Shown: piece after piece, positions 1 to 38,100 of the stretch
How the letters are laid out: each line of letters starts with the position of its first letter
Numbering within the stretch: the stretch's first letter is position 1
NCBI RefSeq assembly: GCF_000469385.1
Contig: NZ_KI271335.1
Location: forward strand, 30,134-68,233
Direction: 5' to 3'
Source: Leptotrichia sp. oral taxon 879 str. F0557
GTDB lineage: Bacteria; Fusobacteriota; Fusobacteriia; Fusobacteriales; Leptotrichiaceae
Length of the DNA stretch: 38,100 nt
Notes under the pieces: generated by a model
The model's input: only the letters and a program-made list of their open reading frames with translations
The model's database searches: none
Told to the model about the DNA's origin: nothing
Program-made: the position numbers and the translations under genes

Positions 1-47
1 CCTAAACTTGCTACGATTAACATAGCTATTCCTACTTTTTTTAACAT
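1..47 (-). CDS. 5' end of an exported-protein gene (partial, runs off the window)
   Basis: Only the first 15 codons are present, reading MLKKVGIAMLIVASL, a positively charged start followed by a hydrophobic signal-peptide core. This is nearly identical to the start of the gene at 586-1203 (MLKKIGIAMLIIASL). The similarity continues into the upstream DNA, where both carry ATGAAAGC followed by GATAAAA just before the start codon. The two are therefore tandem paralogues that duplicated together with their translation-initiation region. The body of the protein lies outside the window, so its function cannot be judged. Confidence 0.7.
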   Translation of the reverse strand, partial: MLKKVGIAMLIVASL

Positions 48-75
48 TTTTATCACTCGCTTTCATTTTTTATAT

Positions 76-558
76 TTATTCATAATTTTTCAAACTATTG
101 TTTAATTTTCCAGCACTATAAAGAGCAACATTTATAAATGTATGGTCTACTACTCTATATATTTCAATTATTTTTTTTGAATTATATAATAATAAAGCTC
201 CTTTACGCTCTTTTATATTCATTTTTTCTTTAGAAATCTTATTTATATTTTTTTTATAAGCTTCAATTATTTTTGCATGTTCTTCATCTGTTGTTACTGA
301 ATCAAAGATTGTTGAATACAACTTATTTTCAGAAAAAGCAAAACTGTTAAATTGTCTTTTTACACCTAACGGATCCTCTACATTTGCATAATAATAAACA
401 GCATAACTACCATTATCGTGTGAATTTGACAACGGTTCACTTTTCACAATATTTCTCAATTCTTTTGGAGAAATTTCAAAATTAATTTTATTCGTAACTT
501 TTTCTCCAAATACTGTTGCTGATAATAATAACATCATAAATAATAACATTTTTTTCAT
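76..558 (-). CDS. small exported protein of unknown function
   Basis: The 160-aa product starts with a typical signal peptide (MKKMLLFMMLLLSATVFG, likely cut near residue 18) and then a polar mature part of about 140 residues without cysteines or a recognisable domain. The start is set by AAAGGAG eight bases upstream. It lies 27 bases after the gene at 586-1203 and before the paralogue that runs off the left edge, all on the same strand, so the group is probably co-transcribed. I do not recognise the family. The mature part ('SFAFSENKLYSTIFDSVTTDEEHAKIIEAYKK' region, residues about 72-103) looks like a mixed alpha/beta extracytoplasmic domain. Confidence 0.75.
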   Translation of the reverse strand: MKKMLLFMMLLLSATVFGEKVTNKINFEISPKELRNIVKSEPLSNSHDNGSYAVYYYANVEDPLGVKRQFNSFAFSENKLYSTIFDSVTTDEEHAKIIEAYKKNINKISKEKMNIKERKGALLLYNSKKIIEIYRVVDHTFINVALYSAGKLNNSLKNYE

Positions 559-585
559 AATTAATTCTCCTTTATTTTTTTTAAA

Positions 586-1203
586 TTATTTTATTTTTGA
601 TTCATCAATTAACCATTTTCCATTTTGTTTTACAAGTTTTAATATTATTTCTGTTCCACCTTGATAATTTTTTCTACCATCAATAACAAATTCTTCCTCA
701 TACTTATCTTTTAAATAAACTGTTTTAGATTCGGGATCATATTCTTTCAGTAAAAATTCACTTTCCTGTGCTAAATCTTCTATTCCTAATCCCAATAAAG
801 GATCGTATTGATAATAGGAATATATATCATTGTTTTCTTTTAAAAATTTCTTTTCAGCAGGAGTTAATTTTTCTTTAGGTGATTCACTTGTTACTGCATA
901 CAATTCTTTTTCCTTTAAATCTATATATTTTTCTTTTCTAAAATATTCCTTTCTAAATTTTTCTGTAATTGGAGCTTTTGCAAACCATTTATCGAACTCA
1001 TCAGGGTTTTTTAATTGTATATATTCATTTGCAAAGTTTATTGCTATATTTATTATTTCTTTATCTTCATTGCTTAAATTTTTATTTACCTGATTACTTT
1101 CTTTAAATGTTTTATGGAATTTAATTTGTTTTGATTCATTTGTTGTAGCTGCAATTCCTAAACTTGCTATAATTAACATTGCTATTCCTATTTTTTTTAG
1201 CAT
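586..1203 (-). CDS. exported protein of unknown function, tandem paralogue of the edge gene
   Basis: The 205-aa product has an N-terminal signal peptide (MLKKIGIAMLIIASLGIAA) and a charged mature region. The final part (residues about 160-205, with YEEEFVIDGRKNYQGG and VKQNGKWLIDESKIK) resembles the NTF2-like or lumazine-binding-like ending of secreted proteins that finish with 'xGKWLIDxxxI'. That is an impression from the motif only. AAGGGA lies six bases before the ATG. It belongs to the run of small exported genes on the minus strand, and its signal sequence is repeated almost exactly at the left edge of the window. Confidence 0.75.
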   Translation of the reverse strand: MLKKIGIAMLIIASLGIAATTNESKQIKFHKTFKESNQVNKNLSNEDKEIINIAINFANEYIQLKNPDEFDKWFAKAPITEKFRKEYFRKEKYIDLKEKELYAVTSESPKEKLTPAEKKFLKENNDIYSYYQYDPLLGLGIEDLAQESEFLLKEYDPESKTVYLKDKYEEEFVIDGRKNYQGGTEIILKLVKQNGKWLIDESKIK

Positions 1204-1253
1204 TTTTTATCCCTTGCTTTCATTTATATTTTTTTTAAATATTAATTTTATAA

Positions 1254-1799
1254 CTAACCTGCTGGATAATATTCCAATACATTCTTTATATTACCATTTT
1301 TATCAGTAATTACAACCTTTTTAGTTTTTTCATCAAATCCAAAGTACAATTTAGGATGTTTTTTCCCATCTTGACCAATATAGTTGTCTATATAATAAAT
1401 TCCTTTTACATCTGTTTTTCTTATTTTATAATATGAAACATAAACTTCAGAATTTTCATCAAGACTTTCTTTAATGGTAAAACCATTTAAATTTTTGATA
1501 TTATTAAAATCTGATACTAGCGGAAGACCATTTTCAGGTTTTTCATCATAATATGATGATAGATAAAAGTTATTATTTTTATCAGATTCTAATTTCCCTA
1601 TTTTAAAGCTATATGTGTTATATACACCCTCTACACCATCTTTTTTATCCAACCAGCTAAAATTCATTATGCTGATTTCCTGTTCGGGAACTTTATTTTC
1701 TTTTTCAATTTTCTCCCAGCTTTTTCCTGTTGTAGTAATTTTTGCTGCAAATGCCATTGCACTTAATACAAGCAATCCTGTTAAAACTAATTTTTTCAT
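1254..1799 (-). CDS. exported protein of unknown function
   Basis: A 181-aa exported protein starting MKKLVLTGLLVLSAMAFAA, a signal peptide with an AFA-type cleavage site. The frame is open three codons further upstream (MIF-), but that ATG sits directly on the AAAGGAG ribosome site, so the internal ATG at 1799 is preferred. The mature part is rich in Lys, Asp and Tyr and contains two YY-centred segments (YDEKPENGLPLVSDF, YYIDNYIGQDGKK) suggestive of beta structure. No catalytic motif is visible. The same 'AGGAG...ATGATTTTTATGAAAAA' start architecture occurs in the next gene, so their 5' ends may have a common origin. Confidence 0.75.
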   Translation of the reverse strand: MKKLVLTGLLVLSAMAFAAKITTTGKSWEKIEKENKVPEQEISIMNFSWLDKKDGVEGVYNTYSFKIGKLESDKNNNFYLSSYYDEKPENGLPLVSDFNNIKNLNGFTIKESLDENSEVYVSYYKIRKTDVKGIYYIDNYIGQDGKKHPKLYFGFDEKTKKVVITDKNGNIKNVLEYYPAG

Positions 1800-1848
1800 A
1801 AAAATCATTTCTCCTTTAAGTTTTAATTAACTATATTTTTCTGCATCG

Positions 1849-2217
1849 CTAATCTATAGACAGATAATCGCCTTCCCAGTCAATTCCTTTTTCCTTTGCA
1901 TATTCAAAACTGTCTGTTTTAAGTTTACCAGTTTTTTTATTTACAGTGTAACTGAACATACGAGGTTCAACTCTAGGATCTCCACCACATTTTTCATTAT
2001 CACTACGTACATCAACCTGAAAATCTTCCGCAGTTTCATCAATGTAAAATTTCATACACTTTGTTCCTAATTTACCACCAAGGTTATGCTTAATTATAGA
2101 TTTTTTCACATTTTTTAATGCTTCTGCCTCACTTTTTACAGGTGCGGCACTTAAAAAACTAGCACATAATAGCAAAAGAGTAAAAATTTCAATCTTTCTA
2201 TTAAAAAACTTTTTCAT
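1849..2217 (-). CDS. small exported protein, PepSY-like
   Basis: A 122-aa exported protein: signal peptide to about residue 25 (LLLLCASFLSAAP), then SEAEALKNVKKSIIKHN, a region with FQVDVRS, and finally YTVNKKTGKLKTDSF. The order 'helix with AEALKNV..., strand, strand ending in xVNKxTGKL' is the pattern of PepSY domains (known as protease-inhibitory or regulatory periplasmic domains). I infer a divergent single PepSY unit. Two cysteines (CMKF and EKCGG) could form a disulfide. The ATG at 2217 is chosen over the ATG three codons upstream because the latter abuts GGAGAG. It lies close to the histidine-kinase operon that also carries a PepSY protein. Confidence 0.7.
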   Translation of the reverse strand: MKKFFNRKIEIFTLLLLCASFLSAAPVKSEAEALKNVKKSIIKHNLGGKLGTKCMKFYIDETAEDFQVDVRSDNEKCGGDPRVEPRMFSYTVNKKTGKLKTDSFEYAKEKGIDWEGDYLSID

Positions 2218-2266
2218 AAAAATCATCTCTCCTTCAAGTTTTAATTTTATAACTTTTTTATTTAAA

Positions 2267-3041
2267 CTAATACATAATTCGGCCTTGAATATATTGGCTT
2301 ACGCTGTTATCCTTTTTTTCAATTAATTCTTTAAGTTTTTCCAAATCACTATTAAAGGCAGTATTTTTTATATCTGCTACATCTATTTTACTCAAAGTTT
2401 TTAATGCTTCTCCAAATTTTCCTAAACGACGTTCAGCTTCAGCTTTCAAAAATGCAGCTTCAAGATAATCATTTCTTTTAATATTTTTCATTTCCATATT
2501 AATATTATCTTTAAATGATTTATAGGTCATTTTTTCTAATTTGTCAGCATAACTTAGTGCTTTTTTCAAATCAGATTCTGTTGCTAAATTATTTTTATCA
2601 TAAACTTCCCCAATAATTCCTCCATGTTCATCCAGGTAATGTAAAATAATCAACTTCCAATGTTTTGGCTGTGCTTTAAGAAATACTTCATCTATAGCTT
2701 CTTTATTACCTAAAGAACTATACAATTCTGCTTGCCTTAAAAGCTCCTGTCCCGAATACTGTCCATTATTTTTTCTAATTACTGCCTGTAAATAATTCAA
2801 TGCCTTTTCCCTAAAAATTTTCTTTGCTTTCTCATCAATACCGATTTCATTATAATATTTATAACGATAACCATTTTCAGCCTTTTGCAAGCTGGAAACG
2901 CTATAATAAAAATCAGCTATCTTTTCTAAATAAATATTCTTATCCTGCTTTTCTATAAGAGCATTTACTTTATTGTATTCTCTGTTACTAATATACAAGT
3001 AAGCTAAACTCGATGGAAAACCATCTTTTTTTCCTTTTCAT
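2267..3041 (-). pseudogene. truncated paralogue of the 396-aa helical-repeat exported protein
   Basis: The open frame from 2998 down to 2267 matches residues from about 166 to the end of the product of 3143-4333 (for example ALSYADKL, KAEAERRLGKF, ALKTLSKI versus ASKTLSKI). The homology continues upstream as GFPSSLAYLYISN (counterpart EFPWKLAYLYISN). A well-placed start (AAAGGAG, then ATG at 3041) begins MKRKK but is in another frame and stops after 17 codons at 2988. So the signal peptide and roughly 150 residues have been lost, with a join next to a run of seven A. Removing one A from this run would fuse MKRKK to the open frame. Translation as it stands would need a TTG at 2998 without a ribosome site. 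Confidence 0.75.
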
Positions 3042-3060
3042 ACTCAACTCCTTTCCCTTT

Positions 3061-3118
3061 GATAAATGTATTTTATCAAATGAACCTTAAAATTAACTGA
3101 AAATTTTTAAGAAATTTA
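3061..3118 (-). promoter_or_regulatory. promoter-region repeat, copy 1 (upstream of the truncated paralogue)
   Basis: This segment is about 85-90% identical to 4411-4470. Both lie upstream of paralogous genes. Read on the minus strand, each contains CTTAAAAATTTTCAGTTAA followed by TTTAAGG, i.e. an inverted repeat CTTAAAA/TTTTAAG (3086-3111), then TTTGATAAAAT, an extended -10 (TGn-TAAAAT, 3070-3075). No good -35 hexamer is present; the inverted repeat occupies that position, which suggests a regulator-dependent promoter. Which protein binds is not shown by the sequence. Confidence 0.5.
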
Positions 3119-3142
3119 CAATATATGAAAAAATTTCTAATG

Positions 3143-4333
3143 TTAGTAACTAATTGGTTCTGGAATATATTGCCTTACACTAATGTCCTTCTTATTTATT
3201 CTTTCTTTAAGAATTTTAAAATCATAATCATAAAGCGTATCTTTAACATCTGTTAAATTTATTTTACTTAAAGTTTTTGATGCTTCTTCAAATTTTCCTA
3301 AACGACGTTCAGCTTCAGCTTTTAAAATTATAGATAGATTATATTGAATTTTATCAGCATTATTATTTTTAGAAATCATTTTTACTAATTTGTCAGCATA
3401 ACTTAGTGCTTTTTTCAAATTATCTTCTGTTGCTAATTTTTTTTCATCATAGACATCACCAATACTTCCTATAGGCTCATCTAAATAATATGACACAATC
3501 AGACTCCAGTATTCTGATGGTGCTTTAGAAAATACTTCGTCAATTGCCTTTTCATTTCCCAAAGATTTGTATAAATCTACCAGTCTGAAAAGTTCTTTCT
3601 CTGAATAACGTCCTTTATTTTTCTTAATTACATCCTGTAAGTAATACAACGCTTTTTCTCTAAATTCTTTTTCTGTTTTTTTATCAATACTTTCCTTATT
3701 AAAATCCATATAGTCATAACCATAATAGTTTATTTGAGATTTTTCTATATCAGAGAGAGTGTAGTAAAAATTTGCTATTCTTTCCAAATGAACGTTCTTA
3801 TACTGTTTTTCCACTAAGGCATTTGCTTTATCAAATTCTTTGTTACTAATATATAAATAAGCTAGCTTCCAAGGAAATTCGCTTTTATTTTCCATAGGCA
3901 AAGATTTTTCAAGATAACTTATCCCTTTTGCCAAACTTTCCTTTAAAGTGTTAGCATTTTCAAAATTCTCATTAATTTGTGCTATATATGCTTTGTAATA
4001 TGTTTCGCCTATTTCCTTGTCTGAAAATCCTCCTGCCATTTCATAAAATCTCCCTAAATAATATTCTTTAGGCAAATTTTGGGGAATAGCCTTATATTCT
4101 TTTGAATTTATTATTTTTTCATATTTTTTTAATTCTTCTTTTGTAAATTCATTCTTGAACATTACAAATTTGTTAGTCGGGCATTGTGGCGAATCATCAA
4201 TGCTACTAAACTTTTCTTTTCCTATCGGACAAGTATAATCTTTTTTTATTGCTGGTATAGAAAATCCATTTGCAGCATAAAGTGTTAATCCTGTCATAAC
4301 TAATACAGATAATTTTCTTGATTTCTTTTTCAT
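3143..4333 (-). CDS. exported helical-repeat (TPR/Sel1-like) protein
   Basis: A 396-aa protein with a signal peptide (residues 1-25, ending GFSIPA). A short segment follows with CPIG (C35) and CP (C51), which looks like half of a rubredoxin-type knuckle. Then come long helices with repeated motifs such as YYLGRFYEMAG, FREKALYYLQDVI, ADKLVKMI and AEAERRLGKFEEASKTL, typical of TPR/Sel1-like solenoids. AGGAGAA precedes the ATG. The C-terminal 230 residues are duplicated as a damaged copy just downstream. It starts a transcription unit of its own: a terminator (4490-4507) separates it from the PepSY/two-component operon, and its upstream region carries the shared promoter repeat. The function is unknown; a scaffold or envelope protein is an inference from the fold. 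Confidence 0.8.
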   Translation of the reverse strand: MKKKSRKLSVLVMTGLTLYAANGFSIPAIKKDYTCPIGKEKFSSIDDSPQCPTNKFVMFKNEFTKEELKKYEKIINSKEYKAIPQNLPKEYYLGRFYEMAGGFSDKEIGETYYKAYIAQINENFENANTLKESLAKGISYLEKSLPMENKSEFPWKLAYLYISNKEFDKANALVEKQYKNVHLERIANFYYTLSDIEKSQINYYGYDYMDFNKESIDKKTEKEFREKALYYLQDVIKKNKGRYSEKELFRLVDLYKSLGNEKAIDEVFSKAPSEYWSLIVSYYLDEPIGSIGDVYDEKKLATEDNLKKALSYADKLVKMISKNNNADKIQYNLSIILKAEAERRLGKFEEASKTLSKINLTDVKDTLYDYDFKILKERINKKDISVRQYIPEPISY

Positions 4334-4410
4334 AGTTCTCCTACTTTCTTATCATAACAATACTATTTTAAAATTTGTATCAAAAGTTATGATATATTTA
4401 AGTTTAAAAA

Positions 4411-4470
4411 GATTCAAGTGTATTTTAGCAAATTAACCTTAAATTTAACTGAAAATTTTTAAGAAATTTA
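4411..4470 (-). promoter_or_regulatory. promoter-region repeat, copy 2 (upstream of the 396-aa exported protein)
   Basis: Copy 2 of the repeat described at 3061-3118. On the minus strand it has the same CTTAAAA...ATTTAAG inverted repeat (one mismatch) and the conserved extended -10 (TTTGCTAAAAT, hexamer at 4422-4427). Transcription would begin near 4415, leaving a leader of about 80 bases before the ATG at 4333. Preservation of both elements between the copies argues that they are functional. Confidence 0.5.
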
Positions 4471-4489
4471 AACTTTTTTATAATTTAAA

Positions 4490-4507
4490 AAGAGGCATAA
4501 GCCCCTT
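4490..4507 (-). terminator. rho-independent terminator of the two-component/PepSY operon
   Basis: On the minus strand, AAGGGGC TTAT GCCTCTT makes a 7-bp stem with one G-U pair and a 4-base loop, followed by TTTTAAATT. It starts about 10 bases past the stop codon of the PepSY gene. On the plus strand one pair would be an A-C mismatch, so it favours minus-strand transcripts. Confidence 0.75.
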
Positions 4508-4517
4508 GTTTTTAATT

Positions 4518-5222
4518 CTATTTTTTTAATTTCCAACTTAAAACTTCACCTGTTGATAAATTAACTCTAAAGTAATATTCTATATAATTTGCTTTTATTA
4601 TTCCTTTATAAACTGATTTTTCAGCATCTACAAGGATAACTTCCTCAAATGAAGTATTTTCTAAGTTTTCAGAAACTTTTCGTTTTAGTTTTTCTAAAAT
4701 CATCTCTTCTACATTTTTTTCTTTTTCAATATACTTGGCCGCATAACTTTCCTCATTATCTCTTCTTTTACTATATTCCATCTTACTTTGCATATCATCA
4801 TATTCATCAGATTCAGTAATTGGCGATGCTGGTGCTGGTACTGCTTGAGGTGGTAATGTTATAGGTTTTTCTCTACTAAAACGAGCATCAGATATAAGTC
4901 TTTCACTGGAGCTATGTGTAATCACCTGTCCTGTATTTGCATCAACATTATATCTATATTTTTTATTTCTATAATAAAATTCAATAGCATAGACATATTT
5001 CTTATTTTCTTTTTCTAAAATAAGTTTTGTCAATTTTACATTGTTTGAATGAACTTTAGAATGTTCAAAAACAATTTTTTTGGCTTTTTCCAAATTTATT
5101 TTCACTCTATTGTTTCTTATTGTTACAGTCGTTATTTCTGAAGAATACAAATTTATACCAGATGCAGCAGGAAGCATTGCTAAAATTAGAAACGGTTTTA
5201 CTCTTTTTTCTAATGTTTTCAT
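4518..5222 (-). CDS. exported protein with two PepSY domains
   Basis: A 234-aa product. It has an N-terminal hydrophobic segment (PFLILAMLPAASG) and a first PepSY unit (KINLEKAKKIVFEHS... to YRYNVDANTGQVI). A Pro-rich linker follows (LPPQAVPAPASPITE), then a second unit (ENTSFEEVILVD... to YYFRVNLSTGEVLSWKL). PepSY domains are known as protease-inhibiting or regulatory modules outside the membrane. The start at 5222 is chosen because AAGGA lies just before it; the open frame extends 14 codons further without a ribosome site. It is the last gene of the operon with the response regulator and histidine kinase, the usual context of PepSY proteins that tune or report to a sensor. Two-domain PepSY proteins next to OmpR systems are common; the ligand is unknown. 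Confidence 0.85.
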   Translation of the reverse strand: MKTLEKRVKPFLILAMLPAASGINLYSSEITTVTIRNNRVKINLEKAKKIVFEHSKVHSNNVKLTKLILEKENKKYVYAIEFYYRNKKYRYNVDANTGQVITHSSSERLISDARFSREKPITLPPQAVPAPASPITESDEYDDMQSKMEYSKRRDNEESYAAKYIEKEKNVEEMILEKLKRKVSENLENTSFEEVILVDAEKSVYKGIIKANYIEYYFRVNLSTGEVLSWKLKK

Positions 5223-5285
5223 TTTTTTCCTTTCTATAAATAAATCTATATTAATATTAATCAAAATAATTTCTTTAATTCTATA

Positions 5286-6725
5286 TTACAAAATTTTTTC
5301 AGGCAAATAAAAAGTAAAAATTGTCCCTTTCCCTAATTCACTTTCTACCATAATTGTCCCCTTATGCTCTTCAATTATCCATTTTACAATAGAAAGCCCA
5401 AGTCCTGAATTATCAGTGGAACGGGAAGATTCAACCTGATAAAAACGATTCCAGATTTTATTAATATGTTCACTTGAAATTCCTATTCCATCATCAATAA
5501 TTTGACATTTTATTTTTGACTTTTGTACATCAGTATTTTCAGATTCATTTTCTATTTTATTTAAAATTATTTTTATTGTTCCATTTTCATTTCCATAAGT
5601 AATCGCATTTGAAATAAGATTTATAAAAACTCGTGTAAGCATATCTTTATCAACATCTGCAAAAATATCATTTTTTTCATCGTAAATAATTTTAATATTT
5701 TTTTCTTTAGCATAATTGCTTTCAACTTCAATAACTAACTGAATAATTTCATTCAAATTCTCATTCTTGATATTAAGTTTTTGATTTTTTTTATCCATTC
5801 TGGCGAGCATAAGCAGTTGAGAAATCAACGTTGACATTTTTTTAGATTTTTCCAAAATATTTTTTAATATATCTTCTGATTCTTCATTTAAATTCAAATA
5901 TTTCAAACTGTACTCACTTTGCATACGAATTGCTGAAAGTGGAGTCCTTAATTCGTGAGCCACATCCGATGTAAACTGAGCTTCCCTGTCAAACGCTTCT
6001 TGAAGACGGTTGAACATCTGATCAAAAGTTTCAGCCAAATCATAGATTTCCCTCTCTCCACTTTGTAAATTAATTCTCTGAGAAAGGTCATCCCCTCTCG
6101 AAATTTTGTTAACCGTTTTAACTATTTGCTCAATTGGGCTAAAAGATTTTTTTGTTATAAATTTTCCGCTTAAAATAGAAACAATTATCAAGAATGGAAA
6201 TATAATAATAAATATTAAAATAATTAGTTCTATATTTTTTTCAAGGCTGGAAAAAGGTGTAATCCCTCTAATTAATATTTCTCCATGTTCGATAAAATTT
6301 TTCCTTATATCATAAACATACCATTTTGAATTTGAATTTTTTTGTTTTACTATTTTTACTTTATTGCTTTCATCAGAATTTTGAGAAACTTCTAAATCAA
6401 TATCTGTATTTCCGTATATAAAGTTAAGATTTTTATCATAAATTGAAATAAAAATATCGTCGGTTATTACGCTAAGATTATTGTCAATTATTAACTCCCC
6501 ATTTTCAAGTTCAATGCTCTTATTAATTTTTTCTACTGTTGTTTTAAGCCTTTTATAAACAGAATTTTTTACTGCAATAGAACTTATATAAAACATCGTT
6601 CCTAAAAAACACAGTACAATTATAATTATCATACTCGTATACCATAATGCAATTTTTGTTTTTATTGAAATTCTTTTTTTATTATTTATTTTATTAACAA
6701 AATTATTACTAGTATTCTTATTCAT
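5286..6725 (-). CDS. sensor histidine kinase (HAMP, two-component system)
   Basis: A 479-aa membrane kinase. TM1 spans about residues 25-50, an extracytoplasmic sensor about 51-163 and TM2 about 165-187, followed by a HAMP linker. The dimerisation helix carries FTSDVAHELRTPLS with the phosphoacceptor His257. The ATP-binding domain has the N box (NLISNAITYG), G1 (DDGIGIS), F box (WNRFYQVESS) and G2 (GLGLSIV). These are complete, so it should be active. Its start overlaps the end of the response-regulator gene by 8 bases, indicating coupled translation. The downstream PepSY protein belongs to the same operon. The ~113-residue sensor has no named domain that I recognise, so the stimulus is unknown. 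Confidence 0.95.
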   Translation of the reverse strand: MNKNTSNNFVNKINNKKRISIKTKIALWYTSMIIIIVLCFLGTMFYISSIAVKNSVYKRLKTTVEKINKSIELENGELIIDNNLSVITDDIFISIYDKNLNFIYGNTDIDLEVSQNSDESNKVKIVKQKNSNSKWYVYDIRKNFIEHGEILIRGITPFSSLEKNIELIILIFIIIFPFLIIVSILSGKFITKKSFSPIEQIVKTVNKISRGDDLSQRINLQSGEREIYDLAETFDQMFNRLQEAFDREAQFTSDVAHELRTPLSAIRMQSEYSLKYLNLNEESEDILKNILEKSKKMSTLISQLLMLARMDKKNQKLNIKNENLNEIIQLVIEVESNYAKEKNIKIIYDEKNDIFADVDKDMLTRVFINLISNAITYGNENGTIKIILNKIENESENTDVQKSKIKCQIIDDGIGISSEHINKIWNRFYQVESSRSTDNSGLGLSIVKWIIEEHKGTIMVESELGKGTIFTFYLPEKIL

Positions 6726-7404
6726 TTTCTTCCTTTAAGACATATCCTACACCTCTTATTGTATGAATCAATTTAGGTGTAAAATCTGTATCAATTTTTT
6801 TTCTCAATAGCCTTATATGTACTTCAATCACATTACTATTTCTTTCAGAGTCAAAATCATAAATATGCTGCTCAATTTTTTCTTTAGAAATAACTCTTTT
6901 TTTGTTTCTTATCATATATTCCAGTACTGAAAATTCTTTTGGAGATAATTTTATCTTCTTTTCATCCCTATATACAGTGTGTGTATTACAGTCAACTGTA
7001 AGATTTGCTAATTTAAAAACATTTCCTACTGAATCAGATTTTATACTATTTTTTCTAAGAATTACACGAATACGTGCAAGCAATTCCTCAAAATCAAACG
7101 GCTTTATCAAATAATCATCAGCTCCATAATCCAGCCCTTTTACTCTATCCTGAACACTTTCTCTCGCAGTCAAAAATAAAACTGGTGTCTGTATCCCTTT
7201 ATTCCGTATTCTCTTCAATACTTCAAACCCATCAAGTTTAGGCAGCATTATATCTAATATCAGAACATCATACTCCGTAGAAAAAATATAATCTAACGCT
7301 TCTTCTCCATCAAAACAGCTATCAACACTGTAATTTTCCTTTTTTAACGTTCTAGCTATAATATCGTTTATCATTCTCTCATCTTCTACAATCAAAATTC
7401 TCAT
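6718..7404 (-). CDS. OmpR/PhoB-family response regulator
   Basis: A 228-aa regulator. The receiver domain has Glu7/Asp8, the phosphoacceptor Asp51 (ILDIMLPKLDG), Thr79 and Lys101 (LIKPF). The C-terminal winged helix (residues about 130-225) contains KLSPKEFSVLEYMIRN, NVIEVHIRLLRKKID and TIRGVGYVL, the hallmark of OmpR-type DNA-binding domains. It is the first gene of the operon with the histidine kinase and PepSY gene. AGGA lies before the ATG. Likely targets include genes of the adjacent exported-protein array, whose duplicated promoter region has a conserved inverted repeat, but that link is only a hypothesis from position. Confidence 0.95.
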   Translation of the reverse strand: MRILIVEDERMINDIIARTLKKENYSVDSCFDGEEALDYIFSTEYDVLILDIMLPKLDGFEVLKRIRNKGIQTPVLFLTARESVQDRVKGLDYGADDYLIKPFDFEELLARIRVILRKNSIKSDSVGNVFKLANLTVDCNTHTVYRDEKKIKLSPKEFSVLEYMIRNKKRVISKEKIEQHIYDFDSERNSNVIEVHIRLLRKKIDTDFTPKLIHTIRGVGYVLKEENE

Positions 7405-7509
7405 CTTCTAAATCCTCATTCTTGTTATTTTATTTCTATTTAATTTCTTATATATACTCAAATCCGTTTAATATCATTCTATTAAATTAAATCACTTCTA
7501 ATTTTAATT

Positions 7510-8058
7510 TTAAAGTAATTCTGTTATGTATTCCTTTTCAAATTCTTTTGAAGCAGACTCCAACACCTTAAAGTTATTTACTCTTCTATATATTTTTTTC
7601 TGTGATTCACTCAATTCTTCGAAATTTTTTGTAAAAATATTATATATTTTTTCAGCTTTTGCAAATATAATATTTTTATTCTTTTCACAATATTTCAATT
7701 GATTTTTTAATAATCTAAAATATTTTATATCCTCTGTATTTAAACTTTTACTTAACATTTTTAAATCCAATTTTTTCCTACATAAATCATTATTAATAAC
7801 TGGAATCATATTGTTAAAATTAATAATTCCTAAGTTACCTTTATCTATTTTGAAAAAATCTATATTAGTTTTCATTTTTTTATGTTTTTCTTTTGGAGAA
7901 GATAATGGTGCAAAATACTCCTTATTATTTATCTTAAAAACTATTCCTATAAATGGTCTGTTTACTTTTAGCGAAACTTTATTTTCATATATTCCTAAAT
8001 ACTTTAAATAACTTGATGTTAATGTTATAAAATATAATTTACTTTTCCTTTCGTTCAT
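7510..8058 (-). CDS. toxN: type III toxin-antitoxin toxin, ToxN/AbiQ-family endoribonuclease
   Basis: The 182-aa size and motifs match the ToxN/AbiQ family: the N-terminal LKYLGIYENKV, RPFIGIVFKIN, the signature YFAPLSSPKEKHKKMK (Ser53, Ser54, Lys56 in the region of the active site known from ToxN) and GNLGIINFNNMIPV. Family members cleave RNA and are held inactive by binding a small repeat RNA encoded just upstream. That arrangement is present: three tandem repeats and a terminator hairpin lie immediately before the gene. AAGGGG five bases before the ATG is a good ribosome site. Known systems of this family (ToxIN, AbiQ) abort phage infection. The C-terminal half is Lys-rich and helical, as in the family. 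No damage is visible. Confidence 0.9.
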   Translation of the reverse strand: MNERKSKLYFITLTSSYLKYLGIYENKVSLKVNRPFIGIVFKINNKEYFAPLSSPKEKHKKMKTNIDFFKIDKGNLGIINFNNMIPVINNDLCRKKLDLKMLSKSLNTEDIKYFRLLKNQLKYCEKNKNIIFAKAEKIYNIFTKNFEELSESQKKIYRRVNNFKVLESASKEFEKEYITELL

Positions 8059-8080
8059 TTAATCCCCTTTTTATTTAAAA

Positions 8081-8104
8081 AGGCGATACATAATAATATC
8101 GCCT
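8081..8104 (-). terminator. terminator between antitoxin RNA repeats and toxN
   Basis: On the minus strand AGGCGATA TTATTATG TATCGCCT forms a perfect 8-bp stem with an 8-base loop, followed by TTTTAAA. It sits between the repeats and the toxN ribosome site. In known type III systems a terminator in this position lets most transcripts end after the antitoxin and only some read into the toxin, keeping the RNA in excess. Confidence 0.85.
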
Positions 8105-8323
8105 AAAAATACCTTAAATATAATGATTAATAAATTAGGAAGACTTAGACTGCTCGCTCCTTTATGGTCTAACTTTTTAATACCTGACTGACTCAGGAAG
8201 ACTTAGACTTGCTCGCTTCTATTATGACCTAACTTTTTAATACCTGACTAAATCAGGAAGACTTAGGTTCGCTCACTCCTTTATGCCTAACTTTTTAATA
8301 CCTAACTTTTATTAATCCTTTTC
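8105..8323 (-). ncRNA. toxI: type III antitoxin RNA (ToxI-like), three repeats
   Basis: The transcript should start near 8323, seven bases past a consensus promoter, and run through three direct repeats (8255-8306, 8195-8254, 8137-8194) to the terminator at 8081-8104. No open reading frame with a start signal is present. Each unit contains GGTATTAAAAAGTTAG, unchanged in all three, and a stem whose sides vary together (TTAGAC/GTCTAA in one unit, TTAGG/CCTAA in another). The conserved A-run is a plausible processing site, because ToxN-type enzymes cut their antitoxin precursor in A-rich sequence. The repeat unit is longer than the 35-36 nt of the well-studied ToxI and antiQ. Confidence 0.88.
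8137..8306 (-). repeat. three tandem 58-60-bp direct repeats
   Basis: Repeat starts on the plus strand are 8137, 8195 and 8255, each opening AGGAAGACTTAG. Spacing of the conserved CTTTTT block (8173, 8233, 8291) is 60 and 58. The third unit ends at about 8306. A short echo (AAGGTATT on the minus strand, near 8108-8116) follows the last unit, like the start of a fourth. These are the core of the antitoxin RNA. Confidence 0.9.
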
Positions 8324-8329
8324 AAGTAC

Positions 8330-8358
8330 ATTATATCTTATTCTTATTTATTTTTCAA
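8330..8358 (-). promoter_or_regulatory. promoter of the toxIN operon
   Basis: Minus strand: TTGAAA (8353-8358), 17-bp spacer, TATAAT (8330-8335). The -10 is perfect and the -35 has four of six matches including TTGA. It drives the antitoxin RNA and, by read-through, toxN. Confidence 0.85.
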
Positions 8359-8419
8359 GGCAAATTTTTAATTTTTTTATAATTTTCTAACAAATCAGTT
8401 TTTTAATATCTTCTAACTT

Positions 8420-9163
8420 CTATTTATACTCGTTTAAATCAATTCCTTGATCCATAGCTGCAAATATACATCCACAATAACATTGCCTATACACGTCATA
8501 TTCTGCACACATATCGACAGAGCGTTTATATCCATTATTTTTCTTGAAATCGGATGGAAGATATTTTACATCAAAAATTTCCTGAATTTCCAGCCCTAAT
8601 GTATTTATTAATTGACTATTCTTATGGGGACTCAATGTCAAGGCACTTCCAAAATAGTCAAATCCTAATTCCTGAGCTTTTTTCGCCACAATATCAAGCC
8701 TCATCTGAAAACAGACTGTACATCTTGCTCCACCTTCTTTTTCCTTTTCCAGTCCTTTCACAGCCTTATAAAAATCCATCGGCTTATACTCATCCTCAAT
8801 AAATCCAACATTATTTCCAGTACGTTCGTTAAACTTCTTAATAAATTCTTCCTGTGCCAAGGCTCTTTTTACATATTCTGCTTTTGGATGAATGTTATTA
8901 TTTGCAAAAAGAACTGTAACATCTGCATACTGTGTTAAAAATTCCAAGGTATATGTACTACATGGAGCACAGCAGCTGTGAATTAATATTTTGGGACGAA
9001 TATCCTTGTTTTCCCAATCTGAAATAAGTTTTGTTAAAATTGTATGATAATTAATTTTCTGATTAGGATTCATTCTCTCCAGAATTTCTTTTGCATTTTT
9101 TATATCTCTTTCAATATGACTTTCTCCATTTTCTATCTGTTCGATATTTTCATTATTTTTCAT
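8420..9163 (-). CDS. queH: epoxyqueuosine reductase QueH
   Basis: A 247-aa protein of the QueH (former DUF208) family, which reduces epoxyqueuosine to queuosine in tRNA using an iron-sulfur cluster. Visible signatures are ILIHSCCAPCSTYTLEFL (Cys64, Cys65, Cys68), RALAQEEFIKKFNERTG, GGARCTVCFQMRLD, ALTLSPHKNSQLIN and the C-terminal Cys-rich VDMCAEYDVYRQCYCGC. The frame is open 13 codons further upstream, but AGGAG falls inside that stretch, so the ATG at 9163 is preferred; a TTG one codon before it is also possible. It stands alone here: no other queuosine genes are in the window. The first 45 residues are a charged extension. Confidence 0.92.
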   Translation of the reverse strand: MKNNENIEQIENGESHIERDIKNAKEILERMNPNQKINYHTILTKLISDWENKDIRPKILIHSCCAPCSTYTLEFLTQYADVTVLFANNNIHPKAEYVKRALAQEEFIKKFNERTGNNVGFIEDEYKPMDFYKAVKGLEKEKEGGARCTVCFQMRLDIVAKKAQELGFDYFGSALTLSPHKNSQLINTLGLEIQEIFDVKYLPSDFKKNNGYKRSVDMCAEYDVYRQCYCGCIFAAMDQGIDLNEYK

Positions 9164-9291
9164 CAAATTAATTTCTCTCCTAACTTTATAAGTTATATTC
9201 AAATTATATTCTGTTTAAATAGCTAAAAATAGTTAAAGTTATTTTTTAAATGAATTTTTAGTTGTAAATTTTTTTAAAATTATTATAAAAT

Positions 9292-9348
9292 TAGACTTGC
9301 TTTTATAATCACAAAAAACCTATAATTTTGAATTATTAAACAAGTCTA
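9292..9348. terminator. long-loop stem-loop between aminotransferase and queH
   Basis: TAGACTTG (9292-9299) pairs with CAAGTCTA (9341-9348), a perfect 8-bp stem with a 41-base AT-rich loop that can fold further. A T-run follows on the plus strand, and a weaker T-rich stretch follows on the minus strand. It sits just past the aminotransferase stop codon, so it may end that transcript. The long loop makes this uncertain. Confidence 0.4.
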
Positions 9349-9368
9349 TAAAATTTTTTTAACTATTT

Positions 9369-10571
9369 TTATTTATTATACTCTTCCAATGCTTTTTTTA
9401 GTACTTTCATTCCATTTTCAATTTCAATCAAGTTATGTGTACAGAAAGAAAATCTTGCTTCCTTCGTACCTTTTCCTGGCGTTGTATAAAATCCAGGACC
9501 TGGTGCAAATGATAACGTCTGATTTTCATATCTAAATTCTGTTAACAGCCAGATTGCAAATTTTTCAATATCATCCACTGGTAATTCAGCAATTAAGTAT
9601 AATGCACTACTTGGCTTGTAAGTTATGACTCCAGGTATTTTTATAATATTGTTATAAATCATATCCCGTCTTACTTTATATTCCAGTTTTGTATTGTCAA
9701 TATATGTATCTAAAGTATTTATGAGGTTTGTACTTGCATATTGCTCGATTGTTGAAACTGACAATCTTGCCTGACAAAACTTAAGGGCTTGTGATAAAAA
9801 GTCTCTGTTTTTTGAGGCAATAACTCCAATTCTTGCTCCACATGCACTGTAGTGCTTTGAAATACTATCAACTAAAACTACTCTGTCTTCAATTTCAGGA
9901 ATCGACATAAATGACTGATAGCTTTTTTCAATTTCTTCATCATAAATAAATTGTCTGTAAACTTCATCTGTAATAATATATAAATCATGTTTTATTGCAA
10001 TTTCCTTTATTAACTCCATTTCTTCTTTCTTGAAAACAATTCCAGTTGGATTACTTGGATTTGAAAACATTATCGCTTTTGTTCTTGGAGTAATCAATTT
10101 TTCAATTTCTTCCCTTTCAGGCAAATGGTAATGATTTTCAATGGAGGTTTCAATTGGAACTAATTTTGCATCAGCAATTCTCAAGAAACTGTCATAATTT
10201 GTATAATATGGCTCAGGAACTAAGACTTCATCTCCCGGATTACAAATTGTCTGAAGCGTAATTTGAATAGCCTCACTTCCACCTTGAGTAATCAGTATAT
10301 CCTCAGGCAAAATGTCAATTCCCACTTTTGCATAAGATTTTGAAAATGATTCTCTCAATTCCATTATCCCCGCTGAATTTGTATATTTAACAATCTTTTC
10401 CTTATAATTATTAAGTCCTTCAAAAAAGGTATCTGGTGTTTCCACATCAGGCTGTCCAATATGAAGCTGATACACTTTCACGCCAGATCTATTGGCTTCA
10501 TCAATATATGGAACTAATTTTCTAATTGGCGAATAATGCATATTTAAAACTCTGTCTGAAAATTTTTTCAT
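9369..10571 (-). CDS. pyridoxal-phosphate aminotransferase, class I/II (aspartate-aminotransferase-like)
   Basis: A 400-aa fold-type I aminotransferase. Visible landmarks are QLHIGQPDVETPD (substrate-binding region), GGSEAIQ near residue 97, SNPSNPTG (Asn174), TDEVYRQFIY (Asp202, Tyr205) and the PLP lysine Lys239 in DSISKHYSACGARIG. The C-terminal ARFSFC carries the carboxylate-binding Arg. The general reaction is transfer of an amino group between an amino acid and a 2-oxoacid. The exact substrate cannot be read from sequence; members of this branch are usually annotated as aspartate or aromatic aminotransferases. It follows the amidase gene by 49 bases and may be part of the same transcript. 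Confidence 0.9.
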   Translation of the reverse strand: MKKFSDRVLNMHYSPIRKLVPYIDEANRSGVKVYQLHIGQPDVETPDTFFEGLNNYKEKIVKYTNSAGIMELRESFSKSYAKVGIDILPEDILITQGGSEAIQITLQTICNPGDEVLVPEPYYTNYDSFLRIADAKLVPIETSIENHYHLPEREEIEKLITPRTKAIMFSNPSNPTGIVFKKEEMELIKEIAIKHDLYIITDEVYRQFIYDEEIEKSYQSFMSIPEIEDRVVLVDSISKHYSACGARIGVIASKNRDFLSQALKFCQARLSVSTIEQYASTNLINTLDTYIDNTKLEYKVRRDMIYNNIIKIPGVITYKPSSALYLIAELPVDDIEKFAIWLLTEFRYENQTLSFAPGPGFYTTPGKGTKEARFSFCTHNLIEIENGMKVLKKALEEYNK

Positions 10572-10620
10572 TCTGTAACATTCCTTTCTTATTTATCATA
10601 TCTATTTTGTAACTAAGATT

Positions 10621-11574
10621 CTACTTATTATATTTTTCATTCAATGCCTTCAAAATAGCATATGTTTCTAAATCAAGCTTTCCATCGTATTTTGATGGTC
10701 TAAAATGATACTGGAATGCTTTTATTACATTCTTTGTTTGTTCATCCCATCTTCCAGTTGTACTTATAGTATATCCAAATTTATTTAATTCAGCTTGTAC
10801 AGTTGCAGCTGGTAATGATGCCCATGAAGATGAATATTCATTTTCAAATGCAGATTTTCTTGCATTGTCATACCACATTCCTATATTGTACTTTCTATAA
10901 AGCTCTTCCCAAGGGAATAATGGACCTGGATCAGGCTTTCTTTGAGGGGCGATGTCTGAATGTCCTAAAATATTTGTCGCAGGGATTTCATACTTATCTG
11001 CTAAATATCTTACAAGTACAGCTACATCTTTAATTTGGAAGTCTTTAAATGGCTCAAAATATCCTCTTGAATCACCATCATTAACAATTTCAATTCCAAT
11101 TGAGCTATCATTCAAGTTCTTACTTGTTTTCCATTCACTTGCACCTGCATGCCACGCTCTTTTGTTTTCATCTACTAGATAAAATACTGGATCATTTTTC
11201 TGATTTGATATTAAATAATGTGAGCTTACTTCATTATTTGTCAATGCTCTTAAAGAGCCGTCTCTATCCATTGCTGTATAGTGAAGAATTATAAATCTTT
11301 GTCTATAGTTCTGTCCTTTTGAAGAATATGATGAATCTACCGTTATTGATCCAGCGGAACTTCTTATTGTTTGTGTTCCTCCTCTGCCTGAAACAGAATT
11401 ATTTCTATTGTTGTTTACAGGTCTTTCTATAATTTCCCCTCTTCCCTTTTCAATTCGTATTTCTATCGGCGGCTGCTTTACTTCATTTGAAACATCCTGA
11501 TTGTTTGCATTTAATACATTCCCAACTGATAGTGCCAGTGCTAGAAATAGCAACTTTGTTCTATTTTTTTTCAT
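10621..11574 (-). CDS. exported N-acetylmuramoyl-L-alanine amidase with peptidoglycan-binding domain
   Basis: A 317-aa exported hydrolase. It has a signal peptide (residues 1-23), a low-complexity linker (about 24-88), and an Amidase_2 domain (about 92-225) with zinc ligands His98 (ILHYTAMDR), His205 (LGHSDIAP) and Asp215 (KPDPGPLFPW). Lys213 and GIEIVN (Glu162) complete the site. A PG_binding_1 domain follows (about 256-313, with LNKFGY, TGRWDEQT and AFQYHFRPSKYDG). The family cuts the bond between muramic acid and the L-Ala of the stem peptide. The layout resembles AmiD-type enzymes, though here the N-terminus has no lipobox. Its ribosome site lies in the last codons of the upstream membrane-protein gene, one base apart, so the two are translationally linked. 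Confidence 0.92.
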   Translation of the reverse strand: MKKNRTKLLFLALALSVGNVLNANNQDVSNEVKQPPIEIRIEKGRGEIIERPVNNNRNNSVSGRGGTQTIRSSAGSITVDSSYSSKGQNYRQRFIILHYTAMDRDGSLRALTNNEVSSHYLISNQKNDPVFYLVDENKRAWHAGASEWKTSKNLNDSSIGIEIVNDGDSRGYFEPFKDFQIKDVAVLVRYLADKYEIPATNILGHSDIAPQRKPDPGPLFPWEELYRKYNIGMWYDNARKSAFENEYSSSWASLPAATVQAELNKFGYTISTTGRWDEQTKNVIKAFQYHFRPSKYDGKLDLETYAILKALNEKYNK

Positions 11575-11575
11575 T

Positions 11576-12265
11576 TTATTTCTTATCCTCCTGTTTATTT
11601 AATTTTAATTTTTGATTAGATTCCATCTCAATTTTCCCATTATCGTTTTCTTTAAAAGTATATCTAACAGTATTTTTCAAGAATATATAATGAATAATTG
11701 CCAATATAGCTATAATAATTCGCATAACTGCAGTAATATTAGCATCAAAGTCCAACCATATCATTACTGAAATTCCCAGATTCAATACTGATATAATAAT
11801 CAGTAGAACACTTTTTCGGCTTACTGCAATAAAAATAAATACTATTGAGGAAAATATGAAAAGTACTCTAGTTCCACCTACAAACAGCACATACGTACTT
11901 ACACTTGAAACAACATCATTCATATACGGCGAGCTTTGTAAGATTACACGTGAAATGTTTATACATATTAAACTTACAAGAAATATAGCAAAACATATTA
12001 AAAGATCTCTTATATCCTTTACTACCTTCTTTTCAGCTTCTTCCTGACTTTTGGAATTTGTATTACTACTCTTATCCTTAAGGTAGAAAACTGAATAAAG
12101 CAGCATAATCCAAAAAAATGTCTCAACTATTCCAAGCCAAAGAGTTATATGAAAAATCTTGTCATTCACATATTCATGAAAAATCGAATTATAAAAATTG
12201 AGATTCACAAAAATGTAAAAAAAGGATATTACTGTCCCAAATATTTTTTTAAAATAAAACAGCAT
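11576..12265 (-). CDS. integral membrane protein, about six helices
   Basis: A 229-aa protein with about six hydrophobic segments (roughly residues 5-27, 38-63, 88-112, 122-150, 152-173 and 176-197) and a charged cytoplasmic tail. No family motif is recognised. It starts four bases after the TPR-protein stop codon, with GGAGGA located inside the end of that gene. The amidase follows after one base. Such tight packing points to a single operon in which a soluble TPR protein, a membrane protein and a cell-wall hydrolase act together, perhaps in envelope growth or division. That role is an inference from context. Confidence 0.8.
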   Translation of the reverse strand: MLFYFKKIFGTVISFFYIFVNLNFYNSIFHEYVNDKIFHITLWLGIVETFFWIMLLYSVFYLKDKSSNTNSKSQEEAEKKVVKDIRDLLICFAIFLVSLICINISRVILQSSPYMNDVVSSVSTYVLFVGGTRVLFIFSSIVFIFIAVSRKSVLLIIISVLNLGISVMIWLDFDANITAVMRIIIAILAIIHYIFLKNTVRYTFKENDNGKIEMESNQKLKLNKQEDKK

Positions 12266-12268
12266 ATT

Positions 12269-14251
12269 TTATTCCTCCATAAATTTATTTATCCAATTAA
12301 GATAATTTGAATCTGTTATATTCAAAGCTTCAATATTTGCTTGAAAGTTTACATCGTCATCGTATATTCTGAATATAATAGGTGCCAATATCTTTAAAGT
12401 CTGAGTTTCAAAAATCCCATGAATGTTCATGTTGTAAATGAGCGGTTTCTGGAATTTCAAAAGCTGACTATTTGTCTGTTTTATCTCACACAACAACGCA
12501 AGAAGGTTTATTTTTTTTAAGTCATTATTTCTGTCCTCAAGAACCACGTCAATCTGATCTGAAAGAAGCTTCTTATATCGCCATGATTGGTGTTCCCTGT
12601 GAATCCTGCTCTGTATGAGGAATTTCATTTTTGGAGAGAACAGTATAAGATTATCCATATTTTTTTCGTATTTTATTGAAAAATCTCTTCCAAAGAATCC
12701 GCTTACTGCTTTAAGCAGATCATTCTGAACATTATAAATCGTATTTTCATCATAAATCTTGTTAATTAAGCTTGATTTCTGCTCATTAAACGTATCATAT
12801 AGATATATTTCAATTTCATATTTTTCAACATTTGGCATTTTCAGGATATTTCCTGCCAAAACGAAATTCAAGTTATTGTTCTGCTGTCTTATCAACTTCA
12901 TATAATTAGTGCTATAACGCTTTTTCGAAACGAATAGACTTTCATTGTTATAGGCTATTGCAAGCTGATAATTTAGATTTGTCTTATAATGAAGATTCTC
13001 ATTTAGATACAATGGTAATGAAACCGCCAGATTTTCAGCCAGTTCCGACTTTTCCCCAATTGATGTCAACGTAAGAATGAGAATATTAGGCTTTACACGT
13101 CTACTCTGATTTAGCATAAATTCTGGATGGTTAAATTCGTAATACCATATAGGCTTGTTTGTAGAAAAGAAATGATTTGCCATATTCTCTTTCACATCAC
13201 CAGTTTCCTTTTTTACTTTCAGTTTCCAAAAATAATCCTCATAATGCATAAATTTCTTATAATGCTCTATCCATGGAAATTTTGAAGTAAATTTACAAAG
13301 TTCCAACCCCTCCTTGTACATTCCCTTTACCTTGTAATACTTCAATACATTCAGTGCCGTATAAACATTATGTTTTTCAGGATTGTAATATGCCAGTACA
13401 TATTGCTTAAATTCATCGTATAATTCATTTAGTATGTAAATACTTGAGGTAATGTACATTACTTCTGAATTGTACCCAGACTCTTTTAATGCAGTTATTA
13501 GAAAGAAATTTCCAGATTCCTTATCTCCTTTTTTGAAATAAACTATTGCCTGCATCATCTTAGCTCGCCAGTTTCCCTTTATTTCTGAAAGTTTTTCCAG
13601 CTTGTTTTCATATTCCTTGCTACTTCTTTTCTTTACAATATCAAAATATTTTTTAAATGCTGTTGCAGAATTTGGATTGATTTCAAGCGCTTCATAATAT
13701 TTTTTTTCAGACTCCTCTAAACGTTCACAAACCTCCAATGCCTCAGCATAGGCTATACAAAGTCCTTCAGTTACGTTATTTATGTTCAAATTTTTTTCAT
13801 ACAGCTCAACTGCACTTTCGCACGAACCTGTCTTTATATGATAAGTTCCAAGCATAATCAGTTTTCTCTCAAAGTTTTCATCTGCTGCGTAAAATCTAAG
13901 CACAGCTTCCTTTATTTCTGGATACAGTTCCTTTGAAAAAGCATCTTGAATTATTGGATAAAGCCCTTCCATATTACTCCAGTTTTTTCTTATGGATGGA
14001 TATAATTTTTTATCAATCCAATCTTTCTTAGGCATTTTAAATTCTTTTCCAAATTCATCATAGTAGGAAATTTCTTTAAAATCATCAGAATAGCTGTCAT
14101 AGTTGCCATTTTCCATAATTTCTGATTCATTGTTTACAATATCATAAATCTGTCTTCTAATTTGCTGCTGATTATTATTACCGCCCATATAGTGTTCTTT
14201 GTATTTCTTTTCTTTTTTCTCAGAAGATTTAAAAAAATCAAAAATCCCCAT
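12269..14251 (-). CDS. large TPR-repeat protein
   Basis: A 660-aa cytoplasmic protein without signal peptide or membrane segment. A TPR block lies at about residues 135-215 (LIMLGTYHIKTGSCESAVELYEKNL, AYAEALEVCERLEESEKKYYEALEINPNSATAFKKY), with further helical repeats to about 330. The C-terminal half (about 370-660) has mixed alpha/beta character, including PNILILTLTSIGEKSELAENLAVSLPLYL and FVLAGNILKMP. This resembles the way some cytosolic sensor or adaptor proteins are built, but I do not recognise the family. Strong AGGAGG precedes the ATG. It heads the operon TPR protein, membrane protein, amidase. No enzyme motif is seen. Confidence 0.8.
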   Translation of the reverse strand: MGIFDFFKSSEKKEKKYKEHYMGGNNNQQQIRRQIYDIVNNESEIMENGNYDSYSDDFKEISYYDEFGKEFKMPKKDWIDKKLYPSIRKNWSNMEGLYPIIQDAFSKELYPEIKEAVLRFYAADENFERKLIMLGTYHIKTGSCESAVELYEKNLNINNVTEGLCIAYAEALEVCERLEESEKKYYEALEINPNSATAFKKYFDIVKKRSSKEYENKLEKLSEIKGNWRAKMMQAIVYFKKGDKESGNFFLITALKESGYNSEVMYITSSIYILNELYDEFKQYVLAYYNPEKHNVYTALNVLKYYKVKGMYKEGLELCKFTSKFPWIEHYKKFMHYEDYFWKLKVKKETGDVKENMANHFFSTNKPIWYYEFNHPEFMLNQSRRVKPNILILTLTSIGEKSELAENLAVSLPLYLNENLHYKTNLNYQLAIAYNNESLFVSKKRYSTNYMKLIRQQNNNLNFVLAGNILKMPNVEKYEIEIYLYDTFNEQKSSLINKIYDENTIYNVQNDLLKAVSGFFGRDFSIKYEKNMDNLILFSPKMKFLIQSRIHREHQSWRYKKLLSDQIDVVLEDRNNDLKKINLLALLCEIKQTNSQLLKFQKPLIYNMNIHGIFETQTLKILAPIIFRIYDDDVNFQANIEALNITDSNYLNWINKFMEE

Positions 14252-14544
14252 ATATCCTCCTATCTAAAAAGTAATCTCTATAGCTTTTCTATTACAGCTA
14301 CAAAATCTCCATAATATATAGTATAACACAATTTATTTAAATAATACATTATTATTTTATATTTTTTTAACTCATTTAAAAATCGTTTGCAACCTTTGAT
14401 TTTTATGAAAAAATTAATATTATTTTTTTGAGAAAAAAATTCTTCCGAAATCATAAATTTATATAATCTTTATTACAAAAATAAGGGCTATTTAAAGGCT
14501 AGTATTAAAATTACTTATTCTTTATTTTATCATAGATAACTTGA
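14252..14544. other. AT-rich intergenic region upstream of the TPR operon
   Basis: Contains the TPR-gene ribosome site and, on the minus strand near 14310-14335, TATACT and TATATT boxes that could be the operon's -10, but no convincing -35 at the right distance. A 58-codon minus-strand open frame (14278-14454) lacks a ribosome site and is not accepted as a gene. Nothing else is evident. Confidence 0.4.
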
Positions 14545-14715
14545 AAAAACAATGGAGCAATAAATGAAAATTTAAAAATCAAAAACTTTTCTGAAAAAGA
14601 TATTGAGAATCTAAAACAAATAAAAATTATAGAGCTGAAAGAAATGAAACTTCAGGATTTGAAAATTCTGAAAGTTAAAATTGAGACAGTTATTGATTGC
14701 AAAGAAAAAGAATAA
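14545..14715 (+). pseudogene. C-terminal relic of a helical protein (plus strand)
   Basis: An open frame of 56 codons with no start codon, following an in-frame TGA at 14542-14544. It reads as a charged amphipathic helix: NFSEKDIENLKQIKIIELKE is followed by MKLQDLKILKVKIETVIDCKE. The composition is clearly protein-like compared with the surrounding AT-rich DNA, so it is probably the 3' end of a decayed gene. The parent family is not recognised. It lies beside the XRE/ImmA island, consistent with mobile-element debris. Confidence 0.4.
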
Positions 14716-14735
14716 GAGCCTTGTGTAGCTCTTAT
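14712..14735 (-). terminator. terminator of the 82-aa gene
   Basis: ATAAGAGC / GCTCTTAT form a perfect 8-bp stem with an 8-base loop, ten bases after the stop codon of the 82-aa gene. On the minus strand it is followed by TCTTTTTCTTTG, a T-rich tail. Confidence 0.7.
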
Positions 14736-14744
14736 CTTAATAAC

Positions 14745-14993
14745 TTAATTAGGTTTTTTTCTGTCATAGCTAAGCAATGCTTTAGCTAGTTTAACTTCAT
14801 CTTTTTTATATACTTTACTTCCAGCTGTTTTTATCATTGTAGCTTTTTCTAAAGTTTCTAAACTTGGATAACCTTTATCACCGAAACATTTTAAAGATGA
14901 ACCTGCAACACTTTTTACCAGTTGATTTGTTGGTTTATAATCTTTATCTAACATCCAACCAGCTAACGAAGTTATATTTTCTCTTGTAGTCAT
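14745..14993 (-). CDS. 82-aa protein of unknown function, downstream of XRE/ImmA
   Basis: A basic 82-aa protein (MTTRENITSLAGWMLDKDYK... ending SYDRKKPN) with an excellent ribosome site (AAAGGAGG) and its own terminator, so it is a real transcribed gene. No signal peptide or membrane segment is present, and I do not recognise the family. The region between it and immA contains a candidate operator (15041-15066) and promoter-like boxes, so it may be the gene controlled by the adjacent repressor/protease pair. Its small size and position would suit a toxin, antirepressor or excision-like factor, but nothing in the sequence decides this. Confidence 0.7.
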   Translation of the reverse strand: MTTRENITSLAGWMLDKDYKPTNQLVKSVAGSSLKCFGDKGYPSLETLEKATMIKTAGSKVYKKDEVKLAKALLSYDRKKPN

Positions 14994-15040
14994 TTTTACC
15001 TCCTTTTTTCAATTTTTACTTGAAAAACAAAGTTTTTTTT

Positions 15041-15066
15041 GTTATAATAACTTTACAAAGTATAAC
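15041..15066. promoter_or_regulatory. candidate operator upstream of the 82-aa gene
   Basis: The segment starts GTTATA and ends TATAAC (inverted repeats), and contains ACTTTACAAAGT, a near-perfect palindrome, at 15050-15061. On the minus strand it overlaps promoter-like boxes (TTGTTA, 16 bases, TATAAC). Binding by the neighbouring XRE-family protein is plausible but only inferred. Confidence 0.45.
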
Positions 15067-15093
15067 AAAATCTTTTATTTTTCAAGATTTTAT

Positions 15094-15127
15094 AATAGTT
15101 TTTCAAATTGCAGTTTGAGAAACTATT
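15094..15127. terminator. strong stem-loop after immA
   Basis: AATAGTTTTTCAAA (15094-15107) pairs with TTTGAGAAACTATT (15114-15127): a 14-bp stem with one G-T pair and a 6-base loop. The T-run lies on the plus-strand side (TTTTTTT) and a matching A-run precedes it on the minus strand. It separates immA from the 82-aa gene. It would terminate plus-strand transcripts well and could also act on the immA mRNA. Confidence 0.55.
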
Positions 15128-15152
15128 TTTTTATATATAAATATTTTATATA

Positions 15153-15680
15153 TCAACAATTCTTTTTTTGTATTGCAGCCACTGTTTGAGAAACACCATA
15201 TTTTTCAACTATTTCTTCTAATGTTAAATTTTTAGCTTCTTCTACATCAACCAAAAACTCCGCTGCAAAAGTATTTGCTTGCCATTCAATATCTTCGTAA
15301 GGTTTTATAACTTCATCAAATCTACAAAATTTTACTTCTGGATTATTTAGGGAATGCAAAACAATATGACCTAATTCGTGTGCTAAAGTAAATCTATCTC
15401 TTACACTTCCGTTTGCTGCCCTTATGCAAACACTTTCTTTTATTATTATAATCTTTCTCAACGGATCTGTTTCTGCATATTTATTTGGCAATTGTGAATC
15501 TTCAACATATTCATAATCCATACCCAGTATGCTGGAAACCCCCTCTATAAACTTTATTATATCAATCCTTCCATTGGTCAAGCAAAAATCTCTCCTTAAA
15601 TCTTTGGCAATTTTCCGAATCCGTGCTCTAGATAATGGCTTGACTTTTATTTTGGATTCCATTGCACTATTCCTCTCCAT
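15153..15680 (-). CDS. immA: ImmA/IrrE-family metallopeptidase
   Basis: A 175-aa zinc peptidase. The HEXXH motif is His101-Glu102-x-x-His105 (LAHELGHIVLH), and a downstream Glu in WQANTFAAEFL is the likely third ligand. The pattern 'DRFTLAHELGH ... EWQANTFAAEFL' is typical of ImmA/IrrE (former DUF955) proteins. Known members cleave a partner XRE repressor and so relieve repression, as in ICEBs1 ImmA/ImmR. Here the partner is directly upstream: the start of this gene overlaps the xre gene by 14 bases, with AGGAGG well placed inside it. A stress-responsive switch of a mobile element or its remnant is the likely setting. Confidence 0.9.
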   Translation of the reverse strand: MERNSAMESKIKVKPLSRARIRKIAKDLRRDFCLTNGRIDIIKFIEGVSSILGMDYEYVEDSQLPNKYAETDPLRKIIIIKESVCIRAANGSVRDRFTLAHELGHIVLHSLNNPEVKFCRFDEVIKPYEDIEWQANTFAAEFLVDVEEAKNLTLEEIVEKYGVSQTVAAIQKKNC

Positions 15681-16044
15681 TTAAAAACCTCCTCATTTTT
15701 TTTATCTGTTTGTCATTCAATTTGTTTATTTTTCTTGCATATAATAAACTTAATTCTTGTTGCTGTTCATTCATTTGACTCATTATCAACTTCATTTCTC
15801 CAGAATAATCAACAACATCTTTTTGAATCAAAGTTTTCATTTCTTCACTAAGCTGATACTTATCAAACAATTTTTGAATAAAATCATTCGGAATATTTCT
15901 TTTTCCGTGTTCGATAGCAGATAAATATGAAATTGATATTCCTAACTTTTCAGCCATGTTTAATGTTATTTCATCGTTGTCTATTCTAATTTTTCTTAAT
16001 CTTTTACCAAGACTTGTAACATTTTTTATTTTCATATTCCTCAC
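15667..16044 (-). CDS. XRE-family transcriptional regulator (ImmR-like)
   Basis: A 125-aa regulator. A helix-turn-helix of the Cro/CI type occupies about residues 10-70 (LGKRLRKIRIDNDEITLNMAEKLGISISYLSAIEHGKRNIP), followed by a helical C-terminal part that probably dimerises (SQMNEQQQELSLLYARKINKLNDKQIKKM). It begins with GTG at 16044; an ATG three codons later is an alternative. A near-consensus promoter lies just upstream, with a palindrome next to its -35, so autoregulation is likely. It is co-transcribed with immA, and the pair forms a repressor plus antirepressor-protease unit. Confidence 0.9.
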   Translation of the reverse strand: MRNMKIKNVTSLGKRLRKIRIDNDEITLNMAEKLGISISYLSAIEHGKRNIPNDFIQKLFDKYQLSEEMKTLIQKDVVDYSGEMKLIMSQMNEQQQELSLLYARKINKLNDKQIKKMRRFLNGEE

Positions 16045-16065
16045 TTTCCTTCCTAAGCTAATTTT

Positions 16066-16116
16066 AGTTTACCATATTTTTTTGAATTTGTCAATTTTTT
16101 TTACAAGTTGTGAAAA
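16066..16116 (-). promoter_or_regulatory. promoter and candidate operator of xre-immA
   Basis: Minus strand: TTGACA (16089-16094), 17-bp spacer, TAAACT (16066-16071). Immediately upstream, 16099-16116 reads TTTTCACAACTTGTAAAA on the minus strand, an inverted repeat (TTTTnACAA-C-TTGTnAAAA) with one mismatched position, as expected for an XRE dimer site. The shared TTACAA core also occurs in the element at 15041-15066. Confidence 0.7.
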
Positions 16117-16177
16117 TATTTTTGTTAAAACCAATCTTTGTTGCATTTTTAATATGTAATGTCATACTACTTTTCAT
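16091..16177 (-). CDS. possible 28-aa leader ORF upstream of xre
   Basis: ATG at 16177 preceded by GAGGAG at a suitable distance, reading MKSSMTLHIKNATKIGFNKN and eight more residues to TGA. The stop codon overlaps the -35 box of the xre promoter. It may be a translated small ORF or the remaining 5' end of a deleted gene. I saw no convincing promoter above it, and the short length keeps confidence low. Confidence 0.3.
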   Translation of the reverse strand: MKSSMTLHIKNATKIGFNKNIFTTCKKN

Positions 16178-18816
<2,639 letters not shown>

Positions 18817-18852
18817 TCTTTCTTAATAAGCATACTTGAATTTTTCTAAAAT

Positions 18853-18897
18853 AAAAAGTGATATTTAGAAGCATTGTTCTCTAAAGTATCACTTTTT
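18853..18897. terminator. bidirectional terminator between ligA and gltX
   Basis: AAAAAGTGATA/TATCACTTTTT plus TTTAGA/TCTAAA form a 17-bp stem interrupted by one bulged G, with a 10-base loop. The A- and T-runs on either side make it work for both converging genes. Confidence 0.92.
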
Positions 18898-18904
18898 TAT
18901 TATT

Positions 18905-20419
18905 TTATTTATTTAAAATATTATTTATCCTAGCCAATGTTCTTTCTTTTCCAATAACTGCAATTACTGTGTATAAATCCGCTCCTCTGGCTTTTCCTGT
19001 AATAACTGCCCTAAGTGGCATTAATACTGCCGCTGGACCTTCTCCAATTTCATCTTGCAGTTCGTGCAGGATTTGCTTTGCTTCGTCTTCTGAAATTTCT
19101 TCATTTAATTTATTGATTTTTTCAATAAACATTTGGATAGATTTTTTACCAGTTTCTGTTTCAAGTGAAGAAGTCAGTTTTTCGATTGATTTTCTTTCTT
19201 TTTTATTCATTCCTTCTTCAATTACTGGCAATTCAAATTCATCTTCAAAGTAGATTGAAGCATTTACTGGCAATTCCTTTAATGTTTGTGAACCTTCTCT
19301 TGTAATTTCCACAATTCTTTTTAATTTTGAAAATTCTTCATCTGACAAGTTTTCATTTTCATAGTAACCAGCTTGCACAAAATATGGAATAGCCAATTTT
19401 GTCAATTCATCCAAATCCTTTAATCTCATATGATGATTGTTTACCCATCCTAATTTAACTAGGTCAAATACAGGCCCTCCAAGAGAAATTTTATCAAATG
19501 AGAAATTTTGTATCATTTCATCAATAGTAAAAATTTCCTTATTTTCTCCAAAGCTCCATCCCATAAGTGCAAGGAAATTTAGTAATCCTTCTTTTAAGTA
19601 ACCTTCTTCTTTGTAATAGTTCAATGAAACTGGATTTTTTCTTTTTGAAATTTTAGTTTTGTCAGCATTTCTCAAAAGTGGCATGTGATACCATTTCGGC
19701 TCATCCCATCCAAATGCTTTGTATAATTGAATATGTTTAGGCGTAGAAGAAATCCACTCTTCGGCTCTTATAACGTGAGTTATCCCCATCAAATGATCAT
19801 CAACAATATTTGCCAAATGATAAGTTGGGAATCCATCAGATTTTAATAAAACTTGATCGTCAATTTTACTATTTTCAAATCTAATTTCTCCTCTTAATCC
19901 ATCATTTACAACAGTTTCACCTTCGTAAGGCATTTTAAGCCTGATAACATAAGGCTCTCCAGCCGCTAATTTTGCTTCCACTTCTTCTTTTGACAAGTTT
20001 CTGCAATGCCCGTCATATCCTGGTGCTTGTTTCATAGCCGCCTGTCTTTCTCTTAATTTCTGCAATCTTTCAGCAGTACAAAAACAATAATACGCTTCCC
20101 CTTTTTCCACCAGTTGTTCAGCATAATCCTTATAAATCGAAAATCTTTCCGATTGTCTATAAGGCCCTGCTTCTCCCCCAACGTCTGGACCTTCATCATA
20201 ATTTAACCCAAGCCATTTCATCGCATCAAAAATTTGCTGTTCTGAATCTCCTGAAAATCTCGTTCTATCCGTATCTTCTATTCTTAAAATAAAATCTCCG
20301 CCATTATGTTTTGCAAATGCATAATTAAATAGTCCAATGTAGGCAGTTCCTACATGTGGATCTCCAGTTGGAGACGGTGCTATTCTAACTCTTACTTTTT
20401 TATTATCACTGTTTGACAT
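18905..20419 (-). CDS. gltX: glutamyl-tRNA synthetase GltX
   Basis: A 504-aa class I aminoacyl-tRNA synthetase that charges tRNA with glutamate. Visible are the HIGH region ([19 protein letters not shown]), IEDTDRTR, a KMSKS-type loop ([10 protein letters not shown]), [22 protein letters not shown] and [11 protein letters not shown]. The length is normal for the family. The anticodon-binding C-terminal region is present (about 330-504). It carries the features of a discriminating or non-discriminating GluRS, which cannot be separated by eye. It has its own promoter (TATAAT at 20461-20466) and convergent terminator. Confidence 0.97.
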
Positions 20420-20460
20420 TTTTTTCTCTTTTCTCCTATCTATTTTATTATTCTTTGTAT

Positions 20461-20489
20461 ATTATATAATAAAATAAAGTATTGTGCAA
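20461..20489 (-). promoter_or_regulatory. gltX promoter
   Basis: Minus strand: TTGCAC (20484-20489), 17-bp spacer, TATAAT (20461-20466), about 40 bases before the gltX ATG. TAGGAGA follows as the ribosome site. Confidence 0.75.
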
Positions 20490-20550
20490 CAATTTGATTT
20501 TATGATATAGTAATAAATTTAATTTATTTATCTTTTTTACTTCAATTTTT

Positions 20551-21135
20551 TTATTTTTTATTTTCAATTACTTCTATAGAGTTTTTAGACCAATTTACAT
20601 TTTTTTCTTTATATAAAATTTTATTATTTATAAATGAAAAAATATGTTTATATTTTATAGAATTATCATATAGGTAAACTTCATCAAATTTTGTAATTAC
20701 CTGTTTTAAATTTTTTAAAGATTCATAATATCTTTTTTCGACTATTTCATCAGCTATATTATGACCGCCTTTTTCTACTCTATTTTTTATTCTTTCCTTT
20801 GCTATTTCAGGATTATTTACACCAACATAGAATAATTGTAATTCGTAACCTAATTCTTTTGCTTTATCGATAGTTTTTAAAATCGTTTTTCCAGTTAGAG
20901 TTGTTTCTTCATTAAACGATTTTCCATGCTGCATGCAGTCATTTCTTAAATTTATTGCTATTTTCGCTGCTTTTATTTGATCAGAATTATTCTTCCAATC
21001 TCCGATTTTTCTAACAATTTCATCTGTATTAATTCTTGTACTGTCTTTTATGTTATCATCTAAATTTCCAGAATTGTATAGAGTTGATTTTCCTGCTCCA
21101 TTTACTCCTGCGAAAATATATAAAACTTTTTTCAT
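20551..21135 (-). CDS. zeta-toxin-family kinase (type II toxin)
   Basis: A 194-aa P-loop protein. Walker A is GVNGAGKST (residues 10-18, Lys16). INTDEIVR carries Asp38, the position of the catalytic acid in zeta kinases. NEETTLTG (residues 75-82) follows, and KNRVEKGGHNIADEIVEKRYYESLKNL is the family's 'RV..GGH...I..RY..SL.NL' signature. Zeta/PezT toxins are known to phosphorylate UDP-GlcNAc and block cell-wall synthesis; relatives of this shorter kind are common chromosomal 'zeta toxin family' genes. The ATG overlaps the stop codon of a 57-aa gene upstream by one base (TAATG), the classical antitoxin-toxin layout. No truncation is seen. Confidence 0.9.
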   Translation of the reverse strand: MKKVLYIFAGVNGAGKSTLYNSGNLDDNIKDSTRINTDEIVRKIGDWKNNSDQIKAAKIAINLRNDCMQHGKSFNEETTLTGKTILKTIDKAKELGYELQLFYVGVNNPEIAKERIKNRVEKGGHNIADEIVEKRYYESLKNLKQVITKFDEVYLYDNSIKYKHIFSFINNKILYKEKNVNWSKNSIEVIENKK

Positions 21136-21308
21136 TAAAATACACCTTTTTTTATTAACTCATCTTGTTTTGTTTCCAAAATTAAATTAAATAGCTTATT
21201 ATAAAATATTTTATCTTCTTCTTTTTCAGATTTTTCCATTAATTCATTAATATCTTTTTGATTTAATGTCAATATGAAATCTTTTAAATTTTCTCTTTTT
21301 AAATCCAT
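21135..21308 (-). CDS. 57-aa candidate antitoxin for the zeta-family toxin
   Basis: This short gene starts MDLKRENLKDFILTLNQKDI, continues with ELMEKSEKEEDKIFYNKLFN and ends LIKKGVF. AGGAGA lies just before the ATG at 21308. The product is an acidic/basic all-helical polypeptide, as expected for a small antitoxin that wraps its toxin. Its stop codon overlaps the toxin start (TAATG), so translation is coupled and the antitoxin is made first. No DNA-binding motif is evident. It is functionally comparable to epsilon antitoxins in position and size but I cannot claim sequence homology. Confidence 0.8.
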   Translation of the reverse strand: MDLKRENLKDFILTLNQKDINELMEKSEKEEDKIFYNKLFNLILETKQDELIKKGVF

Positions 21309-21367
21309 TTTTTCTCCTAATATTTTTCATTATTCTAAATATTTTTTAAATGACAAATAAGAACCTT

Positions 21368-21784
21368 TTATTTCCCTCTATGTTTCTTTTTCTTTTTCTC
21401 CTGTTTCAATAAAAATTTTTTCTGTTTTTCAAGTTCTTTTTCTTGCTTTGTTTTAACTTTCCGTTCCTTTTTATTCACTTCATATTGTAATTTTAAAATT
21501 TCTTCCGATTTTTTCAAAAATTTTTTACTTTGAAGTTCTTTTTTTATTTCTCTTTGTCTACGTTTTGGATTTTTGGCTTTCTCATTAAAATTTGACTTCA
21601 TTTCATTACTAAATCGAAGATTATAAAACTTTTTTAATATAAAATCATAAATTTCATATTCTTTAGGTTCCGAACCAAAAGTTACTTTACAAACTGATAA
21701 ATTATCATTTTCAAAATTTTCAAAAATTCCTACCCAAAAAGGATTTTCAAAAAAAACTGTCAATTTTCCTGAAATCTTTCTCAT
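21368..21784 (-). CDS. yjdF: YjdF-family protein (DUF2992)
   Basis: A 138-aa protein of the YjdF family: KLTVFFENPFWVGIFE at the N-terminus, VCKVTFGSEPKEYEIYDFILKKF in the middle, NPKRRQREIKKELQ, then a strongly basic coiled-coil tail (KKQKKFLLKQEKKKKKHRGK-like). The biochemical function is unknown. In Firmicutes this gene is controlled by the yjdF riboswitch, which binds azaaromatic compounds, suggesting a role in toxin or drug response. Here a structured leader with an obvious anti-Shine-Dalgarno segment precedes it. The ribosome site AAGGAGGC eight bases before the ATG is the sequence that the leader can mask. Confidence 0.9.
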   Translation of the reverse strand: MRKISGKLTVFFENPFWVGIFENFENDNLSVCKVTFGSEPKEYEIYDFILKKFYNLRFSNEMKSNFNEKAKNPKRRQREIKKELQSKKFLKKSEEILKLQYEVNKKERKVKTKQEKELEKQKKFLLKQEKKKKKHRGK

Positions 21785-21791
21785 AATTTCA

Positions 21792-21943
21792 GCCTCCTTA
21801 AAAAAATTTATAATAAAGAATGGACAACCTAAGGAGGCAGGTTACTTACATTACTGCGTCTGGACTACCAACCAGAACTGTGTTTTTATCTTTATTTTAT
21901 TTATCGACTTTTTACTTTTTTATCTTGCAACAAGAAGTAAAAA
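21792..21943 (-). promoter_or_regulatory. yjdF riboswitch with switchable anti-Shine-Dalgarno
   Basis: On the minus strand the leader contains, in order: a TTTTTACTT/AAGTAAAAA stem (21909-21943), a TCTGG/CCAGA stem (21859-21876), and a hairpin AACCT-GCCTCCTT-AGGTT (21826-21843). The loop bases GCCTCCTTA (21830-21838) are exactly complementary to TAAGGAGGC (21792-21800), the ribosome site of yjdF. The hairpin and the anti-SD pairing compete, so ligand binding can switch translation. The gene identity and this layout support the known yjdF riboswitch class. I could not compare with the class consensus directly. Confidence 0.8.
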
Positions 21944-21985
21944 CCCTTTACTCAATTATTTCCAAAAGTTCTTAAAGTGATTTTC

Positions 21986-22084
21986 TTAATTTTTTTGGCA
22001 CTCTTCATTCCTATACCCAAAACTTACTACTACAGAAACTCCATATTTCTTTAAATATACACCTTTTTTATAAAAATATTTTCT
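21986..22084 (-). pseudogene. C-terminal relic of a nitroreductase
   Basis: This stretch reads KYFYKKGVYLKKYGVSVVVS followed by FGYRNEE and a stop, and matches the C-terminal part of the intact nitroreductase nearby (KYFSEKGVFDLKEYGISYFVSFGYRDED). There is no start or upstream portion; it begins immediately after the stop codon of the lipoprotein gene. It is the remains of a second nitroreductase copy. Confidence 0.85.
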
Positions 22085-22087
22085 ATT

Positions 22088-22747
22088 TTAAAATTTTGTA
22101 GCTCTCTTATATTTAGAAAAGCCTTCTCTCAGTGCATCTTTATATTCTTTATCTTCATACTGAATTTCCAAAAGGTGAGAATGGTATGCAGACTGACTAA
22201 TCTTTTTATTTTGAACTTTGTCATAGAATTCAACAAAAATAACTTTAAATTTTATTCCTTTACTTTTACACCATTCACCAATAGTGTCAATAATATCAGG
22301 TCTCTCAAGAGCAACTTCCTTTGCAGTCTCTTCTTTGTTTTTTCCATCTTTAATAACTTCTATTATGTAAAATCTGCCATCTTTTGTTGCAGCTGTCAAC
22401 CCTATTCTCTTAAATTTTTTACGTAATACATCCTTTATTTCCTTTACTTCTTCTTCAGTCAGTTGCTTAGAATCATTCGTTTTGGACTTATTGAATTCTG
22501 GTATTTTTAATTCCATTAATTCCTTTTCATATTTTGCTTCTATCTTTTCCAGTTTTTGTAAATATTCTTCTTGTTCTTTTTTACTAAGTTTATCAAAATC
22601 AGTTTTTTCCTCTTGTTGATTTTGTTTCACTTGCTCAGTAGTAGTTGTATTTTTTTCAATTTTTTTATTCTTGTCTATGTTATTTTTATTTTTATTACCA
22701 CACGAAAATGCCGTTGCCAGCAACATCATTACAAAAATTTTTTTCAT
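22088..22747 (-). CDS. lipoprotein of unknown function
   Basis: A 219-aa lipoprotein. The signal peptide MKKIFVMMLLATAFSC ends in a lipobox (AFSC, Cys16 becoming the lipidated residue), followed by an Asn/Lys-rich linker and a coiled-coil stretch (about 50-100, KEQEEYLQKLEKIEAKYEKEL). The C-terminal domain (about 105-215) has an alternating alpha/beta pattern, with GLTAATKDGRFYIIEVIKDG and IKFKVIFVEFYDKV. I do not recognise it. It lies between the intact nitroreductase and the relic of a second one, so it, or the rearrangement that placed it, interrupted a tandem pair. Confidence 0.8.
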   Translation of the reverse strand: MKKIFVMMLLATAFSCGNKNKNNIDKNKKIEKNTTTTEQVKQNQQEEKTDFDKLSKKEQEEYLQKLEKIEAKYEKELMELKIPEFNKSKTNDSKQLTEEEVKEIKDVLRKKFKRIGLTAATKDGRFYIIEVIKDGKNKEETAKEVALERPDIIDTIGEWCKSKGIKFKVIFVEFYDKVQNKKISQSAYHSHLLEIQYEDKEYKDALREGFSKYKRATKF

Positions 22748-22808
22748 AAAAATCCTCTTTCTGCCAATAAATTAATTTGAGTATATTCAAAATTCAAGTA
22801 TTCGAAAA

Positions 22809-23483
22809 CTACTCAACAACCTCATAAACTTCCGACAGTTCTCTTCTAGTTTTTGGAGTAATATCTTCATCTCTATACCCAAAACTTACAAAATATGAAA
22901 TTCCATATTCCTTCAAATCAAACACACCTTTTTCAGAAAAGTATTTTTCAGCCATTTCTTTATTAAATCCTTCAATCGCACAGCTGTCAATCCCAAGAGC
23001 CGCAGCCATATTCATCATATTTACCATCACAATGTAAGTCTGTTTTGAAGCCCAGTCAAATAATGCTCTTTCACTTTCCAGCAACTTAAAATGCTCTTTT
23101 TGAAATTTTGTAAAAAATTCTTTTCTAATCTTCAAATTTTCATCAGAAATATTTTTTATTTCCTTCCCAATTCTCTCAAAATACTCACTATCGCCAGTAA
23201 CACCTTTTCTAGCCAGCACCATAACAATATGACTCGCCCCATTCAAGCTGTTAATTGCTCCCCAAGCAAACTCTCTCATGTCATTCAGCATTTCCTCATT
23301 TTTCACAAGAATAAATTTCCAAGGCTCAAGCCCAAATGAACTAGGAGAAAGCCTACCTGCCTCAATAATTGCCATAAAATCTTCATCTGAAACAACTTTT
23401 GTCTTATCGTATTTTTTGCACGCATATCTTCTGTTAAATATTTCAAACATTTCCTTTTTTGTTAATTTTTTATCTTTTAACAT
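22809..23483 (-). CDS. nitroreductase (FMN-dependent, NfsB-like)
   Basis: A 224-aa NAD(P)H-dependent oxidoreductase of the nitroreductase family that normally binds FMN. Seen are FNRRYACKKYD (FMN-phosphate Arg-Arg region), AGRLSPSSFGLEPWKFILVKN (FMN contact), MNMAAALGIDSCAIEGFNKE and the C-terminal FVSFGYRDED...KTRRELSEV. ATG at 23483 is preferred; a GTG three codons upstream is an alternative. The substrate is uncertain: quinones, nitroaromatics and flavins are all known in the family. A C-terminal relic of a second copy sits at 21986-22084. Confidence 0.93.
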   Translation of the reverse strand: MLKDKKLTKKEMFEIFNRRYACKKYDKTKVVSDEDFMAIIEAGRLSPSSFGLEPWKFILVKNEEMLNDMREFAWGAINSLNGASHIVMVLARKGVTGDSEYFERIGKEIKNISDENLKIRKEFFTKFQKEHFKLLESERALFDWASKQTYIVMVNMMNMAAALGIDSCAIEGFNKEMAEKYFSEKGVFDLKEYGISYFVSFGYRDEDITPKTRRELSEVYEVVE

Positions 23484-23554
23484 TTTTATCACTTCTTTCT
23501 ATCTATTTATTATCTATTATTTTTAAAATTAATTTATTTAATATATATATTTTT

Positions 23555-24775
23555 TTAATTTAAATAATAATAAATTTTCCCATTATCACTTATAAGTTGT
23601 ACATCTTTATCATATAAACTAATTTCATTTGTATTATTTATGTATTCTTTTCCTTCCTTTTGATTTTCATATTTTTGAAACTTAATCATTTCAGATATTT
23701 TTTCTGGCATATATTTATATTTCCAATCATCACGAAGTAATTTTCGTATAAAATATTTTTCACGGCGACTTTTTTTGATATCTATTTTAAATCTTTTAAT
23801 ATGTTCATCTTGCCAACTCTCTAATTTTTTATTAGTATCATCAACGTATTTTGAGTAATTTAATAAATTACTTCTATAATATTCTTTTTCTGTTTCTCCA
23901 CAATTTAATGCATACCTTAATTCAGAAATCTCATACATAGTTTTTATTAGAATATTTTGATACTTACACCAATTTTGAATACTTTCTAATACATTTTCAT
24001 ATTCTTCGTATTTATAAAATTCTTTTTTTATATCATCTATAATAGTAAGATTTGCTTGTCCAAGAAGTTCAGTACATTTTTCTTCTAGTCTATCTAATTT
24101 AATAATTTGACTTTCTCGTAATTTTTTTTTTTCAAATATTTCTGTTTTAAAATCAGAAATTACCTTAACACCAGATACTAATGAAAGAACTTTAGCCTTG
24201 TATTCATTATTCTGAAAACTAGAAATTTTAGATAACTTACTATTAATATCACTAAGTTTTTCATCAATTTTTGCCATATAATATTGACCAACAACCATTG
24301 AAGCTACAGCCATAACGGAAGTCAAAGAATTTGCCATTATTAATCCACTATTATCAGAAATAATATTCGCATGTCCTTTAATACCATCAGCTCCATGAAA
24401 AATACCTCGAAAAGCTCCAGTCATAGTTGAAGATTCTGATAATTTTGCTCCTTTTGGAATTATTACCTTATACATTCCGTTTACTTGAGCTATATTATTT
24501 AGAGCATTACCAATTTGAACAAATCCTGGTATAGCTTGATTAATGTGTTCTAATAATTTATTATCTTTTATTTCTATAAGTTTTGATTTATCTTTTATTT
24601 CATCTTCTAAAATTAATTCTGGTTTAATTAGCATAAGTTCATTTGAATGTTCTATTATAGAAAAAGAAGATTCTTCTTCAATTTTGATTTTCTTTTTCTT
24701 CTTTAATTTCAAAATTATAATAATTAAAACAACTACTGTTACTATTGCAAAACTTCCTATAATTTCATATTTCAT
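23555..24775 (-). CDS. membrane-anchored protein of unknown function
   Basis: A 406-aa protein with one N-terminal transmembrane helix (residues 5-24) followed by a Lys-rich stop-transfer sequence. It is therefore anchored with a long cytoplasmic part. Residues about 78-150 carry a Gly-rich conserved-looking segment (AIPGFVQIGNALNNIAQVNG, then MTGAFRGIFHGADGIKGHAN). Residues about 150-170 are weakly hydrophobic (SVMAVASMVVGQYYMAKI). The rest is coiled coil with heptads (IDEKLSDINSKLSKISS). The layout resembles predicted membrane effectors or defence-related proteins, but I recognise no family. No partner gene is obvious: nfo lies upstream on the same strand and the nitroreductase downstream. 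Confidence 0.7.
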   Translation of the reverse strand: MKYEIIGSFAIVTVVVLIIIILKLKKKKKIKIEEESSFSIIEHSNELMLIKPELILEDEIKDKSKLIEIKDNKLLEHINQAIPGFVQIGNALNNIAQVNGMYKVIIPKGAKLSESSTMTGAFRGIFHGADGIKGHANIISDNSGLIMANSLTSVMAVASMVVGQYYMAKIDEKLSDINSKLSKISSFQNNEYKAKVLSLVSGVKVISDFKTEIFEKKKLRESQIIKLDRLEEKCTELLGQANLTIIDDIKKEFYKYEEYENVLESIQNWCKYQNILIKTMYEISELRYALNCGETEKEYYRSNLLNYSKYVDDTNKKLESWQDEHIKRFKIDIKKSRREKYFIRKLLRDDWKYKYMPEKISEMIKFQKYENQKEGKEYINNTNEISLYDKDVQLISDNGKIYYYLN

Positions 24776-24835
24776 TTATCAAATTCACACTCCTAAATTT
24801 TAAAATTTGAAAATAGTATTTCCGCAATTATATAT

Positions 24836-25759
24836 TTACTGATTTTTTATTTTCTCCATCACATCTTTGTCAAACTTCCCAGCTCTAAGCATCTCAATCT
24901 CAAATTTATACGGCGGAACTTTTTTAGCCTTCTTATCATCGCTCAAAGCCACATAAGGCGTTTCTAAAATTTTTGGCAAATGGGAAAATTTTTCAAAATG
25001 TGCAATTTTATTTAACACTTCAAATCCGATTTTTCCAAATCCTATATTTTCATGCCTATCTTTATGTGCACCACACACATTCTTACTATCATTCAAGTGA
25101 ATTACTGAAATTCTGTCAATTCCAACAATTTTATCAAACTGTTCAATAACTCCTTCAAAATCATTTACAATATCATATCCAGCGTCGTGAACGTGGCAAG
25201 TATCAAAACATACTGTCAGTTTATCCTTTAATTTTACACCGTCAATAATTTTTGCAATTTCTTCAAAACTTCTTCCACATTCTGTACCTTTTCCAGCCAT
25301 CGTCTCAAGTGCCACAGTCGTTTTCTGATCTTTTGTCAAAACTTCATTCAGTCCTTCAATAATCTTATTAATCCCAACTTCTTCACCTTCCCCAACGTGA
25401 GCACCTGGATGAAGAACAATTCTCTTCGCTCCAATAGCATCTGTCCTTTCAATCTCCGTTCTCAAAAACTGCACTGCAATCTCAAAAGTTTCAGGCTTTA
25501 CAGCATTCCCAAGATTAATTATATAAGGAGCATGCACAACAATATCATCAATATCAATATTATTCTCCTTCATAAGTTTAAGCCCAGCCTCAATATTCAG
25601 CTCATCAATCGGTTTTCTCCGTGTATTCTGTGGTGCTCCAGTATATATCATAAAAGTATTCGATCCATAAGAAACCGCTTCCTTAACCGACCCCAAAAGC
25701 ATATCTTTCCCACTCATTCCCACATGTGATCCAATTTTAAAAATTTCTTTTTTTGACAT
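24836..25759 (-). CDS. nfo: endonuclease IV (AP endonuclease) Nfo
   Basis: A 307-aa zinc endonuclease that cleaves 5' to abasic sites in base-excision repair. The family signatures are complete: [68 protein letters not shown] and ILETPY, which supply the three-zinc centre. The length is slightly above the common ~280 residues. Good AAGGAAA precedes the ATG. No partner repair gene is adjacent. Confidence 0.97.
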
Positions 25760-25784
25760 TTTTTATTTCCTTTCTTTAATTTTT

Positions 25785-26531
25785 TTAATCCCACCAAAAA
25801 TACCATTGTATATTTTTGTATAAAGCATCTACTAATTTTTCAAATGTACCATAACATTGAGCTACAATATCATAACAGAAAATATAATGTTCAACTGCTA
25901 GATTTTTTGCTTCTTCTAAAGTTTGAACAGGATTTTCTACATAAAATTCTATCTCATCATAAGTTACAACTGCTGGAACTGCTCCATATTTTTCATACCA
26001 ATATTTAGCAATTACTATTTGTTCTTCTGAAAGGGGACAGTCATTAAAACCACCCATTCCAAAATATCCCAAAACTTCATAAGGATTTTTTGTAGGGACC
26101 TTTACTAAGATAACATTATCTTTAAAATCTCCGTTATAATCAAATAAAGACGAAAGTTCTAAATCATATTTTTCACTATCATCAAATTTATAACTTTTTT
26201 CTGCAAAATACTCATCTATATTTTCTTTTATATCTTCCATATTTTCTACTTGAATTTTTTTTAGCAGTTCAAGTGCATTTATATTCTTAGATTTTTCAAG
26301 ATTCAGATTAACCACATCCATTATATTATTAGTTTCTTCATCTTCCATATCCAACTCAAACTTTTCTAATAAAATATCATCAAGAACTAAAAATACAGGA
26401 GTAAAATTTTTTTCTTTCCCTTCCTTATAAATTTCTAAATACTTTTTCTCAATTTCTTTATAACTTAAATCCTTTATTTCCTCAAATTCAAAATTATATA
26501 AATCTTTAAATTTATTTATATTCTCTTTCAT
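25785..26531 (-). CDS. DUF4253-containing protein
   Basis: A 248-aa soluble acidic protein. The C-terminal ~105 residues match DUF4253: YEVLGYFGMGGFNDCP, IAKYWYEKYGAVPAVVTYDE, ENPVQTLEEAKNLAVEHYIFCYD and the terminal NIQWYFWWD. The function is unknown; the domain is often found in small multigene families of soluble proteins. The N-terminal 100 residues are Lys/Glu-rich helices. Its ribosome site lies just after the truncated Bro-N gene, so the two may share a transcript. Confidence 0.85.
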   Translation of the reverse strand: MKENINKFKDLYNFEFEEIKDLSYKEIEKKYLEIYKEGKEKNFTPVFLVLDDILLEKFELDMEDEETNNIMDVVNLNLEKSKNINALELLKKIQVENMEDIKENIDEYFAEKSYKFDDSEKYDLELSSLFDYNGDFKDNVILVKVPTKNPYEVLGYFGMGGFNDCPLSEEQIVIAKYWYEKYGAVPAVVTYDEIEFYVENPVQTLEEAKNLAVEHYIFCYDIVAQCYGTFEKLVDALYKNIQWYFWWD

Positions 26532-26577
26532 TTAAAACCTTCCTTTAAATATTTCATCGTTAATACTTAACAATAAA

Positions 26578-26865
26578 TTACGAAATTGACTGAATAACAC
26601 GGAAAATACCTTGTATATCAGCAACATCTGTCATATACATTTTTCCATCTTTATGGGATTTCATTTTCAGTCGGTTACAATTTGTAACCAACTCATTCCC
26701 CTCATCTTTCAAACGTTTTTTTAATACTTTCCAATAATTATTAGGATTCAAACTATCCGTTAATGCTCCTACAACATCCACAACAGAAAAATACCATTCT
26801 TCCTTTTCATTATCCCATACAGACCTAATTTTTTTACCTTCAAATATTTGTATATTATTCTCCAT
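26578..26865 (-). pseudogene. truncated Bro-N (phage antirepressor-type) gene
   Basis: A 95-aa remnant that begins like Bro-N family proteins (MENNIQIFEGKKIRSVWDNE, WYFSVVDVVGALTDS, YWKVLKKRLKDEGNELVTNC) and ends abruptly after FRVIQSIS. In intact relatives this motif is followed by further helices and a C-terminal domain (about 250-290 residues). The 3' part has therefore been lost. A good ribosome site (GGGGTGGG) is present, so a short product could still be made. Bro-N proteins are carried by phages and mobile elements, consistent with decayed mobile DNA here. Confidence 0.75.
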
Positions 26866-26910
26866 TATTTCCCACCCCTTATCTAGTTTTTTGAACTTTA
26901 TTAATTTATA

Positions 26911-27071
26911 TTAATTTGCATATTCACAAAATTTTAAACGTCCATAACCATCATATTTGCATTTATGTCCTCTTTCTCTCTTCATTCTATCTGATTCCTG
27001 ACTCAATTCTGAAAGTTCAGTACAACTCGCTACTGTAATTAGCAGCACAATAAACATTATTTTTTTTTCAT
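26911..27071 (-). pseudogene. small lipoprotein gene split by a +1 shift at an A9 tract
   Basis: ATG at 27071 with GGAG upstream begins M-K-K-K and meets TAA after a run of nine A. In the next frame, from 27057 (ATG), the sequence continues MFIVLLITVASC, a typical lipobox core, then a 36-residue Cys-containing tail ending in KFCEYAN. With ten A the two would join as MKKKIMFIVLLITVASC, a perfect lipoprotein signal. The 52-residue product would be a small lipoprotein. Either the tract slips in vivo or the gene is newly dead, or the base count is wrong. Confidence 0.75.
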
Positions 27072-27090
27072 GTTATCATCTCCACAATTT

Positions 27091-27861
27091 TTATAATCCT
27101 TGTAATTTCTCTCTCATTTTATAAAGAAAAATCCCTGTTGCCACACTCACATTTAACGACTCAATATTCCCATAAATCGGAATAATTGCCTTTATATCAG
27201 AATTTTCTATCAGATAATCAGATACTCCACCACCTTCGTGTCCAAAAATAAATGCATTATTTCCCCGCAATTCAATTTTTTCATAAGAAATTGAATCTTC
27301 GTGTAGAGCTGTTGCTATTTTCAAATAATTTTTTTTATTCAAAAATTTTACAATATTTTCAGGTGTTTCATAAATTATATTTAATTTGAAAATTCCACTC
27401 ATTGTGGCACGTACTGTTTTTGGATTATAGACATCTACAGAGCCTTTTGTCAGAATTAAATTTTGAAAATTTGCAGCAATCATTGTTCTGATAATTGTTC
27501 CAGCGTTTCCCGGATCTTGAATATCATCTAGAATTACCACATCTCCCTTTATATCCTCAATTGTATTCAAATTTTTAGAATATAAAAAAATTATTCCTTG
27601 ACTATTTTCCTGTGTTGAAACCTCATCAAACAGATTATCTTTCAAAATCGTTAAATTATCATGCTTAGCAATCTCATACCTTTCATCAAAATATTCAAAT
27701 TTCGATTCTTTTACAATTATTTTATTAAAATTGATATTCTCATTCAGAAACTTTTCCCCTTCAGCCTTAAAAATGCTATTTTCATCACGATACTTCTTTT
27801 TATCCAGTTTTTTTAACAATTTATAAAATTTGTTATCTGGACTTGCTATTACATCTCTCAT
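27091..27861 (-). CDS. TrmH-family RNA 2'-O-methyltransferase (SpoU)
   Basis: A 256-aa SPOUT-class enzyme that transfers methyl from S-adenosylmethionine to a ribose 2'-OH in rRNA or tRNA. The N-terminal substrate-binding domain (to about residue 95) is followed by the methylase fold: DIQDPGNAGTIIRT (motif 1), VRATMSGIFKL, FGHEGGGVSD (motif 2) and NIESLNVSVATGIFLY (motif 3). These are complete. The target site cannot be told by eye; most such paralogues modify 23S rRNA. It follows directly on the DKNYY genes' stop region with 36 bases spacing. Confidence 0.92.
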   Translation of the reverse strand: MRDVIASPDNKFYKLLKKLDKKKYRDENSIFKAEGEKFLNENINFNKIIVKESKFEYFDERYEIAKHDNLTILKDNLFDEVSTQENSQGIIFLYSKNLNTIEDIKGDVVILDDIQDPGNAGTIIRTMIAANFQNLILTKGSVDVYNPKTVRATMSGIFKLNIIYETPENIVKFLNKKNYLKIATALHEDSISYEKIELRGNNAFIFGHEGGGVSDYLIENSDIKAIIPIYGNIESLNVSVATGIFLYKMREKLQGL

Positions 27862-27897
27862 TTTTTATTTTTTCACTTTCTAAATTTACTTCTTTAA

Positions 27898-30105
27898 TTA
27901 TTCACAATCATTTTCATAAGTTCTATTCTTATCTTTAATTACAATTCCCTCGTCTCCTGACACAACAGAAAAACTTTGAACATCAGCACCTTTAATTTCT
28001 TTATATTTACAGTAAACCTTGTTCTTATCTTTTGCAAAATCAAATAGCAGTTCTCTAAATGTTGGAACATCAGCATCTTCTATCTTAAAGAAAAATTTGC
28101 TTTGAATATCTTTTTCTTTCTTTACATCTAAATATTCCAAATCAAAAAAATCAAGATAATAAATTCCGTTCTTATCTTTGAAATAATTACTTCGTCTATG
28201 GACAGGTTTAAAAGAATTATTATCGAAATTTAAAGATACAAGCTCATACTTTACTTTTTCGTCATTTTTTAAAAGATAAACTCCATCCTTATTTTTAAAA
28301 ATTATAGCATTTTCATCTAAAATTTCAAGTCCATCAGAATTTACGCCTTCCAATTTATTTCCGTTATAATAAACATTCCTGTCATCTTTTCCAAAGTCTG
28401 CTTCCAAACTTATAAAACTGTTACTATCAGCTGCTTCCAGTTTTTTCAATTCTTTGCCAAAATCCGCATCATAATAATAAACAGAATTTTTATCTCTATA
28501 ATAAGTATCAAAGTTTTTATTTATCACTTCAAAACTTTTAGTATCCACTTTTGGATTTTCTATGGTAACTAACTTAGTTTTTACAATTTTACCACTATCT
28601 TCATCAAAAATAGTAATCAATTTATATAAATTTTTATTGTCAGTCAGGAAATAGAAAGATTCATTTTTGTTATTCAAATCTATAATTCTAAATTCATTAG
28701 AATTTATTCCGTTTATCTTTTTTCCCATAAAATATACGTTATTTTTATCATAAGAAAAGTCATTATCATTTTCTTGAATAACGAAACTATCTTTATCAGC
28801 ACCTTCTAACTTTACAACATCATTTCGTGTAAAATAAATATTATTTTTATCTTTTGTATACATATTATTTTTCATTATTTCAAAAGAATTTACATCTGCA
28901 TTTTTTATTATTTTACTTGAATAAACTTCATCAAATCTTGTAATTGCATATACATTTTTATCATCTTTTCCATAAATCAAACTTGGAACACTATTATATT
29001 CATTCGAAATTATTTCAAAAGTTTTTGGATTTTTTATATTCAATTTTTTCCCTTCTGAAAAAATTTTATTTCCATTTTTTACCAAGTCAATTCCATCAGA
29101 ATACAAAATTTTAAGATTTTTATTGTCAATTTTATCAATTTTCACTTCTTGATAATACAAGTTATTTTTATCCTTTGAATAATAAGTTGTTCCAGAAAGT
29201 CTTTCAAAAGTTTTCAAATCAGCCTCTTTTATTTTTAGTCCTCCTATAAAGACACTATTTTTATCTTTTGAATACATCTGAATAAGATCGCTAGGCTCTA
29301 AAATAACTTCAAAAGATTTTGCATCAGCTCCTTTTATTTTTTCACCAAGATAGTAGACATTATTTTTATCTTTTCCATAAGCTACATTTCCTTCTATCGC
29401 TTGAAAAGCAGCCACATCGACATTTTCTATTTTTTGACCAAAATTCAGAAATACATTTTTATCATCCTTCAAATAAACCTCATTTAATATTTTTATCGTA
29501 TCAGGATTCGCATCTTTTATTTTATCATAGCCACGGTACACATTATTCTTATCTTTTGCGTAATAATCAGGCATTATTATCTGAAATGTACTTTTATCAA
29601 CATCATATATTGGCGTTCCAGCATAATAAATATTATACTTGTCCTTTGAATAACCTTGATCAATTGCCTCAAAACTGTCTAAATCCTGAATATATTCAAC
29701 TTCAAGAAAACTTCCTCCAATATACAGTTTACCATTATTTCTGAAATACAAAAGTTTGTCCTTATTTTTATAAAGTTTGAAATCTTTCGGATTTATCTCC
29801 ATTTTTTCATCATAATTATAAATATATTTTTTATCTTTTCCACTGACTTCTCCAATTACCTGAAAAGACCGAACATCAGCACCATCTAACTTCTCATCAA
29901 GATAAAAAACTCTTTTCCCATCTTTTCCATAAATATCATTTAATTTCACAAATGTTTTAAAATCCGCATCATTTACCTTTTTTTCATCAGCCTGCCATAT
30001 TTCATCCTTATAATAAACAGCATTATCTTTTTTTATATATTCAGCCATTCCTAGATTTGCCACAAGAAAGACAAGAATTACAATTTTAGAAAGTTTGCTT
30101 TTCAT
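27898..30105 (-). CDS. DKNYY-repeat exported protein, copy 1
   Basis: A 735-aa exported protein: signal peptide (residues 1-21, ending NLGMA), then about 19 repeats by eye of 35-40 residues. Each has the form 'YxKDKNNVYYxGxKIxGADxxSFEVI' (DKNYY family). The repeats fold as beta hairpins and turn; the function is unknown, and such proteins are typical of fusobacterial and other oral or gut anaerobes. It ends KDKNRTYENDCE. It is a tandem paralogue of the 727-aa gene just upstream; the first ~45 residues are almost identical. AAGGAG precedes the ATG. Confidence 0.9.
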   Translation of the reverse strand: MKSKLSKIVILVFLVANLGMAEYIKKDNAVYYKDEIWQADEKKVNDADFKTFVKLNDIYGKDGKRVFYLDEKLDGADVRSFQVIGEVSGKDKKYIYNYDEKMEINPKDFKLYKNKDKLLYFRNNGKLYIGGSFLEVEYIQDLDSFEAIDQGYSKDKYNIYYAGTPIYDVDKSTFQIIMPDYYAKDKNNVYRGYDKIKDANPDTIKILNEVYLKDDKNVFLNFGQKIENVDVAAFQAIEGNVAYGKDKNNVYYLGEKIKGADAKSFEVILEPSDLIQMYSKDKNSVFIGGLKIKEADLKTFERLSGTTYYSKDKNNLYYQEVKIDKIDNKNLKILYSDGIDLVKNGNKIFSEGKKLNIKNPKTFEIISNEYNSVPSLIYGKDDKNVYAITRFDEVYSSKIIKNADVNSFEIMKNNMYTKDKNNIYFTRNDVVKLEGADKDSFVIQENDNDFSYDKNNVYFMGKKINGINSNEFRIIDLNNKNESFYFLTDNKNLYKLITIFDEDSGKIVKTKLVTIENPKVDTKSFEVINKNFDTYYRDKNSVYYYDADFGKELKKLEAADSNSFISLEADFGKDDRNVYYNGNKLEGVNSDGLEILDENAIIFKNKDGVYLLKNDEKVKYELVSLNFDNNSFKPVHRRSNYFKDKNGIYYLDFFDLEYLDVKKEKDIQSKFFFKIEDADVPTFRELLFDFAKDKNKVYCKYKEIKGADVQSFSVVSGDEGIVIKDKNRTYENDCE

Positions 30106-30268
30106 AAAAATTCTCCAACTCCTTTTTTAAACAATTTATCAAAAAACATTTAAAACCTTTCAAAATTAAATCAGATAATTAAAAAGAATTTTAGCAGGAC
30201 AATTATGATTTCTAAATTCTATTTTAAAGCAATCTTACCAAAATATAACTCAAAATAATTTTTACTTG

Positions 30269-32452
30269 TCACTCACATTCATTTTCATAAGTCCTATTTT
30301 TATCCTTAACTACAACTCCCTCATCTTCCCGCATGACAGTAAAACTTGGCACATCCACCCCTTTAAATTCCTTATATCCACAATAAACTCTATTCTTATC
30401 TTTGGAATACCCATATCCAAACGCTTTAAATGTTGGCATATCAACTCCTTCAAGTTTAATAAAGGCATTTTGAATGTCCTTCGATTCCGAATTTAACAAT
30501 TTACCGTAATCAAGATAATAAATTCCATTTTTATCTTTAAAATAATTACTCGTATCCTTATTCGCTATATCAAATGAAGCACTGTCAAAATTTAAAGGTA
30601 TTATTTCATAATCTCCTGTCCCAGTTTCATCTTTCCAAAAATATACACTATTTTTATTTTTAAAAATATCTGGACCAACAAATTTTAATCCTTCTGAACT
30701 GATATTTCTAATTTGTTTCCCAAGATAATAGACATTTTTATTATCCTTTGCAAAAAAATTATCCATTTCAATAAAGCTTTTGCTACTACTACCTTCGACT
30801 TTTCTTAGTTCATTTTTATTCATATCATAATAAAAAACGCTGTCATTATCCCTATAATAACTTCCCGTGTCTTCTTTAACAATCTCAAAACTCGGAGCAT
30901 CTACTTTTACATTCGTTACAGTAACCAATTTTGTATTTTTCAATTTATACGTTTCAGGATCAAATTCATAAATAAATTTATATAAATTTTTACTGTCTGT
31001 CAATAGTGCAAATGTTACAGGCTCCCCAGAATTAACAGCTAAATCAACAATTTTAAATCCTTTTGGACTTATTCCATCTATCTTTTTTCCATAAAAATAT
31101 ACACTGTTCTTATCGTGTGAAAAGCCATGTTCTCCGATAATAAAACTGTCTTTGTCTACATCTTTCATTTTCACAACATCAGAATACGTAAAATAAATAT
31201 TATTTTTATCTCGTGAATATGCACCAATTTCCATTATTTCAAAAGAGTTTATGTCCGCATCTTTTATTACTTTACTACGAATTTTTTGTCCATTTCCTAT
31301 AATTACGTATATATTTTTGTTGTTTTTTCCATAAATTATATTTGGATCACTGTAATAATCATTTTTTATTATTTTAAAATTTTCTGGATTTTCTATATCA
31401 AGACTATTTCCATTAGCATAAATTCTATTTCCATTTTTTATAATATCAAGCACTCCAGCACTCATATTTTCTAAATTTCCTCTAATTTCATCAATTTTTA
31501 CTTCTTGATAGTACAAGTTATTTTTATCTTTTGAATAAAAAGTTGATTTTTCTAATTTTTCAAATGTTTTTGAATCTGCTCCTTTTATTTCCATTCCAGA
31601 AATATAAACTTTATCTTTATCTTTTGAATACGTTGCAAAATCTTTTTCTGAAATTATTTCAAAAGTTCTAGGATCTGCTTTTTTAATTATTTCACCAAAT
31701 AAATAAACATTTTTATTATCTTTTGCGTAAATATGCATTTCTCCTAAAACTTCAAAACTGTTCAAATCAGCATTTTTAATTTTCCCATATTTTGTAAATA
31801 CACTTTTATCATCTTTCAAGTAAATTTCACTTAAAATTTTTACTGTTTTTGGATTCACTTCCCTTATTGGTCTTGAACCATAATACACCTTGTTTTTATC
31901 TTTCGCATAAGTATCTTGCATTATTATCTGAAAAGTATCCATATCCATATCAGACAAAGTTACTCCACCATAATAAATATTATATTTATCTCTTGAATAT
32001 TCATCATCCAATACTTCAAAAGTATCTACATCTTCAATTCCATTAAGTTCATCTAATCCTTTTAAATCATATATTTTCCCATTATTTCTAAAATATACTA
32101 TTTTATTCTTATTTTCATAAAGTTTAAAATCTTTTGGATTTATTTTTACTTTCTGATTATACCAATAAAAGTTATCTTTATCTCTTCCAATATTTTCTCC
32201 AACTGCCTTAAATGTTTTAAAATCTGCATTTTCCAGTTTTCCGTCTCCATAAAAAACATTTTTATTATCTTTCCCATAAATCTTATTCAATTCTACAAAT
32301 GTTTTAAAATCCGCATTATTTACCTTTTTCTCATCTGCCTGCCATATTTCATCCTTATAGTAAACAGCATTATCTTTTTTTATGTATTCAGCCATTCCCA
32401 GATTTGCCACAAGAAAAACGAGTATCACAATTTTAGAAAGTCTGATTTTCAT
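30269..32452 (-). CDS. DKNYY-repeat exported protein, copy 2
   Basis: A 727-aa exported protein with the same architecture as the neighbouring copy: signal peptide (residues 1-21), many DKNYY units such as YSKDKDKVYISGMEIKGAD, and an identical C-terminal signature (KDKNRTYENECE). Units align in the same order in both proteins, so a whole-gene duplication is likely. GGAGG precedes the ATG. It lies downstream of the HIT gene with 36 bases between. Surface binding or ligand recognition is a guess from the repeat type only. Confidence 0.9.
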   Translation of the reverse strand: MKIRLSKIVILVFLVANLGMAEYIKKDNAVYYKDEIWQADEKKVNNADFKTFVELNKIYGKDNKNVFYGDGKLENADFKTFKAVGENIGRDKDNFYWYNQKVKINPKDFKLYENKNKIVYFRNNGKIYDLKGLDELNGIEDVDTFEVLDDEYSRDKYNIYYGGVTLSDMDMDTFQIIMQDTYAKDKNKVYYGSRPIREVNPKTVKILSEIYLKDDKSVFTKYGKIKNADLNSFEVLGEMHIYAKDNKNVYLFGEIIKKADPRTFEIISEKDFATYSKDKDKVYISGMEIKGADSKTFEKLEKSTFYSKDKNNLYYQEVKIDEIRGNLENMSAGVLDIIKNGNRIYANGNSLDIENPENFKIIKNDYYSDPNIIYGKNNKNIYVIIGNGQKIRSKVIKDADINSFEIMEIGAYSRDKNNIYFTYSDVVKMKDVDKDSFIIGEHGFSHDKNSVYFYGKKIDGISPKGFKIVDLAVNSGEPVTFALLTDSKNLYKFIYEFDPETYKLKNTKLVTVTNVKVDAPSFEIVKEDTGSYYRDNDSVFYYDMNKNELRKVEGSSSKSFIEMDNFFAKDNKNVYYLGKQIRNISSEGLKFVGPDIFKNKNSVYFWKDETGTGDYEIIPLNFDSASFDIANKDTSNYFKDKNGIYYLDYGKLLNSESKDIQNAFIKLEGVDMPTFKAFGYGYSKDKNRVYCGYKEFKGVDVPSFTVMREDEGVVVKDKNRTYENECE

Positions 32453-32488
32453 GCACTTCCTCCATAATTTTAGAAAATTTTACTGTTT

Positions 32489-32830
32489 CTATTTCAATGT
32501 AACTGGCAATTTTTCTCCACCTAAAATATGGTAATGAATATGATAAACTTCCTGTCCGCCATTGTCCCCAATGTTAGTTATAACTCTATACCCATCTTTA
32601 TCCAATTCCAGAATTCTAGCCACTTTTGCCACAGTCAACTGCAATTTACCAAGCAGCAAAGCATCTTCCTCAGTTGCTGCATCCAAATTTTTAATTTCCT
32701 TTTTTGGAATTACAAGCACGTGAACTTTTGCCGCTGGATTTATATCATGAAAAGCCAAGAACTCTTCATCTTCATATACAATATTTGCTGGTATTTCCTT
32801 ATCTATTATCTTTTTAAAAATTGTTGACAT
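32489..32830 (-). CDS. HIT-family histidine triad hydrolase (HinT-like)
   Basis: A 113-aa protein with the histidine triad YHIHYHILGG near the C-terminus, DEEFLAFHDINPAAKVHVLVIPKKEI at the N-terminus, and GDNGGQEVYH; all typical of HinT-like purine-nucleoside phosphoramidases. The first three codons (GTG start) are excluded because the GGGAG ribosome site is next to them, so ATG at 32830 is used. It is the last gene of a unit with rpiB and the thioesterase, although a terminator lies between. Confidence 0.93.
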   Translation of the reverse strand: MSTIFKKIIDKEIPANIVYEDEEFLAFHDINPAAKVHVLVIPKKEIKNLDAATEEDALLLGKLQLTVAKVARILELDKDGYRVITNIGDNGGQEVYHIHYHILGGEKLPVTLK

Positions 32831-32868
32831 AAAAATCACTCCCTTATTTTATTTTTTTAAATTTTGAA

Positions 32869-32886
32869 AAGGGGTCAAGACCCCTT
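32869..32886. terminator. terminator between rpiB and the HIT gene
   Basis: AAGGGGTC and GACCCCTT are inverted repeats two bases apart; allowing a 4-base loop gives a 7-bp GC-rich stem. TTTTCAAAATTT follows on the minus strand and TATTTTAT on the plus strand. It is about 100 bases past the rpiB stop codon. Confidence 0.6.
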
Positions 32887-32990
32887 ATTTTATAATAATA
32901 TTTTTTTGTTAAACCTTAGTAATTTCCAAAAAAGTCTAACAAATATTTAGCAATAAAATTTAATTAGAATCTTTTAATATATTTTCTAAA

Positions 32991-33419
32991 TTACAATTCT
33001 ATTTTTCCGACTCTTTTAGCATGTCTGCCACCTTCAAACTCTGTATTTACAAATGCTTCAACACATGCTAATCCCAAATCTTCTCCTAAAACTCTAGCTC
33101 CTAATGCTATAATATTTGCATCATTGTGAAGTCTTGAAAGTTTTGCTGTATACTCGTTGTGGCAAAGAGCCGCACGAATTCCTTTTATTTTATTTGCGGC
33201 AATAGAAATTCCAATTCCAGTCCCACAAATCAAAATTCCAAAGTTAACTTCCTCATCCAAAACTTTTTTACTAACTTCCTTAGCAATATCAGGATAATCA
33301 ACTGAATCCAACGTATCAGTTCCCACATTCACAATTTCATATCCCTTGCTTCTAAGTTCCTTCATCATTTTATTTTTAAATTCTACCCCTGCATGATCAT
33401 TTCCAATCGCTATTTTCAT
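32991..33419 (-). CDS. rpiB: ribose-5-phosphate isomerase B
   Basis: A 142-aa RpiB/LacAB-family isomerase of the pentose-phosphate pathway, interconverting ribose-5-P and ribulose-5-P. Seen are IGNDHAGVEFK (Asp9, His10), GTDTLDSVDYPD, the active-site stretch ILICGTGIGISIAANKIKGIRAALC and HNDANIIALGARVLG. The length is normal for the family. GAGG lies before the ATG. It follows the thioesterase gene with 31 bases spacing. Confidence 0.95.
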   Translation of the reverse strand: MKIAIGNDHAGVEFKNKMMKELRSKGYEIVNVGTDTLDSVDYPDIAKEVSKKVLDEEVNFGILICGTGIGISIAANKIKGIRAALCHNEYTAKLSRLHNDANIIALGARVLGEDLGLACVEAFVNTEFEGGRHAKRVGKIEL

Positions 33420-33450
33420 TTGTAAAGCCTCTTTTCTTCTTAATAATAAG

Positions 33451-33858
33451 TTATTTAATAAGTTCTTCTAGTAACTCATTTGAAATTCTTTTCAATTTCC
33501 CATTTTCATCCACAAAAACATTTACGGTTTCAGCCTTTGCCTTTAAAACTCCGTCTGAATTGTACATTTCATAAGAAAATCTGATTTTAATATTGTTTAT
33601 TTCTTCAATTTTCACAGAAACTTTAATTTCTTCATCATATTTTGCAGAATTAATATATTCAATATTTAGCGTCTTTACTGGTAAAATAAATCCCATATCT
33701 TCCATATTCTTATATGGAAAGACATCCCTAAAATACTCAGTACGTGCCATTTCCATCCATTTTAGATAGTTTGAATGATACACAACTCCCATTTTATCAG
33801 TATCGTAATAATAAACCCGAAGTTTAAAGCTCTTCTTTTTCAAATCAGAAGTTTTCAT
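33451..33858 (-). CDS. acyl-CoA thioesterase, 4HBT/YbgC family
   Basis: A 135-aa hotdog-fold protein: LRVYYYDTDKMGVVYHSNYLKW with Asp19 in the 'YxDTD.mGvVyhsnYl' motif is the 4HBT active site, followed by EMARTEYFRD. Family members hydrolyse acyl-CoA thioesters; the preferred chain is unknown. In Gram-negative bacteria ybgC usually lies in the tol-pal cluster, but here it is near rpiB. AAGGAG precedes the ATG. Confidence 0.92.
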   Translation of the reverse strand: MKTSDLKKKSFKLRVYYYDTDKMGVVYHSNYLKWMEMARTEYFRDVFPYKNMEDMGFILPVKTLNIEYINSAKYDEEIKVSVKIEEINNIKIRFSYEMYNSDGVLKAKAETVNVFVDENGKLKRISNELLEELIK

Positions 33859-34007
33859 AAATCCGCTCCTTGATTAATATAAAAATTTTAGTTATTTATA
33901 AAGTTCTGTTAATACAGTATTTTTTGACTTTTTTTATATTTTATATAATTATTTCTAACTATTTGCTACCATATAAATACTGACATCATTTTAACAAATT
34001 TTTAAAC

Positions 34008-34250
34008 TTACATTTCCTTAACCTCGATTTTTACACTTTTTCTATCTTTTTTTGCAACTGAAGACATTAGAACTCTAAGTGCTGTAATAATTCTTCCATT
34101 TTTTCCAATAACTTTTCCCATGTCATCTTTTGTAACGTTAATCGTAATATCTACAAACTTACCTTTTTCGTTACTTTCAATAGTATAGCTTTCAGTCGAA
34201 TCCAATAAATTTTCAACCCAGAAATCCACAGTTTCAAAATATTTGCTCAT
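34008..34250 (-). CDS. khpA: KH-domain RNA-binding protein KhpA
   Basis: An 80-aa protein composed almost entirely of one KH domain: VDITINVTKDDMGKVIGKNGRIITALRVLM contains the GxxG loop GKNG. It matches KhpA (YlqC family), which partners KhpB in global RNA binding in many bacteria, including Fusobacteria. A GTG start six codons further upstream overlaps the GGAGG ribosome site, so ATG at 34250 is chosen. Confidence 0.93.
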   Translation of the reverse strand: MSKYFETVDFWVENLLDSTESYTIESNEKGKFVDITINVTKDDMGKVIGKNGRIITALRVLMSSVAKKDRKSVKIEVKEM

Positions 34251-34301
34251 TTTATTTCTTTCCTCCACTTTTTTTATTTAAAATTTTATTTTCTTAAAGT
34301 T

Positions 34302-34331
34302 ATTATATCATAATTTCAATATTCTTATCAA
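34302..34331 (-). promoter_or_regulatory. khpA promoter
   Basis: Minus strand: TTGATA (34326-34331), 18-bp spacer, TATAAT (34302-34307), about 50 bases before the khpA ATG. Confidence 0.65.
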
Positions 34332-34390
34332 ATTTTGTTTTCAAATTTTTTATCAAAAAATATAGCAATCCTAGTTTAAAATCAAACTAC

Positions 34391-34419
34391 TTGACAATCT
34401 TCTAAAAACTTGATACAGT
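34391..34419 (+). promoter_or_regulatory. promoter of the ttcA-DUF4911 operon
   Basis: Plus strand: TTGACA (34391-34396), 17-bp spacer, TACAGT (34414-34419). AAAGGAGT lies before the ATG at 34456. Confidence 0.75.
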
Positions 34420-34455
34420 CTATAAAGACACAAATTTTAAAAGGAGTTGTAAATA

Positions 34456-35388
34456 ATGAATTTAGAAAATGTCGAAAGCAGTTTCGATAATAAAAATACA
34501 ATAAATAATGAAATAGACGCTGACAAAATTGCCTCTACTTCTCTTGGAAGTGCAGTCTGTGAAACAATTTTACCCTCTGTTCCACTTCAGCCTCTGGAAA
34601 CTATTGAAAAAAGTATTCAGAAGAAATACCGTTCAGCACTTTGGACCCCTTTTGTAAGGGCTTTAAAGGAATTTGAAATGGTAAAAGATGGCGACAGGAT
34701 TGCAGTTGCTATTTCTGGAGGTAAAGACAGCCTTTTGCTTTCAAAGCTGTTTCAGGAACTAAAAAGAGCCAGTAGAACTAATTTTGAATTAGTGTTTATC
34801 TCAATGAATCCTGGATTTAACCCTGCTAATTTGAATAATTTGAAAAAAAATCTAGAACATCTGAATATTCCGTGTGAGATTTATAATGATAATATTTTTG
34901 AAATTGCAGAAAAGATTGCAAAAGACTATCCTTGCTATATGTGTGCCAAAATGCGTCGTGGAAGCCTTTACACAAAAGCAACTTCACTTGGATGTAATAA
35001 ACTAGCACTTGGACATCATTTTGACGATGTTATCGAAACTACTCTGATGAGTATGTTTTATATGGGAAAATTTGAAACAATGCTGCCAAAACTAAAGTCC
35101 GATAATTTTGAGATAGAATTAATCCGTCCATTATTCTACGTTGAAGAAAAAGCAATTATAAAATGGGTACGAAATAACGGTATCTTGCCAATGAACTGCG
35201 GCTGTACCGTAGCTGCCGAAAAGACTTCCAGTAAACGCCGTGAAACAAAAGATTTAATTGCACAGCTTGTAAAAACTAATCCAGACATTAAAAAACGTAT
35301 AATTCAATCAACACAAAATGTAAATTTGGAAAAAATATTAGGCTGGAAAGATTCTGATGGAAAATACTCATATTTAGATAAATTCTAA
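34456..35388 (+). CDS. ttcA: TtcA-family tRNA thiolase (PP-loop ATPase)
   Basis: A 310-aa enzyme with the PP-loop SGGKDS (residues 87-92) for ATP binding, two cysteines in CYMC (Cys160, Cys163) and a third in GCTVAAEK, and GHHFDDVIETTLM. This is the TtcA type of tRNA sulfur-transfer enzyme, with an iron-sulfur cluster, that makes 2-thiocytidine at position 32. An N-terminal extension of about 50 residues is unusual. Alternative specificity (another thiolated tRNA position) cannot be excluded. It is followed after 21 bases by a DUF4911 gene on the same strand. Confidence 0.9.
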   Translation: MNLENVESSFDNKNTINNEIDADKIASTSLGSAVCETILPSVPLQPLETIEKSIQKKYRSALWTPFVRALKEFEMVKDGDRIAVAISGGKDSLLLSKLFQELKRASRTNFELVFISMNPGFNPANLNNLKKNLEHLNIPCEIYNDNIFEIAEKIAKDYPCYMCAKMRRGSLYTKATSLGCNKLALGHHFDDVIETTLMSMFYMGKFETMLPKLKSDNFEIELIRPLFYVEEKAIIKWVRNNGILPMNCGCTVAAEKTSSKRRETKDLIAQLVKTNPDIKKRIIQSTQNVNLEKILGWKDSDGKYSYLDKF

Positions 35389-35409
35389 AAAGAAAGGTAA
35401 AAGCAAGAA

Positions 35410-35670
35410 ATGGAAAATACAGAAATGCAAATAAAAAGCTGGGAATACATTATTCAAACGAAAAAAGAACATATTGATTTTATAAATAAAATCATAGAGG
35501 CATACGATGGATTAGGAAACGTAAGAACTCTTGACAATCAGAATGGTTTAATAAAAATTCTTACAAATTCTTATCTTTTAGATGATATGGATAACGCAAT
35601 CGAAACATTAAAGCAAAAAAATATCGAAATAGAAATTCTAGAAAAAAGAGAATGGCTTGGAGTATTATAA
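35410..35670 (+). CDS. DUF4911 family protein
   Basis: An 86-aa alpha/beta protein (SWEYIIQTKKEHIDFINKII, VRTLDNQNGLIKILTNSYLL, EREWLGVL-like end) typical of DUF4911, a family that lacks a known function but is common in Fusobacteria and some clostridia. The ferredoxin-like pattern (beta-alpha-beta-beta-alpha-beta) is suggested. It shares a transcript with the TtcA-type gene, which suggests a partner in tRNA modification. The stop codon is inside the stem of the terminator. Confidence 0.85.
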   Translation: MENTEMQIKSWEYIIQTKKEHIDFINKIIEAYDGLGNVRTLDNQNGLIKILTNSYLLDDMDNAIETLKQKNIEIEILEKREWLGVL

Positions 35671-35679
35671 TTCCAAGCC
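35654..35679 (+). terminator. terminator of the ttcA operon
   Basis: GGCTTGGA (35654-35661) pairs with TCCAAGCC (35672-35679): perfect 8-bp stem, 10-base loop, then TATTTATTT. The stop codon of the DUF4911 gene falls in the loop. Confidence 0.8.
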
Positions 35680-35775
35680 TATTTATTTACAAATTATCGT
35701 GAATTTACTTAATATTCGATTAATATCCTGCTCTTGTTTTAAACTATAATTTTATAAAATAAAATTACCATTAAT

Positions 35776-36624
35776 TTATTTTTCCAAAATCCCAATAAAA
35801 TCAATAAATTCCTGAACAGAAAACTCTTCAGTCCGTGCAAGTCTTGTCTTTCCAACTTTTTCTAGTGCAGCTCCAACGACATCCTTTGAGAATCCTAATT
35901 TTGTTAAGTTGTTAGCAATACTTTTTCGCTTATTGGAAAAGGCTTCTTTCAAATATTTAAAATATTTTTCTTCTGAAATCTGGCTTTCATATCTTTTATC
36001 TTTCAAAATTTTTATTCCTAAAAATGCTGAGTCAACTTTTGGAATAGGATCAAATTTTTCTTTCGGCACAGTAAACAGATATTCTGCTTCAGCGTAAAAT
36101 TGAACTGCGTGTGTAAGCAGACTCATATTTTTGCTATGAGACTGGGAGGCAATTCGCTCTGCCACTTCCTTTTGCACCATCAAATAAATTTCATCAATAT
36201 TCTCACGGTATTCCAAAAGTTTGTTAATAATCGGCGAAGTTATATAATACGGAATATTTGCCACAACTTTAACATTTTTCTTATCTTCAAAAAATTTTTT
36301 CAAATCTGCTTCCATAAAATCCTGATGGATTAATTTAAAATTTTGTTTATTTTCAAATTTTTTATTCAAAAACGGTATCAAGTCATCATCTATCTCAAAA
36401 GCAGTCAAAAATTTAGAATTTTCAATCAATTTTTCTGTCAAAAATCCCAATCCTGGTCCTATTTCCAGAACTTCTGTTTCCTCATTTATATTTGCTATGT
36501 CTAAAATTTCATCTGATAAATTGCTGTCATTTAAAAAATTCTGTCCATATTTCTTTTTAGCCTTATGATTTTCATTCTCAAAGTTTTTGTTCTTTTTATG
36601 ATGTTTTTCTTTATTTCTTTTCAA
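35776..36624 (-). CDS. rsmA: 16S rRNA dimethyladenosine transferase RsmA (KsgA)
   Basis: A 282-aa enzyme that dimethylates two adjacent adenosines near the 3' end of 16S rRNA. Visible are KKKYGQNFL at the domain start, VLEIGPGLGFLTEKL (SAM-binding motif I), and VVANIPYYITSPIINKLL, the catalytic NIPYY motif. The C-terminal region (about 200-282) has FSNKRKSIANNLTKLG. It begins with TTG at 36624, with GAGGAG six bases before it; no better ATG is nearby. A basic extension of about 24 residues (KHHKKNKNFENENHKAKK) precedes the domain. Confidence 0.96.
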   Translation of the reverse strand: MKRNKEKHHKKNKNFENENHKAKKKYGQNFLNDSNLSDEILDIANINEETEVLEIGPGLGFLTEKLIENSKFLTAFEIDDDLIPFLNKKFENKQNFKLIHQDFMEADLKKFFEDKKNVKVVANIPYYITSPIINKLLEYRENIDEIYLMVQKEVAERIASQSHSKNMSLLTHAVQFYAEAEYLFTVPKEKFDPIPKVDSAFLGIKILKDKRYESQISEEKYFKYLKEAFSNKRKSIANNLTKLGFSKDVVGAALEKVGKTRLARTEEFSVQEFIDFIGILEK

Positions 36625-36853
36625 TATTTCTCCTCATTTAATAAATATACTTATTCGTAAAAGTCTAAATTCTCTAATAGTTAAAATGGTCTTACAATTC
36701 TAATTTTTACTATTTTTCTTAAGCATTTTTACAATAAGATTTTAATATTTTAGATAAAAATATTATATTTATTGGATTTTTTGTATTATTACTTTTATAA
36801 TTGTTTATCATAAATTTCAAAATTAAATCCTAATAAAAAAATTAATTTTAAAT

Positions 36854-37408
36854 CTATTCAAATACCGATGGTTCAGCAATCCCTACATATTCAAGATTTC
36901 TATAATTTTCATTAAAGTCAAGTCCATATCCTACAACAAATTCATTTGGAATTTCAAAACCAACATATTGCACATCAACTTCCACTTCTCTTCTTTCAGG
37001 CTTGTCCAAAAGCGTACATAGTGAGACTTTCTTAGGGTTTCTACTTCCTAAAAGCTGTAATACTTTTTTTAACGTAAATCCTGAATCAATAATATCTTCC
37101 ACAACTAACACATTTTTACCGCTAATTGTACTTCTCAAATCCTTCAAAATCTTAACTTCCCTAGAACTTTGAGTTCCTTCTCCATAACTAGAAGCCTCAA
37201 TAAAATCAATTTCAAGTGGCAATCTTATTTCTCTAATCAAATCAGCCATAAACACAATCGATCCTTTTAAAAGCCCAATAACTATCAACGGCTCGCTTTC
37301 ATTTTTAAAATCCTCTGTAATTTGTTTTCCCAGCTCTTTTAATCTTTTCTGAATTTCTTCTTTTGTAATCAACTGTTTTTTTATTCCAAATTCAACATTT
37401 TTTTTCAT
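36854..37408 (-). CDS. hpt: hypoxanthine phosphoribosyltransferase Hpt
   Basis: A 184-aa purine-salvage enzyme that joins hypoxanthine or guanine to PRPP. The signature VLVVEDIIDSGFTL is the PRPP-binding loop; VIGLLKGSIVFMADLIREI and DFIEASSYGEGTQSS (flexible catalytic loop) follow the family order. The C-terminus has the usual FVVGYGLDFNENYRNL. GGAGG precedes the ATG. It stands alone on its strand. Confidence 0.97.
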   Translation of the reverse strand: MKKNVEFGIKKQLITKEEIQKRLKELGKQITEDFKNESEPLIVIGLLKGSIVFMADLIREIRLPLEIDFIEASSYGEGTQSSREVKILKDLRSTISGKNVLVVEDIIDSGFTLKKVLQLLGSRNPKKVSLCTLLDKPERREVEVDVQYVGFEIPNEFVVGYGLDFNENYRNLEYVGIAEPSVFE

Positions 37409-37459
37409 CAGTTTTCCTCCATAATTAATTTTTATATGACTTAATTTCTCTTAAACTTT

Positions 37460-37487
37460 ATTTTACCTCAATTTTCAATAATTACAA
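37460..37487 (-). promoter_or_regulatory. possible hpt promoter
   Basis: Minus strand: TTGTAA (37482-37487), 16-bp spacer, TAAAAT (37460-37465), about 50 bases before the hpt ATG. Both boxes are imperfect. Confidence 0.35.
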
Positions 37488-37582
37488 CCATAATTTAAAT
37501 TTATTTAAATCAATCTCAAGAATTAAAAATAAATATTTTCTAAAAACTTCAAAAATATTTTAAAATTATTTAATTTTTAGTA

Positions 37583-37610
37583 TTGACTTTTTTAACTTTC
37601 GTGCTATAAT
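37583..37610 (+). promoter_or_regulatory. strong promoter facing an ORF-free region
   Basis: TTGACT (37583-37588), 16-bp spacer and perfect TATAAT (37605-37610). Transcription would begin near 37617. No protein gene follows. A 17-bp perfect palindrome (37628-37644, GTTAATTA-A-TAATTAAC) lies just after the start and might be an operator. Confidence 0.7.
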
Positions 37611-37655
37611 AATAATGTCAAAAGGAAGTTAATTAATAATTAACAACCATTTGGC

Positions 37656-37758
37656 TATATAGGGAAATTTGTTTTTTTGAATAAAAGACCATTTTATGAG
37701 ATAGCCCAAAAAAACATTATTTATTTAATTTCCCTATATAAAAAGGGCTATCTCATAA
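37656..37758. repeat. two interleaved perfect 14-bp inverted repeats
   Basis: Arm A TATATAGGGAAATT (37656-37669) matches A' AATTTCCCTATATA (37727-37740); arm B TTATGAGATAGCCC (37694-37707) matches B' GGGCTATCTCATAA (37745-37758). The order A-B-A'-B' means both stems cannot form as simple nested hairpins. They form either a pseudoknot or alternative structures. Confidence 0.9.
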
Positions 37759-37999
37759 TCCACAATTTATCTATTTTACAAGGTTTATAAGTATAGCCTT
37801 TTCTAATCAAATCTAATTCATTTAGATTTTTTTTATTACATAAATTTTTTTACATTTTAACTTATCCTAACCCCATTAAAAAAATAGTATTAAAATTCTA
37901 TAATAATTAATTTTATAGCTTTATTAAAAAAATCAAATCTAATTTTTTAAGTATCCATCTTAAAGACTTTTGGTAATTTATTTATATATTTTTTAACGT

Positions 38000-38027
38000 A
38001 AGGGCATCAGACACCATGCCCTTTTTC
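38000..38027 (+). terminator. rho-independent terminator at the right edge
   Basis: AAGGGCAT (38000-38007) pairs with ATGCCCTT (38016-38023), an 8-base loop and then TTTC, so T5 overall from 38022. It favours plus-strand transcripts; on the minus strand no T-run follows. Confidence 0.75.
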
Positions 38028-38100
38028 GCAATAGCAGTTATTTTAACATGTATAACTGGTTACTATTTAGAGATAATGGCGAAATGTTCTACGAACTACC
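38028..38100. other. window edge, too short to assign
   Basis: A plus-strand frame from ATG at 38048 reads MYNWLLFRDNGEMFYELP to the edge, without a ribosome site. A minus-strand frame enters from the edge and reads FVEHFAIISK before a stop. Either could be the edge of a gene beyond the window. Confidence 0.25.

Follow-up and report, generated by a model that had tools for sequence, protein, structure and literature searches.

A short zeta-family kinase gene preceded by a putative 57-residue antitoxin gene with no recognisable epsilon sequence in Leptotrichia, other Fusobacteriota and Bacillota

The closest described counterparts of the gene pair considered here are the omega-epsilon-zeta system of pSM19035 and PezAT (1gvn, 3q8x and 2p5t), with which it shares the zeta kinase fold, the Walker A motif and the positions of the Asp and Glu. 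In epsilon/zeta the gene for the small inhibitor comes first, and epsilon is without a DNA-binding domain; the same arrangement is found here. The available text of PMC5923241 describes how the antitoxin of known systems covers the ATP site of the kinase, epsilon by the start of its helix 1 and ng_epsilon1 of Neisseria gonorrhoeae by another stretch. The gonococcal pair ng_epsilon1/ng_zeta1 (6EPG; available text of PMC5923241) consists of a zeta kinase and a small, epsilon-unrelated antitoxin, and is the precedent for such a combination; the ng_epsilon1 gene is 186 bp according to the available portion of PMC2848598.

Rv0366c-Rv0367c of Mycobacterium tuberculosis, as far as the available text of PMC6362051 goes, includes a short zeta/PezT-like kinase in which GxNGAGKS and the Asp, Glu and His stand where they do in the toxin considered here and the GTXR motif is missing; it is reported to be bacteriostatic and to be countered by its antitoxin, and the pair is placed largely in Corynebacteriales. 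The residues given there for the mycobacterial short kinase are a GPNGAGKS-type P-loop, Asp36, Glu75, Arg116 and His122, and the authors doubt that UNAG is the substrate of short mycobacterial PezT. EzeT and other "solitary" zeta homologues stand outside the epsilon/zeta pattern, their inhibitor not being obvious; the available portions of the reviews (PMC4803016, PMC4826407) mention solitary zeta or long toxin genes for which no antitoxin is known. In EzeT, the same portions indicate, the inhibitor lies within the same chain, whereas the locus described here has a separate small gene. The text of PMC2701414 contains no occurrence of zeta, epsilon or either of two COG numbers.

The window, a stretch of 38,100 nucleotides from Leptotrichia sp. 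oral taxon 879 str. F0557, carries on its minus strand a gene for a short zeta-family kinase of 194 amino acids (20551..21135), the putative toxin, which matches PF06414 at 46.9 bits against a curated cut-off of 22.3. A preliminary description of this DNA had the toxin keeping Walker A, Asp38 and a GGH/RRY-like signature, and all are indeed in place: GVNGAGKST at residues 10-18 (21082..21108, minus strand), Asp38 (21022..21024, minus strand), GGH at residues 123-125 (20761..20769, minus strand) and KRY at residues 134-136. Asp38 aligns in alignment A6 with Asp67 of zeta, whose role is treated in the available text of PMC6362051. Residues invariant in alignment A2 are GVNGAGKS 10-17, Asp38, Glu77, Arg115/Arg119 and His125. 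Judged from the kept motifs and a low dN/dS, the pair is probably active. The toxin has the residue pattern of the mycobacterial short kinase, a likeness drawn by pattern to the residues in the available text of PMC6362051 and not by alignment. Unlike pSM19035 zeta, it is about 90 amino acids shorter and lacks the GTXR UNAG motif, reading ETTLTG where zeta has EGTGR (alignment A6); its motifs thus place it outside the canonical UNAG kinases. It differs also from ng_zeta1, which the available text of its report presents as a rearranged chain that carries an additional OB domain and has its P-loop lysine at 115, whereas the window toxin has that lysine at residue 16 of a single domain. Homologues of short zeta are common on plasmids: among 72,556 plasmid records, 620 are matched by this toxin. 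A relative from F. hwasookii is 77 percent identical.

An AlphaFold2 model of the toxin (pLDDT 91, from seven sequences) agrees best with zeta 3q8x at Z 15.2 (rmsd 3.3, 176 aligned), with the bacterial polynucleotide kinase 4jt2 at Z 15.2 (rmsd 3.2, 156 aligned) and with AvrRxo1-ORF1 4z8u at Z 14.4 (rmsd 3.0, 181 aligned). The match to zeta is thus tied with those to other P-loop kinases, and the fold therefore fixes no substrate. The gonococcal ng_zeta1 is present among the Foldseek matches of the toxin and falls outside the matches listed in a second fold table. A sequence search of the PDB with the toxin profile returned P-loop stretches only, and no solved zeta.

Directly upstream of the toxin gene, and on the same strand, lies an open reading frame of 57 codons with an ATG start (21135..21308), the putative antitoxin gene. 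Its stop codon TAA (21137..21135) and the toxin ATG (21135..21133) have one base in common, forming a TAATG overlap (21133..21137, minus strand), and an AGGAG resembling a ribosome-binding site stands 5 bases before its own ATG (21314..21318, minus strand). The ORF coordinates thus bear out the frame, the one-base overlap and the start signal of the preliminary description. Among family members the distance between small gene and toxin gene ranges from -8 to 19 bases. Against five near relatives from the same genus, omega of the small ORF is 0.07-0.12, and over all 13 computed pairs, some of which differ by very few changes, it runs from 0 to 0.37. The 57-residue ORF is a real coding gene under purifying selection at the amino-acid level. 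A promoter scan at the pair gave 8 sites where shuffled sequences led one to expect 10.1, hence no excess, and a terminator scan there found none. Immediately upstream of the pair, at 21368-21784 of the window, is a gene for a DUF2992 protein (PF11208, 155 bits).

The product had been expected to be all-helical, in keeping with an AlphaFold2 model (mean pLDDT 83, five-sequence alignment) that predicts helices at residues 2-14, 17-26 and 30-54. The best-kept columns over 28 members are F35 (23), Y36 (21), L39 (18), L44 (18), Q48 (25) and I52 (24), all of which fall in predicted helix 3 (residues 30-54; 21147..21221, minus strand). Public records do not bear out the claim that the gene is easily missed. 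The relative on a plasmid of F. hwasookii is annotated there as a CDS for a "hypothetical protein", as is the small gene in 9/9 of the toxin-retrieved Bacillota plasmids that were read. At the place of a 61-residue relative found in eight enterococcal records, two of the records lack any annotation.

The small protein has no family in Pfam, NCBIfam or PHROGs at a meaningful score. PF08998, the epsilon family, was matched by none of 12 members in Pfam, and a true epsilon matched it at 5.8e-26 in the same library; hhalign of the small protein against epsilon gave a probability of 0.3 percent over 11 columns. On these two tests epsilon homology was rejected, which upholds the earlier remark that the antitoxin has no recognisable epsilon sequence. 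At 57 residues the protein is also unlike epsilon in size (about 90). DUF2481 was set aside as a family, the Pfam match being weak: it was seen in 3/12 members, with a best E of 0.0079 and a score of 16.7 bits where the cut-off is 27. No ribbon-helix-helix Pfam family occurs in the 57-residue protein or 11 relatives, and Pfam finds no DNA-binding family in the 57-residue protein. This sets it apart from the antitoxin of Rv0366c-Rv0367c, which has an N-terminal ribbon-helix-helix in the available text of PMC6362051. A difference from ng_epsilon1 is also predicted: that antitoxin binds as an extended chain in the available text of PMC5923241, whereas three helices are predicted for the 57-residue protein, modelled alone. 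Foldseek with this model returned 26 matches, none at E <= 0.001, an uninformative outcome for so short a helical protein, and the small-protein profile, run against PDB sequences, yielded chance-level matches only. By sequence, the small protein is a member of a separate, unnamed, epsilon-unrelated family that accompanies short zetas in Fusobacteriota and Bacillota. A literature search, chiefly among openly licensed papers, found none naming this family or the fused double zeta described below.

Searching 98 Fusobacteriota genomes with a profile built from 12 small proteins (A1) gave 39 matches at E <= 0.01, of which 31 lie at E <= 1.6e-5; the other eight (E 1.3e-4 to 0.0056), several with stops or in long frames, were left out of the counts. 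A separate toxin profile found 29 places at E <= 1e-20 in the same genomes, eight weaker matches out of 37 (E 2.3e-9 to 9.7e-4) being likewise left aside. By coordinates, 27 of the 31 confident small-family matches immediately precede a short zeta gene, and such a match stands directly upstream at 27 of the 29 short zeta places; the linked pairs include one with a broken zeta (G053) and one whose zeta runs off the contig (G057). Absence of the frame from relatives had been named beforehand as grounds for discarding the proposal, and the frame proved to be conserved. Since A1 was built from genes preceding zetas, including one carried on a Fusobacterium plasmid, the count within the window's own family is partly circular; in a second family (f2), whose genomes contributed nothing to A1, 17/19 are linked. 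In the four exceptions the small gene is cut by an IS605-type element, beside a zeta remnant with stops (G002), or is followed by a fused D12 methylase/DpnII ORF (G016), lies between an ORF that is HsdM-like by eye and a Pfam-confirmed HsdS (G047), or precedes a weak HipA-like ORF (G065). The two zeta places without a profile match are in G002 and at G052:C2; at the latter an ORF of roughly 60 codons aligns along the small family, without the conserved Gln.

For 28 selected pairs, the distances among small proteins agree with those among toxins (Mantel r 0.80; 0/10000 permutations). These pairs, like the 27 rows of A5, were hand-picked, one or few per near-identical group; near copies such as L004, L006, L010, L028, L050, L052, L055, L096 and L103-L105 were left out of the distance comparison. 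Because linked genes are inherited together, this agreement speaks of co-transfer and not of contact. The two genes form a conserved and co-inherited unit, small gene first, as in type II toxin-antitoxin systems.

Decay of the unit is one-sided. At six loci (G016, G053, G047, G065, L017 and L118) the small gene is intact and the toxin is broken or absent: a broken toxin is present in G053, L017 (a Clostridium MAG) and L118 (an E. faecalis plasmid), and none at all in G047 and G065. In G016, DNA identity to G010 is 93 percent until 16 bases into the zeta gene, where a restriction-modification gene takes over. Some of the toxin losses may be recent. None of the loci examined combines an intact toxin of this clade with a broken small gene; G002 has lost the integrity of both. 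Toxin-first decay therefore fits what is predicted for an antidote and not what is predicted for a helper subunit. Two of these loci bear comment for their own sake. In G016 (L042:1474-1692, and from 1704 onward) the fused methylase/DpnII ORF has replaced zeta, one addiction-type module standing in for another, and in G047 (L056:1471-1662) the small-family member sits in a type I restriction system, the genome having no zeta at the threshold used.

Eight enterococcal plasmid records carry a 61-residue relative of the small protein. In one of them (L019) the genes before it are omega (PF07764) and epsilon (PF08998), and in five other annotated records a peptide-binding protein and an antitoxin are found at the places of omega and epsilon. 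In seven of the eight the 61-residue gene is followed by a single frame of 486 codons in which a short zeta is fused to a pSM19035-type zeta (L019:2477-3937; also L105, L116, L117, L119, L120 and L121), the second part of which, in L019, reaches E 1.1e-175 against the solved pSM19035 zeta. The frame may give one predicted protein, or it may also be read from an inner ATG; the gene tables of these plasmids list the second half alone, as a zeta CDS. In the eighth record (L118) the short zeta is broken by an internal deletion and a frameshift, and the small gene is intact. Where a short zeta is found within omega-epsilon-zeta, its own small gene is present too, beside epsilon.

The pair also moves. 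In G006 the stretch of DUF2992, pair and gltX is entire and arranged as in the window, and in G009 and G013 the pair adjoins DUF2992 by coordinates. In G015 likeness to the window stops soon after the toxin; in G014 the DUF2992-gltX synteny is kept with 372 bases instead of 888, the pair being on another contig; and in G005 a different gene is at the place of the pair. DUF2992 is found elsewhere, without the pair, in G005, G011 and G014. On Bacillota plasmids the small gene is present at all four toxin-retrieved loci outside the profile (L094-L097), and at the five loci used for the profile. Upstream ORFs of six loci on Campylobacter and Proteobacteria plasmids (L020, L024, L098, L099, L100 and L102) gave 0/6 matches to the small family, and a seventh locus of this group (L101) has no annotated small gene before zeta. 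On E. coli and Zymomonas plasmids, ORFs of about 80 codons before short zetas (L099:1256-1501 and L100:410-646) are alike, are unlike the 57-residue family, and perhaps represent a second small antitoxin family. Before the short zetas of two Campylobacter plasmids lie small ORFs with long stretches that are hydrophobic by eye (L020:2214-2465 and L024:2230-2472). Seven loci on viral contigs include two clear members (L027 and L028), one weak one (L029, E 3.2e-4) and four without; three further scans of viral contigs yielded, in turn, L027 and L028 again, a single fragment, and nothing, and a scan of genome contigs with the toxin gave one locus.

What the small gene does has more than one conceivable answer. 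It is unlikely that the pair is a canonical epsilon/zeta-type module with a UNAG kinase, its epsilon having diverged beyond recognition. Such a reading has in its favor the membership of the toxin in PF06414, its model match to zeta 3q8x (Z 15.2) and the three helices predicted for the small protein, epsilon being a three-helix bundle in the available text of PMC5923241. The fold match is nevertheless tied with polynucleotide kinase and AvrRxo1-ORF1, epsilon leaves no signal in Pfam or hhalign, the UNAG motif E-GTGR of zeta reads ETTLTG in the window, and in the enterococcal operons epsilon and the small protein are separate genes, side by side.

More doubtful still is a role for the small protein as a positive partner of the kinase (a folding helper, subunit or adaptor), not an inhibitor. 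With its enzyme lost, a helper should decay, yet at the six loci with a broken or absent toxin the small gene has stayed intact; its place as first gene and the parallel with epsilon before zeta also suit an antidote, even if strict linkage and the overlap would fit an obligate subunit as well. It is highly improbable that the small ORF is no more than a leader whose translation couples or dampens that of the kinase, the protein itself having no role. Overlap with the toxin start is what one would look for in a leader, but omega of 0.07-0.12 and conserved positions over 28 members speak for the protein itself, the gap to the toxin varies, and the ORF persists with no zeta downstream.

Linkage, one-sided decay with the toxin going first, transfer of the two genes together, and the operons with two antitoxins and two toxins all fit an antidote, and the small gene, a putative antitoxin gene, very probably encodes the antidote of this toxin. 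With considerable confidence we regard the locus as a mobile toxin-antitoxin pair, in which a short zeta kinase would be bound and blocked directly by its cognate, epsilon-unrelated 57-residue antitoxin. Two observations pull the other way: the related short zetas of Campylobacter and Proteobacteria plasmids are without the small family (0/6), and the members in G016, G047 and G065 stand beside other genes with no zeta, where the family might serve another role.

On the antidote reading, the toxin appears from its fold and motifs to be a short single-domain zeta-family kinase. Its predicted substrate is nucleotide-linked; it probably phosphorylates such a metabolite, which would stop growth, and it would be silenced by direct binding. 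The antitoxin, encoded first and, to judge by gene order and overlap, translationally coupled, is predicted to comprise three helices without a recognised DNA-binding domain. It would bind the kinase most likely through conserved helix 3, blocking the ATP or substrate site; by analogy with known systems, helix 3 is the natural candidate for covering the ATP site in this family. Were the pair lost, the longer-lived toxin would remain, and the module or its plasmid would be held in place, as expected of the class.

By a narrower measure of belief, only slightly above even, the 57-61-residue proteins may make up an unnamed antitoxin family of wide distribution, with no relation to epsilon, PezA-Mtb or ng_epsilon1, whose targets are short zetas acting on a non-UNAG substrate; on enterococcal plasmids, splicing of the module into omega-epsilon-zeta would then have produced a toxin with two heads, each requiring its own, unrelated antitoxin. 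For the branch of short zetas found in Fusobacteriota and Bacillota, the small family supplies a sequence-defined candidate antidote, and the natural fusions with two antitoxins and two toxins offer a built-in test of specificity.

What the first reader, a model, noticed from the sequence alone, without database searches (positions are those of the whole stretch)
37583..38027. Orphan promoter-to-terminator unit with interleaved perfect inverted repeats
A strong promoter and a strong terminator frame ~410 nt without a gene. Inside are two perfect 14-bp inverted repeats in order A-B-A'-B'. Their perfect matching, in otherwise drifting AT-rich DNA, points to selection or recent origin. As RNA they can form an H-type pseudoknot or two alternative hairpins, and B also matches GGCTAT in arm A's flank (37653-37658), offering a third pairing. 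It could be a regulatory RNA or a switch. As DNA, B/B' also look like insertion-element ends.
Basis: partly seen in the sequence, partly recalled or inferred. Interest (0 to 1): 0.7.

Follow-up and report, generated by a model that had tools for sequence, protein, structure and literature searches.

The report
Leptotrichia-specific orphan structured small RNA gene
Between the genes hpt and rplT, most Leptotrichia species carry a small gene that very probably makes a structured, untranslated RNA of about 190-220 bases, with a nearly unchanging 73-base core; no family in the RNA database matches it and its job is unknown.

Summary
The promoter and both perfect 14-bp inverted repeats (order A-B-A'-B') are real. 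The unit is conserved as a single-copy gene in 10 of 13 species of its genus (Leptotrichia), always between hpt and rplT, and is absent from all 86 other genomes searched in the order. Three congeners have hpt and rplT only 107-130 bp apart, without it. Conservation runs from the -35 box to about 37825. The core 37686-37758 is 99.4% identical, against 65% for the adjacent spacer and 72% for hpt third codon positions. A hairpin starting at the predicted +1 shows compensatory changes, which supports an RNA. No Rfam family matches and 6S lies elsewhere. The 'strong terminator' at 38000-38027 is not part of the unit: it belongs to a dispersed repeat (about 24 further copies) and is missing from orthologues. 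Likely 3' ends are a B':C hairpin (37745-37798) and an A/T hairpin with a T run (37809-37834). I read it as a clade-specific, stand-alone, presumably trans-acting small RNA. Its invariant B...B' stem-loop either forms a pseudoknot with A or alternates with an A:A'/B':C fold. Pseudoknot versus switch, and the target, could not be decided. It is not an insertion element and not coding.

The parts
37583..37610 (+). sigma-70 promoter TTGACT-16-TATAAT with extended -10 (TG)
   Evidence: 26 of 34 columns of 37583-37616 invariant in 10 species
37617..37655 (+). P1: two-part hairpin starting at the predicted +1 (G37617)
   Evidence: 6 of 15 pairs with compensatory changes, covariation score 0.354 against 0.170 +/- 0.026 in shuffles, 0/500 reach it
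37656..37669 (+). arm A (TATATAGGGAAATT)
   Evidence: pairs with A' in all species, varying only through G-U or gaps
37670..37679 (+). TGTTTTTTTG, extends A:A' by pairing with 37707-37716
   Evidence: (I22)
37694..37707 (+). arm B (TTATGAGATAGCCC), invariant in 10 species
37708..37726 (+). invariant A/U-rich linker AAAAAAACATTATTTATTT between B and A' (extra A or CA inserted in two species)
37727..37740 (+). arm A' (AATTTCCCTATATA), essentially invariant, lies in the loop of the B:B' hairpin
37745..37758 (+). arm B' (GGGCTATCTCATAA), invariant; can pair with B (14 bp) or with C
37782..37798 (+). arm C (GGTTTATAAGTATAGCC), pairs imperfectly with 37745-37761 (P3), followed by TTTTCT: possible first terminator
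   Evidence: covariation of P3 no better than shuffles
37809..37834 (+). A/T-only hairpin AAATCTAA-TTCAT-TTAGATTT followed by T: possible second terminator, complete in most but not all orthologues
   Evidence: (about 24 further copies in the genome)

Best explanation
A stand-alone small RNA gene that arose within Leptotrichia. It is transcribed rightwards from 37617 and ends near 37803 or 37835 (about 190-220 nt). The RNA begins with a protective, covarying hairpin (P1) and carries an invariant 65-nt stem-loop (B:B' stem, 37-nt loop holding the C-rich A' segment UUUCCCUAU). The upstream arm A pairs with A' in the loop, giving a compact pseudoknot or, once arm C is made, an alternative fold (A:A' plus B':C) in which B is set free. 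I infer that it acts in trans, by presenting the invariant single-stranded segments to partner RNAs or to a protein, with the A/C arms masking or exposing them. Shown by sequence comparison: the gene, its conserved limits, P1, and that both 14-bp pairings are kept in all ten species. Inferred: transcription, 3' end, which fold dominates, trans action. The confidence given is for the orphan trans-acting RNA gene; for the detailed masking/exposing mechanism it is about 0.35.
For: Single-copy orthologue in 10 of 13 same-genus genomes, always between hpt and rplT. Covariance-model search: 10 of 96 genomes of the order, all in this genus. Core 37686-37758 99.4% mean pairwise identity against 65% for the hpt-promoter spacer and 72% at hpt third codon positions. 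Promoter conserved with the RNA. P1 covariation. Indels inside the core and changed start codons in some species argue against coding. No Rfam match; 6S is found elsewhere, at C63. Nested folding of growing transcripts gives A:A', then B:B' in all ten species, then A:A' again in eight.
Against: No transcript data. A:A' and B:B' hardly vary, so covariation cannot test them, and P3 covariation is no better than shuffled. No target signal: B-like and A-like sites in the genome are repeats, sites inside probable coding sequence, or at control frequency, and SD-like AGGGAAA sites are as common in congeners without the RNA. The nested folding model cannot represent the pseudoknot.
Confidence: 0.72

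Rival explanations
1. The RNA is a true two-state switch: B:B' (with A' exposed in the loop) alternates with A:A' plus B':C, the latter acting as terminator or as target-masking fold, driven by a ligand, a protein or the pace of transcription.
For: Thermodynamic folding of growing transcripts passes A, B, A in 8 of 10 species and stops at B in the other 2. B' is complementary to both B and C. Which fold wins depends on transcript length.
Against: C is not held constant and its pairing shows no covariation beyond shuffles; two species end in the other state; there is no downstream gene to control; a pseudoknot would satisfy both pairings at once without switching.
Confidence: 0.3
2. The inverted repeats are ends of an insertion element or MITE, and the RNA unit is a mobile element.
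For: B/B' and A/A' are perfect inverted repeats; three congeners lack the unit at the same site; related terminator-like TTTTGAGACAGCCC sites occur in the genome.
Against: One copy per genome in 10 species at the same locus; no match in phage or plasmid collections or viral contigs; promoter and P1, outside the repeats, are conserved with it; the repeats are interleaved, not terminal.
Confidence: 0.03
3. The stretch encodes a small peptide (TTG-start frame NKRPFYEIAQKNIIYLISLYKKGYLII...) and the conservation is coding.
For: A frame of up to about 40 codons covers the core in several species.
Against: No ATG and no ribosome-binding site; the start is lost in L016 and L019 and the frame is shifted by A-run indels in L016 and L018; third codon positions are as invariant as the others.
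Confidence: 0.03
4. A cis-acting element of the neighbours: antisense to the rplT 3' end or a bidirectional terminator between convergent units.
For: It lies convergent to rplT in all carriers, and P3 also has a T run on the minus strand (GCCCTTTTT).
Against: The distance to rplT varies widely (hpt-rplT spacing 477-1227 bp among carriers, larger in the window) through inserted sequence; rplT has its own A/T hairpin next to its stop codon (visible in the sequences printed); a terminator needs neither a conserved promoter nor P1.
Confidence: 0.08

Closest known systems
6S RNA (Rfam RF00013)
   Same: Stand-alone structured RNA of about 190 nt with its own promoter
   Different: This genome's 6S is elsewhere (C63:107815-108017); the unit does not match the model
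Trans-acting base-pairing small RNAs of low-GC bacteria and Fusobacteriota (e.g. FoxJ of Fusobacterium nucleatum, PMC11005410)
   Same: Intergenic small RNA with its own promoter and invariant segments that could pair with targets (resemblance from general knowledge)
   Different: No relative found outside Leptotrichia; no target found; much longer perfect internal pairings; sigma-70-like promoter, whereas FoxJ is sigma-E-dependent by its paper's title
Leptotrichia riboswitch candidates manA-II and fhsA (PMC11109978)
   Same: Narrowly distributed structured RNAs of Leptotrichia, fhsA with a possible pseudoknot competing with a terminator
   Different: Those lie in leaders of genes; this one has no gene downstream. 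That survey selected GC-rich intergenic regions, so an A/T-rich one such as this could be passed over; its supplements were not read

Membership tests
6S RNA | match to the RF00013 covariance model | tested here: not met
   searches find no match in the unit; one search places 6S at another locus
any described RNA family (Rfam 15) | match above gathering score | tested here: not met
   only a sub-threshold minus-strand rhtB match, 24.6 bits against 55
intergenic bacterial small RNA gene | own promoter | tested here: met
   consensus match and conservation in 10 species; activity itself not tested
intergenic bacterial small RNA gene | conserved RNA structure | tested here: met
   P1 covariation; the other helices are kept but are not supported by covariation
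intergenic bacterial small RNA gene | intrinsic terminator | tested here: inconclusive
   P3 plus a short U run in all; A/T hairpin with T run in most; consensus scan finds none
intergenic bacterial small RNA gene | transcript detected | not testable with these tools
   no expression data
riboswitch / leader attenuator | gene downstream on the same strand | tested here: not met
   next gene is rplT on the opposite strand in all carriers
MITE / insertion element | several copies or variable sites | tested here: not met
   one copy per genome, same locus

The most novel reading that the evidence does not exclude
A young, genus-born RNA whose invariant 65-nt stem-loop is refolded during its own synthesis (A:A', then B:B', then A:A' plus B':C), so that one transcript offers different single-stranded segments in time or to different partners: a self-timed RNA switch without a downstream gene.
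Probability: 0.15. Interest if true: 0.7.

Novelty: new member of a known kind. Interest (0 to 1): 0.48.

Why it matters
It adds an undescribed, strongly constrained RNA gene in a phylum whose RNA biology is hardly mapped. The near-invariance of 73 nt among species that differ at more than a quarter of hpt third codon positions implies an important and sequence-specific partner. The three congeners that lack it at the same site make a natural gain/loss comparison.

Tried and rejected
Target search by near-complements of B and A: no enrichment, or repeats and sites inside probable coding sequence. SD-seed pattern TAGGGAAA-N-ATG in 13 genomes: as frequent in non-carriers. Sites L021, L022 and L028, weakly similar in other species, look like unrelated terminators or promoters. 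Viral-contig match L051 is an unrelated GC-rich hairpin. Phage and plasmid collections: nothing. Literature: no report of this RNA found. Coding and mobile-element readings rejected (see rivals).

Full report
Origin. The window is G000:C55:30134-68233, a 2.4-Mb genome. Its closest relative in the set, G003, has a contig of the same length (2,261,073) as Leptotrichia hongkongensis JMUB5056, NZ_AP019846.1, and its hpt protein is 99% identical. So the genome is a Leptotrichia close to L. hongkongensis.

Observation. The promoter and the two perfect 14-bp inverted repeats are present as described. Of 3000 dinucleotide shuffles of the 445-nt region, 31 contain any perfect 14-bp inverted repeat within 120 nt and 2 contain one with at least four G/C per arm. 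The real region has two interleaved ones, one with six G/C per arm.

Limits. Orthologues align from the promoter to about 37825 in ten species of the genus. After that similarity collapses (37826-37900: 59% identity). Even in the nearest relative, identical over 241 nt, the match stops at the same place. The region 37869-38027 and onward is instead similar to many places in the same genome; about 24 further copies of the 38000-38027 hairpin part are listed. Better 3'-end candidates are the B':C hairpin (37745-37798, followed by TTTTCT) and the A/T hairpin 37809-37834. The second is damaged in L011, L013 and L018.

Distribution. A covariance model of 37617-37803 finds exactly one copy in each of 10 genomes and none in the other 86 genomes of the order, including 3 congeners. 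In all carriers it lies between hpt (divergent) and rplT (convergent). In the three non-carriers hpt and rplT are neighbours with only 107-130 bp between them and no such RNA. hpt identity to the window is 90-99% in carriers and 86-88% in non-carriers, so a single gain in the carrier clade is the simplest history. That is an inference from identities; no tree was built.

Constraint. Mean pairwise identity: hpt-promoter spacer 65%, hpt third codon positions 72%, promoter 88%, P1 78%, arm A 93%, core 37686-37758 99.4% (B, linker, A' and B' 100% in ungapped columns), P3 loop 67%, arm C 82%. The longest invariant run in the hpt coding sequence is 20 nt, against 32 in the RNA region. The invariant block coincides with the B...B' stem-loop plus eight bases upstream, while its two alternative partners A and C may vary. 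That points to the B...B' stem-loop as the functional core and to a constraint beyond pairing alone (inference).

RNA evidence. P1 starts at the base expected for +1 and shows six pairs with compensatory change, 14 cells against 4.5 +/- 1.5 in shuffles, and it beats every slid register. A:A' and B:B' are kept in every sequence, but B:B' never varies and A:A' varies only to G-U or gaps, so neither is tested by covariation. P3 is kept in 94% of cells, but its covariation equals that of shuffles.

Fold. Nested folding of the full RNA favours P1, A:A' extended by U-A pairs, and B':C. In growing transcripts A:A' dominates at about 125 nt and B:B' at about 140-178 nt. A:A' returns once C is made in eight species; L018 and L019 stay with B:B'. 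The pseudoknot A:A' x B:B' cannot be represented by that program. A rough sum from the stem energies, with a textbook penalty of about 10 kcal/mol, places it within a few kcal/mol of the nested fold, so energies do not decide. Loop lengths of 24, 19 and 4 nt permit it sterically if the A:A' helix is limited to 14 bp (my geometric estimate).

Alternatives. Coding is unlikely: a TTG-started frame exists in several species, but start and frame are lost in others and third positions are invariant. A mobile element is unlikely (single copy, synteny, nothing in phage, plasmid or viral collections). A leader switch is not supported because no same-strand gene lies downstream. Described families: no Rfam match; 6S is elsewhere. 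A survey of structured RNAs in 50 genomes that included L. buccalis (PMC11109978) names Leptotrichia motifs in its main text only in gene leaders; it selected GC-rich intergenic regions, and its supplements were not read.

Verdict. The RNA gene is very likely real and undescribed in the sources searched, ordinary in kind (a genus-specific structured small RNA), and notable for its near-invariant core and interleaved perfect pairings. Function and dominant fold are open.

Noticed in passing
window 37869-38100, continuing in L009 to about 2800: Left end of a dispersed non-coding repeat (about 650 bp, imperfect inverted ends of about 135 bp at 74% identity, many copies of the GGGCATCAGACACCATGCCC hairpin in the genome), interrupted by a run of N in the assembly.
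   Followed up: partly
window 21804-21899, minus strand: azaaromatic (yjdF) riboswitch, 92.6 bits.
   Followed up: no
L056, L062, L063, L068 (G000 contigs C5, C28, C37, C79): Recurrent terminator-like hairpin ending TTTTGAGACAGCCC, one of several repeated terminator types in this genome; differs from arm B by two bases.
   Followed up: partly
window 37805-37825 and 37931-37951: The AATCAAATCTAATT motif at the second terminator is repeated 126 bp downstream (D2); L018 joins the RNA directly to sequence like that second copy, suggesting insertion or recombination at the 3' end of the RNA gene.
   Followed up: partly
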